From contig DASWYF010000049.1 in the NCBI GenBank assembly GCA_036405135.1, positions 1 to 64,000 of the forward strand: DNA of 64,000 nucleotides, written 5' to 3'. The notes under the pieces are model-generated. The model was not told where the DNA came from. It did no database searches and was given only the letters and a program-made list of their open reading frames with translations. Position 1 is the first letter of the stretch. Every line of letters begins with the position of its first letter. Made by a program: the position numbers and the translations under genes. Source of the stretch: Verrucomicrobiia bacterium (GTDB lineage Bacteria; Verrucomicrobiota; Verrucomicrobiia; Limisphaerales; JAEYXS01). Shown in pieces: positions 1-64,000 of the stretch.

Positions 1-52
1 AGGGGTCGGATGGTTTCATTGCTCTTTGACATAGTTCCTTATTAAGGAACGC

Positions 53-78
53 AGAATTAAGAATGGTGAATGAAGAAA
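53..78 (+). repeat. Solo copy of the left arm of the four-helix element
   Basis: These 26 bases match 20191-20216, the left inverted-repeat arm around the four-helix-bundle gene, at 24 of 26 positions. No four-helix gene lies next to this copy. It could be a remnant of an excised or decayed element, or another member of a dispersed repeat family. Confidence 0.5.
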
Positions 79-415
79 GGGGGCACCCTCATCCTCAATC
101 CTTCTCCCGGCCGAAGTTCGGCTTCCAAGGGAGAAGGAAGATTAGGGAAAGTGCTCTGGTCAGCTTCAACATTCTTTAACTGCGTTTCTTTTTGAAGTGG
201 CTGGCGAGGGTCGGATCTGGGAGGTGTGGACTTGGTGGCTAGAGTGCCGCAGGACAGGATGCCATTGAGAAGAGGGAGCATCGAACGGACGAGATGGGAA
301 GGCCGCTTCGGGGGGATGTATGAATTATGAAGTATGAGGTATGAAAAGGGTAGGCCCGTAGTTGGCCGGGGTCACTTCGGACGTTGCTTGGTCCGGGGTG
401 AAACCGGCTCACTTG

Positions 416-532
416 GGGCGCACCCTGACATTGTTGTCTAATGGGAGGGTAGTTAGAGACGCGGTGGCGTCTGGGGTAGGACTGCCGGCAAGATTCCGGC
501 AGCACATTTTGGGGCAGTGTCAGGGTGCGTCC
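416..532. repeat. Inverted 15-mers enclosing a small hairpin
   Basis: The 15-mer at 416-430 (core CGCACCCTGACA) is repeated in inverse orientation at 518-532 with one mismatch. Between them, a CTGCCGG/CCGGCAG hairpin lies at 482-502. The arms are 87 bases apart. The layout resembles a miniature repeat with terminal arms. It encodes nothing recognisable. Confidence 0.5.
481..505. repeat. REP-like hairpin, copy 1
   Basis: This 25-base palindromic unit has stem CTGCCGG/CCGGCAG followed by CAC. It matches 16508-16532 at 22 of 25 positions, with all differences in the loop. Conserved stems with variable loops are typical of REP-like sequences. Confidence 0.5.
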
Positions 533-610
533 TTGGGTATCAAGATTCTGCCTCATTCCTCATTTGCACTCCGCTTACCGGTCTTTTAGGATGTGCTTTC
601 AATTTTTAGC

Positions 611-1774
611 ATGAAGAATTTATTGATCATCGCCTTGCTGATAGGTGGGGGCGTCTGGGGTTACATGAAGTGGAAGGAAACCGCCGCCGCGCAGCAGGCC
701 AAAGACCCGATCGCGAATCGGACGAAGACCGCGCCGGTGGAATCGCGCGACATCAGTTTCGCCATCAATGTGGCTGGGGAGATCGGACCGGCGGAGCAGG
801 TTTCCGTGCGCCCGGAGATCAATGGCCGTATCCTGCAACTCCCGGTGGATATCGGTGATCGCGTGAAGAAGGGCGCTCTCCTGTTTGCCTTGGATGATAA
901 GGACTTGCTCATCGAGATCGCCACGCGCGAGACGGACATCGAGGCCGCCAAGCTGCAACTGGATAAGGCCAAGCGTGATTTCGAACGTGAAGAGAAGCTC
1001 TATAAGGAAAAGCTCGTCTCCCAAGAGTTGTATGACAATGCCCGCACGGAGTTTGAGCTGGCGAAGAACAGCATTGAGAAGGCGGAACGTTCGCTGGAGT
1101 TGTCCAAGGATCGTTACTCGAAGTCGAAGATCATGGCGCCGTTCGATTGCACGGTGCTGACGAGGCCAGTGTCAGTCGGTCAGGCGGTGTCCGGCTCGGC
1201 GGGTTTCAATAGCGGCACGGAAGTGATGAGCATCGCGAACTTGAACGAGATGATCATCATCGCGCACGTCAATCAGGCGGACATCACGCGCATCAAGCCC
1301 GCCATGGAAGTGGATGTGAAGGTGGAGGCGGTGAGCGGCTTGAAGGTGAAGGGCAAAGTGAACCGCATCGCCCCGCAGGCGACGATCAAGAACAACATCA
1401 AGGGCTTCGAAGTGCGCGTGCTCATCACGGAGATCGAGGATCGCATCCAACCCGGCATGACGGCGAATCTGGCCATTCCCGTGGCTTCGGCGGCAGGGGT
1501 TCTGGCGGTTCCTTTACCAGCGGTGTTCTCGGAGCAGGGCGAGCGTTACGCCTATGTGGTGAAGGATAATGTGTTCGAGCAACGTCCGGTGCGTGTGGGC
1601 ATCTCGGATTTCTTTTACGCGGAGATTTTGTCCGGCTTGCAGGTGGGTGAACTGGTCGCCTTGGAGCAACCGCCGACGGGTGCGGAAGTGAAGAGTGCAG
1701 GCATTGGCAAGGGCGACGAGAAGAAAAAGAAGGACGCCCCGGTAGCCGATAAAGCACCGAAGAGCGGAACCTAA
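611..1774 (+). CDS. MacA/HlyD-type efflux periplasmic adaptor
   Basis: This is a periplasmic adaptor (membrane fusion) protein that would link an inner-membrane ABC pump to an outer-membrane channel. The N-terminus (MKNLLIIALLIGGGVWGY) is a membrane anchor or uncleaved signal. Next come a biotinyl-lipoyl half-motif (NGRILQLPVDIGDRVKKGALL), a long alpha-helical hairpin at about residues 95-170, the second lipoyl half, a beta-barrel and a membrane-proximal domain. The C-terminus is a lysine-rich tail. The length of 387 residues is normal for MacA. A GTG start at 593 is possible, but ATG 611 begins directly on the signal segment. The ATPase gene starts 8 bases downstream and two permease genes follow, so this is the first gene of an efflux operon. 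The substrate is unknown. Confidence 0.9.
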   Translation: MKNLLIIALLIGGGVWGYMKWKETAAAQQAKDPIANRTKTAPVESRDISFAINVAGEIGPAEQVSVRPEINGRILQLPVDIGDRVKKGALLFALDDKDLLIEIATRETDIEAAKLQLDKAKRDFEREEKLYKEKLVSQELYDNARTEFELAKNSIEKAERSLELSKDRYSKSKIMAPFDCTVLTRPVSVGQAVSGSAGFNSGTEVMSIANLNEMIIIAHVNQADITRIKPAMEVDVKVEAVSGLKVKGKVNRIAPQATIKNNIKGFEVRVLITEIEDRIQPGMTANLAIPVASAAGVLAVPLPAVFSEQGERYAYVVKDNVFEQRPVRVGISDFFYAEILSGLQVGELVALEQPPTGAEVKSAGIGKGDEKKKKDAPVADKAPKSGT

Positions 1775-1781
1775 GAGGCTT

Positions 1782-2507
1782 ATGGCGCTCGTCGAACTTC
1801 GCAACGTCCGCAAGACTTATCGCATGGGCGATGAGACGATCCATGCGCTGGATGACATCACGGTGGACATCGCGCAGGGCGATTTCATGTCCATCATCGG
1901 CCCGTCAGGCAGTGGCAAGTCCACGCTGATGCACATCCTCGGTTGCTTGGATTCTCCGACCTCCGGAACGATTCAGCTCGATGGAGTAATGATTCACAAT
2001 GCCTCGGCGCGGCAACTCGCAGGCATTCGCAATCGCAAGATCGGCTTCGTGTTCCAGTCGTTCAATCTGCTGCCGAAGCTTACTGTTTTGCAGAACGTGG
2101 AACTGCCGATGATCTATTCCGGCATCGGTGGCAAAGAACGGCGCGAGCGCGCGATGTCCGCGATGCAGAAGGTGGGCATCGACAACCGCTCGAAGCACCG
2201 GCCTTCGCAATTATCCGGTGGTCAGCAGCAACGTGTGGCGATCGCCCGTGCGCTGGTGAACGATCCGCGCATCATTTTCGCGGATGAGCCGACGGGTAAC
2301 TTGGATTCGCACACGGGCGAGATCGTGCTGGATATGTTCCACAAGTTTCATGAAGAGGGCCGCACGATCATTTTAGTGACGCATGACCCGGAGATCGCGG
2401 CGGTGACGCCAAGGCGATTGGAGATCCGCGATGGTAAGATCGCGAAAGAGGTGGATCGCAAGCTGGCGGGCTTGGACCGCGTGCCGGTAACTCCTGCGCA
2501 GACGTGA
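1782..2507 (+). CDS. MacB/LolD-type ABC transporter ATPase
   Basis: This is the ATP-hydrolysing subunit of the efflux system. Visible motifs are Walker [10 protein letters not shown] (residues 40-48), the ABC signature LSGGQQQRV (144-152), Walker B IIFADEP (164-170) and the H-loop histidine (about 201). At 241 residues it is a stand-alone ATPase, unlike E. coli MacB, where ATPase and permease are fused. The Q-rich signature and the [11 protein letters not shown]-loop are typical of the MacB/LolD group that moves molecules from the periplasmic face by mechanotransmission. AAGAGG just upstream can serve as ribosome-binding site. The stop overlaps the next start by four bases (GTGA), which implies coupled translation. 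Confidence 0.95.
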
Positions 2508-3886
2508 ACCTGGGAAATACTATCGCCACGGGCTTCCGTGAGATCTGGGCGCACAAGTTCCGCTCCCTGCTGACCATGCTGGGGATCATCTTGGGCGTCT
2601 CCAGTCTCGTGGCCATGTCCGCGATGGTGCAGGGCTTGGAGAAGGGTTTGCGGGAAGCGCTCGTCGCGATGGGCGGTTTGGAAAAGATTCGCGTGGAACA
2701 GAGCGAGGAATTGCCCGCGCATCAACGCCACATGGCGGATCGCGCTACGGGTGTGACGATGCATGATGTCTATGCGTTGAAGGCGAGTGCGCCCTTGGTG
2801 AACCAGATCGTGCCTTCGGTGGACATGTATGGCTTTCGCGGGAATAACGCGGTGACGTATAGGAACAAATCGGCGCGGCCGTTCATGTTCTCGGGCACAT
2901 GGCCGGATGCTTTGGCATTGAACGAACATGTGGTGGAGCACGGGCGCATGTTCAATGAGTTGGAAGATGATGAGGCGCGTAGTGTGTGTGTGATCGGCAC
3001 GGGCATTCGCGATCAACTGTTTGGTGATCCGGAAAAGGTCGGGCGAGAGATCAATCCGGTGGGTGAGATCGTGAATATCAATGGGCAACCGTTCACCATC
3101 ATCGGTATGTTCCAGCATTACGAGAGCGAGCAGGCGCGCAAGGAGCGTGAACTCGCCAAGCTCGCGCCGCCTTCACCTAATGGCAAGAAAGCGGAGGCCT
3201 CGCGAGGCGGTGGTAATCGTTCGCGTGGTGGGCATTTCGTGTTCCGCTTGAAGAACAACACGGTTTACATCCCGCTCCGTACGATGCAGGTGAAGTTCCG
3301 TTCTGCTGCGGGAGTGGGTGGCACAGCGGATTATCGGCTGACAACATTGCAGATGAAGGTGCCAAATATTGAGTTGCTGGAGGCAGGGTTGCAGCAGGTG
3401 CGTAACGTGATGCTGATGACGCATAAGGGCATTGAAGATTTCACCTTCCGCACGCAAGAGGACACGGCAGCGGAGATCACGAAGACCATCCAGAATGCGC
3501 GGGCGAGCGGTGGCATCATCGCGGTCATCAGCCTCATCGTGGGCGGCATCGGCATCATGAACATCATGCTGGCGAGCATCTCGGAACGCATCCGCGAGAT
3601 CGGCATTCGCAAGGCGATGGGCGCGACGACGATCGATGTGTTCGTGCAGATTCTGGTGGAGAGCATCGTGATCGCGGTTGTGGGTGGTGTGGCGGGCTTG
3701 TTCGCTTCTTACGGATTGGTCTATGCCATCGCCACGTTCACGCCTTCGGATAACTCACCGATCATCACCACGTCCGCGATGTTGATGGCCTTTGCCTGTA
3801 GCGCGGGTGTAGGTGTGTTAGCGGGATTGTTCCCGGCTTTCAAAGCATCACGCTTGCATCCGATCCAAGCCTTGAAATACGACTGA
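2504..3886 (+). CDS. MacB/FtsX-family ABC permease, first of a pair
   Basis: This permease has the MacB topology: one N-terminal transmembrane helix (LLTMLGIILGVSSLVAMSAM), a large periplasmic domain (about residues 50-330), and three C-terminal helices of the FtsX domain, including the conserved segment GGIGIMNIMLASISERIREI. It starts with GTG inside the stop of the ATPase gene. It is clearly homologous to the next gene; both begin with the shared segment IWAHKFRSLLTMLGI. The periplasmic domain carries a Gly/Arg/Lys-rich insertion near residue 225 that the partner has in another form. It is likely one half of a heterodimeric membrane channel. Confidence 0.92.
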   Translation: MNLGNTIATGFREIWAHKFRSLLTMLGIILGVSSLVAMSAMVQGLEKGLREALVAMGGLEKIRVEQSEELPAHQRHMADRATGVTMHDVYALKASAPLVNQIVPSVDMYGFRGNNAVTYRNKSARPFMFSGTWPDALALNEHVVEHGRMFNELEDDEARSVCVIGTGIRDQLFGDPEKVGREINPVGEIVNINGQPFTIIGMFQHYESEQARKERELAKLAPPSPNGKKAEASRGGGNRSRGGHFVFRLKNNTVYIPLRTMQVKFRSAAGVGGTADYRLTTLQMKVPNIELLEAGLQQVRNVMLMTHKGIEDFTFRTQEDTAAEITKTIQNARASGGIIAVISLIVGGIGIMNIMLASISERIREIGIRKAMGATTIDVFVQILVESIVIAVVGGVAGLFASYGLVYAIATFTPSDNSPIITTSAMLMAFACSAGVGVLAGLFPAFKASRLHPIQALKYD

Positions 3887-5241
3887 TGAATCTATTTAAC
3901 GCCATCGTCATCGGTTTGAAGGAGATCTGGGCGCACAAGTTCCGCTCGCTCCTGACGATGCTGGGTATTGTGCTTGGCGTGGCGAGTCTCGTCGCGATGG
4001 CCGCCGTGACGAAGGGCATGGAGAACGGCATGAAGGAGGCGCTCATCGCGATGGGCGGCCTCGATAAGGTGCTCGTGCGGGATGAAGACGTGCCGCTGTA
4101 TCAGGAACATTTGAAAGACCAGGCGATCGGTCGCACGATCAAAGATGTCTATGCCCTGCGTCAAAGCGCGCCGCTGATCAAAGTAGTGTCGCCAGAGATG
4201 GAGTTGCGCGGCGCGGTTATTGGTGCGAATGGCAAGACGACGAATCCTTCCGAGTGCGTGGGCGTGTGGCCCGCAGTGCTGGAAATGAATCTCTTTGAAG
4301 TGGAGCATGGCCGCTTCTTCACGGACTTGGATGAAGAGAATGCGCACAATGTCTGTGTCATCGGCACAGGTATCCGTGATGCCATCTTCGGTTCACCGGA
4401 GCAGGCGGGGCATGAGATCAATCCGGTGGGGCAGGTCATCAATATTAATCGTATGCCGTTTGTGATCGTGGGCATGTTCGCTCATTACGAGAGCGAGCAG
4501 GCACGCAAGTTGCGTGAGTTGGAGAAGGACAAGCCGAAGGAGGAGGCGACTGGTCCGGCGCGTCAACACGGCTGGATGCGCAAGGAATGGGATGCTTTCT
4601 GGCGCAAGAACAACACTGTTTATATTCCACTCAATACGATGTGGGTGAAGTTCCGTTCCGCCTCTGGAACGGGTGGTTTGCCTGATCCGCGTCTCACGGA
4701 CATGGATATCAAGGTGGCCGATCTCGAACTGATGGATGCCGCGCTCGCGCAAGCGCGCAATGTGATGCTGATGACACATAATGGCATTGAGGACTTCAGC
4801 TTCCGCACGCAGGAGAATCAGGTGGAGGACATCAACAAGCGCATCAAGAATGCGCGCATCAGTGGTGGCATTATCGCGGGCTTGAGTTTGCTGGTGGGCG
4901 GTATCGGCATCATGAACATCATGCTCGCGAGCATCAATGAGCGCATCCGCGAGATCGGTACATGCAAGGCTTTGGGCGCGACGAATGGCACGATCTTCAT
5001 CCAGATCGTAGTGGAGAGCGTTTCGGTTTCGCTGCTGGGCGGCTTGGCGGGCATCGCCGCTTCCTATGGATTGGTCGAGATATTGACGATGCTATCGCCC
5101 ACGGCGAATTCGCCAGTCATTACGATGGATACGATGACCATTGCCGTGGCGTTCAGTGCGGCGACCGGTGTGTTGGCGGGATTGTTCCCGGCGTTCAAGG
5201 CGTCGCGGCTGGATCCGATCCAAGCCTTGCGCTACGAATAG
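3886..5241 (+). CDS. MacB/FtsX-family ABC permease, second of a pair
   Basis: This permease has the same layout as its upstream neighbour: one N-terminal helix, a periplasmic MacB-type domain and three C-terminal helices with GGIGIMNIMLASINERIREI. The ATG overlaps the preceding TGA by one base (TGATG), so the two are translationally coupled. MacB-type pumps usually use a homodimer from one gene. Two diverged tandem copies behind one adaptor and one ATPase point to a heterodimer from an old duplication. No outer-membrane factor is encoded in this operon. The TolC-like protein at 30150 could be shared, but that is a guess. Confidence 0.92.
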   Translation: MNLFNAIVIGLKEIWAHKFRSLLTMLGIVLGVASLVAMAAVTKGMENGMKEALIAMGGLDKVLVRDEDVPLYQEHLKDQAIGRTIKDVYALRQSAPLIKVVSPEMELRGAVIGANGKTTNPSECVGVWPAVLEMNLFEVEHGRFFTDLDEENAHNVCVIGTGIRDAIFGSPEQAGHEINPVGQVININRMPFVIVGMFAHYESEQARKLRELEKDKPKEEATGPARQHGWMRKEWDAFWRKNNTVYIPLNTMWVKFRSASGTGGLPDPRLTDMDIKVADLELMDAALAQARNVMLMTHNGIEDFSFRTQENQVEDINKRIKNARISGGIIAGLSLLVGGIGIMNIMLASINERIREIGTCKALGATNGTIFIQIVVESVSVSLLGGLAGIAASYGLVEILTMLSPTANSPVITMDTMTIAVAFSAATGVLAGLFPAFKASRLDPIQALRYE

Positions 5242-5299
5242 CAATAGAGGGAGTGTTTACCTTCCTTGCTGTTGGATGAAAGGTGGAGAATCTTAGCCC

Positions 5300-6202
5300 A
5301 TGAAGATTTTGGTGAGTGGTGCCAGCGGGTTGCTGGGTAGCGAGCTTGTCCCCGCGTTGCGCGCGGCGGGACATGAGGTCGTGAGACTCGTTCGTGGTGG
5401 CAATGCTGGGGAGCCGAATTCGGTCGGTTGGGATCCGGACAGAGGACATATCGACGCCACTACCAAACTGCAAGGTGTGGATGGCATCATTCATCTGGCA
5501 GGTGAGAACATCGGTGAAGGCCGCTGGAGCAAGGAAAAGAAGCGCCTTATTTTGGAAAGCCGGGTGAACAGCACCAAGTTACTTGCGGAAACAGCTGTCA
5601 GACTAAGTCCTCGGCCCAAAATTTTTCTGTGTGCCTCGGCGATTGGTATCTATGGCAATCGTGGTGAAGAAACACTTACGGAAACGAGCACGCTAGGAGA
5701 TGATTTCCTTGCGGAGGTGTGCAAGGACTGGGAATCCGCCACTGAGGCTGCGAAGGAAGCGGGCATCCGCGTGGTGAACTTGCGTTTCGGTGCGATTCTT
5801 ACTCCAAAAGGCGGTGCGCTGGCGAAGATGTTGACGCCTTTTAAAGCAGGCATGGGTGGACCTGTAGGTGATGGTGAGCAGTATGTGAGCTGGATATCAC
5901 TGCCTGATGCGGCAGGTGCTATTCTGCACACGCTTCAGCATGCTGAACTCTCAGGGCCAGTGAATATCGTGGCGCCGGATGCAGTAAAGAATCGTGATTT
6001 TGCGCATGCTTTGGGTGATGCGATCAATCGTCCGGCGAAAGTGCCCATCCCGGCTATCGCATTGAAATTTGCCTTCGGAGAAATGGCTGAGGCGACGGTG
6101 CTGGCGAGTCAGCGGGTGCAACCGCAAAAGCTGGTGGGCAATGGCTATTCATTCCGCCACCCGGACATCAGCACTGCATTTCGTGAGCTGCTCGCGGGAT
6201 AG
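5300..6202 (+). CDS. TIGR01777-family NAD(P)-binding epimerase-like protein
   Basis: This is an extended short-chain dehydrogenase fold. The N-terminal Rossmann motif GASGLLGSE (residues 7-15) binds the dinucleotide. The segment IGIYGNRGE carries the family's Tyr-Gly pair. The C-terminal VRPQKL-like part (QRVQPQKLVGNGYSF) and the DUF1731-type tail ending in FRELLAG are typical of TIGR01777 proteins (YfcH/SDR39U1). The length of 300 residues is standard. The reaction is unknown for most members. It lies 58 bases behind the efflux operon on the same strand and may be co-transcribed, but nothing in it suggests a role in export. Confidence 0.9.
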   Translation: MKILVSGASGLLGSELVPALRAAGHEVVRLVRGGNAGEPNSVGWDPDRGHIDATTKLQGVDGIIHLAGENIGEGRWSKEKKRLILESRVNSTKLLAETAVRLSPRPKIFLCASAIGIYGNRGEETLTETSTLGDDFLAEVCKDWESATEAAKEAGIRVVNLRFGAILTPKGGALAKMLTPFKAGMGGPVGDGEQYVSWISLPDAAGAILHTLQHAELSGPVNIVAPDAVKNRDFAHALGDAINRPAKVPIPAIALKFAFGEMAEATVLASQRVQPQKLVGNGYSFRHPDISTAFRELLAG

Positions 6203-6211
6203 TGGCGGACT

Positions 6212-8176
6212 TCATTTATCCAATCCGGCGCGTTTCACTTCTGCTTCCAGCAGGTGCCGGATATCGGGGCGATTTTGCATCTGAGCCAGTTGATGGACCC
6301 GACCTGCGAGTGCCTTGGCTTCAGTCATCTTGCCTGTAGCGGTCAGTGAGTATAGCAATGCCATATTGGCCTCAACAAAGTTTGGTCTTAATGCGACCGC
6401 GCGCTGACAGATGGCGAGAGCTTCCTCTTTGCGGCCCAAATCCAGCAACAGTGTGCCCATGTTCACGTGGGCTTCGACGTTGAGCGGGTTCGCGATGATG
6501 GCGGATTGGTATAGCCGCAACGCATCATACTTGCGTCCGGCTTCTTCAAATGTGAGCGCCAGATTGTTCATGGCCTCGGTGTCATTCGGGTCGGATTTTA
6601 GCGCTTCCTGCAGTTCGTAAATGGCGCCGTTCAAATCGCCGGTTTCACGCAGTATGTTGCCGAGATTGCTATGAGCGGTGGCGAAGCCGGGGCTTGATTT
6701 CAAGGCCAGTCGATATTGCTCAATGGCCGCTTTGGGTTGCCCCAAGGACCGGTAGGCGAGTCCGAGATTGTTATGCAAAACAGCACGTCCGGGATGTGCC
6801 TGAAGCCCTTCGGTGATGACGGCCACAGCTTCTTCCATCCGGCCTTGCGCGATGAGTGTACTGCCGAGATTGTCGTAGCCGATGACGTTTCCGGGTGATG
6901 CGGCCAATGTGTGGCGAAAGAGGGTTTCGCTGTTACGCCAGTAGCTCAGTTGCGTATGGGTGAGGGTGATGTAGCACAGCAATGGCAACAGAACAGTCAG
7001 TGTCAGTCCAGTGCCACGCCAGCCTTTCTGCCGGGAAATTTGTTCTCCCGTCCAGATCACGGCGATCAGAACACCTATGCAGGCGACATAAGTATAGCGG
7101 TCCGCCATCGACTGGCCGCCAGATTGCACCACGCCGATCACGGGAAACAGGACACCAAGGAACCAGCACCAGCCTACCAGTTCCCAAGGCTGAGTTTTGC
7201 GCCGTCTGAAAACAAAAAAACTCAGTCCGATGACCATGATCAAAGCGATGATTACCAGCCCCCAAGGCCATTGACCAGGATGAGGATAGAAGACAACGAG
7301 GTCTTGTGGCCAGACGAGTTTGCCAAGATATCGGACATAGCTGACCACGGCATTGCCGAGCCGCTCGATCATGCCGATTTGGCCAGTGGTGCGGATGATG
7401 CCGCCCAGGCTTTGCATCTTCCATGTGAGCACTGCGAGCAAACCTGAGAGCGCGAACAAAGGCAGCTTCTCCACGAGCAGCTTCCGCAAGATGGGCCAAT
7501 GTTTTTTCCATTGCTCCTTTCCATCAAAAACCTCCACGGGCAGACGCTTCAGCGGCCAGATATCCAGCAGAAGCAAGACGCAGGGCAGGGTGACGATGGT
7601 GGGCTTGGTCAAGATACCTAAGGCAAAGGTGAAAAAAAGCAGCGCATAATTCTTTCCGTCTGTTTTTGTGGCATAGCGATGATAGGCAAGCAAGGTGAGC
7701 ACCCAGAAGAGGCCATACATGGTGTCCTTGCGTTCAGCCACCCACGCGATGGATTCAACACGCAGTGGATGCCAGGCGAATAACGCAGTCACTATCAGAG
7801 AACGCCAGTAGCTTCCTGTCATCGAACGCAGCAAAACAAACAGCAACGCTGTACACAGGCCGTGATAAACTACGTTCATCATCTGGTGTGCGCCGGCATT
7901 CAAACCGAAAAGAGTGATGTCCAGTTGGTGCGAGATGGTCGTGAGCGGATGCCACATGTAGGCGTGGTGTCCGGTGAAGGCGGCTTGGATGCCGTCCCAG
8001 CTCAATCCGTTCAGAACCAGAGGGCTTTCGGTGATGTAGATCGGATCGTCGTAGTTCGTGAATTCATTATGACGGACGGGAGAGAAGAGCAGCAGTGTCA
8101 GCAGAAAAAGAATCAGCGGCGTCAACCGCTTCCATGAAGGAATGGCTGCAGATTCGATTTTCTTTTCAGCCCGCAT
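6212..8176 (-). CDS. Multi-pass membrane protein with TPR repeats, TMTC-like
   Basis: The N-terminal two-thirds contains about ten transmembrane helices. The acidic motif NYDDPIYI follows the first helix, and the segment AWHPLRVESIAWVAERKDTMYG comes later. Both are hallmarks of bacterial relatives of eukaryotic TMTC proteins (DUF1736; GT-C O-mannosyltransferases). The C-terminal third is a run of tetratricopeptide repeats (ASPGNVIGYDNLGS onward). The ATG at 8176 is preferred; the upstream extension lacks hydrophobic or family features and overlaps the preceding gene. This start lies 2 bases after that gene's stop, so the two are an operon of tandem paralogues. Transfer of a lipid-linked sugar to exported proteins is plausible but unproven. 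Confidence 0.85.
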   Translation of the reverse strand: MRAEKKIESAAIPSWKRLTPLILFLLTLLLFSPVRHNEFTNYDDPIYITESPLVLNGLSWDGIQAAFTGHHAYMWHPLTTISHQLDITLFGLNAGAHQMMNVVYHGLCTALLFVLLRSMTGSYWRSLIVTALFAWHPLRVESIAWVAERKDTMYGLFWVLTLLAYHRYATKTDGKNYALLFFTFALGILTKPTIVTLPCVLLLLDIWPLKRLPVEVFDGKEQWKKHWPILRKLLVEKLPLFALSGLLAVLTWKMQSLGGIIRTTGQIGMIERLGNAVVSYVRYLGKLVWPQDLVVFYPHPGQWPWGLVIIALIMVIGLSFFVFRRRKTQPWELVGWCWFLGVLFPVIGVVQSGGQSMADRYTYVACIGVLIAVIWTGEQISRQKGWRGTGLTLTVLLPLLCYITLTHTQLSYWRNSETLFRHTLAASPGNVIGYDNLGSTLIAQGRMEEAVAVITEGLQAHPGRAVLHNNLGLAYRSLGQPKAAIEQYRLALKSSPGFATAHSNLGNILRETGDLNGAIYELQEALKSDPNDTEAMNNLALTFEEAGRKYDALRLYQSAIIANPLNVEAHVNMGTLLLDLGRKEEALAICQRAVALRPNFVEANMALLYSLTATGKMTEAKALAGRVHQLAQMQNRPDIRHLLEAEVKRAGLDK

Positions 8177-8178
8177 GG

Positions 8179-10236
8179 TCAGGGCGCTTGCCGCCAGGGT
8201 TTGCCTTCTTGATAGCTCTTTAGATGTTTTTCCATCGTTTCCAGCAAGAGGGTGTCTCCGGCGGCCCGCGAGATTTCTAAGGCGCGTTTGATGATGTTGA
8301 TCGCCTCGGCAAACTGGCCGCATTCGGCATGGGCAGCAGCCAGTGCGTCCAGAGCCACCAAGTCATTCGGCCCCGTGATCTGCAAGACGCGAGCACCCAG
8401 CTTCACAGCTTCGGGGCCTTTCCGATAGCGTGCCTCGGGATGGGTCGCCAACAGCCAGGTGAGGTGGATGAGCGCATCGGATGCGTCGGGTGACAGTTGC
8501 GCAGCTTTCATCCATTCGACGGTGCCTTCTTCAACGCGTCCCAAGCGCACAAGGGCCCGACCGAGATTGAAGTGCGCTTCAGAGTTCTCCGGTTGCCTTT
8601 GGATGGCTTCACGGAAGTTGGCCTCGGCTTCGTTCAGGCGGCCTTGATCCAGCAGTATGAGACCGAGGTTGTTCCGCGCGCCGGAGTGATCTGGACGGAG
8701 TCTCAACACCTGACGGAACTGTTCAAGGGATTCATTACGTTTTTCCTCCAGGTAGAATATGTTGCCCAGATTCATCCGTGCCTCGACGTTGGCCGGGTTC
8801 AACTCTATGGCGGTGATGAAATGTTCCCGGGCTTCGACGATCTTCTTTGTTTTGAGCAGGGCGAGGCCGTAGTTGAGGTGGACATCTTCACGGTTGGGCC
8901 GCAGCTTCAATACGGCTTCGTAATGAGGCAGTGCTTCAGTTGGGCGGTCTTGCTGCATCAACTCCGCAGCCAGATTGTAGTGAGCGATCGGATTGTCTCG
9001 GGTCACTTTCAAGGCGTGTTGGAAAAGCGTGATGGAATTCTGCCAAACCATGAGCTGTTGTTTCGTCAAGACGATGCAGGCGACCAAGGAGACGCCCGCG
9101 ATGCCAGCGACTATCTTTCGATGTCCGACATTGGCCCGCACCCACCCATCGGCACCAAAGGCGATAGCGGTGAAGATACCGATCAATGGCAGGTAAGTGT
9201 AGCGGTCTGCGAAGGCATGTGTACCGACTTTTACCAAGCCCAAAACCGGCAACAGCATGATGATGAACCATGCGAAGCCGATGAGCCAGAAAGGGGATTG
9301 CTTGCGCTGCACGAAACACCACGCACCCAAGCCGGTCACGAGTATGGCAGCCATCATCGCTTGTGCCGCAGGGATGTCAGCCGGAGGATAATAAACAGCC
9401 AGGCCGCGGGGATAAAAGGTGAGCTCCAGATAGCGCAGGATCGAGACCATCGCATTCTTTGCCCGAAAATCGAAGCCCCATTGTTCTTCCGAGCGCACGG
9501 CGCTGCCCAGGATCGCAGGAACCAGCGTGAGCAATACTGCGATGATCATGATCGCGTAAAACGGCCACTTCTCCCAAAACAGTTTGCGCCACTCTACGAG
9601 GTCTAATTTACCGCCAATGCTCACGCGTTTAAGCGGCCAGATGTCCAGCAGCAGCAGAACCAGCGGCACTGTGACCAGCATGGTCTTGGACATCAGCCCC
9701 AGCACCAAGGCAGCAAATGTCAGCCAATACCAGCGGCGATCTTTGCTTTTTACGTAATGGGCATACGCGAGCAGTATCAGTGCAAAGAAAAATCCGCTCA
9801 GGACGTCTTTGCGTTCGGCGATCCAGGCTACGGATTCCACATGCAATGGGTGCCAGGCAAACCATGCGGCGACGATGCCGCTGGGCCATGGCCGATCCGT
9901 CATCTCCAGCAGGGCATAAAATAGTATCATGGCGGCTGCCAGATGGATGAGCAGGCTCATGATATGGTGGCCGGAGGGATTCAAGCCGAACAGGGAAACA
10001 TCGAGCATGTGGGACATCCAAGTGATAGGATGCCAGAAAATATCGGAGCTGCCGGTGAATGCCCAGACGAGGCCTTTTACAGTCAGACCTTCTTTCACGA
10101 TCTCGTTCTGGGTCACGTGCAAATCATCATCGTAATTGACGAAATCGAACTTTCCCAAGGGCAGGAAGAGCAACAGGGTGATGAGACCCAGAAAGAGGGC
10201 GATACCACGGGTCACATTTTGATTGTTCGGCTGCAT
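8179..10236 (-). CDS. Multi-pass membrane protein with TPR repeats, TMTC-like paralogue
   Basis: This is the upstream member of the pair with 6212-8176. It has the same order of parts: a first transmembrane helix, acidic NYDDDLHV in the first periplasmic loop, the AWHPLHVESVAWIAERKD segment, about ten helices, then TPR units from roughly residue 400 to the end (for example AHYNLAAELMQQDRPTEALP). The acidic pair after helix one corresponds to the catalytic position in GT-C glycosyltransferases. The start is upstream of a divergent intergenic space shared with the DUF2339 gene. Function by homology would be protein glycosylation or assembly of a cell-envelope glycan. Confidence 0.85.
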   Translation of the reverse strand: MQPNNQNVTRGIALFLGLITLLLFLPLGKFDFVNYDDDLHVTQNEIVKEGLTVKGLVWAFTGSSDIFWHPITWMSHMLDVSLFGLNPSGHHIMSLLIHLAAAMILFYALLEMTDRPWPSGIVAAWFAWHPLHVESVAWIAERKDVLSGFFFALILLAYAHYVKSKDRRWYWLTFAALVLGLMSKTMLVTVPLVLLLLDIWPLKRVSIGGKLDLVEWRKLFWEKWPFYAIMIIAVLLTLVPAILGSAVRSEEQWGFDFRAKNAMVSILRYLELTFYPRGLAVYYPPADIPAAQAMMAAILVTGLGAWCFVQRKQSPFWLIGFAWFIIMLLPVLGLVKVGTHAFADRYTYLPLIGIFTAIAFGADGWVRANVGHRKIVAGIAGVSLVACIVLTKQQLMVWQNSITLFQHALKVTRDNPIAHYNLAAELMQQDRPTEALPHYEAVLKLRPNREDVHLNYGLALLKTKKIVEAREHFITAIELNPANVEARMNLGNIFYLEEKRNESLEQFRQVLRLRPDHSGARNNLGLILLDQGRLNEAEANFREAIQRQPENSEAHFNLGRALVRLGRVEEGTVEWMKAAQLSPDASDALIHLTWLLATHPEARYRKGPEAVKLGARVLQITGPNDLVALDALAAAHAECGQFAEAINIIKRALEISRAAGDTLLLETMEKHLKSYQEGKPWRQAP

Positions 10237-10397
10237 GCTGTCGCTGTCTTAGGTACGCGAGACAGGGGGCGGGGTGAAGTCAAAAGCGTCATCGGTTTTA
10301 TCAATGTCGCCAGATTTATTATCAATTCACGCAAAAAAGACCGGAGGACCTAGGCTGATTGGCGAAACAGATTTGTGTGCTTAGAGAAAGGCCGGCC

Positions 10398-13226
10398 ATG
10401 AAACCGATGCATCGAGCTGAGTTGTTACGACTGCGGGATGACCATGAACGTCTCCGGCGTGAAGTGGATCGCTATGGGGTGCGGCTCGAGACCTTTGAGG
10501 CGCAATTGCAGATGGAGTCAGAGCCAGCAGTCGAACCGGTGATGCCGATGGAGCCTGAGCCGATGCCCGTTCTGCCGCCGCCTTTGCCGGAGATGCCTCA
10601 AGTGAGGGAGGAGGTTCTTCAGCGTGTCACCAAGCAGATTGAGGAGCCGAAATATGAGCCCAAGCTTGTTCCTCCTCCTCCGGTCACTCCGTCGGCAGCA
10701 GCACCTGCTCCGGTGGAAGGTGGTAATTTCGAGATGAAGCTGGCGACGTATTGGTTCGTGCGCCTGGGCGTGGTGATGCTGCTGACGGGATTGGCTTTCT
10801 TCGGTTATTACGCTTATCAGAATTACATCCCGCACCTTGGACCGGCGGGTAAATTGGGGCTGATCTATTTTGCGGGGATAGGGTTGTTGTTCGGCGGGCA
10901 TTGGTGCCAGCGAGATCGGAGTAATGACAAGCTCACGAACTTCGGGCATGTGCTGTTCGCGGGCGGGTTGGCGACAGTCTATTTCGGCACGTACGCGGCG
11001 CATCACATCGAGTATTTGCGGGTGATCTCCAGTGTGTTTGTAGATGGGATATTGTTGCTGGCGTGGGCACTGGTGGTGTTCTGGCTGGCTGACCGGAAGA
11101 AGTCCGAGGTGATGGCATTGTTCGCCATCGGGCTTTCGTATTACACCTCCGGCGTGACGCAGGTGGGGATGTTCACGCTGGTTTCCAATCTCATCCTGAC
11201 ACTCGCTGCCGTGGGCTTTTTCCTGCGTAACCGCTGGGTGACGCTTTCATTCATCGGCATGGTGGGGACGTATGCTGGTTACGCGTTCTGGCGGTTTTAT
11301 TACAATGGCGGGTGGGTGGTGGATCATCTGCCGCAGCCGCAGATCGGGTATGGCGTGGCTTTCTTGGCGTGCTACTGGGCGGCCTTTTGCGCGGCAGGAT
11401 TCGTAAGCCGTTCAGAAGCGTTGGTGAAGACGGGGCGGGCGACGTTCCTCTCGTTGAACAATGCGGCTTTCTTCGGTCTCACGACATTGAGTTTCTGGAG
11501 CAGTCATAATGACCGGTTCTGGTTGTTCTCTTTGAGCTTTGGTGTGGTATTACTGGCACTATCCGCTTTGGCGGCAAGATTGTTTAAGGAGGAGGAAGAA
11601 GTTGGCCACACGCTCCTGACGCAAGGGCTGCTGCTGGTGACGCTGGGCATCATCGTGAAGTTCAGTGGTATGTCGCTTGCAGTGTTGCTGGCGGCGGAGA
11701 GCGTGGTTTTGTTGGTCACGGGCTATCGCCTGAACTTGGTGATCTTGCGCATCGGTGCGTATATCACGGCGACGTTGAGCCTGTTCCATTGCCTGCCGCA
11801 CATCGCGGCTTTCAATGTGCCGGACTTGATCAAAGCGGTGGGTGTGGGTGGGGCGATGCTCTTCTGCGGCTGCTGGACGCAACGGCAATTGAAACAGCAG
11901 GAGGATACAGAGGCGGATGGACGATTGTTCTTCTGGTCGGCGGCCACGTGGCTGCTCGGTTTGGTCGCGACGTGGCAAAATGTTGATGCCACGCAACGGC
12001 CCATCATCTTCGCGCTACTGTCATTGTTATTGGTGCATCTGCATCCGGTGCTGCGGTTGAAGGAGCTGACGATCATGGGGCAATTGTATCTGGTGCTGGG
12101 GCAGCTTATCTGGCTGGAGGCTTACTTGTCGCATGATGTGTTGCCGGGCTGGTTGCTGGCCTCGCTGATCGGTTGCACAGTGTGGATGGGGCATTGGTGG
12201 CAGCATCAGACACGGCTGAAAGTGCGCATCGGCACGGCGAATGTCTTTCAAGGGTTGCTCGCGCTCATGCTGATCATCATCGGCGTGGTGTGGGTGCAGA
12301 GTGAATTCGCACTGGCTCCACGCATCGTGTGGACGGCGGCCTTGGCGGTGGGCATCACAGTGTATGCTCTGGTGACCCGCTGGACGAAGCTCGCGGTCTT
12401 TGCACAAGCCTTCGTCTTCCTGCAAGCTGGCCAATTCGCCTTGGCCCTGACGATGAAAGACATCGGGTCCGTGCATAACCTGCTGCCGATCGCGGTGCTG
12501 CTGGCGTTCGCGATCGGCGCGTATCTGCTGGCAGGTGTGATGGGGAGAGATGACCGGCGCGAAGCGCGTGGTGGATTGCTCTCGCTGGCGTATATCTATT
12601 ACACGATGGCGGCTTTGATGAGCCTGCTGTGGGTGCATCAATACTTGGTGCCGGAGAAGTGGTTCTGGGTACAGGCGTTGCTGGGTGCCGCAGTGTTCGC
12701 GGTGGGGATGTGGCGGCAGGACAAAGCACTGCTCTATGTGAGCCTGCTGTTCACGGTGTTTGGGCTGTTCGATTTCTGGCGTCCGGGTGGCACGCCGGTG
12801 ATTCATTGGCCAAACCTGCTGGCGATTGCGTTGCTGTTCATGCAGCAACAGGCGCTTGATCGCCTGAGCGAGAAGCCGGAGGAGACGCGCGGCTTGGGCA
12901 CGTTCTTCATCACGACGGCGGGCTTGAGCCTGTGGTTTTATCTTTACCGTTGGCTATCCCTGAACGCCGCTGGGTTTTACATCACGGCCGGTTGGGCGGC
13001 GCTGGCGTTTGTGTTCCTTATCGTTGGCTTGGCTGTGCAAGATCGCCGTTATCGCTGGCTGGGGCTGGTGATACTGGCGTGTGCCATCGGGCGGGCGATG
13101 CTGATCGATGTGTGGCGATTGGCGACGATCTATCGCGTGCTGAGCTTCATGGCGCTGGGTGTGGTGCTGATCGTGCTGGGATACATCTACACGCGGTATC
13201 AGGAGAAGATCAAAAAGTGGCTGTAG
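10398..13226 (+). CDS. DUF2339 giant membrane protein
   Basis: The N-terminus is a short charged helix (LRLRDDHERLRREVDRYGV) of coiled-coil type. A Pro/Glu-rich linker (about residues 45-105) follows, then more than twenty hydrophobic segments to the end, with typical family sequence such as YWFVRLGVVMLLTGLAFFGYY. This matches DUF2339 proteins, whose role is unknown. ATG 10398 with GAAAGG about 7 bases upstream is my choice. A TTG at 10359 behind GGAGG would add 13 residues. A short C-terminal cytoplasmic tail (YTRYQEKIKKWL) ends the protein. It is divergent from the TMTC-like pair and may share a regulatory space with it. Confidence 0.85.
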   Translation: MKPMHRAELLRLRDDHERLRREVDRYGVRLETFEAQLQMESEPAVEPVMPMEPEPMPVLPPPLPEMPQVREEVLQRVTKQIEEPKYEPKLVPPPPVTPSAAAPAPVEGGNFEMKLATYWFVRLGVVMLLTGLAFFGYYAYQNYIPHLGPAGKLGLIYFAGIGLLFGGHWCQRDRSNDKLTNFGHVLFAGGLATVYFGTYAAHHIEYLRVISSVFVDGILLLAWALVVFWLADRKKSEVMALFAIGLSYYTSGVTQVGMFTLVSNLILTLAAVGFFLRNRWVTLSFIGMVGTYAGYAFWRFYYNGGWVVDHLPQPQIGYGVAFLACYWAAFCAAGFVSRSEALVKTGRATFLSLNNAAFFGLTTLSFWSSHNDRFWLFSLSFGVVLLALSALAARLFKEEEEVGHTLLTQGLLLVTLGIIVKFSGMSLAVLLAAESVVLLVTGYRLNLVILRIGAYITATLSLFHCLPHIAAFNVPDLIKAVGVGGAMLFCGCWTQRQLKQQEDTEADGRLFFWSAATWLLGLVATWQNVDATQRPIIFALLSLLLVHLHPVLRLKELTIMGQLYLVLGQLIWLEAYLSHDVLPGWLLASLIGCTVWMGHWWQHQTRLKVRIGTANVFQGLLALMLIIIGVVWVQSEFALAPRIVWTAALAVGITVYALVTRWTKLAVFAQAFVFLQAGQFALALTMKDIGSVHNLLPIAVLLAFAIGAYLLAGVMGRDDRREARGGLLSLAYIYYTMAALMSLLWVHQYLVPEKWFWVQALLGAAVFAVGMWRQDKALLYVSLLFTVFGLFDFWRPGGTPVIHWPNLLAIALLFMQQQALDRLSEKPEETRGLGTFFITTAGLSLWFYLYRWLSLNAAGFYITAGWAALAFVFLIVGLAVQDRRYRWLGLVILACAIGRAMLIDVWRLATIYRVLSFMALGVVLIVLGYIYTRYQEKIKKWL

Positions 13227-13260
13227 AAAAGGGCGAGGTAAGAAGTGCGAAGGGCGAGCG

Positions 13261-13464
13261 CTATGACAGAGAATTACGGCATGCAACTAATAGACTCACG
13301 GCCATTTCTTTGGAAACTGTAGGAAAGCATTCAATGAATTCATCTAGCGTGTAGTTATCGGCCAGATACTCGAAGAAAGTATTCACGGGTACGCGTGTTC
13401 CTTTGAAAACAGGTGAGCCACCCATGATCTCTGGATCAACCGTGATGAGTTCGCTGGTTTTCAT
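13261..13464 (-). CDS. DUF433 antitoxin-like protein, apparently orphan
   Basis: This 67-residue protein shows the DUF433 signature: a beta segment ITVDPEIMGGSPVFKGTRVPV followed by a helical part with LADNYTLDEFIECFP. Many DUF433 proteins are the antitoxin beside a DUF5615 PIN-like toxin. Here no toxin gene follows: only 34 bases separate the stop from the convergent DUF2339 gene. The ATG overlaps the TGA of the upstream cytochrome gene by four bases (ATGA), so translation is probably coupled to it. The C-terminus (VACRNSLS) departs a little from the usual family ending, which could mean truncation. Confidence 0.85.
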   Translation of the reverse strand: MKTSELITVDPEIMGGSPVFKGTRVPVNTFFEYLADNYTLDEFIECFPTVSKEMAVSLLVACRNSLS

Positions 13465-16430
13465 TTATTCGCCATGACGATGAACTCGAGCAGGTTCGCC
13501 AAATCTTGCGGAGTTAATCCGGCTTCCAGCCCTTCGGGCATGAGGGATTGGCCGCTGCTATTCATCTTGGTGATGTTGCTACGCGCCACGGTGCTTTCCT
13601 GGCCGAAGGCCATACGTAGGGTGACGTTGGAGGGAGATTCGTTCACGACCAGACCGGAATAGCTTTCGCCATCCTTGGTGTCGATAGCGTAGCTGACGAA
13701 TTGCGGGGGCACTTCGCGGTTCGGATCGAGGATGTTCACGAGCAATTTCTCGCGGCCAGTGGTCTTGACGGTGACGATGTCTGGCCCCAGTGCGTGGCCT
13801 TCACCTTCGGCACGATGACAGGATACGCATCGCTCGGCATAGATCTGTTTGCCTTTCACCGCATCACCTTTGAGCTTGAGAGCGGGTTCAAAGGCTTTGA
13901 TCACGTCATCACGTTTGGCAGTGTTGCTTTGGGCGAAGAGTTTTCCAGCGCGGGCCTTCAGTTCGGGATCTTTATGTTCGCGCAAACGATTGATTTGAGC
14001 GGTGGAGAGTTCGTGGGGCTTGATCCTTCCAGTTTCCAAGGCGTTCAGTAACGCGGGGTGATATTCTGCGCGCTTAAGCAGAAGTTCCGCCGCTGCACCA
14101 CGAGCGGGTTGGGTAAGCTGGTCCCATTGCTTGATTAAGCTGCCAGACAATTCCCGTGATTTGGCAGCTTCCAAAGATTCGATCACAACGAGTTGAACCG
14201 GGGTGCTGGTTTCGCGCTTTAGAAGTGAGGACAGCAGGCCGGTGTGATCGTGGGGATTGTATGCCAGTGTACGGATGGCTTCGATGCGGTGTGCATCCGA
14301 AAGGTCGGTGCGGGTCACATCTTTCCCGGCGGCGGCGAAAATCTTGGTGAGATAATTATGAGGGTCCACTTTGGCGATCGTGCGCCCACTCCGCTTGGTG
14401 CCTTCACCAAGTGCCCGGACATAAATGTAGGCATCCGGTGCGCCGATCTTTTCGAGGGCGGCCAAGAATTCGCTGGGACTATCGGAAGTCATTTTCGTGC
14501 CAGCCAGCGTGAGGAGTTCAGAGAGAAAGGCGCGGCCGGTGGGAGAACGGCGAAAGTCTTCATCTTTGAAACCTGCATTTAGAATCGGCACTACATCTGT
14601 GGGCATGGAATTGAGCAAGGCCGTGCGAATCCATTTATCCGATCCATCTTGCTTGGCTAGCGCCAGCAAAGCGGCGGTGCGGTCGGGAGGATTTAAATCG
14701 CCGATGGTGTAGGCGACTTGATGGCGCACGTTGATGTCGGGATCGTTAGCCAGTGCTGTCAGATCATCGCGCAGACGATTGGAAGCGAGCGGTTTCAGAT
14801 ATTTTTCTGAGAGCTTCACGGCGTGCTGGCGAACCAGTGCGTCAGGACTTTTCATCGCTTCTAGAATCTGCGTCGGGCTCAGGGTGCCTTGTCCTGCCAA
14901 GGCATAAAGCGCGTGCATACGTCCGAAAGCGGACTTGGATTCTTTCAAGGATTTTTCCAGCAACGGAACAGCGGCTTGGTCCTGTCGCTCGAAGAGCAGA
15001 CGGGCGGCGGTGTCGCGATGCCAGCCGTTGGCGTGGCCGAGGGTTTCGACGAGTTCCTTGGTCGTGGCTTTGCCGAGGGCGGGCAGCTTGGGTTGCTTGT
15101 AACTATCGGGGACGACGCGGTAGATGCGGCCGCGATCGTTGCCACTGTTCAAGTCCACGAATTTCTTGATGGATTCGGGGATAGACCATGGGTGCTCGAT
15201 GACCTCGCGATACATATCGATGATGTAGAGGCAGCCATCGGGTGCGTTTGCGAAGTTCACGGGGCGGAACCAGTTGTCTGAGCTGGCGATGAATTCAGAT
15301 TTTTGCTCGTCTGCGGCGCGTTCGGCGATGAGGCCAGCGCCATCCGGGCGGATGCGTTTGCGGTGGACAAGATTGCTGCCCGCATCTCCGATAAAGGCGT
15401 TTTCCTGAAAGTCCGCTGGATAGGCATTGCCGCGATAGATGGTCACGCCCGTTGCGCCGGTGAAGTAGCCGGAGGCGCGGCCGCCGCCTTCCACCACGCC
15501 TTTCACGGTGCCATCGACACGCCACTTGGTGCGGATGACGCGCCAGGCTTCATCCGGGCTGGTGCGATAAACTTCAGCAGCGGGGCCATCAGCCGGAATG
15601 TCCACGAGCGGATTCGGCATGATGTAGTCGGGATTGCGCGCGGCGTATTTGCTATCGAATAGATACGCCATCAGATGACGGCTATTGCTGGTGGCATAAC
15701 GGCGACCGGTGCTGTCGAAGCTCAGCCCGTTCTGGCCGCCACCGGCTTCGCTGAACAGTTCGAGCGTGGTGGGATTAAAATAGAAGTCGCGCCGGTTCAC
15801 ATTCACGGGCGTGTCATCGGGGCGGGCGAGATTGCGCAAGACACCGCCATTGGGGCCAGTCGCGCCATGGATGCGATTGTCCAAGCCCCAGTGCATACTG
15901 TTCGGCAGCGCCTGCATGTTCAGGCGGGCGATGCCTTCGGCGAAGCCGGTGAAGATGACCTTTTGTTCATCGGCTTGGCCGTCACCATTAGTGTCCTTCA
16001 GCCAGATGAGATCGGGCGAGGCGGTGACGAAGATGCCGCCATTCGCGCAAATGACGCCGGTGGCCCATGGCAGTTCTTTCGCGTAGATGGTGCTTTTATC
16101 GAACTTACCGTCGCCATTCGTATCTTCCAGCAGCTTGATGCGGCTGAGCTTTTCATCGCGTCGCTCGGAGTAATCGATCATCTCAACGACGAACATGCGG
16201 CCATTCTCATCGAAGGAGATGGCGACGGGGGAAACGAGGAGCGGTTCGTGGGCGACGAGTTCCAGATGGAAACCGGGGCGCACGGAGAAGGTCTTCATCA
16301 CATCCGCAGGCTCGGTAGGCTTCAGGCGTGGCAGGTCTTGGGCGGTCAATTCGGGCTCGGCGGCAGACAGATTGAAGGCTAAGGCAGTGGCGAGCGTCGT
16401 CAGGAGCAGTGTGGCGGATGGTTTGTTCAT
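13461..16430 (-). CDS. PVC-type membrane-bound dehydrogenase with HEAT repeats and c-heme domain
   Basis: This is a large secreted protein of the Pirellula/Verrucomicrobium family. The signal peptide (MNKPSATLLLTTLATALAFNLSAAE) is followed by a beta-propeller dehydrogenase-like domain with calcium-type loops (EDTNGDGKFDKS, KDTNGDGQADE), then HEAT-like helices (about residues 470-780). The C-terminal heme domain has CVSCH at about residue 868 and the family ending MPEGLEAGLTPQDLANLLEF. The family is thought to oxidise sugars or alcohols in the periplasm; substrates are largely unknown. ATG 16430 begins at the signal peptide; an upstream TTG would add 11 residues. The DUF433 gene overlaps its stop. 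Confidence 0.92.
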   Translation of the reverse strand: MNKPSATLLLTTLATALAFNLSAAEPELTAQDLPRLKPTEPADVMKTFSVRPGFHLELVAHEPLLVSPVAISFDENGRMFVVEMIDYSERRDEKLSRIKLLEDTNGDGKFDKSTIYAKELPWATGVICANGGIFVTASPDLIWLKDTNGDGQADEQKVIFTGFAEGIARLNMQALPNSMHWGLDNRIHGATGPNGGVLRNLARPDDTPVNVNRRDFYFNPTTLELFSEAGGGQNGLSFDSTGRRYATSNSRHLMAYLFDSKYAARNPDYIMPNPLVDIPADGPAAEVYRTSPDEAWRVIRTKWRVDGTVKGVVEGGGRASGYFTGATGVTIYRGNAYPADFQENAFIGDAGSNLVHRKRIRPDGAGLIAERAADEQKSEFIASSDNWFRPVNFANAPDGCLYIIDMYREVIEHPWSIPESIKKFVDLNSGNDRGRIYRVVPDSYKQPKLPALGKATTKELVETLGHANGWHRDTAARLLFERQDQAAVPLLEKSLKESKSAFGRMHALYALAGQGTLSPTQILEAMKSPDALVRQHAVKLSEKYLKPLASNRLRDDLTALANDPDINVRHQVAYTIGDLNPPDRTAALLALAKQDGSDKWIRTALLNSMPTDVVPILNAGFKDEDFRRSPTGRAFLSELLTLAGTKMTSDSPSEFLAALEKIGAPDAYIYVRALGEGTKRSGRTIAKVDPHNYLTKIFAAAGKDVTRTDLSDAHRIEAIRTLAYNPHDHTGLLSSLLKRETSTPVQLVVIESLEAAKSRELSGSLIKQWDQLTQPARGAAAELLLKRAEYHPALLNALETGRIKPHELSTAQINRLREHKDPELKARAGKLFAQSNTAKRDDVIKAFEPALKLKGDAVKGKQIYAERCVSCHRAEGEGHALGPDIVTVKTTGREKLLVNILDPNREVPPQFVSYAIDTKDGESYSGLVVNESPSNVTLRMAFGQESTVARSNITKMNSSGQSLMPEGLEAGLTPQDLANLLEFIVMANK

Positions 16431-16507
16431 GGCGCGAACAACGTTACCTATCAGTATGTTCAAAAACGGATACAGACAAGCGTCTTGGCTACGGCGTGAG
16501 TCCTCTT

Positions 16508-16532
16508 ACTGCCGGCTGGAATCCGGCAGCAC
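16508..16532. repeat. REP-like hairpin, copy 2
   Basis: This matches 481-505 at 22 of 25 positions, with identical stems CTGCCGG/CCGGCAG and a different loop. A second perfect hairpin (GCAGAGC/GCTCTGC around a single A) follows at 16557-16571. Both lie in the divergent space between the PVC dehydrogenase and the amidohydrolase. Confidence 0.5.
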
Positions 16533-16645
16533 GGGGTTCGTGCTACGTCGAGCCCTGCAGAGCAGCTCTGCTTCAACAGCTTTTCTATCGACGGTGGACA
16601 CTACGTTTGTATTTGAAATCATTTCGAGAAGGAACAGAATTTGCC

Positions 16646-17584
16646 ATGCCCAACTTGAACCGCCGTAACTTTCTCAAAGGGACTGCTGCTGCACTAACCT
16701 GCTCCTGCCTTACGGGCCATGCTGCGCCGAATCCGGAGGAGCCGATCATTGATATCCATCAGCACACGGATTATTCCGGGCGCACTAATGAGCAGTTGCT
16801 CATTCATCAGCGAGCCTTGGGTGTGACGACGACAATCCTGCTTCCTGCGGGCAGGCCGATGAATCTGGATTCCACGCATAACGGGAAATCGAACGGCTTG
16901 GCCGCGTCAGCGAGTGGCAATGAGGCAGTGCTGGCGATGGCGCGGGCGAATCCCAAGGAGTATCTGTTTTTCGCGAATGAGGTGCCGGACATTCCGGAGG
17001 CGCAGAAAGAGCTGGAGAAGTATCTGAAGCTGGGCGCGAAGGGCATTGGTGAACAGAAGTTCAATGTGGATTGTGATTCCATCCACATGCAGAAGATCGC
17101 GGAAGTGGCGCAGGAGTTCGATGTGCCAGTGCTGATGCATTTCCAGCACGAGACGTATAACAAGGGCATCGAGCGGTTTTACAAGATGCTGGAGAAGTTC
17201 CCGAAGGTGAACTTCATCGGCCACGCGCAGACGTGGTGGGGGAACATCGATAAGGAGCATGTGCAGACGGTGCTGTATCCGATGGGGAAGGTGACGCCGG
17301 GTGGCATCACGGACCGGTATCTGAGCGATTACCCGAACATGTATGCGGATATGTCGGCCGGGTCAGGATTGGGCGCACTTCTACGGGATGAGGAGCATAC
17401 TAAGGCATTCTTCACGCGGCATCAGAACAAGCTGCTCTTGGGCACGGATTGCAATGATACGATCAGCCGGGGGCCAGGATGTCAGGGGTCGCGGACGATT
17501 GCGGCGATTCGTCGGCTGGCACCGAGCAAGGAGATCGAGCGGAAGATACTTTTTGGGAATTCGAAGAGGTTGTTTAAGTTGTGA
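16646..17584 (+). CDS. Tat-exported amidohydrolase-family metal-dependent hydrolase
   Basis: The N-terminus carries a twin-arginine signal (NRRNFLKGTAAALTCSC), so folded, metal-loaded protein is exported. The mature part begins with the metal-binding IIDIHQHTD motif (His38 and His40). Further conserved histidines lie in VLMHFQHE and NFIGHAQTWW, and the catalytic aspartate in LLLGTDCND near the end. This order fits the Amidohydrolase_2 (PF04909) TIM-barrel family. ATG 16646 with AAGGAA about 12 bases upstream sets the start; the longer frame upstream runs through REP-like repeats and is not coding. The C-terminus faces the convergent gene at 17598, 13 bases away. The substrate is unknown. Confidence 0.88.
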   Translation: MPNLNRRNFLKGTAAALTCSCLTGHAAPNPEEPIIDIHQHTDYSGRTNEQLLIHQRALGVTTTILLPAGRPMNLDSTHNGKSNGLAASASGNEAVLAMARANPKEYLFFANEVPDIPEAQKELEKYLKLGAKGIGEQKFNVDCDSIHMQKIAEVAQEFDVPVLMHFQHETYNKGIERFYKMLEKFPKVNFIGHAQTWWGNIDKEHVQTVLYPMGKVTPGGITDRYLSDYPNMYADMSAGSGLGALLRDEEHTKAFFTRHQNKLLLGTDCNDTISRGPGCQGSRTIAAIRRLAPSKEIERKILFGNSKRLFKL

Positions 17585-17597
17585 CAAACAAAGTGCA

Positions 17598-19445
17598 TCA
17601 CAAGACGTGGGCCAGATCACATTGCAGTTCCTGTTTTACACGGAGAACGTCCTTTTTTTCAGGCAGGTCTTCTGGGCGCGCAAAGAAAACACGAGTGGGG
17701 AATGGGTTTCGGAAGTAGCCTGAGGTTACGCTGTACAGGCTGTTCACGACGAGCACATTGACGGTTTTTCCCTGAAAATGCCGCTGGCATTCATTCCGTT
17801 GGAACTGATGCGTCAGCCAGACCGAATAAGTGTGCCGTTCGGTGAAATTGGACAGGCCGACTTTAAATCCGGCCAAAGAGATCACCAGGAGATTGCTGGC
17901 AGCCAGCCAGGTAACCACGAGGAGCAGGACGTTTTTCAGGATCTTGTTCTGGATTGCCAACAGTGGCATCGAGAGGATCGCCAGCAGCGGGTTGGTAAGA
18001 ACAAAATAACGGGTGTTTTCCTCGATCCAAGCCTGAGTGCCGGAGATGCATATCCACCAGGCCACGATAAGACCGAAAAAGCCCAGCAGGAACCTGCGAT
18101 CCATGCCTTGGCGCCAGGCCACAGTCAACCCGGCAAAAACCAGCAGGTAAGGGATCACGCCACGTCCGATGATGCTGCCGCCAGGACCGACGGCAAACAG
18201 GATGGCATACACCGATCGGCGCGACTGGTCACGATACATCCCGGCGGCATCGTCTCGTGTCGTTTGCAAGACTGGAGTGCGAGCCTTTAAGAACAGCGTG
18301 CGCAAGCCTGCTGGATTGTTGCTTGGTACGATTTCAGTGACGGCGTAGCCGAGCAGGTTCAAGCCTGGGGTCAAGGTGTTTTGTGCGACTGTTCCTGTGC
18401 CGTGCCTTGAGATGGCTTCCAACGGAGCGATCGGGTTTCCATAGGCCAGAGTGTTTTGTATGTAGCGTCCGCTGCCGAAGAGCAAAAACGCCAAGCAAGC
18501 CAGACCGGTCAGTCTGGCAATCCTGGGTGGATCGGTGAACCACTTGTGCTGCCAAAGCCAATACAACGTGATCAGCCCTAGGCCGGGCAGCCAATAGATC
18601 ACCGTGGCCTTGGTGCCCAAGGCCAGCGCCAAAGCCATCCATGGCAGGGGAGTTATCTGGCGTGCTGAAAGGTCTTCATCGAGCAACAGGAGATAGGCGA
18701 TGCAAAACGATGTCGCCAGAAGATTGGTCTCTCCGTTGAGCATTTCGGCAATGCTCGAAGGCATCAGCAGAAAAACGAGAACGCCGAAGGTTTTTGCCGT
18801 AAGCCCCAACCCCAGGCGCCGCCCAAAGGCTGCGATAGCACCGATGCATAAGGCGCCTCCCAGATTCTGGGTTAGGCCCATGCCAGGAAAGCCCTGGTCA
18901 AAGTGCGCCACAATCCAGCTCATCATCAGTGCTGCGTTATGGGGGGTATAGTTCATGCGTTCATCACCAGTGAGAAAATGACCGATGAAACCCTCCTGCA
19001 ACCACATCCCGATGCGTGGTACGCGATAGCTCAAGGTGTCCACTTCCATGGGGAATGAACTGGCATTGGTGACCGCCAGCAGCAGCATTATCGCGAGAAT
19101 CGCACCCGCAATCACTCGCGCTGCCCGGCTGAGCTGCATCCAGATGGAGTGCCATAGGCTTAGCATCGGAGGGATGCGGCTCCTGAGGCGGGCGGATGCC
19201 GCAACAAACAGGGCAAGGATCACAGTGAAGCTGTGTTTGTTGAAAGATCCTGTATATCCAGCCAATTGTGTCACGATCACCATGACAGAGGAGGCGATGA
19301 CCAAGAATTTGACGGATGCGTATTCCAAGCGGGTCTCCTGGCGCAGCCAAAAGGTGGCGAGCGCCAGAGTGACATAGCCAAGCAATCCCAGATCCAGCAG
19401 AAAATGAAGGCAACCTTTGAGGTCGAAGCAGTTCCAAGATTCCAT
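17598..19445 (-). CDS. GT-C-type membrane glycosyltransferase-like protein
   Basis: This is a 615-residue protein with about a dozen hydrophobic segments. After the first helices comes FPMEVDTLSYRVPRIGMWLQ, which resembles the acidic first periplasmic loop of GT39/GT83-like glycosyltransferases (Asp-x-x-x-Tyr-x-x-Pro-Arg). NYTPHNAALMMSW fits the same group. The C-terminal region is a small periplasmic domain. The likely role is transfer of a sugar from a polyprenyl-phosphate donor. It is monocistronic and convergent with the amidohydrolase. Donor and acceptor cannot be told from the sequence. Confidence 0.75.
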   Translation of the reverse strand: MESWNCFDLKGCLHFLLDLGLLGYVTLALATFWLRQETRLEYASVKFLVIASSVMVIVTQLAGYTGSFNKHSFTVILALFVAASARLRSRIPPMLSLWHSIWMQLSRAARVIAGAILAIMLLLAVTNASSFPMEVDTLSYRVPRIGMWLQEGFIGHFLTGDERMNYTPHNAALMMSWIVAHFDQGFPGMGLTQNLGGALCIGAIAAFGRRLGLGLTAKTFGVLVFLLMPSSIAEMLNGETNLLATSFCIAYLLLLDEDLSARQITPLPWMALALALGTKATVIYWLPGLGLITLYWLWQHKWFTDPPRIARLTGLACLAFLLFGSGRYIQNTLAYGNPIAPLEAISRHGTGTVAQNTLTPGLNLLGYAVTEIVPSNNPAGLRTLFLKARTPVLQTTRDDAAGMYRDQSRRSVYAILFAVGPGGSIIGRGVIPYLLVFAGLTVAWRQGMDRRFLLGFFGLIVAWWICISGTQAWIEENTRYFVLTNPLLAILSMPLLAIQNKILKNVLLLVVTWLAASNLLVISLAGFKVGLSNFTERHTYSVWLTHQFQRNECQRHFQGKTVNVLVVNSLYSVTSGYFRNPFPTRVFFARPEDLPEKKDVLRVKQELQCDLAHVL

Positions 19446-19601
19446 ATGGCGTTCGAGATCAATTGTGCGGATTTTTTCCTTTGCGCTGGTGTCCAGCCTA
19501 CGTAGGGCAGCGTCACAGTGTCAACCTCTGCAAACCGCGACGACATTTGTAAGCCTTGCATTTGCGCATAAAGCTGGTTCCTTTTGACTTAAATTTATAC
19601 T

Positions 19602-20192
19602 ATGGCACGCACTCCTTCCACGATGGTTCCGCTGGGTACACCGGCTCCGCACTTTTCCCTGCCTGATCCGAGCGGGAAGATTTATTCGCTGGACCAGTTC
19701 AAGGGCGCTCCGGCGCTCGTGGTGATGTTCATCTGCAATCATTGCCCGTATGTGAAGCATATCAGGGCTGAACTTGCTAAGTTCGGGCAGGAATATCAGG
19801 CGAAGGGTGCGGCGATCGTGGCGATCAGCGCGAATGACATCGTGAATCATCCGGACGACAGCCCGGCGAAGATGGCGGAGGAGGCGAAGGCTGCGGGTTA
19901 CACGTTCCCGTATCTGTATGATGAATCGCAGGCGGTAGCGAAGGCATACAAAGCGGCGTGCACACCCGATTTCTTCGTGTATGACAAGGAACAGAAGTTG
20001 TTTTATCGCGGGCAGTTCGATGAGAGCCGTCCGCGGGTGGAGAAGATTTTGCCGGTGACGGGGAAGGATTTGCGGGCGGCGGTGGATGCGGCTTTGGCTG
20101 GGAAACCTGCGCCTTCGGAACAGCGCGCAAGTCTCGGTTGTAATATCAAGTGGAAGAATGGAAACGAACCTGAATATTTTAAGTTAATTTAG
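19602..20192 (+). CDS. Thioredoxin-like (peroxiredoxin/redoxin) protein
   Basis: This 196-residue protein has a thioredoxin fold. The redox motif is CNHC (Cys45-Cys48) in VVMFICNHCPYVKHI, the typical form in the 'thioredoxin family protein' group related to AhpC/TSA. The segment ACTPDFFVYDKEQKLFYRGQFDESRPR is also characteristic, with a third cysteine. No signal peptide is seen, so it probably acts in the cytoplasm on disulfides or peroxides. Its TAG stop (20190-20192) lies inside the left arm of the inverted repeat around the next gene, so that repeat begins exactly at the end of this gene. Confidence 0.9.
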   Translation: MARTPSTMVPLGTPAPHFSLPDPSGKIYSLDQFKGAPALVVMFICNHCPYVKHIRAELAKFGQEYQAKGAAIVAISANDIVNHPDDSPAKMAEEAKAAGYTFPYLYDESQAVAKAYKAACTPDFFVYDKEQKLFYRGQFDESRPRVEKILPVTGKDLRAAVDAALAGKPAPSEQRASLGCNIKWKNGNEPEYFKLI

Positions 20193-20588
20193 AATTAAGA
20201 ATGGAGAATGCAGAAAAGGATTTGCGGGAGCGTACGAAGAAGTTTGCCCATAGGGTTATTCGTCTGTATTCGGCTCTTCCTAAATCCACGGTCGCTCAAG
20301 TGTTAGGACGGCAGTTGCTCAGGTCTGGAACTTCAGTGGGAGCGAATTGTCGAGAGGCAGATCGTGCTAGGTCGAAAGCTGAATTTATTTCTAAGATAGG
20401 AGAGTGTCTTCGTGAAGCCGATGAAACTCTCTATTGGCTTGAGTTGATCCGTGACGAATCCTTGCTGCCAGTTGTGAGGCTTGAACCCATTCTTATCGAA
20501 GCAAATGAATTGGTGGCAATATTGGTGACTATTCTCAAACGCGCGCGAAGTGGTTGATTTCTGCATTCTTAGTTCTTCATTCTAAATT
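20186..20588 (+). mobile_element. 403-base inverted-repeat unit carrying the four-helix-bundle gene
   Basis: The arms 20186-20216 and 20558-20588 are 31-base inverted repeats matching at 27 positions. The left arm begins over the stop of the redoxin gene and runs into the first five codons of the four-helix gene. The right arm begins directly after that gene's TGA and ends 2 bases before the ROK start. The unit is therefore an exact one-gene cassette squeezed between two neighbours. No transposase and no clear target duplication are visible, so mobility would have to be supplied in trans. A near copy of the left arm lies at 53-78. Confidence 0.4.
20201..20557 (+). CDS. Four-helix-bundle protein (23S rRNA IVP/TIGR02436 family)
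   Basis: This 118-residue, all-helical protein is recognised by the family pattern RSGTSVGANCREADRARS in the second helix, followed by FISKIGECLREADETLYWLEL. The family was named from genes inside intervening sequences of 23S rRNA in Leptospira, Coxiella and others, but many copies, like this one, lie outside rRNA. The function is unknown; the S23 protein forms a pentamer of four-helix bundles. The start codon lies within the left inverted-repeat arm and the stop abuts the right arm. No Shine-Dalgarno sequence is visible; expression may come from the upstream gene 8 bases away. Confidence 0.92.
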   Translation: MENAEKDLRERTKKFAHRVIRLYSALPKSTVAQVLGRQLLRSGTSVGANCREADRARSKAEFISKIGECLREADETLYWLELIRDESLLPVVRLEPILIEANELVAILVTILKRARSG

Positions 20589-20590
20589 TT

Positions 20591-21502
20591 ATGTTCATTG
20601 GAATCGAAATCGGGGGGACGAAGCTCCAGTTGGTGGCGGGAGATGCGGATGGGGTTATCAAAGAGCGCCGTCGCTTCAATGTAGACAAGGAGCGTGGCGG
20701 AGAAGGGATTCGCGAGCAGATCGCGGGGGCGTTGCCGGAGTTGATCGCGACGACGAAGGCGACAGCGATCGGTGTAGGATTTGGCGGGCCGGTGGATTGT
20801 GAGACGGGGCATATCTGTTGCTCGCATCAGATCCAGGGGTGGTCGGAATTTCCGATCGGTGATTGGTTGAAGAAGCTGAGCGGGTTGCCGGTGAAGGTGG
20901 ATAATGATGCGAACACGGCGGCGTTCGGCGAAGCGTTGTGCGGCGCGGGCAAGGGGTTCAATCCAGTGTTCTACATCACCATGGGCAGTGGTGTGGGAGG
21001 TGGTGTGGTGGTGGATGGAAGGATTTATCACGGGGCGAAACCGGGTGAGGCGGAGATCGGGCACATCCGATTGGATAAGACGGGGACGATCGTGGAGGAC
21101 CGTTGCTCGGGTTGGGCGGTGGACCGGCGCATTCGTGAAGCCTGTGCGGGGAGTCCGAAATCCAAGCTGGCGGAGTTGACGCGGGGGATGGTGCGCGGTG
21201 AGGCAACGCAATTGGTCGCTGCTTTGAATGCGAATGATCTGTTGGCGAAAGAGATTTTGGCGGAGACGGCGAGTGATCTGGCGTTCGGTTTATCGCATGT
21301 GATGCATCTGTTTCATCCGGAAGTGATCGTGCTGGGTGGTGGGGTGTCGTTGATCGGGGAGCCGTTGCGGGTGGCGGTGGAGAAGGCGCTGGCGGGGTTT
21401 ATCATGGAGGCGTTTCATCCGGGGCCGAAGGTGAGGCTGGCAGGGTTGAGTGAGGATGCGGTGACGGTGGGGGCTTTGAAACTGGCGGGGTTGGCGAAAT
21501 AG
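20591..21502 (+). CDS. ROK-family sugar kinase-like protein without the zinc motif
   Basis: The N-terminus has the phosphate-binding loop of the ASKHA fold (MFIGIEIGGTKLQLVAGD). The catalytic aspartate is in VDNDANTAAFGEA (Asp106), and the second phosphate loop is YITMGSGVGGGVV. EAEIGHIRLD (Glu155, His158) matches the sugar-binding segment. The usual zinc-binding cluster CxCGxxGCxE that follows in most ROK kinases is absent; only DRCSGWAVDRRI with one cysteine is present. Phosphorylation of glucose, N-acetylglucosamine or a related sugar is likely. The gene starts 2 bases after the right inverted-repeat arm. Confidence 0.88.
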   Translation: MFIGIEIGGTKLQLVAGDADGVIKERRRFNVDKERGGEGIREQIAGALPELIATTKATAIGVGFGGPVDCETGHICCSHQIQGWSEFPIGDWLKKLSGLPVKVDNDANTAAFGEALCGAGKGFNPVFYITMGSGVGGGVVVDGRIYHGAKPGEAEIGHIRLDKTGTIVEDRCSGWAVDRRIREACAGSPKSKLAELTRGMVRGEATQLVAALNANDLLAKEILAETASDLAFGLSHVMHLFHPEVIVLGGGVSLIGEPLRVAVEKALAGFIMEAFHPGPKVRLAGLSEDAVTVGALKLAGLAK

Positions 21503-21643
21503 GATGTTTAGCCACAGATTGAACACGGAAGGGCACGATTTTTTTGGGGTTGGGGAAACATCGAACATCCAACATCGAACTCTGAACATCGTGAGGGGAA
21601 AGAGTTAGAGCCTCGTTCCTCGGCTGAGGAAGGAGCGGCCGGG

Positions 21644-21661
21644 TGATCCCGCAAGCGGGAC
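21644..21661. repeat. TGATCCCGC/GCGGGA palindromic repeat, copy 1
   Basis: This motif recurs at 29034-29051 with one base changed in the loop. Each copy is preceded by a TAGAGCCTC segment, here at 21605-21613. It lies between the ROK and SIS genes. It is a short palindrome of REP type. Confidence 0.45.
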
Positions 21662-21756
21662 AGCCCTACCAGTTGAATCGAGGACGAAATGGGATTTCGC
21701 AAGTGGGGTAAAATTCTGCTGGCAAGCGGACGGAGTCTTCGCATGATAGGGGCATC

Positions 21757-22329
21757 ATGAAGCAGTGGATTGCGCAATATATTCAGGCACAGAAGGCGGC
21801 GTTGGATTCCATTCCCGTCGATGAGGTGGCGCAGATCGTGGAGAAGCTCCGCGTGGCGCTGAAGGAAGACCGGCAGATCTTTATCTGCGGCAATGGCGGC
21901 AGCGCCTCCAATGCGTCGCATTTTGCCACGGACTTGGGCAAGGGTTCCTCGGACAAGATCGGCAAGCGGTTCCGCGTGCTTTCCCTGAATGACAACATGA
22001 GCTGGGTGACGGCGTTGGGGAATGATTATGCCTATGACCAGGTGTATGTGCGCCAATTGCAAAATTACGCCAAGCCGGGTGATCTTTTGCTGGTGCTGAG
22101 TGTGAGCGGTAGCTCGCCGAACTTGGTGGAAGCGGTGAAGTGGGCGAAGGATCATGGCGTGAAGACGGTGGCCTTGGTCGGTGCCAAGAAGGGCAAGCTG
22201 GCGGAGATCGCCGAGCAGACGGTGGTGGTGAATGACGGGCACTACGGTCGCGCGGAGGACGGTCAGATGGGTATCTGCCATATCCTGTGCTATGCGTTCA
22301 TGGAAGTGCCTGAGCTGGCGAAGGGTTGA
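21757..22329 (+). CDS. SIS-domain protein, GmhA/DiaA-like
   Basis: This is a single SIS domain of 190 residues. The sugar-phosphate-binding motif FICGNGGSASNASHFATDL is nearly the consensus of sedoheptulose-7-phosphate isomerase (GmhA). VLSVSGSSPNLVEAV forms the second phosphate-binding loop, and EDGQMGICHILCYAFME the C-terminal helix with the catalytic-type Glu and His. GmhA starts heptose synthesis for lipopolysaccharide; DiaA-type proteins share the fold, so the exact role is open. The nearby ROK kinase and the lpxD gene in this window are compatible with envelope sugar metabolism. A strong terminator follows. Confidence 0.85.
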   Translation: MKQWIAQYIQAQKAALDSIPVDEVAQIVEKLRVALKEDRQIFICGNGGSASNASHFATDLGKGSSDKIGKRFRVLSLNDNMSWVTALGNDYAYDQVYVRQLQNYAKPGDLLLVLSVSGSSPNLVEAVKWAKDHGVKTVALVGAKKGKLAEIAEQTVVVNDGHYGRAEDGQMGICHILCYAFMEVPELAKG

Positions 22330-22357
22330 GATTTCGTTGAGGCGTTAAAACGGGAAG

Positions 22358-22390
22358 GCGTTGAATCGTGTTATGATTCAACGCTTTTTT
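22358..22390 (+). terminator. Rho-independent terminator after the SIS gene
   Basis: A perfect 10-base stem (GCGTTGAATC/GATTCAACGC, 22358-22367 and 22375-22384) has a 7-base loop and is followed by six T residues. The same TTGAATCGTG...TTCAACG core builds the hairpin at 62704-62751. Confidence 0.85.
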
Positions 22391-22455
22391 CATGGTTCTG
22401 CTTGCGGGCAGTCCTTGCCTTTTTCCAAGGTGAATTCTAGGTTTGGTCCACCCTT

Positions 22456-23625
22456 ATGTCCGCCATCATTTGTGCCCGTTCCACCGCTGTTCTCAGCTTG
22501 TCCGCGTTTCTTTTGGTCTTCGCCACCTGGTCGGCAGGTGCGGCGGAGGCGAAGGAGCAAAAGAAGGACATCCGGCCCACACCTCCGACCCGTGCCTTCG
22601 ATGCGCCGGGGGCACCGAAGTTCACCCGGCTGGATGGCAAGCCGGGAGTGAATCCGCCAGCTACTGCGGATGGAAATTTCGTGATCGGTCCCGAATACGT
22701 GCCCGCGCCAGAAGAAAAACTCGTGCCGGGTGTGCCGCAGGGGAAGGTGCAGCAGTTCACCATGAACTCGAAGGACTGCCAGCGGTTCAACCCAGGAATT
22801 GCCCGAGAGGTCTTCGGCACGGTGGATCCGAAGAATCCCAAGACTTTGATCGTGGAAACGCATCCGATCGATTACACGCGCACCATCACGGTTTACATCC
22901 CGGCGCAGTATGTGCCGGGCACGGAAGCGCCCTTCATCGTGAAGCACGATGGTCCCGGGATGGGCAAGCCAGACATGACTTTTGCGTATACGCTCGACAA
23001 CCTCATCGCCCAGAAGCGGGTGCCCGTCCAGATCGGCATTCTGATCCAGAACGGTGGCGGCGATGCGCAGGGGCATGAACGGGGTCGCGAGTATGACACG
23101 ATGTCCGGCCTGTTCGCAGAATTCATCGAGCACGAGGTCTTGCCGTTGGTGGAGAAAAATTGCAGCGTCAAGCTGACCAAGGACCCGGAAGGCAGGGCGA
23201 CGATGGGCAACAGTTCCGGTGGTTCGGCGGCGCTTATCATGGCTTGGTTTCATCCGGAGTGGTATCATCGTGTGTTGACCACCTCGGGAACTTTTGTGAA
23301 CCAGCAATGGCCTTTCGATCCTGCGATGCCTGACGGGGCTTGGGGCTTCCACAACAAGCTTATCCCGGAGAGTGCACGCAAGCCCCTCCGTATCTTCATG
23401 GCGGTGGGTGATCGTGATAACTACAACCCCAATGTGATGCGCGACGGCATGCATGACTGGGTGGAGGCCAATCATCGTATGGCGGATGTCCTGAAGGCCA
23501 AGGGGTATCACTACCAATACATCTTCTGCCTCGATGCCGGACACAGTCTCGGCAAGGCGCGGGCACAGATCACGCCTCACGCGTTGGAGTGGTTATGGCA
23601 GGGCTACCCGATCAAGGGGAAGTGA
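22456..23625 (+). CDS. Secreted alpha/beta-hydrolase esterase (enterochelin-esterase-like)
   Basis: The signal peptide ends near AGAAEA. The mature protein is an alpha/beta hydrolase of the esterase D/Fes-like family: YTRTITVYIPAQYVPGTEAPF starts the catalytic domain, the nucleophile serine is in ATMGNSSGGSAAL, an acidic residue lies in AVGDRDNYNPN and the histidine in LDAGHSLGKA. The length of 389 residues includes an N-terminal extension of about 110 residues without clear family. Such proteins in related bacteria are often encoded with carbohydrate-degrading enzymes and may remove acyl groups from polysaccharides. The substrate is not known. Confidence 0.85.
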   Translation: MSAIICARSTAVLSLSAFLLVFATWSAGAAEAKEQKKDIRPTPPTRAFDAPGAPKFTRLDGKPGVNPPATADGNFVIGPEYVPAPEEKLVPGVPQGKVQQFTMNSKDCQRFNPGIAREVFGTVDPKNPKTLIVETHPIDYTRTITVYIPAQYVPGTEAPFIVKHDGPGMGKPDMTFAYTLDNLIAQKRVPVQIGILIQNGGGDAQGHERGREYDTMSGLFAEFIEHEVLPLVEKNCSVKLTKDPEGRATMGNSSGGSAALIMAWFHPEWYHRVLTTSGTFVNQQWPFDPAMPDGAWGFHNKLIPESARKPLRIFMAVGDRDNYNPNVMRDGMHDWVEANHRMADVLKAKGYHYQYIFCLDAGHSLGKARAQITPHALEWLWQGYPIKGK

Positions 23626-23645
23626 CAGGCGGCGGTCTATTGAAA

Positions 23646-23672
23646 GTCGCTGCTAGGGATCTTTGGCTCGCT
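23646..23672. repeat. GCTAGG-ATCTT-GGCTCGCT repeat, copy 1
   Basis: These 27 bases match 24366-24392 at 23 positions. The two copies flank the small lipoprotein gene in direct orientation. Confidence 0.5.
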
Positions 23673-23759
23673 AAGGCCAAATAGAGCGCATGATGTGAAT
23701 AATTGAGTGAGTCGGAAACCGAAGGAGAAGTGCAGCGGTTGGACTGTCCCTGTAACAAT

Positions 23760-24197
23760 ATGAAATCACTGACGCTTATCTTTTGTTTTGTGGTTTTGTT
23801 TTCTGGTTGCGCTTCTTCGAGGCGGGAGGTGGTCTATTTGGGCACCAAGAGTTATGAGAAGCGTGTAAGCGGATTTACGGTGGATTTTACAACCGCACGT
23901 AAAAAGATGGTTGATTTTTATACGCAGCAGACCAATTCGCTTCCTGCTTCTCCTTCATCTAGGATGGCTGAGCTAATGGCCCAATTTCCCAAGGATGATG
24001 ATGCTCAAAAGGTGCAAAGAGACGACCGGAAAGTGATGCTTGGTGCCAGCGATCACAGGGTCATCGTGGGGGATTGGTATCACTTTCATAGTCCAGACAA
24101 GCAGGGAAGAATTTCAAAATTCGGTGTGCAAGTGAATGGTTTTACTGGGGAAGTGAAAAGCGTATCCACTATGGATCGCTTGGGTGAGTATTACTGA
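23760..24197 (+). CDS. Small predicted lipoprotein of unknown function
   Basis: I do not recognise the family. The ATG at 23760 begins a lipoprotein signal (MKSLTLIFCFVVLFSGCASS) with the lipobox FSGC. The preceding frame from a TTG at 23703 has no sensible N-terminus. The mature part of about 125 residues is mixed alpha/beta, with a conserved-looking end HFHSPDKQGRISKFGVQVNG. The T-rich codons differ from the G-rich neighbours. The gene is flanked on both sides by copies of a 27-base repeat (23646 and 24366), which may mean it was acquired as a unit. Confidence 0.65.
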   Translation: MKSLTLIFCFVVLFSGCASSRREVVYLGTKSYEKRVSGFTVDFTTARKKMVDFYTQQTNSLPASPSSRMAELMAQFPKDDDAQKVQRDDRKVMLGASDHRVIVGDWYHFHSPDKQGRISKFGVQVNGFTGEVKSVSTMDRLGEYY

Positions 24198-24353
24198 AGC
24201 TAGGGCCTGTATGTGCCATGCCATGGAGCTGTGTAGCATGAATTGCTTTCTTTGAATGGTGAAACATTACGGTGCTTTTTGTTTCTTTGTATAATGTAAG
24301 TTGGTTGGAGGGTTCTTCCGTCGCTATGCGACGGTGGTTTTTGTGGAATCAAC

Positions 24354-24371
24354 GGCGGCTTAAAAGCCGCC
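24354..24371. repeat. GGCGGCTT/AAGCCGCC palindrome
   Basis: This is a perfect 8-base stem with a two-base centre. The inner part GCGGCTTAAAAGCCGC recurs exactly at 45115-45130 between two unrelated genes. Confidence 0.5.
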
Positions 24372-24392
24372 GCTAGGAATCTTGGGCTCGCT
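24366..24392. repeat. GCTAGG-ATCTT-GGCTCGCT repeat, copy 2
   Basis: This direct repeat of 23646-23672 matches at 23 of 27 positions. It lies downstream of the small lipoprotein gene. Confidence 0.5.
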
Positions 24393-24654
24393 GACGCGAG
24401 CGGGGAGGGCTGAAATTTCTAAAAATAGTTTACCCCTGTGCCTATAGATGTCACAGGGGGTGTGGTAGAACGGGAGGCAGATGAAAAGTATGGGAAGGCG
24501 GAAGCAAGGTTAGAAGGCAAAGGGGAGGGCAGCCGGGACGGACTGCCCGGACGGCAGGCCAGAGGCCTGCGCTACGTTGGAAAAAGGTGAAGGAGGCCGC
24601 ATTTACCTGTTTTTCTTTGAATGGTTGTCGGTTAAGTTGAGTCCGAAATAAGCC

Positions 24655-26553
24655 ATGTCGTTGTCGAAGCACAAAGTAATGAAGTTAAGCACTTTAATGG
24701 GTGCTTTGGTGGGGTTTTGCGTGGTGGCTTCGGCGGGGGCGGCGGATCTGAACCAGAAATACACAAAGGAAATCAGGCCGCTGTTCGAGAAATATTGCTT
24801 CAACTGTCATAAGGCGGAACGGGCCAAGGGTGGCGTGGATCTCACGAAGTTCAATGATTTGAACAGCGTGATCCATGATGCGCGCGGTTGGGAGACGATC
24901 GTGCGGCTGGTGAGGGATCGTGAGATGCCGCCGGAGGATAAGAAGCAACCTACTCAGGCGGAGCGCGAGGCGATGATCGGTTGGGGGCGGGATGCGCTTT
25001 CGAGCATTGATTTCAATACGGTGAAGGATCCGGGCCGTAAGGTGGCGCATCGGTTGAACCGCTCGGAGTATAACAATACTGTGCGGGATCTTTTCAATGT
25101 GGGTATCAAGCCCGCGGACAGTTTCCCGGCGGATGGTGGTGGTGGTGGTGGGTTCGATAACAACGCGGATACGCTGTTCACGCCGCCCATCCTGATGGAG
25201 AAGTATCTGGAAGCGGCAGATGCGGTGCTGAAGGCGGCGAGGCCGGAATATGTCTTTGTGGTGCCGAAGTTGAGCCGTATCTCTGAACGCACGACGGCGA
25301 TCAAGAATCTGGAGTATCATCTGCCGCGCGCTTTCCGACGTCCCGTGGAGCAGGAAGAATTCGCGAAGTATTTCCTGCTGTATGAGAAGACGGTGAAGGA
25401 GGGCGGCACGTATGAGGATGGGTTGAAGCTGGCGCTGAAGGCCATGCTGGTCTCGCCGCATTTCATCTTCCGCATTGAAGACGAGAAGCCAGGTAATGAG
25501 GCGCATAGCATCACGGATTATGAGCTGGCCACGCGCTTGAGTTATTTCCTGTGGTCCACGATGCCGGATCAGGAGCTGACGGATCTGGCGCGGCAGAACA
25601 AGTTGCATGAACCGGCAACGCTGGAGGCGCAGGTGAAGCGGATGCTGGCGGACAAGAAGGCACGTTCATTCGCAGAGAATTTCGCGGGTCAGTGGCTGGG
25701 CGTGAACCGGCTCAAGACGACGGTGGAGCCGGATCGGCGCAAGTATCCGATGTATACGAAGGGGTTGCGCGATGCGATGTATGAAGAGCCGATCGTGTTC
25801 TTCCAAGACTTGGTGAAGCGCAATGTGAGTCTGGTGAATCTGCTGGATGCGGATTACACGTTTGTGAATGAGGAACTGGCGAAGCATTACGGATTGCCGC
25901 CGGTGGCGGGGACGGAGCTGCGCCAGATTTCGCTTAAGGATAAGAATCGCGGCGGGTTGTTCGGCATGGGCGGTATTCTCACGCTGACGTCTTATCCGCA
26001 GCGGACGAGTCCGGTGTTACGCGGTAAGTGGGTGTTGGAAGAGATACTTGGTACTCCTGCGCCGCCGCCACCGCCGAATGCGGGTGGGTTGCCAGCGGAT
26101 GAAGCACCGCGTGAGGGGCTGACTTTCCGTCAACGCTTGGAGAAGCATCGTTCCAAGGCGGAATGCGCTTCGTGCCATAACAAGATGGACCCGATCGGGT
26201 TTGGTCTGGAGAACTTTGATGCGATCGGGCGGTGGCGCGTCGAGATCGGCAAGGAAAAAGTGGATGCCACGGGCGAGTTCTCTTCCGGCGTGAAGTTCAC
26301 GGGGCCGGCGGAGTTGAAGAAAGTCTTGCTGCTGCAGCGGGACCAGTTCATCCACAACCTGACGGAGAAGATGCTGGCGTATGCGCTGGGGCGCGGATTG
26401 GAATTTTATGACGTGCCGAGCGTCAAAAAGATAAAGGCCGAAGTGGCGAAGCAAGATTTCAAGGCGGAAGCACTGGTCATGGAGATCGTTAAGAGTTATC
26501 CTTTCCAGCACCGCCGGAGTCGTGATTGGCAGGAAAAAGTCGCAAGCAAATGA
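24655..26553 (+). CDS. DUF1592-type exported c-heme protein (PSCyt1/DUF1587/1592/1588/1585)
   Basis: After a signal peptide the protein shows the planctomycete/verrucomicrobial array: a PSCyt1-like heme motif CFNCH (Cys48, Cys51, His52), DUF1587 (RLNRSEYNNTVRDLF), DUF1595 (LPRAFRRPVEQEE), DUF1592 (ELATRLSYFLWSTMPDQEL), DUF1588 (GGLFGMGGILTLTSYPQRTS) and DUF1585 with a second CASCH motif (504-508). A G6 run separates the first domains. The activity is unknown; these proteins probably pass electrons in the periplasm and co-occur with DUF1552 proteins. The next gene is a DUF1552 protein overlapping by four bases (ATGA), so the two are expressed together. ATG 24679 is an alternative start. Confidence 0.93.
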   Translation: MSLSKHKVMKLSTLMGALVGFCVVASAGAADLNQKYTKEIRPLFEKYCFNCHKAERAKGGVDLTKFNDLNSVIHDARGWETIVRLVRDREMPPEDKKQPTQAEREAMIGWGRDALSSIDFNTVKDPGRKVAHRLNRSEYNNTVRDLFNVGIKPADSFPADGGGGGGFDNNADTLFTPPILMEKYLEAADAVLKAARPEYVFVVPKLSRISERTTAIKNLEYHLPRAFRRPVEQEEFAKYFLLYEKTVKEGGTYEDGLKLALKAMLVSPHFIFRIEDEKPGNEAHSITDYELATRLSYFLWSTMPDQELTDLARQNKLHEPATLEAQVKRMLADKKARSFAENFAGQWLGVNRLKTTVEPDRRKYPMYTKGLRDAMYEEPIVFFQDLVKRNVSLVNLLDADYTFVNEELAKHYGLPPVAGTELRQISLKDKNRGGLFGMGGILTLTSYPQRTSPVLRGKWVLEEILGTPAPPPPPNAGGLPADEAPREGLTFRQRLEKHRSKAECASCHNKMDPIGFGLENFDAIGRWRVEIGKEKVDATGEFSSGVKFTGPAELKKVLLLQRDQFIHNLTEKMLAYALGRGLEFYDVPSVKKIKAEVAKQDFKAEALVMEIVKSYPFQHRRSRDWQEKVASK

Positions 26554-27938
26554 GCAATAAGTGGCAAATCTCACGTCGTACCATGCTGAAAGGCATGGGT
26601 GTGTCCATGGCGCTTCCGTTGCTGGAGGCGATGAAGCCGCTCGCTTCCTTCGGGGCTGGTGCTCCCATTGCCAATAGCGAAATGCCGAAGCGTCTGGCGG
26701 TGCTCTTCTTCCCCAATGGCACGCATGAGCATAAGTGGACGCCAGAGGGTGAGGGCGCAGATTTCAAACTTTCGCCGATCCTTGAGCCGCTCGCCGAGCA
26801 TAAGAAGGATTTGCTGGTCTTCACGAATCTCTGGAATCAGGCGACGAATACGGGTGACGGGCATTATGTGAAGGACGCGGCGTTCCTCACGGGCACGACA
26901 ATCACAAAGACGACGGGTGCGGATGTGCGCAGCAATGGTATCTCTGTGGATCAATTGATCGCGCAGAAGATCGGTAATCTGACGCCGTTGCCTTCCTTGG
27001 AGTTGGGCATGGATCCGCCGAACACGAGCGTGGATACGAACGTGGGTTACACACAGCTTTACGGTGCGCACATCTCCTGGAGCAGTCCGGTGACGCCCGT
27101 GGCGAAGGAGATCAATCCGCGGCTGGCGTTTGACCGTCTGTTCCGCTCCAAGGCCGGTGGCAGCACGAATCCGCAGCGGGATCGCAGTGTGCTGGACTTG
27201 GTGATGGATGATGCGAAGCAGCTTCGCGGCAAGGTGAGCCATGCGGATCAGCGCAAGCTGGACGAGTATTTTGAATCCGTCCGCGCCATCGAGCGGCGCA
27301 TCGAGTTCGATGCGAAGCGGCAGGCGCAACATTACGCAGACTTGGGCATCATCAAGAGTGAGGTGGATGCCTTGGATCAGCGGATCGCGAAGTTCCAGAA
27401 AGACCCGAACCAGTTCGGGGTGGATCACACGGAGAAGGTGCGCTTGATGCTGGACCTGATGGTGTTGGCGTTCTGGTCTGATTCCACGCGCGTGAGCACG
27501 TTCATGTTCGGTAACTCGGTGAGCGGACGTAATTTCTCGTTCTTGCCGGGCGTCAAACAGAGTCATCACGAGACATCGCATCACGAGAATCACGCGGACA
27601 AGCTGGAGCAATACCGGATCATCACGACGTGGTTCAGCACGCAATACGCCTACATGCTTTCCAAGATGAAGAACATCAAGGAAGGGAACGGCAATCTGCT
27701 GGATAACTCGATGGTGCTGTTCGGTTCTGGTTTCCGTGACGGTAACGCGCATAATCCGCACAACCTGCCGCTGGTGCTGGCGGGCAAAGCTGGTGGCACG
27801 CTTAGCACGGGGCGGCATCTGACGTATGCGAAGGATACACAGTTGTGCAATCTCTACCTGAGCATGATCCGTCGTATGGGTGTGCAGGCGGAACGGTTCG
27901 GGGATAGCACGGGGGAATTGGCGAAGTTGACGGTGTAG
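26550..27938 (+). CDS. DUF1552 Tat-exported protein
   Basis: The N-terminus SRRTMLKGMGVSMALPLLEAM is a twin-arginine signal of the form typical for DUF1552 proteins. FPNGTHEHKWTPEG and the end segment MVLFGSGFRDGNAHNPHNLPLVLAG resemble the sulfatase/DUF1501-like alkaline-phosphatase superfamily to which DUF1552 is related. The start ATG lies across the stop of the DUF1592 gene. The biochemical function is unknown, but the invariant pairing with DUF1592 heme proteins suggests a shared periplasmic oxidation or hydrolysis. A hairpin GCCGGT/ACCGGC follows directly after the stop (27939-27953). Confidence 0.92.
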   Translation: MSNKWQISRRTMLKGMGVSMALPLLEAMKPLASFGAGAPIANSEMPKRLAVLFFPNGTHEHKWTPEGEGADFKLSPILEPLAEHKKDLLVFTNLWNQATNTGDGHYVKDAAFLTGTTITKTTGADVRSNGISVDQLIAQKIGNLTPLPSLELGMDPPNTSVDTNVGYTQLYGAHISWSSPVTPVAKEINPRLAFDRLFRSKAGGSTNPQRDRSVLDLVMDDAKQLRGKVSHADQRKLDEYFESVRAIERRIEFDAKRQAQHYADLGIIKSEVDALDQRIAKFQKDPNQFGVDHTEKVRLMLDLMVLAFWSDSTRVSTFMFGNSVSGRNFSFLPGVKQSHHETSHHENHADKLEQYRIITTWFSTQYAYMLSKMKNIKEGNGNLLDNSMVLFGSGFRDGNAHNPHNLPLVLAGKAGGTLSTGRHLTYAKDTQLCNLYLSMIRRMGVQAERFGDSTGELAKLTV

Positions 27939-27976
27939 GCCGGTTGCACCGGCGGGCGATTTACGGGGAAGCATGT

Positions 27977-28648
27977 ATGACACTGGAGGAATATCGTCGT
28001 ACGTATACTGCGGATGATGCGGCACCGGGCTGGGATGCGATTGATGCCCGGTTACGACCGATTTATCCCGGCATCGAACCGCAACATTGGGGGACGGTCA
28101 TCAAACACATGTTGGGTGGCCCCGATCCCATTGACGGTGTCAGTGTGTATCCTTGCGCTCAAGTATCTGGGAAACATCACCACTATGTCACATATGGTTT
28201 TTCATCGCTTTATTATGATGAGGAAGCGGTGGGTGGTGACTTCAGTAAATACGGTTTTGAACTGACGTTTCGTTTGAAGCCGGAAGCTGATGAAGGAGAT
28301 GTGCCGCCGGTCTGGGTGGTGAATCTAATACAGAACATCGCGCGCTATGTGTTCAAGACGGGGAAGTGCTTTGATGATTTCCATTGGATACCCGCCAATG
28401 GTCCCATCCGGGCTGAATCGGAAACAGAGATCACAGGGTTGATCTTTGTCACCGACCCGGTGCTGGGTGTCATTGCTACGCCACACGGAGAGGTGAAGTT
28501 TCTGCAAATGGTGGGAGTGACTGATGCGGAGATCAATGCGATCAAGAACAAACAACTGGATGCGGCTGCATTGATTCAACGCCTGGCCGAGGATGATACG
28601 TTACTGGTGACTGATTTGGAAAGGCGGGTTTCGTTTTTGGATGTCTGA
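27977..28648 (+). CDS. Suppressor-of-fused (Sufu) domain protein
   Basis: This 223-residue protein matches the bacterial Sufu family (PF05076): PGWDAIDARLRPIYPGIEPQHW near the N-terminus, HHYVTYGFSSLYYDEEAVGG, FELTFRLKP and the conserved late segment ITGLIFVTDPVLGVIATPHG. The family is named from the animal Hedgehog regulator. Bacterial members are often immunity proteins or of unknown role. No toxin-like gene is adjacent. ATG 27977 with GGGGAAG 6 bases upstream is preferred to the TTG at 27944. An inverted repeat (TTATCACG/CGTGATAA, 28656-28680) follows the stop. Confidence 0.88.
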   Translation: MTLEEYRRTYTADDAAPGWDAIDARLRPIYPGIEPQHWGTVIKHMLGGPDPIDGVSVYPCAQVSGKHHHYVTYGFSSLYYDEEAVGGDFSKYGFELTFRLKPEADEGDVPPVWVVNLIQNIARYVFKTGKCFDDFHWIPANGPIRAESETEITGLIFVTDPVLGVIATPHGEVKFLQMVGVTDAEINAIKNKQLDAAALIQRLAEDDTLLVTDLERRVSFLDV

Positions 28649-28697
28649 GAGTTTGTTATCACGGCGTGGTGTCGTGATAAACTAGCATGTCAATGTC

Positions 28698-28946
28698 ATG
28701 AAGATCGGAGGTATTGCAGCTATCTGCCTTGGTTTTGTTTGTGGGCTGTGGATCACAGCTTGCTATATCATGCGCTTCACCTATGTGAGACCGTTGGCTC
28801 AGAGTCATCCGCAAGCGTATGAAATGGCGCGGGCATCTGTTCATTCTTTGGCCACGGATTTTTTTCTGCCGAGTGTCACTATATGCGTGGCCCTGATGTT
28901 TGCTGGAACTGCTCTAGTCCGATTGAGCGGAAAACAGAAACCTTAA
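28698..28946 (+). CDS. Small membrane protein with two predicted helices
   Basis: I do not recognise a family. The 82 residues hold a first hydrophobic segment IGGIAAICLGFVCGLWITACYIM and a second FFLPSVTICVALMFAGTALV with a polar loop between and a short basic tail. Both ends would face the same side. The length, ATG start and hydrophobic pattern favour a real gene, but no neighbour suggests a function. A REP-like hairpin (CGCCGATT/AATCGGCG) begins 3 bases after the stop. Confidence 0.55.
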   Translation: MKIGGIAAICLGFVCGLWITACYIMRFTYVRPLAQSHPQAYEMARASVHSLATDFFLPSVTICVALMFAGTALVRLSGKQKP

Positions 28947-28948
28947 TC

Positions 28949-28968
28949 GCCGATTGGGAAATCGGCGC
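28949..28968. repeat. CGCCGATT/AATCGGCG hairpin
   Basis: A perfect 8-base stem with loop GGGA lies just downstream of the small membrane protein. It could act as a weak terminator or a REP-type element; no T-run follows. Confidence 0.45.
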
Positions 28969-29033
28969 TCCACGAGCTAGAGCCTCCTCATCCTGCAGGC
29001 TCGGGACTGTTACTTTTAAAGGGGGCCGCCTCC

Positions 29034-29051
29034 TGATCCCGCATGCGGGAC
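29034..29051. repeat. TGATCCCGC/GCGGGA palindromic repeat, copy 2
   Basis: This matches 21644-21661 with one base changed in the centre. It lies just downstream of the sugar isomerase-like gene on the opposite strand. Confidence 0.45.
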
Positions 29052-29058
29052 TATGAAA

Positions 29059-29943
29059 TCAGATTTCCGCGAAGACTTTTTCTAGGAACTTTCGGTTTGC
29101 CACTGCGTTGGCGGTGACTTCTTCCGGCGTTTTCGCGGGGGCGGCGCATTCGATCATGACGGGGCCGTTGAACCCGGCTTCTTTGAGAACTTTGAAGACG
29201 GCTTTGAAATCTACCTTGCCCGCGCCGAACTGGATCATGACGTCGGTTTTTTGGGTGGCGCAATCTTTGGCGCAGAAGCCGGTGACGTATTTGGCGATAG
29301 GCTTCAGTTCTGAAACGGGGTCTTTACCGGTGTAATAGATGATGTTCCCGGCATCGAACCAGACCTTGAAGTTCGGGTGGTTCACTTTTTCTAAGCACTT
29401 CAGCACTTCATCGGAAGCGCCGCTGCTGCCACCGTGGGGTTTGAGGACCATGTTCACGCCTTTATCGTCGGCGTATTTGGCGGCGTCGGCCATGGTGGCG
29501 TAGTAGTTATCGTATTGAGAGGCAGCACTCACACCGCCGGAGAGGAGATATTTCAGACCGAGTTGCGCGGCGTAGTCGATGAGCTTTCGGCAACCGGCGA
29601 TGGACTGGTCCACGGGCAGGTTATGCTGGGATTTAAGCCAGGCGATGTTCGGCGTGAGGCCGCGATCGTTGATGCGTTTCTTAAGTTCCGCGATGTATTC
29701 CGGGGTGGCGGTGGCCGAGAGGCCGAGATCGCCCTTATGATCGCCGACGAGGCCGGTGGACTTGAACCCGCCCGCTTTCAGGCCGTCCAAAGCCACATCG
29801 TAACTCCAAGCGCCCCAAGGGCGGTTGAAACAGCCGATCTCCCACTTGGTCGCTTCGGCAGCGGTCAAAAGAGCAGGACCGGCGGCAATGAGAGCGGTAG
29901 TGGTCTGGATAAAATGGCGGCGGCTCATGGAGTGGGAATTCAT
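29059..29943 (-). CDS. Tat-exported sugar phosphate isomerase/epimerase-like protein
   Basis: The N-terminus MSRRHFIQTTTALIAAGP is a twin-arginine signal. The rest is an AP-endonuclease-2/xylose-isomerase-like TIM barrel: WSYDVALDGLKAGGF, LGLKYLLSGG, VWFDAGN (Asp197) and PVMIEC (Glu265). At the usual first metal glutamate (LExH) the sequence reads VLKPHGG with Lys168 in place of Glu, so metal binding or catalysis is probably altered. Many exported relatives in this phylum are annotated only by fold. A start at the fifth-following methionine (29928) is equally possible. It is monocistronic and divergent from the TolC operon. Confidence 0.85.
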   Translation of the reverse strand: MNSHSMSRRHFIQTTTALIAAGPALLTAAEATKWEIGCFNRPWGAWSYDVALDGLKAGGFKSTGLVGDHKGDLGLSATATPEYIAELKKRINDRGLTPNIAWLKSQHNLPVDQSIAGCRKLIDYAAQLGLKYLLSGGVSAASQYDNYYATMADAAKYADDKGVNMVLKPHGGSSGASDEVLKCLEKVNHPNFKVWFDAGNIIYYTGKDPVSELKPIAKYVTGFCAKDCATQKTDVMIQFGAGKVDFKAVFKVLKEAGFNGPVMIECAAPAKTPEEVTANAVANRKFLEKVFAEI

Positions 29944-30030
29944 ACAGATAAGTGATACTTACCGACGGTTTGGGGTGAGGTCAAATTCTAACAAAACTTA
30001 CTGAATTGGGTGGTGTTATTGGTCCTATCC

Positions 30031-30059
30031 TTGACAGGGCAACCGGCACCCGATGAGAT
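30031..30059 (+). promoter_or_regulatory. Possible promoter of the second efflux operon
   Basis: A perfect TTGACA lies at 30031-30036. Seventeen bases later comes TGAGAT, a poor -10 box. It is about 90 bases upstream of the TolC-like start and in the right orientation. The weak -10 keeps confidence low. Confidence 0.3.
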
Positions 30060-30149
30060 GAGCGCTATTCCAAATCGGTGAATAGAGCGGTGGGTGGATT
30101 CGTCTACGTAAGACGCTGACAGACAGAAACCTGCCATTTTGGCGAAGTC

Positions 30150-31922
30150 ATGATGTTGAGCAACTTGTTGAGCGGCAAGCGGTCACAAACGCAAAGCCGG
30201 ACGCGAAACCGTCCATGGCTAACGGCAGGCGTTTGTCTGGCGGCAGTGGGATTGGTGGCGGGTTGCACTTCGAAGCACTATGCCAAGCGGGCCGATGATG
30301 AGACGTACCGAATCATCGCGAAAAAAGAGGCGGCAATATTCGGACGCACCAATGAATTCACCATAGATACCAAGTATAGTGGCATCGATCCTTACGAACT
30401 CAAGGCCCAGCAGATCATTTCTGAGAGATTGGAGGCGGGGGATAAGTTGCTGACCTTACCAGATGCTTTGGAGATAGCCGCGCAGAACAGCCGGGATTAT
30501 CAGTTGCAGAAAGAGCGGCTGTATCTCACCTCACTGACGTTGACTGGGAACCGTTACAATTTTGGGCCGCAGTTTTTGGCCCAATCCACCGGCACCTTGG
30601 GTCGGGACAGTGCCGCAGATACGAGTGGCCGGGTGGCCAGCACAGCGGAGGGCACTCAACTCCTGCGTACGGGCGGACGTTTGACGGCGACTCTGGCGAA
30701 CGGCCTCTTCAAATACTTCACAGGTGCTCCGCAGAAAGAAGCGGTGACAGTGGTGTCCTTGGAGTTCGTGCAGCCTTTGCTGCGTGGTGCGTGGGCCAAG
30801 GTGGCGGCGGAAAACCTGACGCAGGCTGAGCGCAACGTGGTGTATGAGCTGCGGACCTATAACCAGTTCCAGAAGAGTTTCGCGGTCAATATCGTATCCA
30901 GCTACTACCGCATCCTGCGGGAAAAGGACACGGTGCGTAACCAATACAGCAACTACTTGCGGTTGAAAGTTTCCATGGAGCGAACGGTTGCGCTGGCGGC
31001 GGCTCCAGGCCGTTTGACGCCCACTCCGACGCAGGCGGACCTGGCGCGTCAGAGTGAATTGCAGGCGCGGCGCAATTACATCTCGGCGGTGAAGCGTTAT
31101 CAGGACGTGGTGAACGATTTCAAGATCACACTCGGATTGCCTGTTGGACTGGAGCTGAAGTTTGATGACAAGGCGCTGGATGACATCCGCGCAATCGGGT
31201 TGACGCCATTGAATTTTGACCAGGTGGCCGGTTATCAGTTCGCGGTGACGAATCAGCTGGAAATGCTGAACTCGATCGATCAGTTCGAGGATACGCAACG
31301 CAAGATCCGGGTGGCGGCGAGCGGTTTGAAGCCAGGATTGAATTTCTTTGCCCGGGCAGATCTGGATTCCGAGGGCAATATCGATTACTCGAAGTTCGAC
31401 ATCGACAAGGTGCGGGTGTCCACGGGTTTGAATCTGGACCTTCCCATCGACCGTTTGCTGGAGCGCAATGTGTATCGTACTGCGCTGGTGAATTTCGAAG
31501 CCCGTATCCGCACGCTATCCCTTGAACTGGACGATCTTCGCCGGGACATCAGCGAGGGATTGCGGAATCTGGACCAGCTCGCGCGCAGTTACGAGATCCA
31601 GAAGATGGAGTTGCAGCTGGCCGACCGGCGTGTCGAGCGTGAAGAGATGCTTCTGGAAGCGGGGCGTTCCCAAATCCGCGACTTGATCGAGTCGCAAGAC
31701 GCCCGCATCCGTTCGCAGAACGGCGTCACGCAAACACTGGTGGACTACCATATCGCCCGCATGAACTTGTTGTTGCGGATTGGCCTGATGAAGACGGATA
31801 TCGACCGTTTCTGGGTGGCTGACCAGCAGTTGCCCGGACATATAGCCACTGCGCCGTTGAGCCCGGCGGTTTTGGCGGCGCCTGAATCGATGATCACCCC
31901 TGACCAACTTTTTGGAAACTGA
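30150..31922 (+). CDS. TolC-family outer-membrane efflux lipoprotein
   Basis: The lipoprotein signal ends in LVAGC with the acylated cysteine at residue 39, after an unusually basic N-region. The mature part is an outer-membrane efflux protein with two long helical-hairpin repeats (AAQNSRDYQLQKERLYLTSL and the later ISEGLRNLDQLARSYEIQKME). The length of 590 residues is above the usual 430-480 of TolC. It is the first gene of the operon with adaptor, ATPase and permease, and its stop overlaps the adaptor start by one base (TGATG). It should form the outer-membrane tunnel of this pump. Confidence 0.9.
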   Translation: MMLSNLLSGKRSQTQSRTRNRPWLTAGVCLAAVGLVAGCTSKHYAKRADDETYRIIAKKEAAIFGRTNEFTIDTKYSGIDPYELKAQQIISERLEAGDKLLTLPDALEIAAQNSRDYQLQKERLYLTSLTLTGNRYNFGPQFLAQSTGTLGRDSAADTSGRVASTAEGTQLLRTGGRLTATLANGLFKYFTGAPQKEAVTVVSLEFVQPLLRGAWAKVAAENLTQAERNVVYELRTYNQFQKSFAVNIVSSYYRILREKDTVRNQYSNYLRLKVSMERTVALAAAPGRLTPTPTQADLARQSELQARRNYISAVKRYQDVVNDFKITLGLPVGLELKFDDKALDDIRAIGLTPLNFDQVAGYQFAVTNQLEMLNSIDQFEDTQRKIRVAASGLKPGLNFFARADLDSEGNIDYSKFDIDKVRVSTGLNLDLPIDRLLERNVYRTALVNFEARIRTLSLELDDLRRDISEGLRNLDQLARSYEIQKMELQLADRRVEREEMLLEAGRSQIRDLIESQDARIRSQNGVTQTLVDYHIARMNLLLRIGLMKTDIDRFWVADQQLPGHIATAPLSPAVLAAPESMITPDQLFGN

Positions 31923-33688
31923 TGAGAAGTTTACGTTCCATTTTTGGATTTGTTTGGACCAAAGCCCGGCAAAAACCGAAGACTGCTGGTATCGTCACGG
32001 CGACCGTAATGGTGTTGCTGTTCATGATCGTGCGTTCAGGCAGCAAGGAAGAAACGACCGCGACCCTGTATCATACGGTGAAGCGAGGTGATTTTCTGAT
32101 CTCGGTGGTGGAAGGCGGCAGCATCAAGGCGGTGAACGAGGTGGTGGTGCGTTCAGAATTGGAAGGCAATGCGCCGATCCTCTCCATCGTGAAGGAAGGC
32201 ACCTACGTGAAGAAAGGCGACCTGCTGGTGGAGCTGGATTCGGCAGATCTAAAAGACCGCCTCACCCAGCAGGAGATCACCACCGAGAGTGCCCAATTTG
32301 CCTACGTGCAATCCAAGGAAGCGCTGACGATCCAAAAAAGCCTGGGCGACAGTGCGGTCAAGGATGCTGAGCTGGCGCTGGAACTGGCCAAAGATACGCT
32401 CGAAAAATATAAGGAAGGCGACATGCTGCAATTGGAGCGCAACGCCGAGAACACCATCACCCTGGCCAAGGAAGATCTCTCCCGTGCGGCAGAGAAACTC
32501 GTGTGGACGGAGAGGCTAGCGGCCAAGGATTTTGCCAGTCAATCGGAGGTTCAGGCAGATAATCTAGCGAAGAAGCGCATTGAGATCACTCTGGCAACGG
32601 CGGAGACGGCGCTTCAACTGATGAAGAAATATGACTTCCCGAAGCAGTTGCGCCTGTTGCAATCCAACGTGGATCGGGCGGAGGTGGAACTGATGCGCAT
32701 CAAACAACGTACGCGTTCGCAAGAAGCGCAGGCGGAAGTGGAACTGGAAGCGAAGCAGCGCACGCTGGACTTCAATGAAAAAAAATTGCAGCACCTCAAG
32801 CAGCAGTTGGAGTTCACGCGGATCAGCGCTCCGCAGGACGGCATGGTCATTTATGCCTCCAGCACGGGCGGTAACCGTGGCAACTATCTCATCGAGGAAG
32901 GAGCCACCATTCGCCAGAAGCAGGACATCATCGTGCTGCCGGATGTTTCTCAGATGATGCTGGAAGTGCGTGTGCATGAATCGCATGTCGCGCAGATCAA
33001 ACCCGGCCAGCGCGCTTATGTGACGATCGATTCGCTGCCGGATCGCCGTTTCAAAGCCTCCATCCGCAAGGTGGCCATTTTGCCGGATTCCAACAGCCGC
33101 TATTACAACCCGAACTTGAAGGTCTATCCAACCGAGATCGTTGTAGAGGAACAGTTGCCGGACTTGAAACCGGGTGTTTCCGGTCGTGCCGAGATCGTGG
33201 TGACGAATCTGCCTTCCGTGCTGACAGTGCCGATCCAGGCGGTGACGACTTCGCGCGGACAGCAGGTGTGCTATGTGCAAAACGGCAAGTCCACGGACCG
33301 CATCCCGGTGGAAGTGGGCATGTATAATGACAAGTTCATCGAGATCAAAAAGGGTTTGAAAGATGGTGATACCGTGTTGCTCGCCGCGCTGGCGAACACC
33401 GAGATCGATCTGGGCGGATCCATCGTGCAGGCTGATGAAGTGGATACAAATGAGACTTCGGTGGCCAAGCAGATCCGGGAGGGCACTTTCAACGATGGAG
33501 GCAGCGGCAAGTCCTCGCTCGATGCCGGTGGGGAGCGCAAGTCCCAGAATGGTGAGCGCAAATCATCCGGCGAACGCAAGTCAGGTTCGGGTGAGCGCAA
33601 GTCTGGCAGCGGTGGTGAACGTTCCTCCGAGGGAAGCGGCGGGGAACGGCCGTCCAAATCATCCTCCAAGTCCAACGGCGGAACTTGA
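31922..33688 (+). CDS. HlyD-family efflux adaptor with repetitive Gly-Glu-Arg-Lys-Ser tail
   Basis: One transmembrane helix (GIVTATVMVLLFMIV) is followed by a lipoyl half-motif, a very long coiled-coil hairpin (about residues 110-320; LAKEDLSRAAEKLVWTERLA and others), the second lipoyl half, a beta-barrel and a membrane-proximal domain ending near residue 500. The last 60 or so residues are low-complexity, built from six units of the type GERKS(S/G)SG. Typical adaptors stop before this tail. The tail is strongly basic and would sit in the periplasm. It is coupled to the TolC gene upstream; the ATPase gene starts 16 bases downstream. Confidence 0.9.
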   Translation: MRSLRSIFGFVWTKARQKPKTAGIVTATVMVLLFMIVRSGSKEETTATLYHTVKRGDFLISVVEGGSIKAVNEVVVRSELEGNAPILSIVKEGTYVKKGDLLVELDSADLKDRLTQQEITTESAQFAYVQSKEALTIQKSLGDSAVKDAELALELAKDTLEKYKEGDMLQLERNAENTITLAKEDLSRAAEKLVWTERLAAKDFASQSEVQADNLAKKRIEITLATAETALQLMKKYDFPKQLRLLQSNVDRAEVELMRIKQRTRSQEAQAEVELEAKQRTLDFNEKKLQHLKQQLEFTRISAPQDGMVIYASSTGGNRGNYLIEEGATIRQKQDIIVLPDVSQMMLEVRVHESHVAQIKPGQRAYVTIDSLPDRRFKASIRKVAILPDSNSRYYNPNLKVYPTEIVVEEQLPDLKPGVSGRAEIVVTNLPSVLTVPIQAVTTSRGQQVCYVQNGKSTDRIPVEVGMYNDKFIEIKKGLKDGDTVLLAALANTEIDLGGSIVQADEVDTNETSVAKQIREGTFNDGGSGKSSLDAGGERKSQNGERKSSGERKSGSGERKSGSGGERSSEGSGGERPSKSSSKSNGGT

Positions 33689-33704
33689 GCGGCAGCAGGC
33701 GCAT

Positions 33705-34475
33705 ATGACAGGGAAGCCGATCATCAGCATCAAGGGGCTGGAGAAGTTATACATTCTCGGTGAGGTGGAAGTACGCGCCCTGCGGGGCGTGAGCGTTGAC
33801 ATCGAGGAGGGCAGCTATGTGGCCATCATGGGGCCTTCTGGTTCCGGCAAATCCACCATGCTCAATGTGCTGGGTTGCCTGGATCGTCCTACAGCGGGCG
33901 AGTATTATTTGGGAGATGAGAACGTTGCCACGATGGATGACGATCAGCTTTCGGACATCCGGGGACGTCGGCTTGGTTTCATCTTTCAGTCTTACAATCT
34001 CGTTCACCAATTGACGGTGGTTGAGAATATCTATGTGCCGTTGTTCTACCAGGGCAAAGACCTGAAGGACTATCAGCGGCATTGTGAGCGGCTGGCGGGA
34101 TTGGTGGGCTTGGACAAACGATTAGACCATCGGCCCAAGCAGCTTTCCGGCGGTCAGCAGCAGCGTGTAGCCATCGCGCGTTCATTGGTGAATGATCCAT
34201 TGATGATCCTCGCGGACGAGCCCACGGGTAACTTGGATTCCAAGACGGGCAAGGAAGTGTTGGATCTGATGGACAAGCTGAACGATGCGGGTAAGACCAT
34301 CGTGCTCGTCACCCACGGTCCTGAGGTGGCGGAGCGGGCGCATCGCGTGTTGCACATGAAGGACGGGGTGATCGACCGTGAGGTGATCAATCGCAAGTTC
34401 ACTCCGCGCAAACAGGCGAACAGCGACTGGCTGACGGCCATCGAAAAATCTCTCGGTATCAACTCTGCACCATGA
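33705..34475 (+). CDS. MacB/LolD-type ABC transporter ATPase
   Basis: This is a stand-alone 256-residue ATPase with Walker [10 protein letters not shown] (43-51), signature LSGGQQQRV (147-155), Walker B LMILADEP (166-173) and the TH of the H-loop in VLVTHGP. The ATG at 33705 places a normal N-terminus (MTGKPIISIKGLEKLY). The same frame is open for 114 more codons upstream, but that stretch lies antiparallel in meaning to the adaptor tail and is not coding. The ATGA overlap with the permease implies coupling. Relative to the ATPase at 1782 it has a longer C-terminal extension (about 20 residues). Confidence 0.94.
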   Translation: MTGKPIISIKGLEKLYILGEVEVRALRGVSVDIEEGSYVAIMGPSGSGKSTMLNVLGCLDRPTAGEYYLGDENVATMDDDQLSDIRGRRLGFIFQSYNLVHQLTVVENIYVPLFYQGKDLKDYQRHCERLAGLVGLDKRLDHRPKQLSGGQQQRVAIARSLVNDPLMILADEPTGNLDSKTGKEVLDLMDKLNDAGKTIVLVTHGPEVAERAHRVLHMKDGVIDREVINRKFTPRKQANSDWLTAIEKSLGINSAP

Positions 34476-35767
34476 TCGCCTACCGCGTATTGCGAATCGT
34501 CCAGTTGGGCATCAAGAGCCTCTTGCTTCACAAGATGCGCTCGGCACTGACGATGCTGGGCATCATATTCGGTGTGTGCTCGGTGATCGCGATGCTCGCG
34601 ATCGGTGAAGGTGCTTCCTATGAGGCGCAGGAAACCATCAAGAAGCTGGGCAGTAATAACGTCATCATCCGCAGTGTGAAGCCGCCTGAGGAAACGTCAT
34701 CCAGCGGTGGTGGCAGTGGGCGCCGCAGTTTCGTGAGCGAGCATGGCATCACCTACAAAGATGCCGGCCGTATCCAGGGGACAATCCCGGGTGTCGCGAG
34801 CGTTTTGCCAATGCGAATCATCCGTGACAACGTCATCTTCGACCAGAATAACATCCAGGTGCAGGTGATCGGTACTCATCCGAATTATCCAGAGATGACG
34901 GGAGCGAAAATGATCCGGGGACGTTTCCTCAGCAGCACGGACGAGAGCCGTCAGGCGAATGTGTGTGTGATCACGCTGAGCCTCGCACAACATCTGTTCC
35001 CTTATCAGAACCCGTTGGACGAAGAAGTGCGCATCGGTGCGGATTACTACCAAGTGGTCGGTCTTTTGCAGGAGCAGGGCACGGACAAACAACGGGCGCA
35101 ATCGGGCAATGTGGAAGGGCAGGCGCTGGACAGCAATGTTTACATTCCGCTGGCCACGGCGCGCAGCCGTTTCGGCGATGTGGTGGTGAACCGTTCAGCG
35201 GGCAGCTTCAGTGCCGAGAAGGTGGAGTTGCATCAATTGACGGTGCAGTTTCACGATCCGAAAGCGGTGGAGGCGGCAGTGCCGCAGATTGAGGCGCTCT
35301 TCGGCCGCTTCCACAAGCGCAAGGATTTCGAGTTCATCGTGCCGTTGCAATTGCTGCGTCAGGCGGAGCAGACCAAGCGCATCTTCAACATCGTGCTCGG
35401 TTCCATCGCGGCCATCTCGCTATTGGTCGGTGGCATCGGCATCATGAACATCATGCTCGCGACGGTGACGGAGCGCACGCGCGAGATTGGCGTGCGCCGT
35501 GCGTTGGGTGCGAAGAAGAAGGACATCATCACGCAGTTCCTCGTGGAAACGGTGGTGCTTTCGTTCGGTGGTGGTTTAATCGGTGTGATGGCAGGTGTGA
35601 TCATTCCGTTGCTGGTGTCTCATTTCACGGACATGAAAGCCATCATCACGTGGTGGTCGGTGGTGCTGGCGTTCAGCATCTCCGGATTGATCGGCGTGGT
35701 GTTCGGGATCTATCCGGCGAGCAGCGCGGCGAATTTGGATCCGATTGATGCCTTGCGCCATGAGTAA
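34472..35767 (+). CDS. MacB/FtsX-family ABC permease
   Basis: This has the standard MacB-type topology: N-terminal helix (MRSALTMLGIIFGVCSVIAML), a periplasmic domain of about 230 residues, and three C-terminal helices with GGIGIMNIMLATVTERTREIGVRRALGA. A Gly/Ser-rich linker (SSSGGGSGRRS) sits in the periplasmic domain near residue 75. It is a single permease, so a homodimer is expected here, in contrast to the paired permeases at 2504-5241. With the upstream genes it completes a four-gene tripartite-type pump. A terminator follows at 35775. Confidence 0.93.
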   Translation: MIAYRVLRIVQLGIKSLLLHKMRSALTMLGIIFGVCSVIAMLAIGEGASYEAQETIKKLGSNNVIIRSVKPPEETSSSGGGSGRRSFVSEHGITYKDAGRIQGTIPGVASVLPMRIIRDNVIFDQNNIQVQVIGTHPNYPEMTGAKMIRGRFLSSTDESRQANVCVITLSLAQHLFPYQNPLDEEVRIGADYYQVVGLLQEQGTDKQRAQSGNVEGQALDSNVYIPLATARSRFGDVVVNRSAGSFSAEKVELHQLTVQFHDPKAVEAAVPQIEALFGRFHKRKDFEFIVPLQLLRQAEQTKRIFNIVLGSIAAISLLVGGIGIMNIMLATVTERTREIGVRRALGAKKKDIITQFLVETVVLSFGGGLIGVMAGVIIPLLVSHFTDMKAIITWWSVVLAFSISGLIGVVFGIYPASSAANLDPIDALRHE

Positions 35768-35774
35768 ATAAAAA

Positions 35775-35808
35775 GCCGCGCCAAAGAAATTGGCGCGGCC
35801 GGTGAGTT
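35775..35808. terminator. Bidirectional terminator between convergent genes
   Basis: A perfect 10-base stem (GCCGCGCCAA/TTGGCGCGGC) with a 5-base loop AGAAA lies between the permease (ends 35767) and the PVC heme protein (ends 35820). A-rich sequence precedes it and T residues follow, so it could serve both strands. Confidence 0.8.
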
Positions 35809-35819
35809 TTTCCTCTTAA

Positions 35820-38800
35820 TTAGCGCGTTGCCGCTGTCAGCGGGGCACTCTCAATCTTCGGGCTGGTCCAGAAACCAAATTCCCAAGCCCAATTATTCGC
35901 GCGGTTTTCGAGACGCAGTTCAACCGTTTGGCCGGCGAGCGGAGTGAGGTTGATGTCGATGGCCTGCCATTGGTCTTTGGAACCTTTGATGAGGCGCTTC
36001 TCCAATTCTTTGCCGTTGGCGAGCACGACGAGATCCCAATCACCTTTCTCATGCGCTAACACGTCGAAGAGCAGGCGGGTCTTTTGACCGGCGGGCACGG
36101 CGAACTTGCGGACGAGGGCGGCGCCTTTCTCTTTGGTGTAAGGATGCGTGATGAGCACATTCTGCTTGCCCGCGTAATCGGTCAGGCGATTCGGCGTGGC
36201 CTCAAAATCTGGGGCTTCCACGCGCCATTCGGGATTCCAGTGGGAGACGGATTCCCAGTCCACTTCCTTGTATTTGATCTCGGAGACGGGTTTACCTTTC
36301 GGCTGCGGCGCGGCTTCGGTTTTCTTCTCGGCCGGTTTGCCTTCGGGCAAGGCGTCTTCTTCCAGCCAGGTGAACGGTTTCTTTTCCTGCGGCGGATTTA
36401 GCAGGTAGGCGATCATGTTGCGGAAGTCTTCATCGGACATCTGTTCCAAGCCTTCAGGCATCACGGAGAGTTCGCTCACGCGCATGGTCTTGATGTCGGA
36501 CTTGGCGACGATGTCTTCCTTCGGTCCGGCGGAGAGGATCTTCACGCGGGCATCGTTGTTCTCGATGATGCGTCCAGCGACGATGCGGTCGTCCTTCGTC
36601 TCGATCTCCACGTTCTCATATCCCGCACCGATGATCTGGTTCGGATCAATGATGTTCGCGAGCAGGGCGTTCAAGCTGGATCGACCGACACCAGTGAGGT
36701 CAGGGCCGACATCCGCGCCTTCACCGTAGAGCTTGTGGCAGGTGAAGCAGGTACGCTGGGCGATCTCGTGACCGGCCTTGAGGTCCGGTTGCTTTTTAGA
36801 ATCAAGAATCATCTTGCGCTTAGCGGCGATGAGTTTCGTCTTATCAGCATCGGCATCGCGGACGCGACCGAAGACGAGTTGCGCGCGGCGGGCGAGCATG
36901 CCGTAATCCGCCTGCGAACGCATCATAGTGCGGATGCCCGTGGCGGAGACATCGGTGGTGGCGACTTGCTTCTGCTCCAGCGCGGAGAGAAGGGTGGAAG
37001 CCCAGCGATCGCGGGTGGTCATGATGTCGGCAGCCGCACGACGGACGGGCGGAGTGAAGTTGCCCCAGCGCGCGAGAATCTCGTTCGGCAAGGCATCGCC
37101 GCCGATCTCGGCCAAGGCGCGTAAGGCTTCCATGGCGAGAGAGTCGGGATTTTTCACGCTGATGACTTGGAGGAAAGCATCTCGCGCGGCCTGGTTCTTA
37201 AGCTGGCGGACGACCTGCATTGCTTCACGACGTTTCTCGATCGTGGCGCTCTGGTCATTCACCAATTTCACGCTACCTTGCACGGCGGCGGCATTGCCCC
37301 AGAGAGTGCCGAGACGTTGAGCACGCTCTTTCACTTGCGCATCGCTGCTGGCGAGGAGTTTGTTCAGCACCGCAGTCGTATCGCCGGAGGGGACGATGGC
37401 TTTGCCCTTTTGGCCTTCGAGCAAGCCGTTCAGGGCGGCGACGGTGAGGGCGGCATCCTGATCAAGCAGCTTGCCGATAACCTCGGTGGCTTGCACGAGC
37501 AACTCCGGCTTGTTCAGGTCGCAAACGCGGCGCATGAGCTTTTGCGTGAGCTGGCCGGAGAGGGGCATGTTCTTGGCTGCGCTTTCGACGGTCCATTGGA
37601 AGGCGACATCGACTGCTTCCGGGATGAGCGGTTCCGCGGCAAACCAGATCATGAAGGGGATGAGCGGGTCTTTGCCATCGCGCGAGGCTTCGATGAGGTT
37701 TGGGATGACATCGCCCAGGTCCACTTGCTTGGCAGGCGGAGTATTCACGGTGAGTGAACCGCTGGTGAACTGGCGCACAGCTGTGGCGACAGCCAAACGT
37801 ACAGATGGATCGGGGTCTTTTGCGAGTGTTTCGAGTGCGGTGATCTCATCCTTCGTGCCGACATTGCGTTCACCGATGAGGCGGGCGCACCAATTACGGA
37901 TCGCGGGTTCGCGATCGGTGCCCGCGGCGAGCAGCACGTCATCATTCAAGTAACCGGAGCTGTGCATGGTCCAGAGGGCGGCCAGGCGGGCTTCGAGTGT
38001 GGTGCCGTTCTTGAACAACTGCTGCAGGTGGCCCATCACGGTGTTGTCGCGACGTTCGTTGAGGAATTGTTGAGCAGTGCGGCGTTGCCAGACGTTCGAA
38101 TGAGCGAGGAGCTTCACGAGTTCTGCGCTCGGGAGCTTGGCGAGGTTCATGTCTTTGCTCGGGCGGCTCATGATGGGTTTGCCCTTTTCCTTGCCGGTGT
38201 AAACGACGCGCCAGATGCGGCCGTAGGTGCGGTCCACACCCTCTGGGTCGGCACGGGCGTTCTGGTAGCACGGATACTTGTCATACCAGTCACCGAGCCA
38301 GATGTTGCCGTCAGGACCGGTTTGAATGCTGATGGGGCGGAACCAGCCGTCATTCGCGCGAACGAAATCAGGACGGTCACTGGCGGTGAAGCTGGAGCCG
38401 TTGGGCTTGAGTTCATCCATATGCACGGAGCTGTCATGGATGTTGCCCATGAAAATCTTACCCGTGTAGGACTGGGGATATTGGTTGCCCTGATAGACCT
38501 GCACACCGCAGTAGGCGGCGCGGAAATGTTTGTGATCCACAATGCTCGCCAGACCGCCGCGCGGTGAGTGCATGTCGGCATAGCCGTAGGGATTCGCCCA
38601 GATGCCGCCTTGGCGGACGAACTGGCCACCGGGAGCCATGTGGAAGAGGTGATCGATGACGCAGGCGCTGACGAAAGCATTGCCCGCGCGATCGAAGTCC
38701 ACGCCCCAAGGATTGCTGGTGCCGTCGGCGAACACCTCGAACTTGCGCGTCTGCGGATGCCAACGCGCCACGGCGGCGTTCATCACCACGCCGGGGTCAT

Positions 38801-39410
38801 TCGGCTTTTTCGGATCTTTCACGAGAGAATGCGTGAAGACGCCGTGAGTCATGTAGAGATGACCATCCGGTCCCCAAGTGAAACCGTTCAGCAATTCGTG
38901 ACGGTCCTCGAGGCCGAAGCCGGTCATGACGACTTCGCTGGTGTCGGCTTTGTCGTCACCGTTCGTATCTTTCAGGAAGAGCAGGTGAGGGGCTTGGCCC
39001 ACGTAGGCACCGCCGTTGCCGAGGATGATGGCGGTGGCGAGGTTCAGGCCATCAGCGAAGGTGGTCACCTTGTCGGCGCGGCCATCGCCATCGGTGTCTT
39101 CGAGAATCTTTACGGTATCACGGGGCTTCGCGCCTTTCGGAGCGCCGAGGGGGTATTCGTAGAGTTCCACCACCCAGAGGCGGCCACGTTCATCCCAAGT
39201 CATCGCCACGGGATTCACGACCATAGGCTCGGAGGCGAAGAGGCGCACCTCGAAGCCTTCTGGCACGGTGAATTTCTTCTGCGCTTCAGCGGGCGGCAGG
39301 GGCTCTGAAGCAGTCGGCGCGTAAACGCCGGTGAGTTGTTTGCCCTGGCCGAACGCAGCGAGCGTTCCACCCAAGAACAGCAATGAGGCAAAGAGATGAC
39401 GGACATTCAT
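35820..39410 (-). CDS. PVC-type dehydrogenase/HEAT/c-heme protein with extra C-terminal domain
   Basis: At 1196 residues this is the largest of the three PVC heme proteins here. The order is: signal peptide, beta-propeller with EDTDGDGRADK and KDTNGDDKADT calcium-type loops, HEAT-like helices (about 440-830), then the heme domain with CFTCH at 888-892 and MPEGLEQMSDEDFRNMIAYLL. After a Lys/Glu/Pro-rich linker comes a C-terminal domain of about 150 residues (from VDWESVSHWNPEW to the end) that looks like a jelly-roll, carbohydrate-binding-like module with an NWAWEFGFW ending. The protein likely oxidises a carbohydrate at the cell surface. The start at 39410 leads directly into the signal peptide. 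Confidence 0.92.
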   Translation of the reverse strand: MNVRHLFASLLFLGGTLAAFGQGKQLTGVYAPTASEPLPPAEAQKKFTVPEGFEVRLFASEPMVVNPVAMTWDERGRLWVVELYEYPLGAPKGAKPRDTVKILEDTDGDGRADKVTTFADGLNLATAIILGNGGAYVGQAPHLLFLKDTNGDDKADTSEVVMTGFGLEDRHELLNGFTWGPDGHLYMTHGVFTHSLVKDPKKPNDPGVVMNAAVARWHPQTRKFEVFADGTSNPWGVDFDRAGNAFVSACVIDHLFHMAPGGQFVRQGGIWANPYGYADMHSPRGGLASIVDHKHFRAAYCGVQVYQGNQYPQSYTGKIFMGNIHDSSVHMDELKPNGSSFTASDRPDFVRANDGWFRPISIQTGPDGNIWLGDWYDKYPCYQNARADPEGVDRTYGRIWRVVYTGKEKGKPIMSRPSKDMNLAKLPSAELVKLLAHSNVWQRRTAQQFLNERRDNTVMGHLQQLFKNGTTLEARLAALWTMHSSGYLNDDVLLAAGTDREPAIRNWCARLIGERNVGTKDEITALETLAKDPDPSVRLAVATAVRQFTSGSLTVNTPPAKQVDLGDVIPNLIEASRDGKDPLIPFMIWFAAEPLIPEAVDVAFQWTVESAAKNMPLSGQLTQKLMRRVCDLNKPELLVQATEVIGKLLDQDAALTVAALNGLLEGQKGKAIVPSGDTTAVLNKLLASSDAQVKERAQRLGTLWGNAAAVQGSVKLVNDQSATIEKRREAMQVVRQLKNQAARDAFLQVISVKNPDSLAMEALRALAEIGGDALPNEILARWGNFTPPVRRAAADIMTTRDRWASTLLSALEQKQVATTDVSATGIRTMMRSQADYGMLARRAQLVFGRVRDADADKTKLIAAKRKMILDSKKQPDLKAGHEIAQRTCFTCHKLYGEGADVGPDLTGVGRSSLNALLANIIDPNQIIGAGYENVEIETKDDRIVAGRIIENNDARVKILSAGPKEDIVAKSDIKTMRVSELSVMPEGLEQMSDEDFRNMIAYLLNPPQEKKPFTWLEEDALPEGKPAEKKTEAAPQPKGKPVSEIKYKEVDWESVSHWNPEWRVEAPDFEATPNRLTDYAGKQNVLITHPYTKEKGAALVRKFAVPAGQKTRLLFDVLAHEKGDWDLVVLANGKELEKRLIKGSKDQWQAIDINLTPLAGQTVELRLENRANNWAWEFGFWTSPKIESAPLTAATR

Positions 39411-39516
39411 AAAGTGAAAGTCCGCCTATCATGAACGCAAATCAGAAACGTTCAACGGAGGAGACGCACATGGGCATATCTGGAATCAACATCAATGCGC
39501 GTTTTGTTGATTGAGA

Positions 39517-40500
39517 TCACTTGGTGTTCAGTTGAGTGGCATATACTCGCAGCAAGAGTGCGCTGGAGCGCAGCTCTACTGGTATGGGAACGGTTGTCTG
39601 CGGGGCGGTTCCAGTGACGGCTAGCTTTTTAAACAACTGGCCTGAGTAAGATAAGAATTCGACTGTATAGGACGTGTCTTTCTGTGAGGGAAATACAGCG
39701 GCGAGTTTGCCGTCTTCCATGACCAGTGAAGTCTTTATCGAAGGTTCTATACGTGCAGCTCGACTGGAGGTGGCACTAAGCGCAGCGGAAGAAAGAACGG
39801 TTTCTCCTACTCGCACACGGAAGAAAGGTCCTGATTCATTCAAAGAGGTGAAACTGGCAGTACCAGATGGAGCTTGAAACGTGGTCGCCTCACGCCACTC
39901 GGCCAGATCACTACTGGCTTCCAAAACGTATGTGGCAGATGTCTGCAAGTTAAGCGAGATGCCAGTCACTTTTACGGTGTCATGGAGAAGGTTGGTGATT
40001 TTGAGGTCTGGATTCTGGCTCTTGGCTGTAAAAACTGGCTCTGAACCATCAGCATATTCCGGTGGGCAGGGAACCAAGCAGTAAATTATTCCAGTGGCTT
40101 GAACAGGAATTCCATATTCCGGGTGCGGTGTGGTAATTCCCAGATAAATGCCCAAAGGATCCATTCTGAAATGCCGATAAGGGCTGCGGCAGCGGAAAAC
40201 ATGCACTGAAGGACGGGTTAGAGATGTTACTGGATTCCAAATTGCTTCACCAGAAGAGGGAATGGTAACCCAACCTTCAGGAGCTTCCATTTCTTGTACT
40301 GACCCAAAGTGTACTACAAAATAGTTGATCTCAAAAGAAGTCGCAAAATGATGCGTTGGAAGCGTTATCGTGTAGCGAAACCAGCCGTCCCCTTCATACC
40401 GGCTCTCCAACTCGAGAGAGTTACTTGCACAGAATCCCTTCATGCTGGACAGCAGAGTCAGCAGGATTAGCCAGAGCTTGGCTGAAGAACCCTTGGGCAT
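39517..40500 (-). CDS. Secreted protein with two Ig-like/FN3-like C-terminal modules, unknown function
   Basis: A signal peptide (LWLILLTLLSSMKGFCAS) precedes a beta-rich protein of 327 residues. The segment QTSATYVLEASSDLAEWREATTF is the 'ASTDLvNW' motif very common in secreted verrucomicrobial proteins and repeats in a second form (DTSYTVEFLSYSGQLFKKL). No catalytic motif is seen. Codon use is more A/T-rich than in the flanking genes. It is transcribed towards the PVC heme protein with a 106-base gap. Confidence 0.7.
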   Translation of the reverse strand: MPKGSSAKLWLILLTLLSSMKGFCASNSLELESRYEGDGWFRYTITLPTHHFATSFEINYFVVHFGSVQEMEAPEGWVTIPSSGEAIWNPVTSLTRPSVHVFRCRSPYRHFRMDPLGIYLGITTPHPEYGIPVQATGIIYCLVPCPPEYADGSEPVFTAKSQNPDLKITNLLHDTVKVTGISLNLQTSATYVLEASSDLAEWREATTFQAPSGTASFTSLNESGPFFRVRVGETVLSSAALSATSSRAARIEPSIKTSLVMEDGKLAAVFPSQKDTSYTVEFLSYSGQLFKKLAVTGTAPQTTVPIPVELRSSALLLRVYATQLNTK

Positions 40501-40638
40501 AGTCTCAATATGCTAATCGGCGAATGGCTGCGTTCAAGCCACAATTCCATGGAGAAACTCTGATTTTGCTCCCAAATCGCTTTGACTCTATCCCTTCAAT
40601 CATTAGCCTGTTGGGAAATCCGAAAGCGCAGAAATACT

Positions 40639-41490
40639 ATGAGATTTGGCATCAATTCATTCCTTTACGTTTCACCGTTCGTCACGGAGAGCACCAAGCT
40701 CTTCAAGCAATTCAAGAAATGGGGCTTCGAGACCGTGGAGATCCCGGTGGAAGATCCTTCCCACATCGATCCGGCCAAGCTGAAGGCGGAAGCGGCTAAG
40801 GCGGGCATCGCCATCGGTTCCATCTGCGCGTGCATGGGCCCGGGACGTGATTTCCGCGGGACTGCTGAAGAACAGAAGGTGGCGACGGATTATGTGATGA
40901 CCCTGATCGATCAAGCCTCTGCCATGGGTTGCCCGCGCATCATCGGTCCCATCTACTCCGTGGTGGGAAAGGCGGATGCGGTGGAACCGGCGCAACAGAA
41001 GGTGGAGTTCGACCTCGTGGTGAAGAACCTCAAGCCGATCGCGAAGTATGCCGAATCCAAGGGCGTGCTGCTGTGCATCGAACCGTTGAACCGTTTTGAA
41101 ACGGACTTCCTCAATACGTGCGACAAGGGCTTGAAGCTCATCAAGGCCATCGGCAGCAAGGCGGTGACGCTGCATCTCGATACGTTCCACATGAACATCG
41201 AGGAGAAGAACCAGGCGGCGGCCATCCTCAAGGCGGGCAAGAACCTCGGTCACTTCCATGCGTGCGGCAGCGATCGTGGCACGCCGGGTGGCGATCATAT
41301 CGACTGGAAGCCGATCGTGGCCGCGCTGAAGAAAATCAATTATCAGGGTGACGTGGTGATCGAGTCCTTCACGACGGATGTGAAGGTCATCGCCCGCGCG
41401 GCGGCCATCTGGCGCAAGATCGAGCCGAACCGCAATGACATCGCGGTGAAGGGCCTGGCGAACTTGAAGAAGTTCTTCAAGAAGAAGTAA
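40639..41490 (+). CDS. D-psicose/D-tagatose 3-epimerase-like sugar epimerase
   Basis: This is a 283-residue TIM barrel of the DTE/DPE family. The metal and catalytic residues fall at Glu148 (CIEPLNRFETD), Asp181 (HLDTFHMNIEE), His207 (HFHACGSDRGTPGG) and Glu242 (VIESF). Their spacing of 33, 26 and 35 residues equals that of the Agrobacterium psicose epimerase. HLDTFHMNIEE and SDRGTPGGDHIDW are family signatures. The enzyme should interconvert ketohexoses at C3. No signal peptide is present. ATG 40639 is preferred over 40582, which precedes a non-homologous extension. A REP palindrome and a terminator follow. Confidence 0.9.
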   Translation: MRFGINSFLYVSPFVTESTKLFKQFKKWGFETVEIPVEDPSHIDPAKLKAEAAKAGIAIGSICACMGPGRDFRGTAEEQKVATDYVMTLIDQASAMGCPRIIGPIYSVVGKADAVEPAQQKVEFDLVVKNLKPIAKYAESKGVLLCIEPLNRFETDFLNTCDKGLKLIKAIGSKAVTLHLDTFHMNIEEKNQAAAILKAGKNLGHFHACGSDRGTPGGDHIDWKPIVAALKKINYQGDVVIESFTTDVKVIARAAAIWRKIEPNRNDIAVKGLANLKKFFKKK

Positions 41491-41492
41491 GG

Positions 41493-41510
41493 CCCGCGCT
41501 ATAGCGCGGG
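41493..41510. repeat. Perfect 18-base palindrome CCCGCGCTATAGCGCGGG
   Basis: This perfect palindrome begins 3 bases after the epimerase stop and is followed by AATGACGAATTCCGAAGCACGA, a low-complexity repeat. It could be a REP-type element or the binding site of a dimeric protein. Confidence 0.5.
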
Positions 41511-41541
41511 AATGACGAATTCCGAAGCACGAATGACGAAG

Positions 41542-41569
41542 CCCTGGATGAGAGATCATCCGGGGTTTT
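41542..41569 (+). terminator. Rho-independent terminator after the epimerase
   Basis: A 10-base stem CCCTGGATGA/TCATCCGGGG (one G-T pair) with loop GAGA is followed by four T residues and a further T-rich stretch. Confidence 0.8.
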
Positions 41570-41707
41570 AATTTCTAATGTAGAGCTCGCTTCTCTTTCC
41601 GTTTAGGGAAAAGGAAGTTGATTCATTTGGATGTGTTAGCGCGTATTGAAGAAGGAGGCACTTTGACGAAAAGAGTTGGGGCTCGACGGAGTCTCGCCCT
41701 ACCACGC

Positions 41708-42817
41708 TTACTTCTTCTTCAATGAAGAGAGATACTCGACCAAGTCCACCAGTTCTTGCGTGCTCATGGTCATCTGGAGGCCGGCGGGCATGATGGAGAG
41801 TTTCATGGTCGAGCGGCTCTTGAGGTCGGCTTTGGCGACTTTGCGGACGATGGTGGTGGCGTCTTTCACGCTAATGGAATCGGAGGTCTCGCTGACGATG
41901 AGGCCGTAGATCTCGTCGCCGTTTTTGAGTTTGATCTCCCAGGATTCGTAGCCGAAGGAGATGCCGGCGCTGGGTTCAAGGATGGATTCGTAGAGCGCGT
42001 CCTTGCCGAGTTTGGTGCCGATCTCGGAGAGGGCGGGACCGAAGTCGCGACCTTGGCCGTTCACGACGTGGCAGGTGGCGCAGGTGGATTGCACGCGGAA
42101 GAAGACGCCTTCGCCGCGTTTCACATCACCTTTCATGGTGAGCAACTGGCTGACGGCGGGCAGAGGCTGGGCGTTGCCGGAGAGGGGCAAAGGCAACACG
42201 TCAGCGGCTTCCTTCTGCACGTTCGGGAAGCGGGAAGCGTTGAGCTCCGTGGTGGCGATGAAGCGCAGGTCAGCAGGAAGCTTGTCTTCCTTGGCGAGCT
42301 TGAGGATGGCTTGCGCGCCGGATTGGACTTTGGCAGCGCCTTTCACGGCTTGGCGGCGGATGGTGAGGTCGCGTTTCAGGTCGATGATCAAGGGGAGGAG
42401 GAGCTTCTCGGCGTTTTGGCCACCGACATTGCCGGTGGCATCGACGAGGCTGGTGATGCGGGTGACGTTGGTCTTGGCGAGTTCGGCTTGGACGAGAGTG
42501 AGGCCGTTGTTCGCGAAGAGGGCGCGCAGGGCTTCGACGCCAAGCTGGTCGTTCGGTTTCTGGATGGCGAGCTCGAGCAGGTCGGGATTGCGGTCGGTGA
42601 CCTTGAAGCGTTGCACGAGGTCCACGAATTCAGCGGTGCCTTTGGAGCTGTCCAATACGCGGGTGAGCGCGGCTTTGAGTTCAGGCTGCTCATTGATTTT
42701 ATTCGCGGGCAGGCGGCTGAGGGCTTCGCTGATGATGGCGGACTGGTTGGCATCGGCGGCGGTGAGGGTGCCTGCGCTTAAAGCCAAATAGCAGATGAAT
42801 GGAGCAAATGCTTTCAT
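41708..42817 (-). CDS. Short PVC-type c-heme protein with HEAT-like region
   Basis: A signal peptide (FICYLALSAGTLTAADA) is followed by about 200 residues of HEAT-like helices and a heme domain with CATCH at 246-250. The ending LSIMPAGLQMTMSTQELVDLVEYL is the TIGR02603 family close. It lacks the beta-propeller dehydrogenase part of the two larger proteins at 13461 and 35820, so it would only carry electrons or serve as a partner subunit. It stands alone, 200 bases from its neighbours. Confidence 0.9.
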   Translation of the reverse strand: MKAFAPFICYLALSAGTLTAADANQSAIISEALSRLPANKINEQPELKAALTRVLDSSKGTAEFVDLVQRFKVTDRNPDLLELAIQKPNDQLGVEALRALFANNGLTLVQAELAKTNVTRITSLVDATGNVGGQNAEKLLLPLIIDLKRDLTIRRQAVKGAAKVQSGAQAILKLAKEDKLPADLRFIATTELNASRFPNVQKEAADVLPLPLSGNAQPLPAVSQLLTMKGDVKRGEGVFFRVQSTCATCHVVNGQGRDFGPALSEIGTKLGKDALYESILEPSAGISFGYESWEIKLKNGDEIYGLIVSETSDSISVKDATTIVRKVAKADLKSRSTMKLSIMPAGLQMTMSTQELVDLVEYLSSLKKK

Positions 42818-42975
42818 GCCTAAATTGTCTGTTGCAAGACGGTGTTATCGGTGTTTCTGGGAAAGATGTCTACCGTCACTTGCACCGGACAACAACAATC
42901 TCTCCCAATATCGGCAAAGTGTTTTCCAAACCCTGAGAATCAACCAAGTGTTGCGAGAGGATTTGGTACAATAAG

Positions 42976-43013
42976 AAAGGCCGCCGTGGAACACTTTTCC
43001 GCGGCGGCCTTTT
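42976..43013 (-). terminator. Terminator after the SYLF gene
   Basis: A perfect 11-base stem (AAAGGCCGCCG/CGGCGGCCTTT) flanks a loop with its own inner pairing. On the minus strand a T-rich run follows. Confidence 0.85.
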
Positions 43014-43027
43014 CTGAATTGCGGTGG

Positions 43028-43723
43028 CTACTTCTGGCTCAGTTCCGGAGTGGGCTGCGCGTAGGACTCGATCTTCGCAGCCAGAGCCTTGGCGGTCGCT
43101 GTGGGTTCCACCTTCTTCTTGAAGAGGATGTCTTGAACCCACACGTACTCGCCGTAGTACCGCATGTTATCTTTTTCATTCGGGGAGACCGCGCCACCTT
43201 TGATGGTAGCGCCGCCATACAGTCCCTTCGTATCCGAGTAGATCAAGATGGCCTGATCATCTTCGTGAACGCTTTCACCCGCATTCGTGCTGGAATCACC
43301 CGCTGTGCCTTCCGCCGCGCCACCGAATTCGCCGTTGTGATCGATGAGTGCACGAACCGCATTCGTATTCATCAGCACCATGACCATGAAGGTCTGTTGG
43401 CCGCCGACTTGGAACCCGATGCTGCCTTCATTCGCATTGTAGAAAGCAGGCGCACTCCATTCTTTCGTCACGGAATCACGCACCATCGCCACGCCGCCAC
43501 CGCCCTGGAACCCGATGATGAAACCGGCTTTCGTGCGGTCGAGCAGTACGATGCCTTGTGCGTTCTTCAAAATCTTGGCTGGAATGGCCTTGTCCGGTTT
43601 GGCCTGCATCGCCTCAAACTTGGAGGTGAGTTTCAGGATGCGTTGGTCCAGTTCTGCCTGGCTCGCCGCCATGGCCGAGCAGGCGAAAGCGAGCATCATC
43701 AGCGAGCTAATCAGTTTTTTCAT
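43028..43723 (-). CDS. SYLF-domain (Ysc84-like) lipid-binding secreted protein
   Basis: This is a 231-residue protein with a clear signal peptide ending ACSAMAA. SYLF hallmarks are NAQGIVLLDRTKAGFIIGFQGGGGVAMVR, EWSAPAFYNANEGSIGFQVGGQ and VHEDDQAILIYSDTKGLYGG. SYLF domains bind phosphoinositides in eukaryotes; bacterial versions are periplasmic and of unknown role. It is monocistronic with its own terminator. Confidence 0.93.
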   Translation of the reverse strand: MKKLISSLMMLAFACSAMAASQAELDQRILKLTSKFEAMQAKPDKAIPAKILKNAQGIVLLDRTKAGFIIGFQGGGGVAMVRDSVTKEWSAPAFYNANEGSIGFQVGGQQTFMVMVLMNTNAVRALIDHNGEFGGAAEGTAGDSSTNAGESVHEDDQAILIYSDTKGLYGGATIKGGAVSPNEKDNMRYYGEYVWVQDILFKKKVEPTATAKALAAKIESYAQPTPELSQK

Positions 43724-43946
43724 AGTCTTGTGTGTTTGTTACTAATTTTTCACTAACAAGTCTGTATAGTGCATCGCATGTGCCAAGGATGCACGCGTCT
43801 CAGAATTAAATGTAACTCATTGATTAATAGGAGATTAAGAGTTTTTAAAACTGTGAAATTAACGCTGCCAAAAGAGAATTTAAATGCATTTTGCAACAAG
43901 GGCTGTGTTTGCATGCTTTTCATGCAAAACGACGTGGCATTTCACC

Positions 43947-45056
43947 TTAAATCGTCAGCATCCGTTCACGTCCGCGTACCAGCCATTTTCCAACAGCCTT
44001 CCTATTCTCCACTGTGACGACTGATCCATGCAGTGCCACTGTAGGGCAGATGTGCCGAGGAATGCCGTAGAGGCAATCGCCAACAGAAAACTCATTAGCA
44101 CGTGGGGTCTCGATCACCAGATGCTCCTCGCTCTGGCTGATGGCATTTGCATCAGGCAACTGCGGAAAGAAAACGCGAGGATGCGGATTTTCCGCCGCAA
44201 CCGCCTTGTGCCCGAGGTCGAGGCAGAGCCGATTTTCGCCCGGCTTGCTGATGACGCGCACGAGCAACATGGCGGCTTGCTGAAACCCCAGATCTTTGAA
44301 GCGATTCCCGTAACCAAAATCCCAGAACACATACGTGCCCGGACTGCACTCGCGATCGGGGTAATTTGCGTGAATCGGAAATGTCGGCGTGCCACCGGCG
44401 ATGAAACGCGGCACAGGCAGGCCTTCCGTCTGCAACTGCGTGCGCAACGCGAGCACCGGAGCCATGCCGTCCTCACACGCCTTCGTGCGTGCCGTGAGAT
44501 CTTCGATGTGCAGATGCCCATCGTACGCATGCAGGCCATCTGCTATGAGTCCTGGAGCTTTCGCCAGTTCACGATAGAGTGCCAACGCCCGTTCATCCGG
44601 TGGCACACCTGTGCGATGCATCCCGCAATCGATATCCAACAGCACCGGAATCTTTACACCCGCTTGCGTCGCGGCTGCAGAGAGCGTTTTCAGCGCACCT
44701 GAGTCATCCACTATGGTGCGAAACGTCACTTGTGGAAAACGTCGGATGAGTTCAAGCAATCGCGCCACATTCGGCCCGACCGGTTGATAGGAGAGCAGCA
44801 CATCCGTCATGCCATGCGTGGCCGCGAGTTCTGCTTCGGCGATTGTCGCCGCCTTGCACTGTATCACGCCCGCTTGCACATGCATCTGCGCCATCTCACC
44901 AAGCTTGTGTGTCTTGATATGCGGACGCAAGCGGTCCGGTCCGCCGGTCATCGTGAGTACGCGTTCCAAGTTAGCCCGGCAACGCGCCGGGTAAACGAGC
45001 AGGGAAGGGGAGGGAATCTCCGCCGCGTTTTCTACGACGAACCAGTCTGTGCTCAT
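43947..45056 (-). CDS. D-threonine aldolase / D-serine dehydratase-like PLP enzyme
   Basis: This is an alanine-racemase-like N-terminal barrel of the D-TA family, 369 residues. The PLP lysine is Lys48 in RPHIKTHK. The C-terminal domain has a His335-x-Cys337 pair (IPRHICPT) with the spacing of the metal ligands in eukaryotic-type D-serine dehydratase. The enzyme needs PLP and a divalent metal and would act on D-3-hydroxy amino acids, by aldol cleavage or dehydration; the two cannot be separated from the sequence. It lies 88 bases downstream of RidA on the same strand, which favours an enamine-forming dehydratase. Confidence 0.88.
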   Translation of the reverse strand: MSTDWFVVENAAEIPSPSLLVYPARCRANLERVLTMTGGPDRLRPHIKTHKLGEMAQMHVQAGVIQCKAATIAEAELAATHGMTDVLLSYQPVGPNVARLLELIRRFPQVTFRTIVDDSGALKTLSAAATQAGVKIPVLLDIDCGMHRTGVPPDERALALYRELAKAPGLIADGLHAYDGHLHIEDLTARTKACEDGMAPVLALRTQLQTEGLPVPRFIAGGTPTFPIHANYPDRECSPGTYVFWDFGYGNRFKDLGFQQAAMLLVRVISKPGENRLCLDLGHKAVAAENPHPRVFFPQLPDANAISQSEEHLVIETPRANEFSVGDCLYGIPRHICPTVALHGSVVTVENRKAVGKWLVRGRERMLTI

Positions 45057-45114
45057 ATATCCGATAAGTGGGTGCCGGTTTAATTTCAGAACCGGTTTTG
45101 CCGGTTACGGTGAA

Positions 45115-45130
45115 GCGGCTTAAAAGCCGC
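45115..45130. repeat. GCGGCTTAAAAGCCGC palindrome, copy 2
   Basis: These 16 bases are identical to the centre of the palindrome at 24354-24371. It lies between RidA and the PLP enzyme, next to a second hairpin (AACCGG/CCGGTT, 45090-45106). It may attenuate or protect the shared transcript. Confidence 0.5.
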
Positions 45131-45144
45131 GCTCCACAGAGATG

Positions 45145-45609
45145 TCAGTTATGCAGCTCAAAAATCACTTCGATCTCCACGGCGATATTTCCAGGCAATG
45201 AGCCCATGCCCACGGCACTGCGGGCACCTACGCCATCATCCGATCCCCAGATCTGTTCGTAGAGTTCGCTGTAGCCGTTGATCACTTTCGGGTGGTCAGG
45301 GAAATCAGGCGTGGCGTTCACCATGCCGAGCGTTTTGATCACGCGCTTGATGCGGTCCAGTGAACCCAATTCTTTGCGTACCGTGGAGAGGATGGCCAAT
45401 CCCGTCTGACGAGCGGCGACTTGTCCGGCCGCCAAATCTAAGTCTTGTCCCACCTTGCCGCGGATCATCGTGCCATCGCTGCGCAATGGACCGTGTCCGG
45501 ACACGTAAGCGAGATTGCCCGTGATGACGACGGGTTTGTAGATGCCTCCACGCGGAGGAGCAGGTGGGAGTTCCAGTTTGAGTTCTTGGATACGTTTTTC
45601 GGCGCTCAT
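45145..45609 (-). CDS. RidA-family enamine/imine deaminase
   Basis: This 154-residue RidA (YjgF/YER057c/UK114) protein carries the family end GARSAVGMGSLPGNIAVEIEV with the substrate-binding arginine. RidA hydrolyses reactive 2-aminoacrylate and similar enamines formed by PLP dehydratases. Its position just upstream of a D-TA/DSD-like enzyme fits such a safeguard. No signal peptide is seen, so it is cytoplasmic. It is divergent from the D-2-hydroxyacid dehydrogenase. Confidence 0.9.
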   Translation of the reverse strand: MSAEKRIQELKLELPPAPPRGGIYKPVVITGNLAYVSGHGPLRSDGTMIRGKVGQDLDLAAGQVAARQTGLAILSTVRKELGSLDRIKRVIKTLGMVNATPDFPDHPKVINGYSELYEQIWGSDDGVGARSAVGMGSLPGNIAVEIEVIFELHN

Positions 45610-45705
45610 GAGTGGCGATTTGATTTGCGTTGTTGATACGTGAAGCGCCGAACTCTGGCAAGGACTCGACGGAATCTCTTCGCACCTCTACTGTCCACCA
45701 AGGCG

Positions 45706-46680
45706 ATGAAGCAATTGAAGATTTTCTGCGACATACAACTGAGCGAACCAGGGTTGAAACGTCTGCGTGAAGGCGTGGCCACGCATGAGATCATCCTGCC
45801 CTCTAAGATGCTGAGTTCGCCATTCACGCAGTCCACCAGGGATACGGCTTTTGATGAGGTTGAGATCGCCTTTGGTCAACCCAACCTTGAAAACATCTAT
45901 GAGTCAAAGAAGCTGAAGTGGATACACATCTCCAGTGCCGGCTTCACCCGTTATGACACACCTGAATTTAGAGCTTTTGCGAGTGAGCGTGAAATCCACG
46001 TGACGAACAGTTCCACGGTGTATGCGGAAGCCTGCGCGGAGCATGTGTTCGCATTCATGCTGGCTCAGTCGCGTCGTCTGCCGGAATCGTTGAAAGCGCG
46101 TTACGAGAATAACTCTCCGAAATGGCTGCATCTGCGCCATTCCTCGCCCCTGTTGAAACATCAACGCGTGGTCATCCTCGGATTCGGCGGCATCGCCACC
46201 CGCTTGCTCGAGATGCTGAAGCCGTTTCACATGGAAGTGGCGGCGTATCGACGCAAGCCGCGTGGGGATGAAGGCATCCCGATCATCAGCATGGCTGAGC
46301 TGCCGGATGCGCTTGCCCAAGCAGATCACGTGATCAACATTCTGCCGGCCAATGCGCAATCAAACGCGTTCGTCTCCAGCGAGCGATTGAAGCAGATGAA
46401 GCGCGGTGCGGTGTTCTACAACATCGGACGTGGTGCCACGGTGGATCAAGCTGCGCTGGTGGACGCCTTGAGCACGGGACATCTCGGAGCCGCATGGCTG
46501 GATGTCACCGAGCCGGAGCCTTTGCCTTTGGGGCATCCATTGTTGAGCTTGCCGAATTGTTACATCACTCCGCATGTGGCCGGGGGGCATCATGATGAGA
46601 CAGGATTTCTCATCAGCCATTTCCTGAACAACTTTTCGCGCTATCTGGATGAAGCACCGTTGCTGGATCGGGTCATGTGA
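45706..46680 (+). CDS. D-2-hydroxyacid dehydrogenase (NAD-binding)
   Basis: This 324-residue protein shows the D-isomer 2-hydroxyacid dehydrogenase pattern: the Rossmann motif VVILGFGGIATRLLEML, the FYNIGRGATVDQAALVDAL segment with the catalytic Arg region, the acidic residue in LDVTEPEPLPLGHPL and the catalytic His in YITPHVAGG. The ATG at 45706 fits; a longer frame from 45640 overlaps the promoter space of RidA. The reaction is reversible reduction of a 2-oxoacid. Divergent placement beside the RidA/PLP pair may connect D-amino acid breakdown to hydroxyacid metabolism. Confidence 0.88.
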   Translation: MKQLKIFCDIQLSEPGLKRLREGVATHEIILPSKMLSSPFTQSTRDTAFDEVEIAFGQPNLENIYESKKLKWIHISSAGFTRYDTPEFRAFASEREIHVTNSSTVYAEACAEHVFAFMLAQSRRLPESLKARYENNSPKWLHLRHSSPLLKHQRVVILGFGGIATRLLEMLKPFHMEVAAYRRKPRGDEGIPIISMAELPDALAQADHVINILPANAQSNAFVSSERLKQMKRGAVFYNIGRGATVDQAALVDALSTGHLGAAWLDVTEPEPLPLGHPLLSLPNCYITPHVAGGHHDETGFLISHFLNNFSRYLDEAPLLDRVM

Positions 46681-46790
46681 GGTTCATGGGCCGCGACTGT
46701 GTGCGCGGAGCACCAGTCGCAGCGGGAACTATTTTTTAGAGGTTTCGAAATATTTCACAGGCGACTTTGCTTGTTCCCGTGCTGCGGCTG

Positions 46791-46825
46791 GTTCCTCAGA
46801 GGAACACCCCGACACCGCATCGGGG
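46791..46825. terminator. Double hairpin between convergent genes
   Basis: GTTCCTC/GAGGAAC around one A (46791-46805) is followed by CCCCGA/TCGGGG (46807-46825). It separates the D-2-hydroxyacid dehydrogenase from the EEP gene on the other strand. There is no T-run, so the terminator call is tentative. Confidence 0.45.
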
Positions 46826-46849
46826 CAAGCCGCCGCGGTCCAAAAGAAG

Positions 46850-48007
46850 TTACTTCCCGCTCTCCTTCAACTCAAACGTCGCCACCATGCTGCGATGCTG
46901 GGAGCGCCGTCCCGGTTCTGCTTTGCACGCGATGGGCTTGAGCTGGCTGCTGGAGAAAATTTGATCCAATCGCAACCATGGGCCGAAGAAGGTGAGGGGG
47001 TTGCGCGTGAAGCCTGGGAAGGTCAAACCATAGCCGCTGCCAGCTTGTTCAAAAGCATCCGTGAACTGGTCACAGTAGGAGTTATAGATCTGCCCGTGAT
47101 TCGGCACATTGAAATCACCGGCGATAAGGACGGGAGCTGTTTCTTTCTTGGCCAGTTCGGCGATCTCCGCCGCCATCTTTTTTTGATGATCCCAGAAGGC
47201 TTGCGTCTCATTGCGCAGCTTTTCGCCGTAACCGCCTTTACGTCCGAAGACGGCTGCCACGAAACCGCCCTTGCTCATAGGCTCAAGAATTTCACGTGGT
47301 GACGTGAGATGCACGGTGTAGATGACCAGATCGCGACCCTCCCAATCCAGGACGGCTCGTGCAGCTACTGGTCGCCGGTTCAGTCCGCGTTGAGGCAGAA
47401 GTTCCGCCTGCTTGATGGGAAAGCGACTGATGAAGGTGAACTCATCTATGCCGCGCACGCTCAGACCGGGATATGCTTTGGCGAACTGCGCTTCCCGCCC
47501 TGCTTCCTGAAACACCACCACATCCGGTTTCTCTGCTTCGATGAAATTTGTAGGGCTCTGTTTGTTATCCTGCCCGCGATTGTTTGTGAGGATTTTGATG
47601 GATGCACCTTTGGGTGTTCCGGCAGAACCGAACTGCGGGTCCATGTAAACAAATAGAACCAAAATGAGTGCTGCAATATGCAATAAACACCAACGAGGTT
47701 TGATGAGTAAGGTGAGCGGTCCCAAGACGATGACGGGCAATAGCCAGACTTGTGGCGGAATATACAGTGCAAAACACAGGAACCAATGAGTCTCGGCCCG
47801 CCATTCCAGCAAAGCCAGCACCAGACACAGGATGATGCCGTAGCTAATATTTACAAAGAGCAGTCCTCGATGAAGCCACTTGAGCAGTTTATGTATGGCA
47901 CCATCAGGATTTCGCCAGTCTTTCAGGGTCTTGAGCAAGCACTCCAGCAGCTTGATCAGCGGTGGATCATCCGCTGGGCTGGGCTGGTTGGATGGCGTTT
48001 GCATCAT
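46850..48007 (-). CDS. Membrane-anchored endonuclease/exonuclease/phosphatase-family protein
   Basis: The N-terminal part has three hydrophobic segments (YGIILCLVLALLEW; LPVIVLGPLTLLI; LLHIAALILVLFVYM). A periplasm-facing EEP domain follows, with DVVVFQEAGRE (metal Glu), VIYTVHLTSP, LIAGDFNVPNHG (Asp and Asn) and the final histidine in SQHRSMVATFEL. The usual final Asp-His (SDH) is Ser-Gln-His here. Relatives are annotated as nucleases, phospholipases or phosphodiesterases; the substrate cannot be stated. Confidence 0.87.
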   Translation of the reverse strand: MMQTPSNQPSPADDPPLIKLLECLLKTLKDWRNPDGAIHKLLKWLHRGLLFVNISYGIILCLVLALLEWRAETHWFLCFALYIPPQVWLLPVIVLGPLTLLIKPRWCLLHIAALILVLFVYMDPQFGSAGTPKGASIKILTNNRGQDNKQSPTNFIEAEKPDVVVFQEAGREAQFAKAYPGLSVRGIDEFTFISRFPIKQAELLPQRGLNRRPVAARAVLDWEGRDLVIYTVHLTSPREILEPMSKGGFVAAVFGRKGGYGEKLRNETQAFWDHQKKMAAEIAELAKKETAPVLIAGDFNVPNHGQIYNSYCDQFTDAFEQAGSGYGLTFPGFTRNPLTFFGPWLRLDQIFSSSQLKPIACKAEPGRRSQHRSMVATFELKESGK

Positions 48008-48145
48008 GTGCGTCTGTATTCTCAGGTTCGAGGCGGTGAGGACAATGCTAAAAGAGTCCGAATGGCACTTGCAGAGTGTGTGGTGACTGCCTATTTTCCA
48101 CGTTCGCTGAAAAAGCGTGATAAGTAACCTAGTCCAGCCCTCTCC

Positions 48146-50158
48146 ATGAAGCGCTCCTTCGCCCTTATTTTAACTTTGTTGTTGGCAACTGCTCTGACCG
48201 GGCGGGCGGCGGAAAACCAAGTGCATAGCGCACCTGAAGTGAACCCGCCGAGTTTCACGCGGACTAATTCGGTGACATTGCCCAAGGCAAAGGCGACTTT
48301 GGCTGTCGGGCCGACGCTTTACTCTATCGGCCAGCCGACGGATGACGAACAGCTTCACCTGGAGCTCATCAACCGCGCGCGTGCGAATCCTCCCGCAGAG
48401 GGGCAATGGCTGGCGGCATTGACGGATCCGAATGTAGTGAATGCCCTTAATTACTTCCATGTCGATCTGGGAGTGATGATCACCGAGTTTAATGCGATCG
48501 CCGCGGCGCCACCACTGGCTTTTAACTCCAAGCTGATGGGGACTGCCCGGGTGCACAGCCAGTTGATGTTCGACCAGCGTACCCAGGCCCATGTGCTGCC
48601 TGGCGAGCCGGATGTGGATGAGCGGATCGTTGATGCCGGCTATAATTTTCAGAACTTGGGTGAAAATATTTTCGTGGCATCGAAGAGTGCGCTCTATGGT
48701 CACGCCGCCTTTCAGGTTGATTGGGGACAGACCAACATCAATTTTCCTGGTGAAGTGACATTTGGCATGCAGAACCCGCGAGGACACCGAAACACTATCC
48801 ATAATCCCGCCTTTCGAGAAGTTGGGGTGGGCATTTATTATGGTTCCTTTGGAGTGAACATCGGGCCACAGGCCGTCACTCAGGATTTTGGCACCCAACA
48901 AAATGATGCTGAGCTTGGCGGAAAGCCATTGCTGACGGGGGTGGTTTACAATGATTTCGATGGCGATCTTTTCTATGACTTGGGTGAAGGACTTGGAGGG
49001 GTGACGGTGGAAGTCACCGGCAACCAGTACTATGCCGTCACAGCCAGCAGCGGCGGTTACACGATTCCTTTGCCGGGGAATGGCAACTATACAGTGACGT
49101 TCACAGCAGCGAATGGCGGCAGCTATACGACGAATATCACAGTTGCTGGTAACGCGAACTTCAAGGTGGATTGGCGCCCGGTGTATCAGATGCCGACGCT
49201 TACGGGCCCAACGCGGCCGGTGAATGGATTCAACATGACTTATTCGTTCAGCACGCCGGTCGGTATCACGAGCTATGCGTGGCAGGCGATCGCGCTGACG
49301 CCGCTCACATTCACGGATAATGCGGATGGCGGGTTGAATAACTTTAACGCGACAATCACTGGCGGGTATTCGGCGACTGGTGCAGATAGTGTCGGCAATC
49401 GCGCTTCCGTATTCCATCTGGCTAACCCCGGAGCGGGTGAGCAGATTTTGGAGTATAAAACTAAGTTTGTTCCCAAACCGGGGGCTTCACTTTCATTCCT
49501 CTCACGTCTGGCTTTGGCCACAACAGATCAGATTCCTCGCGTGCAAATCTCGCAAGATAATGGCGTGAGCTGGCAGACTGTCTGGTCGCAAACGAGCGGC
49601 GGAAATCAATCGGCACAATATACTTCGGTGAATATCGATCTGGGAGGATTGGCCCGGGTGGAGACGAAATTACGGTTCAATTACTCCTTTTTCTCCGGCA
49701 GTTATTATGGAGATACGGGTTTTAACTATGGCTGGTGCATCGACAGCATCCAGATCTCAGGTGCTGACACCGCTTCTGTGGCAGGCAGCGGCACGGTGAA
49801 CAATACCTCGCAATTTCTTTTTACGGCCAGCGTCTCGGGTGATTATCTCGTATCATTGAAACCTTCGGTAGCGGGGCGCAATTATCCTGCGGCTAATGTG
49901 CTCACAGTTCAGAGTGTCGCGGCACCTACGGTCACGATCAGCGCGGTGCAGAACAGTCCATCTAAGAAGTTTGATGTGGGCCTTTCCCATGCGGCCTCGG
50001 GTCAGGTGAAAGTGTGGACGGCTACGAGTGTCGCTGGACCTTGGATGGAAGAAACGGGCACTTCTCTCCAGACATTGACTGCGGAGCAAAGTTTTCGGGT
50101 AACTCTGCCGACGTTCACTGGCCATCGGTTTTACCGTGTGCAGTTGACTCCGCAGTAA
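48146..50158 (+). CDS. Large secreted CAP-domain protein with beta-sandwich modules
   Basis: A signal peptide (ALILTLLLATALTGRAAE) is followed by a CAP/SCP-PR1 domain (about residues 65-250) with LINRARANP, NLGENIF and HNPAFREVGVGIYYG, the bacterial CAP pattern with conserved His and Glu. Next is an SdrD-B-like module with TGVVYNDFDGDLFYDLGEGLGGV (about 268-335), then a laminin-like sandwich domain and a C-terminal Ig-like part. The CAP domain may bind lipids or act as a protease-like scaffold. It is 670 residues long and not part of an operon; LpxD converges on it. Confidence 0.9.
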   Translation: MKRSFALILTLLLATALTGRAAENQVHSAPEVNPPSFTRTNSVTLPKAKATLAVGPTLYSIGQPTDDEQLHLELINRARANPPAEGQWLAALTDPNVVNALNYFHVDLGVMITEFNAIAAAPPLAFNSKLMGTARVHSQLMFDQRTQAHVLPGEPDVDERIVDAGYNFQNLGENIFVASKSALYGHAAFQVDWGQTNINFPGEVTFGMQNPRGHRNTIHNPAFREVGVGIYYGSFGVNIGPQAVTQDFGTQQNDAELGGKPLLTGVVYNDFDGDLFYDLGEGLGGVTVEVTGNQYYAVTASSGGYTIPLPGNGNYTVTFTAANGGSYTTNITVAGNANFKVDWRPVYQMPTLTGPTRPVNGFNMTYSFSTPVGITSYAWQAIALTPLTFTDNADGGLNNFNATITGGYSATGADSVGNRASVFHLANPGAGEQILEYKTKFVPKPGASLSFLSRLALATTDQIPRVQISQDNGVSWQTVWSQTSGGNQSAQYTSVNIDLGGLARVETKLRFNYSFFSGSYYGDTGFNYGWCIDSIQISGADTASVAGSGTVNNTSQFLFTASVSGDYLVSLKPSVAGRNYPAANVLTVQSVAAPTVTISAVQNSPSKKFDVGLSHAASGQVKVWTATSVAGPWMEETGTSLQTLTAEQSFRVTLPTFTGHRFYRVQLTPQ

Positions 50159-50171
50159 GAAGGGGAAGCAC

Positions 50172-51203
50172 TTAGGCTCCTGTCTTAGCCTTCAATTCTT
50201 CGATCTGTTTCTCCAGATCGCGCATGCGGCGGATGATGTCAGGGAGTTGCGTGCTGGCGATTATCTGACGTTTGGCCACTTTATCAGGGAACGCGGGCGT
50301 CCCTAGCACCTTGCCGCCGTCCTCGATATCCCGCATCACGCCGCTCTTCGCGCCGATGGTCACTTGATTGCCGATCTTCAAATGATCAGCGATACCCGAT
50401 TGCGCCGCGACCACGCAGTAATCGCCCATCTTCGTGCTGCCGGCGAAACCGACCTGGCCGGTGATGATGCAATGACGGCCGATGGTGACGTTATGCGCTA
50501 CATGCACGAGGTTATCGATCTTGGTGCCTTGGCCGATGACGGTGGAGCCGAGGGCGCCACGATCAATGGCGGTGTTCGCGCCGATCTCCACATCGTCATG
50601 GATGATGACGTTGCCAATCTGAAGAATCTTGCGATGGCGGCCTTCATCCAGCACGTAGCCGTAGCCATCTGAGCCGATAACTGTGCCGGCGTGGATGATC
50701 ACGCGGTTGCCCACCTGACATTGGTGATAGATGACCACGTTCGGATAGAGTCGGGTATCATCGCCCACTTCGGCATCGCGACCGATGTGGTTGCCGCCCA
50801 TGAGCACGGCGCGGGCTCCGATCTTGGCGCGGGCTCCGATGACGCAATTAGGGCCGATATGGGCGCTGGGGTCCACTTGTGCAGAAGCGTCGATGACGGC
50901 ACTGGGATGAACGCTTGGCGTGTATTGGTCTGGCGGAAAGAAAAGAGGGAGCAGACGGGCTACGGCGATACGCGGGTTCTTGACGCGGATGAGTGTCTTC
51001 TTGGTGGAATTGAATCCTTCCGGGACAAGGATCGCGGAGACTTCGCTGGCTTCAGCCGCGGCGAAGTAAGTTTCCTGGTCGGCAAAGGTGAGGTCACCGC
51101 TGCGTGCCTGATTGGCGGCGGCGAAACCGGTGATGACGACGGAACCGTCACCGATGAGTTCTCCGCGGACTTGTTCAGCGATCTGGGCGGCAGTGATGGG
51201 CAT
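50172..51203 (-). CDS. lpxD: UDP-3-O-(3-hydroxyacyl)glucosamine N-acyltransferase LpxD
   Basis: This 343-residue enzyme adds the N-linked acyl chain in the third step of lipid A synthesis. The N-terminal uridine-binding domain (residues 1-100) is followed by a left-handed parallel beta-helix of hexapeptide repeats ([20 protein letters not shown] onward), the catalytic histidine in [12 protein letters not shown], and a C-terminal helical tail ([17 protein letters not shown]). It is not in an lpx cluster here: the other neighbours are unrelated. Its presence implies a lipopolysaccharide outer membrane. Confidence 0.95.
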
Positions 51204-51253
51204 AAAGGATGATTGGATTCGAGTTTACCCTCATGCCATTCACGAAGGCGGGA

Positions 51254-52228
51254 TCATTTCGTCGGCAAGGGGACCATCTGCTGGGTCTCCACATCCCAGA
51301 CTTTCAGGCGCAGGCAGCGAATGATGTCCATGGGATGCAGAGAAGTGACCTTGGGCTTCTGCAATTCCGGCATACCACTGAGGGCTTCCGGCAGGCGGTA
51401 GAAGGGAATTTTGGAATTGAGATGATGGATGTGATGGTAGCCGATGTTGGCGCTGAACCAGTTCATCAATGTGCCCATCTTCATGAAGCTGGAAGACTCC
51501 AGCGCGGCGGCATCGTAGGTCCACCCGGCATTGTCACGGAAGGTCACTCCCGGGAAATTATGCTGGGCATAGAAAAGGTAGCTGCCGATGCAGCAGGAGA
51601 TGCCGAATGGGATCAGCACGGTCAAAACCACTGCCACCCAACCGCCGATCGCAGCGACCACCACAATCAAGGTGACATGAAGGACAAAAGCGATGAGGCA
51701 GTCATAGTGTGCCTTGGGATTGTTGAAGAAGGGATAAATGCTCATCCCGAAAAGGAACATGAAGGCGTAGCCGAAGAGGATGGTCAGCGGATGCCGCATG
51801 AACAGGTACTTCATGCGCTTGGCTTTTGAGCACTTCAGGAAATGCTCCTTGGTCATGATCGGGTAAGAGCCGATGTGCGAGCCCTTCAGCTTGGAATTGT
51901 GATTGTGATGATGATTGTGCGAGCTGCGCCAGATGCTGCTCGGGCTCAAGATGAAGATGCCGAAGAGGCGCATCAACCCTTCCGCCAGCTTGGAATTCGG
52001 CAAAATAGCGTGGTGCTGCTGGTCATGATAGATGACGAAAAAGCGGAGGATCAGCAAGGCACTGAGCACACTGCAAACGATACGACCGGGGAGGCTGTGA
52101 TTGAACAGGGTGCCCGCCATGAACGCTATCAGGAGAGCCGCAGTGGAAAGGATATACCACCAGCTTTTGGCCGGGTGGTCGCTCGTATATGGCTTGGTCG
52201 CCAAGATCAAATCTTTACCAGTGCGCAT
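51254..52228 (-). CDS. Membrane fatty acid desaturase-like protein
   Basis: This integral membrane di-iron protein has the three histidine clusters of the desaturase superfamily: HDQQHH, SHNHHHNHNSK and GYHHIHHLNSKIPFYRLP. Four to five transmembrane segments lie between them. It should introduce a double bond into acyl chains or hydroxylate a lipid, using oxygen. ATG 52228 is my choice; a GTG at 52267 would add 13 residues (MVFSRLFARLSPS), and neither has a ribosome-binding site that decides. It is on the same strand as LpxD, 50 bases upstream of it. Confidence 0.87.
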   Translation of the reverse strand: MRTGKDLILATKPYTSDHPAKSWWYILSTAALLIAFMAGTLFNHSLPGRIVCSVLSALLILRFFVIYHDQQHHAILPNSKLAEGLMRLFGIFILSPSSIWRSSHNHHHNHNSKLKGSHIGSYPIMTKEHFLKCSKAKRMKYLFMRHPLTILFGYAFMFLFGMSIYPFFNNPKAHYDCLIAFVLHVTLIVVVAAIGGWVAVVLTVLIPFGISCCIGSYLFYAQHNFPGVTFRDNAGWTYDAAALESSSFMKMGTLMNWFSANIGYHHIHHLNSKIPFYRLPEALSGMPELQKPKVTSLHPMDIIRCLRLKVWDVETQQMVPLPTK

Positions 52229-52323
52229 GCTTGGGCTAAGGCGGGCGAATAATCTGCTAAAAACCACGCGCTGTCCATGGCGGACTTTATCGCATCAATA
52301 GATTATCACATTTTGATCCGCGT

Positions 52324-53031
52324 TCAGCATTTGGCCGATTTTCGCTTTTTGCCGAGAGTGCCACGTTTTTGCACTTTCTGGATGTAATCGGTGGCGGAGA
52401 AGACTTCGCAACTGTTATTACCCATGTCCGCAGTCACCTTGCCGATCTTTTCAGCGGTTTTCAGGGCGAGTTCGGTGAGCGGGGTGACGCAGGAGCCGAC
52501 GGCGATGATGAACATGTTCATCTGGTAGCGCACGAGGTCGGGGGACTCGTGGATGGTTTGCTGGACGCGTTTCAGGAGGTCTTTGAGTTCGGCGAGGTTC
52601 AGTTCGGCATCTGGCTTTACGGAGACGAGGCTGCTGAGAGTGGCCCAACCGGTCACGGCGATGAGCGGTTTCTTGGAATCGATCCATTTCATGGCCATCG
52701 CGTGACCATGAGGGCTTCCGGCGGCAACACTGGCGACGGCTCCGGGTAAACCGGCTCCGTAGGCACCATCGGCCCAGCGTTGCAGGTCGCGCTTGGTCAT
52801 GCGGGCGTCATCGGCGATGAGGCTGGCGAGATACATGGCGTCGTAATTGCCCGTGGCGTAGAGATCGAGCGCGAGCCGGTAATCCATCTTGATGCGCTTA
52901 CGTATCTTTTGCAGGTCGCCGATCTTCACTCCGAAGCAGGGTTCTTTGACGCCGTGATTGTTCATCATCACGCGCTTGTAGCTCGCGGTGCCGAGGGGTT
53001 CGAGTTCAGCGAGGATGGATTGGGCGGTCAT
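52324..53031 (-). CDS. AlkD-like DNA alkylation repair protein
   Basis: This 235-residue, all-helical HEAT-like protein has the family pattern GVKIGDLQKIRKRIK, LDLYATGNYDAMYLASLIAD and the ATLSSLV segment. AlkD glycosylases remove bulky or N3/N7-alkylated purines without flipping the base. The C-terminus is basic (GTLGKKRKSAKC), compatible with DNA binding. It is not near other repair genes, so induction cannot be inferred. Confidence 0.9.
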   Translation of the reverse strand: MTAQSILAELEPLGTASYKRVMMNNHGVKEPCFGVKIGDLQKIRKRIKMDYRLALDLYATGNYDAMYLASLIADDARMTKRDLQRWADGAYGAGLPGAVASVAAGSPHGHAMAMKWIDSKKPLIAVTGWATLSSLVSVKPDAELNLAELKDLLKRVQQTIHESPDLVRYQMNMFIIAVGSCVTPLTELALKTAEKIGKVTADMGNNSCEVFSATDYIQKVQKRGTLGKKRKSAKC

Positions 53032-53089
53032 GGGAGTGGCTTGTTGATAGCAGAGATTGATTGAATGCCCAATGAGGAATTTGGCTGTT

Positions 53090-53193
53090 GTTTCGAGTTT
53101 CTTGTTTGTGGTTTCGAGTTGGGGGACTGTGAATCTGGATACGACTGTGAATTACCGGTGCCAACCCGAAACCAGAAACTCCAAACCCGAAAC
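53090..53193. repeat. Inverted repeat of GTTTCGAGTTT-type units
   Basis: Arms 53090-53122 and 53161-53193 pair at 27 of 33 positions, with a 38-base loop. Each arm contains two GTTTCG(A/G)GTT units. It lies between the AlkD-like gene and the stop of the GNAT gene and could fold into a long stem in RNA. Confidence 0.55.
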
Positions 53194-53198
53194 ATATT

Positions 53199-53936
53199 CT
53201 AAACCGCTTGGACGGGTTCTTCGCTGAGCGCGGGGGAAATGGTGTCGATCTGATAGGATTCGCGGCCGAGACCGTCAGTGCCGAGGCTGGCTTCCATAGT
53301 GCGGCTCAGGGGCACTTTGTAGTTGCCGCGGATGCGGACTTCCCGCCATTGGAGAATGGAATCGATATGGCGGGCGATGTAGGAGGTGTAGGAAAGCGCG
53401 GCGAAAGGATACTCCTTGTCATCAGAGGCGAGCCATTTGCCTTGGTCCTGAAAGCCAAAACGGCGGTAGAAGGTGAGCGAGGCAGGCAAGGCGAAGATGA
53501 GGAGATGATTCATCGTATCGGGTTTGCCTATCCCGGTCCTGCCCACACGTAGCAAAGTCATAGTGGTGCCGATGCGATCCTTTTGGTAATCAGGATGCAC
53601 CAAGCCGTAGCAGAGGGTGTAGATGTTCGGGCCAAGTCTTAGCAGCCCGGAGCAGGCAATGATTTTACCCTGTATTTCCGCGACAATCATACCGTTTTCC
53701 GGCTGACGCAGATGGGCGGCGAAGGCTTTTTCGTCACCTTCTGGAAAGCGTCCTGCAGAGACCAGCCGGTAGAGGGCCATGAGGCGAGGGTAATCTTTTT
53801 CTTCGCAAGCACGGAAATTGATGGGAATGAGCAGGGGAGGGTTCAACTCGCGATCCAAGTCCGTGTAAGCGAACTTGCGGCGGACCCATGTAAGCAATGC
53901 GCGCATGAATGAGACCCAAGGATTGCCCTTGATCAC
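53199..53936 (-). CDS. GNAT-family acetyltransferase-like protein
   Basis: The central part (residues 35-175) is a GNAT fold: INFRACEEKDYPRLMALYRLV is the N-terminal strand-helix, IVAEIQGKIIACSGLLRLG is the following strand pair, and YGLVHPDYQKDRIGTTMTLL is the acetyl-CoA loop (motif A). YRRFGFQDQGKW is the usual late helix. The glycines of the CoA loop (Gln-x-x-Gly-x-Gly) are reduced to a single Gly here, so binding may be weaker. The C-terminal 60 residues are extra. The substrate is unknown. Confidence 0.8.
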   Translation of the reverse strand: MIKGNPWVSFMRALLTWVRRKFAYTDLDRELNPPLLIPINFRACEEKDYPRLMALYRLVSAGRFPEGDEKAFAAHLRQPENGMIVAEIQGKIIACSGLLRLGPNIYTLCYGLVHPDYQKDRIGTTMTLLRVGRTGIGKPDTMNHLLIFALPASLTFYRRFGFQDQGKWLASDDKEYPFAALSYTSYIARHIDSILQWREVRIRGNYKVPLSRTMEASLGTDGLGRESYQIDTISPALSEEPVQAV

Positions 53937-54202
53937 TACAGTAAGCCTTCATATGGGGGTGTCTAATGAAAGTTTTTGATGGAGTTTCCAGTTTCTTGTT
54001 ACTGGTTAAGCGAATTCTGGGGTTGTTCAAAATGATAGGTCTTATAGGGCCAATATGACAAATGATTCGAACGCTGAGACGAGTTTTGAGTCGAATCAGA
54101 AAAACCCATTTTAGGGTGAAGATGTAATTACGGACAGCTTGCTTGTCGCAGTTGTATCGTTTGGAACCTTGCACTACAGTGTGCGGCACAGAAATTGAAC
54201 CC

Positions 54203-55954
54203 ATGAAACGGCTAACGCGCTTCTTTGTCCTGCTTGGTCTCGTCGCCTGCACGGCGCTCGGGCATGCCCAGCAGGTGTCCGTGGTGGAAAAGGAACTCTC
54301 CAATGGCATGAAAGTGCTCATGCTGCCGCGCAAGGGCGAGCCGACCATCTCCGGCGGCTGGGTGGCGCGCGTGGGCAGTGCGAATGAGCGGCCCGGCATC
54401 ACGGGCATCGCGCATCTCTTCGAGCACATGATGTTCAAGGGCACGCCGACGCTGGGCACGAAGGATTACAAGAAGGACTTGGAGATCATCAATGAGCAGG
54501 AACGGCTGCGCGACTTGATGCGGGCGGAGGAAGGCAAGATGCGCGATCTGTATCGCAAGGGTGAGATCGCCGATCCTTACAAGCCGGAGAACAAAACTGC
54601 GCGCTACAAGGAGCTGGAAAAGCAGTTCAACGAACTGATCAAGCAGCAGCGCGAGATCATGGTGAAGAACGAGTTCGACCGCGTTTACACGGCCGCGGGC
54701 GGTTCACAGATGAACGCGTTCACGTCGACAGACATGACGGCGTATTTCATCACGGTGCCAGCGAATCGCTTGGAGTTCTGGATGTGGATGGAGTCGGAAC
54801 GGCTCTTGCGCCCGGTGTTCCGTGAATTCTATGCGGAGCGCGATGTGGTGTTCGAGGAACGCCGCATGCGCACTGAATCCACTCCTACGGGCCGCTTGGA
54901 AGAGATGTTCAACGCGATGTTCTGGGAATCGCATCCATATTCCTGGCCAACGGTCGGTTGGCCCTCGGACATTCCCGCCATCAGCAAGGTGCAGGCAGAT
55001 GAGTTCTACGCGCTGTATTATCAGCCGCAGAATCTGACACTGGTGCTGGTGGGTGATTTCGATCCGAAAGATTGCGCGGCGCAGTGCGAGCGGTATTTCG
55101 GGCGCATCGCGAAGGGCAAACAACCCGCTCCCGACGTAGTGACGCTGGAGATGAAGCAGGCGGGCGAGAAGCGCATGAACGGTGAGGCGGAGGCGAATCC
55201 GATGGTGGATATCCTCTATCACACGGTGCCGTTCGGTCACAAAGATTCTTACGCGCTGGAAGTGCTGGGACAGCTCCTCTCCACGCGCACGGGCCGTCTC
55301 TACAAAGGGATGGTTCTCGGCAAGCAAGTGGCCACGGAGACTTGGGCGCGACAGGATGGTTATCGTTGGGCGGGCTCCTTCAACATCGGTGGTGAGTGCA
55401 AGGATGGCGTGACGCCGGAGAAAGTTGAGGAGGCCATCTACGCAGAGATCGAGAAGATCCAGAATGAAACGGTGTCTGCCGAGGAGCTTCAGAAGGTGAA
55501 GAACAACTTCGCGGCGAGCGAGTATCGCAAGCTGGCGAACAATCACGCGATCATGTTCCAGCTCATCTACAACGAGGGTTTCGGTGATTGGAAGGAAATC
55601 AATGAAAGCGGCAAGAAGGTGCAGACCGTTACGGCCGATGATGTGAAGCGCGTGGCGAATGAGTATTTCAAAAAGGAGAATCGCGCGGTGGCGACTTACA
55701 CGCGTAAGCCGGGCAAGGAAGGCGCGGCGGGTGGTGATGACATCTTCGCAGGATTGAGCGAGGAGCAGAAATCGGTCATCCGCAAGGTGCAAGGCTCCAT
55801 CCAAGCGGAGAGCAGTGTGGAAAAATTGAAGCAGGCGCAGGAGCAGATCACGAAGCAGATGGGCGGCGCGGACGCGAAGAACAAACCGTTCCTGCAGGCG
55901 TATCTGAAAATGGTGACGGAACGTATCAACGCTTTGGAGAAAGGGACGAAATGA
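54203..55954 (+). CDS. Secreted M16 zinc metalloprotease, catalytic subunit
   Basis: The signal peptide ends near ALGHA. The inverted zinc motif HLFEH (71-75) lies in GIAHLFEHMMFKGT. The third ligand is a glutamate in the ERDVVFEERRM segment. Between them, about residues 86-160 form an extra charged, probably coiled-coil insert (EQERLRDLMRAEEGKMRDLY) absent from short M16B proteins. The rest is two M16 half-domains. The next gene encodes a non-catalytic partner and overlaps by four bases. Together they would degrade small peptides in the periplasm. ATG 54203 opens the signal peptide. Confidence 0.92.
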   Translation: MKRLTRFFVLLGLVACTALGHAQQVSVVEKELSNGMKVLMLPRKGEPTISGGWVARVGSANERPGITGIAHLFEHMMFKGTPTLGTKDYKKDLEIINEQERLRDLMRAEEGKMRDLYRKGEIADPYKPENKTARYKELEKQFNELIKQQREIMVKNEFDRVYTAAGGSQMNAFTSTDMTAYFITVPANRLEFWMWMESERLLRPVFREFYAERDVVFEERRMRTESTPTGRLEEMFNAMFWESHPYSWPTVGWPSDIPAISKVQADEFYALYYQPQNLTLVLVGDFDPKDCAAQCERYFGRIAKGKQPAPDVVTLEMKQAGEKRMNGEAEANPMVDILYHTVPFGHKDSYALEVLGQLLSTRTGRLYKGMVLGKQVATETWARQDGYRWAGSFNIGGECKDGVTPEKVEEAIYAEIEKIQNETVSAEELQKVKNNFAASEYRKLANNHAIMFQLIYNEGFGDWKEINESGKKVQTVTADDVKRVANEYFKKENRAVATYTRKPGKEGAAGGDDIFAGLSEEQKSVIRKVQGSIQAESSVEKLKQAQEQITKQMGGADAKNKPFLQAYLKMVTERINALEKGTK

Positions 55955-57444
55955 AGGGCATGACACGTAGAACTTGGCTGGCATTGACGCTCGCGGCCAC
56001 GGCGACGACAGCGTTCGCGGCGGATATCCCGGATCGTCCGGAGAAGCTGCCGGTGAAGCCGCTGAAGTATGAGGCACCGAATCCGGCGGATTACCGCACA
56101 GTGCTGAAGAGCGGGCCGGTGGCGTATCTCGTTCCCGATCGCGAATTGCCGCTGATAAACATCAGCATCCTCGTACGCACGGGGGATTACCTGAATCCGG
56201 CGGGCAAAGAAGGTCTCGCGAATCTTACGGGTTATTTGCTTACGAAGAGCGGTATCGCTTCCAAGAGCGCGGAGGAGTTGGATGAACGGCTGGCGTTCCT
56301 AGCGGCGCAGTTAAATTCGGGCATCTCTGAGGCGCAAGGCACGGTCGCGCTAAACTTGCTCTCGAAAGATTTGGACGAGGGTCTGCAAATCTTGCGCGAT
56401 GTGCTAACCGCACCGAAATTCCAAGACGACAAGATCGCCTTGCGCAAGCAGCAGACACTCCAAGCGATGAAGCAGCGGAATGATGATTCTGCCGCGATGG
56501 AGTTGCGCGAGCGGCGCTTCCTGCTCTATGGCGACAAGTTCTTCATCAACCAGCATCCGACGGCGGCTTCCATCGAGTCCATCACGAAGGATGATTTGAA
56601 GGCGTTTCATCAGAAGTGGTTTCATCCGGGCAATTTCATCATCGCGGTGAATGGTGACTTTGATCGCAAAGAGATGACGGCGAAGCTGGAGAAGCTGTTC
56701 GCGAACTGGCCATTCAAGGGCGAGAAACCGCCCACAGTCCCGAGTGAAGTGACGTTCGCGAAACCGGGCGTTTACGTGGTGGACAAGGATGTGCCGCAAG
56801 GCCGCGTGTCCATCCTGTTGCCGGGCGTGTATCGCGATAATCCGGATTACACGGCCATCACGGTGATGAACGACATCCTCGGTGGTGGCGGGTTCACCTC
56901 GCGCATCGTGAATCGTGTGCGGTCGGATGAGGGCTTGGCGTATTCAGCAGGCTCGGGTTTCCCGGGCGGCATTTATTATCGCATGGCGTTCGTGGCGGCG
57001 TTCCAATCGAAGTCCGGCACGGTGCCGTATGCGACGTCCATCGTGATGGAGGAGTTGGAGAAGATGGCGACGCAGCCGGTGACGGATGAAGAACTGGTCA
57101 CGACGAAGCAATCGTTCATCGATACGTTCCCGCAGAGTTTCTCCACGGCGGCGCAAGTCGCAGGCACCTTCGCGAGTGATGAGATCACGGGGCGTTACGC
57201 GAAGGACCCGACGTTCTGGAAGACGTATCGCGACAAGGTGAACGCGGTGGATGCGAAGGAAGTGAAACGCGTCGCCACGAAGTATCTCACGAAAGATCAG
57301 GTGGCGATCCTCATCGTGGGCAAGAAAGAAGACATCCTGAAAGGGCATCCCGATCACAAGGTGAAACTGACCGACTTGAGCAAGGGAGGATTAGTGGATG
57401 TGCCCTTGCGCGATCCGCTGACGATGAAACCGATGGCGAAGTAA
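55951..57444 (+). CDS. M16 peptidase family, non-catalytic partner subunit
   Basis: This 497-residue protein has a signal peptide (ALTLAATATTAFAA) and two M16 half-domains (NYDRK-like AVNGDFDRKEMTAKL and VMNDILGGGGFTSRIV). At the position of HxxEH the sequence reads GLANLTGYLLTKSG: all three ligands are lost (Asn91, Gly94, Tyr95). This is the pattern of inactive partners in heterodimeric M16B proteases such as the mitochondrial processing peptidase. ATGA overlap with the catalytic subunit supports a 1:1 complex. A terminator follows at 57457. Confidence 0.92.
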   Translation: MKGMTRRTWLALTLAATATTAFAADIPDRPEKLPVKPLKYEAPNPADYRTVLKSGPVAYLVPDRELPLINISILVRTGDYLNPAGKEGLANLTGYLLTKSGIASKSAEELDERLAFLAAQLNSGISEAQGTVALNLLSKDLDEGLQILRDVLTAPKFQDDKIALRKQQTLQAMKQRNDDSAAMELRERRFLLYGDKFFINQHPTAASIESITKDDLKAFHQKWFHPGNFIIAVNGDFDRKEMTAKLEKLFANWPFKGEKPPTVPSEVTFAKPGVYVVDKDVPQGRVSILLPGVYRDNPDYTAITVMNDILGGGGFTSRIVNRVRSDEGLAYSAGSGFPGGIYYRMAFVAAFQSKSGTVPYATSIVMEELEKMATQPVTDEELVTTKQSFIDTFPQSFSTAAQVAGTFASDEITGRYAKDPTFWKTYRDKVNAVDAKEVKRVATKYLTKDQVAILIVGKKEDILKGHPDHKVKLTDLSKGGLVDVPLRDPLTMKPMAK

Positions 57445-57456
57445 ACCGTTTTCAGA

Positions 57457-57505
57457 AAGCCTTAAACTGTTTGTTTTGAATGGGTTAAGGCTTTTCTGTT
57501 TTTGG
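57457..57505 (+). terminator. Terminator after the M16 pair
   Basis: AAGCCTTAA (57457-57465) pairs with TTAAGGCTT (57485-57493) and is followed by TTCTGTTTTT. The stem extends by AGA/TCT with a bulge. Confidence 0.65.
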
Positions 57506-57546
57506 ATGCGTCCGTTTTCTACATAAGGCTAGGGAATAAAATCCAT

Positions 57547-57574
57547 TGGACATGCCTCTAAACGGGTGTATAAA
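57547..57574 (+). promoter_or_regulatory. Probable sigma-70-type promoter of the Cys-rich gene
   Basis: TGGACA (57547-57552, five of six consensus bases) and TATAAA (57569-57574, five of six) are separated by 16 bases. The start would lie near 57581, giving a leader of about 98 bases before the ATG. The leader contains the hairpin ACGGGT/ACCCGT (57644-57662). Confidence 0.55.
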
Positions 57575-57643
57575 TCTACGCAGTTACCAACTGTTCATTC
57601 GCCTTGGCCGGGTAAGCTTGGGCGTCTTTTGAACGGTGGTGAC

Positions 57644-57662
57644 ACGGGTAGATATCACCCGT
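57644..57662 (+). promoter_or_regulatory. Leader hairpin upstream of the Cys-rich gene
   Basis: A 6-base stem ACGGGT/ACCCGT with a 7-base loop (AGATATC) lies just ahead of the AAAGG ribosome-binding site (57666-57670). It could influence translation or mRNA stability. Confidence 0.35.
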
Positions 57663-57678
57663 AACAAAGGTTAACCGT

Positions 57679-57891
57679 ATGAAGCTCATCAAAGTGCTGG
57701 CCGTTGTGGCCATGGCAGTGTCTCTCGTAACGATCGCCCAAGCCGAAGACAAGAAACCGGCTCCGAAGGGCAAAGCCGGCGGCTGCTGCGCCAAGGCTGA
57801 GAAAGCTGGCAAGAAATGCGAGCATCCTTGCTGCGTCGAAGCCCAGAAGGCCGGCAAGAACTGCGAGAAGTGCGGTGGCAAGAACGAATAA
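57679..57891 (+). CDS. Small exported Cys/Lys-rich protein, candidate metal-binding
   Basis: This is a 70-residue precursor with a signal peptide to about residue 22 (AQAE). The mature part has seven cysteines in two near-identical units: CCAKAEKAGKKCE (36-48) and CCVEAQKAGKNCE (51-63), then CEKCGG. A duplicated CC-x9-C pattern in a Lys-rich background suggests metal binding or disulfide formation. I do not recognise a named family. It is a complete single-gene unit: promoter at 57547, AAAGG eight bases before ATG, and a strong terminator at 57911. Confidence 0.8.
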   Translation: MKLIKVLAVVAMAVSLVTIAQAEDKKPAPKGKAGGCCAKAEKAGKKCEHPCCVEAQKAGKNCEKCGGKNE

Positions 57892-57910
57892 GTTCTGCTG
57901 ACAACTCTCA

Positions 57911-57943
57911 AACAGGCCAACCGAAAGGTTGGCCTGTTTTTTT
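57911..57943 (+). terminator. Strong terminator after the Cys-rich gene
   Basis: A perfect 12-base stem (AACAGGCCAACC/GGTTGGCCTGTT) with a GAAA loop is followed by a run of T residues. It is the strongest terminator in the window. Confidence 0.9.
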
Positions 57944-57946
57944 GTC

Positions 57947-58023
57947 GGTTGCACCGACCGGCCAATAAAAACGTCTCCAAGGAGATGTTTTTATTTTTCC
58001 CATATTGGCCCGTGGGTGCAACC
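57947..58023. repeat. Long nested palindrome between two terminators
   Basis: Three matching pairs of arms are nested: GGTTGCACC (57947) with GGTGCAACC (58015), GGCCAATA (57960) with TATTGGCC (58003), and AAAACGTCTCC (57968) with GGAGATGTTTT (57981). Together they span 77 bases. It encodes no gene. It lies between the terminator of the Cys-rich gene and that of rpsA. Confidence 0.6.
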
Positions 58024-58034
58024 CACCAAAAGAA

Positions 58035-58062
58035 AACCGGCGGACCTTTCGATCCGCCGGTT
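58035..58062 (-). terminator. Terminator of rpsA
   Basis: A perfect 10-base stem (AACCGGCGGA/TCCGCCGGTT) is followed, on the minus strand, by TTCTTTT. It lies 27 bases beyond the rpsA stop. Confidence 0.8.
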
Positions 58063-58088
58063 CTTGAATTCGCTTTTTACAGCTTCGC

Positions 58089-59759
58089 TTATTCGTCGTC
58101 GCGACGGGCTTCGTCGGCGGCGTCGAAGGCGTGCTGCAGCGCCACGAGGTCTTCACCGGGCTTGAGCTGGTCGAGCAACTTCTGCTCTTCCTTGAGCTGT
58201 TCGGTGGAGTAGTTCGCGGCCTTGATGCTCAGACCGATACGGCGATCGGCTTTATCGATCTTGATCACGCGCGCGGTGACGTCCTGGTCCACCTTGAGCA
58301 CGTTCTTGATCTTGTCCACGCGCTCTTCGCTGACTTGGGAGATGTGCACCAAGCCATCGATATCGTGAGCCAGGCCCACGAACGCACCGAAGCTCGCGAG
58401 CTTCGTGACCTTGCCGGTGACGAGGTCGCCGACCTTGTAGAACTTGTCGATGTTGCTCCACGGATCTTCGCCGAGTTGCTTCACACCGAGGGAGATGCGC
58501 TGGTTGCCCTTGTCGAGCTCGAGCACCACGGCTTCCACTTCGTCGCCCTTCTTGAGGACTTCGGAAGGATGATTGATCTTGCGCGTCCAGGAGATGTCGG
58601 ACACGTGCACCATGCCGTCCAAGCCTTCTTCCAGCTCGACGAACGCGCCGTAGCTGGTGAGGTTGCGCACCTTGCCCTTGATCTTCGTGCCCACCGGATA
58701 CTTGGTGACCGCCTGGTCCCAAGGATTCGTTTCCAGCTGACGCACACCGAGGGAGATTTTCTGCTCCTCGCGGTTGATGCCGAGCACGACCGCTTCGATT
58801 TCCTGGTCCACTTTGAGGACGTCGGAAGGCTTGGCGATGCGCTTGGTCCAGGACAGTTCCGTGACGTGCACGAGACCTTCCACACCGGGTTCGAGTTCCA
58901 CGAACGCGCCGTACGGCACGAGGTTGACCACCTTGCCCTTGACCTTGGTGCCGACCGGGAACTTGTTCTCGATCGCGTCCCAAGGATTCGCGCTCTTCTG
59001 CTTCAGGCCCAGGCTCACGCGTTCCTTCTCGCGATTGATATCGAGAACGACCACGTCCAGCTCCTGACCCACCTTGAGCAGTTCGCTCGGATGACCGATG
59101 CGACCCCAGGACATATCCGTGATATGCAGCAAGCCGTCCAGACCGTTGAGGTCGATGAACGCGCCGAAGTCCGTGATATTCTTGACCGTGCCCTTGCGGA
59201 TATCGCCCGGGACCATTTCGGACAACAACGCCGAACGGCGGTTGTTGCGCTCGGCCTCGATCAATTCGCGGCGGGACAGTACGACGTTCTGACGGTCCTG
59301 ATTGATCTTAACGACCTTGAATTCGTAAGTATTGCCCACGAAGATCGCGAGATTCTTCGGCGGCACGATGTCCACTTGGGACGCCGGGAGGAACGCTTCC
59401 ACACCGATGTTGACCAAGAGACCGCCCTTGACCACAGCCTTGACCTTGCCGGTGACCGTGATGCCTTCGTTGGCGGTGTTGACGATCTTTTCCCAGTTCT
59501 GTTTGAACTCGGCTTTTTCCTTCGACAAGACGACCATGCCGTCCTTGTCTTCGAGGCGTTCGATCAAGACGTCGATCTTGTCGCCCACCTTGACCACTTT
59601 GATGTCATCGAACTCATTGGCCGGGATGACACCTTCGCTCTTATAACCGATGTCCACGAGCACTTCCTTCGGGCGGACTTCGATGATTGTACCTTTGACG
59701 ATTTCCTCGGCAGCAAAACGCATCGAATGCTGCTTCAGAGCTTCTTCCATCGTTAACAT
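58089..59759 (-). CDS. rpsA: 30S ribosomal protein S1
   Basis: This 556-residue protein is built from six S1 (OB-fold) repeats. The first two are diverged (FAAEEIVKGTIIEVRPKEVLV; GITVTGKVKAVVKGGLLVNIG). Four canonical units follow, such as GTVKNITDFGAFIDLNGLDGLLHITDMSWGR. S1 brings mRNA to the 30S subunit. The acidic C-terminal tail (DAADEARRDDE) is normal. ATG 59759 or ATG 59750 can start it; no Shine-Dalgarno sequence is visible, as in other S1 genes. A promoter-like sequence lies about 200 bases upstream. Many long ORFs on the opposite strand are shadows of the repetitive codons. Confidence 0.97.
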   Translation of the reverse strand: MLTMEEALKQHSMRFAAEEIVKGTIIEVRPKEVLVDIGYKSEGVIPANEFDDIKVVKVGDKIDVLIERLEDKDGMVVLSKEKAEFKQNWEKIVNTANEGITVTGKVKAVVKGGLLVNIGVEAFLPASQVDIVPPKNLAIFVGNTYEFKVVKINQDRQNVVLSRRELIEAERNNRRSALLSEMVPGDIRKGTVKNITDFGAFIDLNGLDGLLHITDMSWGRIGHPSELLKVGQELDVVVLDINREKERVSLGLKQKSANPWDAIENKFPVGTKVKGKVVNLVPYGAFVELEPGVEGLVHVTELSWTKRIAKPSDVLKVDQEIEAVVLGINREEQKISLGVRQLETNPWDQAVTKYPVGTKIKGKVRNLTSYGAFVELEEGLDGMVHVSDISWTRKINHPSEVLKKGDEVEAVVLELDKGNQRISLGVKQLGEDPWSNIDKFYKVGDLVTGKVTKLASFGAFVGLAHDIDGLVHISQVSEERVDKIKNVLKVDQDVTARVIKIDKADRRIGLSIKAANYSTEQLKEEQKLLDQLKPGEDLVALQHAFDAADEARRDDE

Positions 59760-59962
59760 AACAATGTAATACTGACTGACTTGGGGACTAACAGGGAGGA
59801 GTATCCAGAAAAGGCGACGAAAGCGCCTTGAGAGGACTCCGATTGCCTAATTACTGACCGAACGTTGCGTGGCAACGGAGGGTTAGAGGTTAGGTTACCT
59901 GGTTGACTTATTTTTCTCAGCCTTAATGAACATCCGCACACGCGGCGTTCAGGCAAGGAGCG

Positions 59963-59990
59963 ATAGTATAGACCGGGGAAGGCTATGCAA
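59963..59990 (-). promoter_or_regulatory. Likely promoter of rpsA
   Basis: Read on the minus strand, TTGCAT (59990-59985) and TACTAT (59968-59963) are 16 bases apart. The start would lie near 59956, leaving a leader of about 200 bases before the S1 ATG. The leader holds the hairpins CGTTGC/GCAACG (59863-59877) and AAGGCG/CGCCTT (about 59814-59829). Confidence 0.5.
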
Positions 59991-60039
59991 GGGCCATTTT
60001 AACCCCTCGTAGCCGCCGAGATATGGAGGCGGAACCGAC

Positions 60040-60420
60040 CTATCCGTGGGTTTGTGCCAAGCAAGTGATCTCAACCAACCGCCCCATCGGATCCCGCAAA
60101 TACGCTGAACGCCCCCAGTCATAATCCTTGGGGGGATAAGCGATGCTCAATCCCTTCCCGGCCAGTTCTGCCACCGCCGCATCCACATCCGCTACGCCAT
60201 AAGCCTGATGATCCTCACACGGCAAATCATCAGGTCCGGGCACGTACCTTTGATGGATGAGCATCGTCAACCCGGAGTGATGGAAAGTGGCGATCGTATC
60301 GTCACTATACGTCGGTTCGATGCCCAGAAACTGCCGGTAAAACTGGACCATCGCCGGCACGTCCTCCACAAACCGCGCGATTTCCACAAGCCTGGCCGGT
60401 TGATTAAGCGGAAGGTTCAT
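60040..60420 (-). CDS. VOC-superfamily (glyoxalase-like) protein
   Basis: This 126-residue protein is two beta-alpha-beta-beta-beta units of the VOC fold: VEIARFVEDVPAMVQFYRQFLGIEP, then VADVDAAVAELAGKGLSIAYPP and SAYLRDPMGRLVEITCLAQ with the metal-type Glu at the end. Members include glyoxalase I, dioxygenases and resistance proteins; the substrate cannot be read from the sequence. No signal peptide is present. Confidence 0.88.
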   Translation of the reverse strand: MNLPLNQPARLVEIARFVEDVPAMVQFYRQFLGIEPTYSDDTIATFHHSGLTMLIHQRYVPGPDDLPCEDHQAYGVADVDAAVAELAGKGLSIAYPPKDYDWGRSAYLRDPMGRLVEITCLAQTHG

Positions 60421-60465
60421 GCTTCAAATCTTTACTAAAGTGTCCAAGCCAGCGCCATCACACAA

Positions 60466-61449
60466 TTATAGGTTCCACTTCCTCACCATCTCCTCAAACC
60501 CCACCGGCACATACTCCCCCTCATTCACAAAACCCGCACCCGCACCGCCACCGGCATTCACTACCTTCGTCTTAATGCCCGTTCCCATGCCCAGCCGCGA
60601 AATCTTCAAGTCCGCAATCTTATCCTCAATCCGCACAGCCACCGCGGAATCGTAAACCGCACAATCACTGATCGATACCAGCGCCCCACCGTAATCCCCA
60701 GTGCCACCACGCAGGCGCAGGCAGATCTCATTATCGCGGAACAGACACCGCTCCACCTTTACCTCCACATGATTCTTCAGGTTCAACGCCGCCAGATTCT
60801 CGATCTGCCCCGGCTGATTCCACCCGTAAAACACACAATGGCTCACCGTGATCCGGCTGCGGGGATTCTTCACTGATTGCTTCGTATCCAGCGCATTCTC
60901 ACCCGGACGCTCGCCTTTCTTGAAACCCGCCGCATCCTCCGGCAACGGTCCGTTCCAAAACGTGCAATTCTCGATCAACACATTGTCCCACGGCCCGCGA
61001 CCCGGATCGAACTGCACCGAATCACCGGACGTATAATAGATCTCGCAATTCCGTATCACCAGATTCTGCGGCCGCCCCGTGATCCCATGCGCATCCTGCT
61101 GATCCTTGAACGTCCCATTCAGCAGATGATGGATCTTGCACGACTCGATCACCACATTCGTCGCATACACTGTGATGCCGTTATGCCTCCCATTCAGTAT
61201 CTCGCAATTTCGCAACGTGACATTATCCGCCGTGATCTTCACCAAGTTCGCCGCCGCCCACTTCCCATCCACCAGAATATTTTCATAAACCCCCGGCTTA
61301 TCGATTACCAACCGCTCCACCTTGCGCGGACTCTCCTTGCAACCCACCTTACCTCGCACACCCGCCACATTCTCCGCCCCCTGCAAATGATCCGTGAACA
61401 CAATGAAAACCAATCCAAGCAGAGCAGGGGATAACCAACGGGTGAACAT
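60466..61449 (-). CDS. Secreted right-handed parallel beta-helix protein
   Basis: A signal peptide (LSPALLGLVFIVFTDHLQGAE) is followed by about 290 residues of parallel beta-helix coils: repeated short units such as NVTLRNCEILNGRHNGITV, NVVIESCKIHHLLNG and NLVIRNCEIYYTSGDSV, each with Asn/Cys ladder positions. This matches the PbH1/NosD-type repeat found in pectate lyases and surface proteins. No lyase active-site motif is obvious. C-rich, T-poor codons differ from the neighbours. Confidence 0.82.
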   Translation of the reverse strand: MFTRWLSPALLGLVFIVFTDHLQGAENVAGVRGKVGCKESPRKVERLVIDKPGVYENILVDGKWAAANLVKITADNVTLRNCEILNGRHNGITVYATNVVIESCKIHHLLNGTFKDQQDAHGITGRPQNLVIRNCEIYYTSGDSVQFDPGRGPWDNVLIENCTFWNGPLPEDAAGFKKGERPGENALDTKQSVKNPRSRITVSHCVFYGWNQPGQIENLAALNLKNHVEVKVERCLFRDNEICLRLRGGTGDYGGALVSISDCAVYDSAVAVRIEDKIADLKISRLGMGTGIKTKVVNAGGGAGAGFVNEGEYVPVGFEEMVRKWNL

Positions 61450-61714
61450 GGGCGAATACTTTCACACTGAGAATGGAACGCAAGTTTCGGGATACGGATG
61501 AAATAATATTCAATCTGCTTTCGAATTGCAGGTGACTAATAAAACGCACGTAACGCTTACCACCCTCGCCCCTTGGAGGGGAGAGGGCCAGGGTGAGGGG
61601 TGCCGGGATGTCGTCTGAACACAGAAATGCAATTCCTATTAGAGCTTCGGATTTGGAGCTTCTTTTGAGCTTTGAGCTTTGAATTTGGAGTTTTTCTCTC
61701 CTACACTCCCCCGC

Positions 61715-62689
61715 ATGACCCGTTTCGCTTTCCTTATCGCTTTGTCCGCGGCTGTCATCGTGTCTTTGGCATCTGCGCAAACCACTTTCGCCCAAGCCGC
61801 GCGCACCTACACCTTCGGCATGATCGCCAAGTCCCAAGGCAACCCATTCTTCGAAGCCGCCAGGGCAGGAGCTAATGACGCCGCCAAGGAACTCGCCGCC
61901 AAGCACGGCATCAAGATCAAGATCGACTGGCGCACGCCGAATGAAGAGGACGCGCAGAAACAGGCCGAATACATCGAGCAACTCGTCCTCAATGGCGCGG
62001 ACGGCATCATCATCAGCTGCTCAGACGCGATCAAACTCACCGACGCCATCAACAAAGCCGTAAAGAACGGCGTGCCCGTGCTGACCTTCTCCGGCGATGC
62101 CCCGAACAGCCAGCGCTTCGTCTCTGTGGGTATCGATGACTTCGAATGCGGTAAGGCCACCTTTGAATCCCTCGCCAAATTGCTGAACGGTAAAGGCGTC
62201 GTCGCCGCCATCGATGGCAACCCGAACGCCGCGAACCTCCAACAACGCGCCGCCGGTTTCCGCGCCGGTGCGAAGGCCTATCCCGGCATCCGCATCGTGG
62301 ACATCTTCTATCATAAGGAAACGCCGCAAGACGCCGTCGCCCGCATCGAGCAAGTCATGCAGGCAAACCCGGACATCACCGGCTGGGGTTTCCTCGGCGG
62401 CTGGCCGCTCTTCACGGATAACGCCCTGAAATGGCCCGCTGGCACCGTGAAATGCGTCTCCGTCGATGCCCTCCCGCAACAACTCGGCTACGTCCGCAGC
62501 GGCCATGTGCAGCTACTCCTCGGCCAGGACGTCTACAACTACGGCTGGCGCTCCGTGGAACACCTCGTGAACAAACTGCACCTGAAGAAGAATCCCGCAA
62601 AGGCCATCGACAACACCCAGCTCATGGAAGTGAAGAAAGAGAATGTAGAGCAAATCGCCAAGCAGTGGGAAAAGTGGCTGCCCAAGTGA
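61715..62689 (+). CDS. Periplasmic sugar-binding protein (RbsB-like), no transporter genes adjacent
   Basis: This is a 324-residue type I periplasmic binding protein: signal peptide to about residue 30 (ASAQTTFAQA), then YTFGMIAKSQGNPFFEAARAG, LVLNGADGIIISCSDAIKL and GVPVLTFSGDAPNSQRFVSVG, the ribose/xylose-binding-protein pattern. The upstream gene is on the other strand, and the downstream gene encodes no ATPase or permease. It may supply a transporter located elsewhere or act as a sensor. ATG 61715 is chosen; the TTG at 61679 would put 12 residues before the signal. A terminator-type hairpin follows. Confidence 0.9.
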   Translation: MTRFAFLIALSAAVIVSLASAQTTFAQAARTYTFGMIAKSQGNPFFEAARAGANDAAKELAAKHGIKIKIDWRTPNEEDAQKQAEYIEQLVLNGADGIIISCSDAIKLTDAINKAVKNGVPVLTFSGDAPNSQRFVSVGIDDFECGKATFESLAKLLNGKGVVAAIDGNPNAANLQQRAAGFRAGAKAYPGIRIVDIFYHKETPQDAVARIEQVMQANPDITGWGFLGGWPLFTDNALKWPAGTVKCVSVDALPQQLGYVRSGHVQLLLGQDVYNYGWRSVEHLVNKLHLKKNPAKAIDNTQLMEVKKENVEQIAKQWEKWLPK

Positions 62690-62703
62690 GGACTCGTTAA
62701 ATG

Positions 62704-62757
62704 GTTAAAATCGTTGAATCGTGAATCAATTCCACGGTTCAACGATTTAACGTTTTT
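62704..62757 (+). terminator. Terminator after the sugar-binding protein
   Basis: GTTAAAATCGTTGAATCGTG (62704-62723) pairs imperfectly with CACGGTTCAACGATTTAAC (62733-62751), followed by GTTTTT. Its core resembles the terminator at 22358-22390. Confidence 0.7.
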
Positions 62758-62828
62758 AACCTGCCAGCATCGGGAAGGCGGCGACGCTTGTAACCTTACA
62801 TAGCGCTTCCTCGTCTGGCTCGTTAACC

Positions 62829-63527
62829 ATGAATGCAATGACCCGTTTTCTGGCACTGGCCATCACCGCCGCTTACACCCAGCTCCACGCCGCCGATCCC
62901 AAGACCCTCATGACCGAGCGCGGCAAGCTGCTCCTCAGCGAAGATTTCTCCAAGCCCATCGCTGCCGCCAAGGCCGAGAAAGGCAAGCCTGCTGCTGCCG
63001 GTTGGCGTATGGCCAAAGGTAAATGGGAAACGGTGGATGGCGCCTTGAAAGGAATCGAACTCAAGGAAGACAAGCACGGCGCCGTCGCCCGTTATCCGTT
63101 GGAGTTCAAGGACGTGGTCATCCAATACGATGTGCGTGTGGATGGGTGCCGCATGACGACCCTCAGCATCAATGATACGAAAGAACACGTCTGCCGCGTG
63201 CTGATCAACAAAGACGGCTTCACAGCCCAGAAGGATGATCACGACCACGATGGCCCGGACAAGGCGTTGAAGTTCGGCACACAAAAGATCGAGATCAAAC
63301 CGGGCGATTGGAAAACTGTGGTGCTGGAAATTAAAGGGCAGGAGATGGTCGCCCATATCGATGGCAAGGCGATCGCGGGAGCGCATGAGTTGATCGCCAC
63401 CGCAAAAGCGAATCTGGGTTTCACCGTTGGCGGGGAGTCAGCTTCTTTCCGTAACTTGCGAGTCTGGGAGGCTTTGCCGAATGAAGGTTGGAGCAAGACC
63501 AAGGAGAAATTGACCACGGCAAAGTAG
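62829..63527 (+). CDS. Secreted beta-sandwich protein, DUF1080-like
   Basis: The signal peptide ends near LHAAD. The 232-residue protein is beta-rich with LLLSEDFSKP at the start, GWRMAKGKWETVDGALKG, FKDVVIQYDVRV, and WKTVVLEIKGQEMVAHIDGKAI, the strand pattern of the DUF1080/LamG-like jelly roll common in planctomycetes and verrucomicrobia (3-keto-disaccharide-hydrolase-like). No catalytic residue can be named. It follows the sugar-binding protein on the same strand after a terminator. Confidence 0.75.
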   Translation: MNAMTRFLALAITAAYTQLHAADPKTLMTERGKLLLSEDFSKPIAAAKAEKGKPAAAGWRMAKGKWETVDGALKGIELKEDKHGAVARYPLEFKDVVIQYDVRVDGCRMTTLSINDTKEHVCRVLINKDGFTAQKDDHDHDGPDKALKFGTQKIEIKPGDWKTVVLEIKGQEMVAHIDGKAIAGAHELIATAKANLGFTVGGESASFRNLRVWEALPNEGWSKTKEKLTTAK

Positions 63528-63600
63528 TCGATTGCGCTGACAGCCAAGAGCGGGTTGTCTTCGCAGGGCTGTTTTCTTCCTTTGGATTTAGCCTGGGTTT

Positions 63601-64000
63601 ATGGCTACAGTCTGGCCCGTGGCATCCAAGTCACCCAATAGCGGCAATAGTGGCGGCGGTAAAAAGAAGTCCGGCGGAGGTAGCATTATCTCCCGGATGT
63701 TCGTGCTGCTTGTATTGGCGATTGCGGGCTTGTGTGGCTGGTATTGGTGGCAATCGAACGATCCATTGCGAAAAGAGCCGCCTGTCATCGAAAAATATGT
63801 CGATGTAGATGCCATCAAGCGCGCTCCCGGTGTCTTGCTCTCCAATGAGAACTGGCAAGCCGTCTCCAACCGTGTCGCCACGAACCTCCCTTGGGCAGAT
63901 GCAAAGACGAACAACTCTGCCACGCCGACGAATCAACCGGTTCGAGTATCGACCAATCAAATTGTCCGATCTCCTATCACCAATCAGGTCACCCGTCCAA
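63601..64000 (+). CDS. Membrane-anchored protein, truncated by the window end
   Basis: The frame is open from ATG 63601 to the last base (133 codons). A Ser/Gly/Lys-rich cytoplasmic N-terminus (KSPNSGNSGGGKKKSGGG) precedes a transmembrane helix (MFVLLVLAIAGLCGWYWW) and a periplasmic Thr/Asn/Pro-rich stretch with TNQ repeats near the end. I do not recognise the domain that would follow. No clear ribosome-binding site is seen. Confidence 0.6.
   Translation, partial: MATVWPVASKSPNSGNSGGGKKKSGGGSIISRMFVLLVLAIAGLCGWYWWQSNDPLRKEPPVIEKYVDVDAIKRAPGVLLSNENWQAVSNRVATNLPWADAKTNNSATPTNQPVRVSTNQIVRSPITNQVTRP

Follow-up and report, generated by a model that had tools for sequence, protein, structure and literature searches.

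IVP genes between inverted heptad-repeat arms as candidate short mobile cassettes outside rRNA

The IVP unit between a redoxin and a ROK gene

The window, the whole stretch of 64,000 nucleotides from a Verrucomicrobiia bacterium that was analysed here, carries a compact unit in which a gene for an IVP (S23) four-helix-bundle protein is enclosed by two inverted arms (Table 1). The arms are 31 nt each, lie 341 nt apart and pair at 27 of 31 positions (87% complementary), as had been described in a first-pass annotation. The same annotation had placed the redoxin stop codon inside the left arm and the start of the right arm directly after the four-helix stop; both placements hold, the former being the TAG at 20190-20192 and the latter falling on the first base past the stop codon. 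Its statement that the arms bracket exactly one gene is correct in that a single ORF is enclosed, but the left arm includes the IVP start codon and the first five codons, so the arms are not wholly outside the gene. It had missed that the arm consists of tandem 7-mers, four in number.

Table 1. Features of the IVP cassette and its surroundings in the window
Feature	Coordinates	Strand	Remarks
Whole IVP cassette, 403 nt	20186..20588	+	Left heptad arm, IVP gene and right heptad arm; occupies the redoxin-ROK junction
Left arm, four 7-nt units	20186..20216	+	TTTAGAA-TTAAGAA-TGGAGAA-TGCAGAA; carries the redoxin stop codon and the IVP start codon
IVP / S23 four-helix-bundle protein, 118 aa	20201..20557	+	PF05635, TIGR02436
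Right arm, inverted heptads	20558..20588	+	Pairs with the left arm
Upstream neighbour, AhpC/TSA-redoxin family protein	19602..20192	+	Last three codons and stop (KLI*) are insertion-junction sequence
Downstream neighbour, ROK family kinase	20591..21502	+	
Solo gene-less copy of the window cassette's arm family	48..75	+	23/28 identical

When left and right flanks were mismatched, 0.17% of the pairs reached the arm score of the window cassette (19), and 36 inverted repeats of a similar kind were found in 1.25 Mb of the source genome as against none in a Markov-simulated 418-kb copy of one contig. When the cassette was folded as RNA, both arms came together in one closing stem (z -3.7).

The proposed membership of the enclosed gene in the four-helix-bundle family of rRNA intervening sequences was confirmed by Pfam (PF05635, E 2.8e-17) and NCBIfam (TIGR02436, E 2.2e-24). 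PF05635 was the sole Pfam family detected in the ORF, and neither a transposase or recombinase gene nor specifically a Y1 (HUH) transposase lies between the window arms. We know of no catalytic residue in the IVP family. The protein is kept under purifying selection in the genus, with a dN/dS of about 0.04-0.06 between the window IVP and its copy in the same-genus genome G001, and of 384 sampled genomes of the phylum Verrucomicrobiota, 305 encode IVP proteins.

An AlphaFold model of the window IVP consists of four long helices (pLDDT 95). Among solved structures, 2RLD and 2GSC come nearest, both containing five chains; next are Avd (4DWL) and a complex of a diversity-generating retroelement (DGR; 8UB7, TM 0.75). 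Avd shares with IVP the four-helix-bundle fold, membership in a pentamer family and a nucleic-acid partner, which might suggest that IVP is an Avd serving a reverse transcriptase as part of a DGR. Unlike DGRs, however, the source genome (97.8% complete) has no detectable PF00078 reverse transcriptase, and we regard this explanation as highly improbable.

Heptad arms across phyla and gene families

IVP loci were sampled from same-order relatives (n = 29), named genomes of many phyla (n = 80) and plasmids (n = 7), and arms were called at a score of at least 14. Among the loci of many phyla, 58 of 80 had arms, compared with 2 of 283 control intervals in those loci (0.7%); together with the mismatched-flank and Markov-simulation counts, these control intervals rule out a chance inverted repeat. 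The overall count of 91 armed loci out of 123 is probably low, as loci below the threshold often still show 7-mers. In the 72 arms that were 24 nt or longer, the best period was 7 in 62, 8 in eight and 4 in two; self-match at lags 7 and 14 averaged 0.70, compared with 0.32 in shuffled arms. Arm length peaked at 31-34 nt, the C content of the coding-strand left arm was 9% (versus 26%), and the unit itself was a different 7-mer from locus to locus. A further 30 loci picked by a different profile gave arms at 17, none in 58 controls, and a period of 7 in 12 of 14 long arms. No similarity to 16S or 23S rRNA was detected at any of the 123 and 30 loci. Another candidate role for the heptads, that of all-frame stop cassettes (7 being 1 modulo 3), was discarded, as all three frames were stopped in 43% of left arms and in 39% of unit-permuted ones.

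Where both neighbours were found, the upstream gene was co-directional with IVP at 65 of 75 loci, with a median distance of 1 nt between the upstream stop codon and the left arm, and at 49 of 75 loci the cassette was co-oriented with both neighbours. Given the shortness of operon spacers, this stop-adjacent, co-directional placement could have arisen by selection alone. The neighbours were of all sorts, including ATP synthase, gyrase and carbamoyl-phosphate synthase; 108 neighbouring proteins fell into 135 Pfam families, none with more than four members, a diversity too great for a link of IVP cassettes to one pathway or to defence. Three plasmid-borne cyanobacterial IVP genes (L121, L123 and L126) lie in apparent defence operons (CRISPR-associated, DUF1156/HEPN, and DISARM with a type IIL R-M system).

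Ten pairs of similar cassettes were found, with unrelated flanks in four pairs and common flanks in six; the latter were inherited or moved together with their neighbours. In contigs of Flavobacterium (L162) and Bdellovibrio (L189), four flanking proteins are common (65-87% identical) and an IVP cassette stands at the equivalent place. This block looks like a horizontal transfer.

Inverted arms were also associated with GxxExxY genes (PF13366, PD-(D/E)XK nuclease fold). In the source order, 24 of 34 such genes lie between inverted arms, with a period of 9-12 nt in 22 of 23. At loci L015-L019 and L288-L316 these arms comprise about three units, e.g., CACAGATGGA. GxxExxY cassettes thus look like a second family of gene cassettes, similar in kind to those of IVP. 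The source genome also holds a built-in comparison in its eight RAYT-like Y1 transposase (Y1_Tnp) genes, seven of which (L317-L323) are situated between paired GC-rich palindromic REPs without a 7-nt period, while the eighth has no significant arms. Arm design is therefore predictable from the enclosed gene family: 7-nt units for IVP, 9-12-nt units for PF13366 and palindromic REPs for RAYT (Fisher test for IVP arms of period 7-8 versus PF13366 arms of period 9-12, p 2e-20).

The presence of these eight transposase genes raises the idea that another enzyme, for example one of the RAYT-like proteins, moves the IVP cassettes in trans with IVP as a passenger. This is improbable, as the RAYT genes reside in the wrong repeats or lack significant arms, and the 7-nt design accompanies IVP in many phyla.

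Within the IVP family, protein identity correlated with heptad similarity (Mantel r 0.42, p 0.001), also when GC content and arm composition were controlled for (r 0.36, p 0.002). Four IVPs (L135, L138, L145 and L186) that are mutually 65-73% identical all have 8-nt arms, with two of the four periods assigned by eye, and their nearest relatives include 7-nt members too.

Filled sites, empty sites and gene-less arms

Six of the seven IVP genes of the source genome, that of the window included, lie between inverted arms, with a distinct 7-mer at each (e.g., TATGAAT, CAGTTTT, GATTTAC, AATGACG and AAGCTCA). Of the five armed cassettes other than the window's, four (L008, L010, L012 and L013) have a clean empty site in a same-genus genome. 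The L008, L010 and L013 sites are empty in G001 and that of L010 also in G002, while the L012 site is filled in G001 and empty in G002. The L009 junction is IVP-free in both G001 and G002, with a spacer of 78-92 nt. Judged by these empty sites and IVP-free junctions, the IVP units of the source genome are inserted cassettes. Within the resolution that these diverged genomes allow, insertion swaps out a short spacer without duplicating it, and visual inspection of the junctions gave no clear sign of a target-site duplication. There were no near-identical cassette pairs at different sites of the source genome, hence no recent jumping was seen.

The redoxin-ROK junction without a cassette, for which relatives were searched, was found in eight genomes, each from another family of the order, with the two genes directly adjacent and 8-108 nt apart; this adjacency is old. 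The redoxin-IVP-ROK order is not general, and the window cassette was seen in the source genus only, in both readable genomes; G002 was uninformative at this junction, its contig ending inside redoxin. G001 has the gene order of the window and retains the arms, with a left arm identical at 31 of 31 nt, so the cassette was most simply inserted before the split of these two species, and the window copy is inherited within the genus. A second full copy was not found in the source genome. The redoxin C-terminus is at or near (E/D)YF in five of the eight relatives, and the last three codons and stop of the window redoxin come from junction and arm.

Another rival explanation is an ordinary operon gene beside which an inverted repeat arose by chance. 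Gene order and arms are indeed retained in the one comparable same-genus genome, but IVP is missing at the junction in eight other families, and arms at 91 of 123 IVP loci compare with 0.7% of control intervals. The empty sites and control counts refute this account, to which we give hardly any credence.

At the redoxin-ROK junction of another family (L249), there is a gene-less heptad-like hairpin, AAGGCGGAAGGCGGGAATGA with its inverse, and a solo TTGGACT heptad run is present at this junction in L254. In G001, an AGAAT-type heptad arm occurs in an apparent primosomal-helicase coding region (L057, near 1501).

Arms were also encountered without a gene. The arms of six resident IVPs each had 3-21 further matches in 1.25 Mb of the source genome, the count for the window arm family being inflated by solo copies within a larger repeat, whereas foreign arms had a median of about one match (enrichment of resident arms, p 4e-4). 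In a second genome (0.4 Mb), cognate arms were enriched in the same direction, without significance (p 0.10). Some of the matches in the source genome form gene-less hairpins, at C20:392432-392589 and C13:327080-327158, with several more among tRNA-like genes at C13:314-316 kb. In the latter region (L116, G000:C13:314000-316400), apparent tRNA genes are spaced apart by gene-less GATTTAC hairpins of the L010 cassette's family. Within the window itself, the L008, L012 and L013 families are represented by solo heptad arms at 312-339, 41511-41538 and 61663-61690.

A candidate class of short cassettes

Both the IVP protein family and the rRNA elements that encode it were known before, and IVPs inside the 16S and 23S genes of CPR bacteria have been published (PMC11270868). 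The rRNA intervening sequences with an S23p/IVP ORF, such as that of Coxiella burnetii, resemble the window cassette in protein family, in a size of about 400-430 nt and in complementary ends forming a stem of 28-31 bp, and in Coxiella the ORF start likewise adjoins the 5' arm (PMC4990558). In that arm, the heptad GACAGAT occurs three times and GACAGAA once; the stem is 28 bp long and is cut by RNase III (PMC4990558). The Coxiella paper is our one source for heptads in rRNA intervening sequences, no rRNA-embedded copy being among the loci fetched here, and its authors regarded them as strain variation (PMC4990558). In contrast, the heptads described here are general, differ in sequence by locus and, in the window, stand between two protein genes. 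The heptad design as a general feature outside rRNA, its tie to the gene family and the filled and empty sites appear to be new, as no prior account was found in open-access full texts (a scope outside which most subscription journals fall).

Another parallel is offered by REPIN-RAYT systems, in which the Y1 transposase TnpA_REP is encoded between its own REPs and many REPs are gene-less. IVP cassettes are alike in having one gene between inverted repeats and, in the source genome, dispersed gene-less repeat copies. They differ in that IVP is no Y1 nuclease and its arms are tandem 7-mers rather than GC-rich palindromes. Intergenic 7-nt tandem units also make up the cyanobacterial STRR, another heptamer array, and the TAACTGA arrays of Beggiatoaceae. 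For the latter, the part of the report considered here proposes a repeat-binding protein without identifying it and mentions no IVP gene flanked by inverted arms that pair (PMC4679880).

The main rival to a mobile cassette is an RNA-processing cassette without mobility of its own. Its arms would form a transcript stem that is cut by RNase III and regulates IVP translation, and it would spread passively via recombination or horizontal transfer. The single closing stem, the IVP start codon within the left arm, the 49 of 75 loci co-oriented with both neighbours and the common flanks of several similar cassettes all fit this idea, as does the cutting of rRNA intervening sequences by RNase III (PMC4990558). 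However, RNA processing alone leaves unexplained why the period is 7 in IVP arms but 9-12 in those of GxxExxY, why resident arms have gene-less copies and why IVP sequence is linked to heptad sequence. We therefore consider it rather unlikely as the whole explanation.

Our preferred reading, which we hold to be reasonably probable, is that these are widespread short mobile cassettes, comparable to REPIN/RAYT, in which IVP, acting as a pentamer, would recognise the heptad arms that enclose its gene. The cassette would enter at or just past a stop codon, in the intergenic spacer, and then be inherited. The first-pass annotation had suggested a non-autonomous mobile unit outside rRNA. Insertion outside rRNA stands, given the IVP-free redoxin-ROK junction in eight families and the empty sites of the sister cassettes; non-autonomy is one possibility, and the enclosed IVP gene may itself be the mobility factor. 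Taking the architecture, its generality, insertion, selection, the gene-family link and the protein-arm correlation as established, we infer arm binding by IVP, its action in trans and the chemistry of movement. Both solved relatives of IVP are pentamers, and the protein may recognise its own arms through their heptad units, in the form of a DNA or RNA hairpin. With about 4.5-5 units in an arm, each subunit of the pentamer could, speculatively, take one unit of 7 nt. IVP might then protect, process or help copy cassettes and gene-less hairpins of its heptad family, as RAYT does for REPs. In the transcript, the IVP start codon would be hidden within the stem, which would also present a cleavage site for RNase III, as in the Coxiella rRNA intervening sequence (PMC4990558). 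The intervening sequences of rRNA would be cassettes of this kind that had settled within ribosomal genes.

More tentatively, and as a possibility to which we give less weight, the two cassette families may belong to an undescribed class of mobile elements in which proteins other than transposases read a fixed repeat period: IVP pentamers 7 nt (8 nt in some lineages) and GxxExxY nucleases 9-12 nt. Each protein would be matched to its own arm and spread gene-less hairpins in trans, with rRNA intervening sequences as the special case in ribosomal genes.

IVP proteins are very widespread yet uncharacterised. An arm period specific to the family and a unit specific to the locus supply a ready candidate substrate for each protein, making function testable by binding and swap experiments. 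The heptamer repeats of bacterial intergenic DNA, so far unexplained, also gain a candidate protein in IVP.
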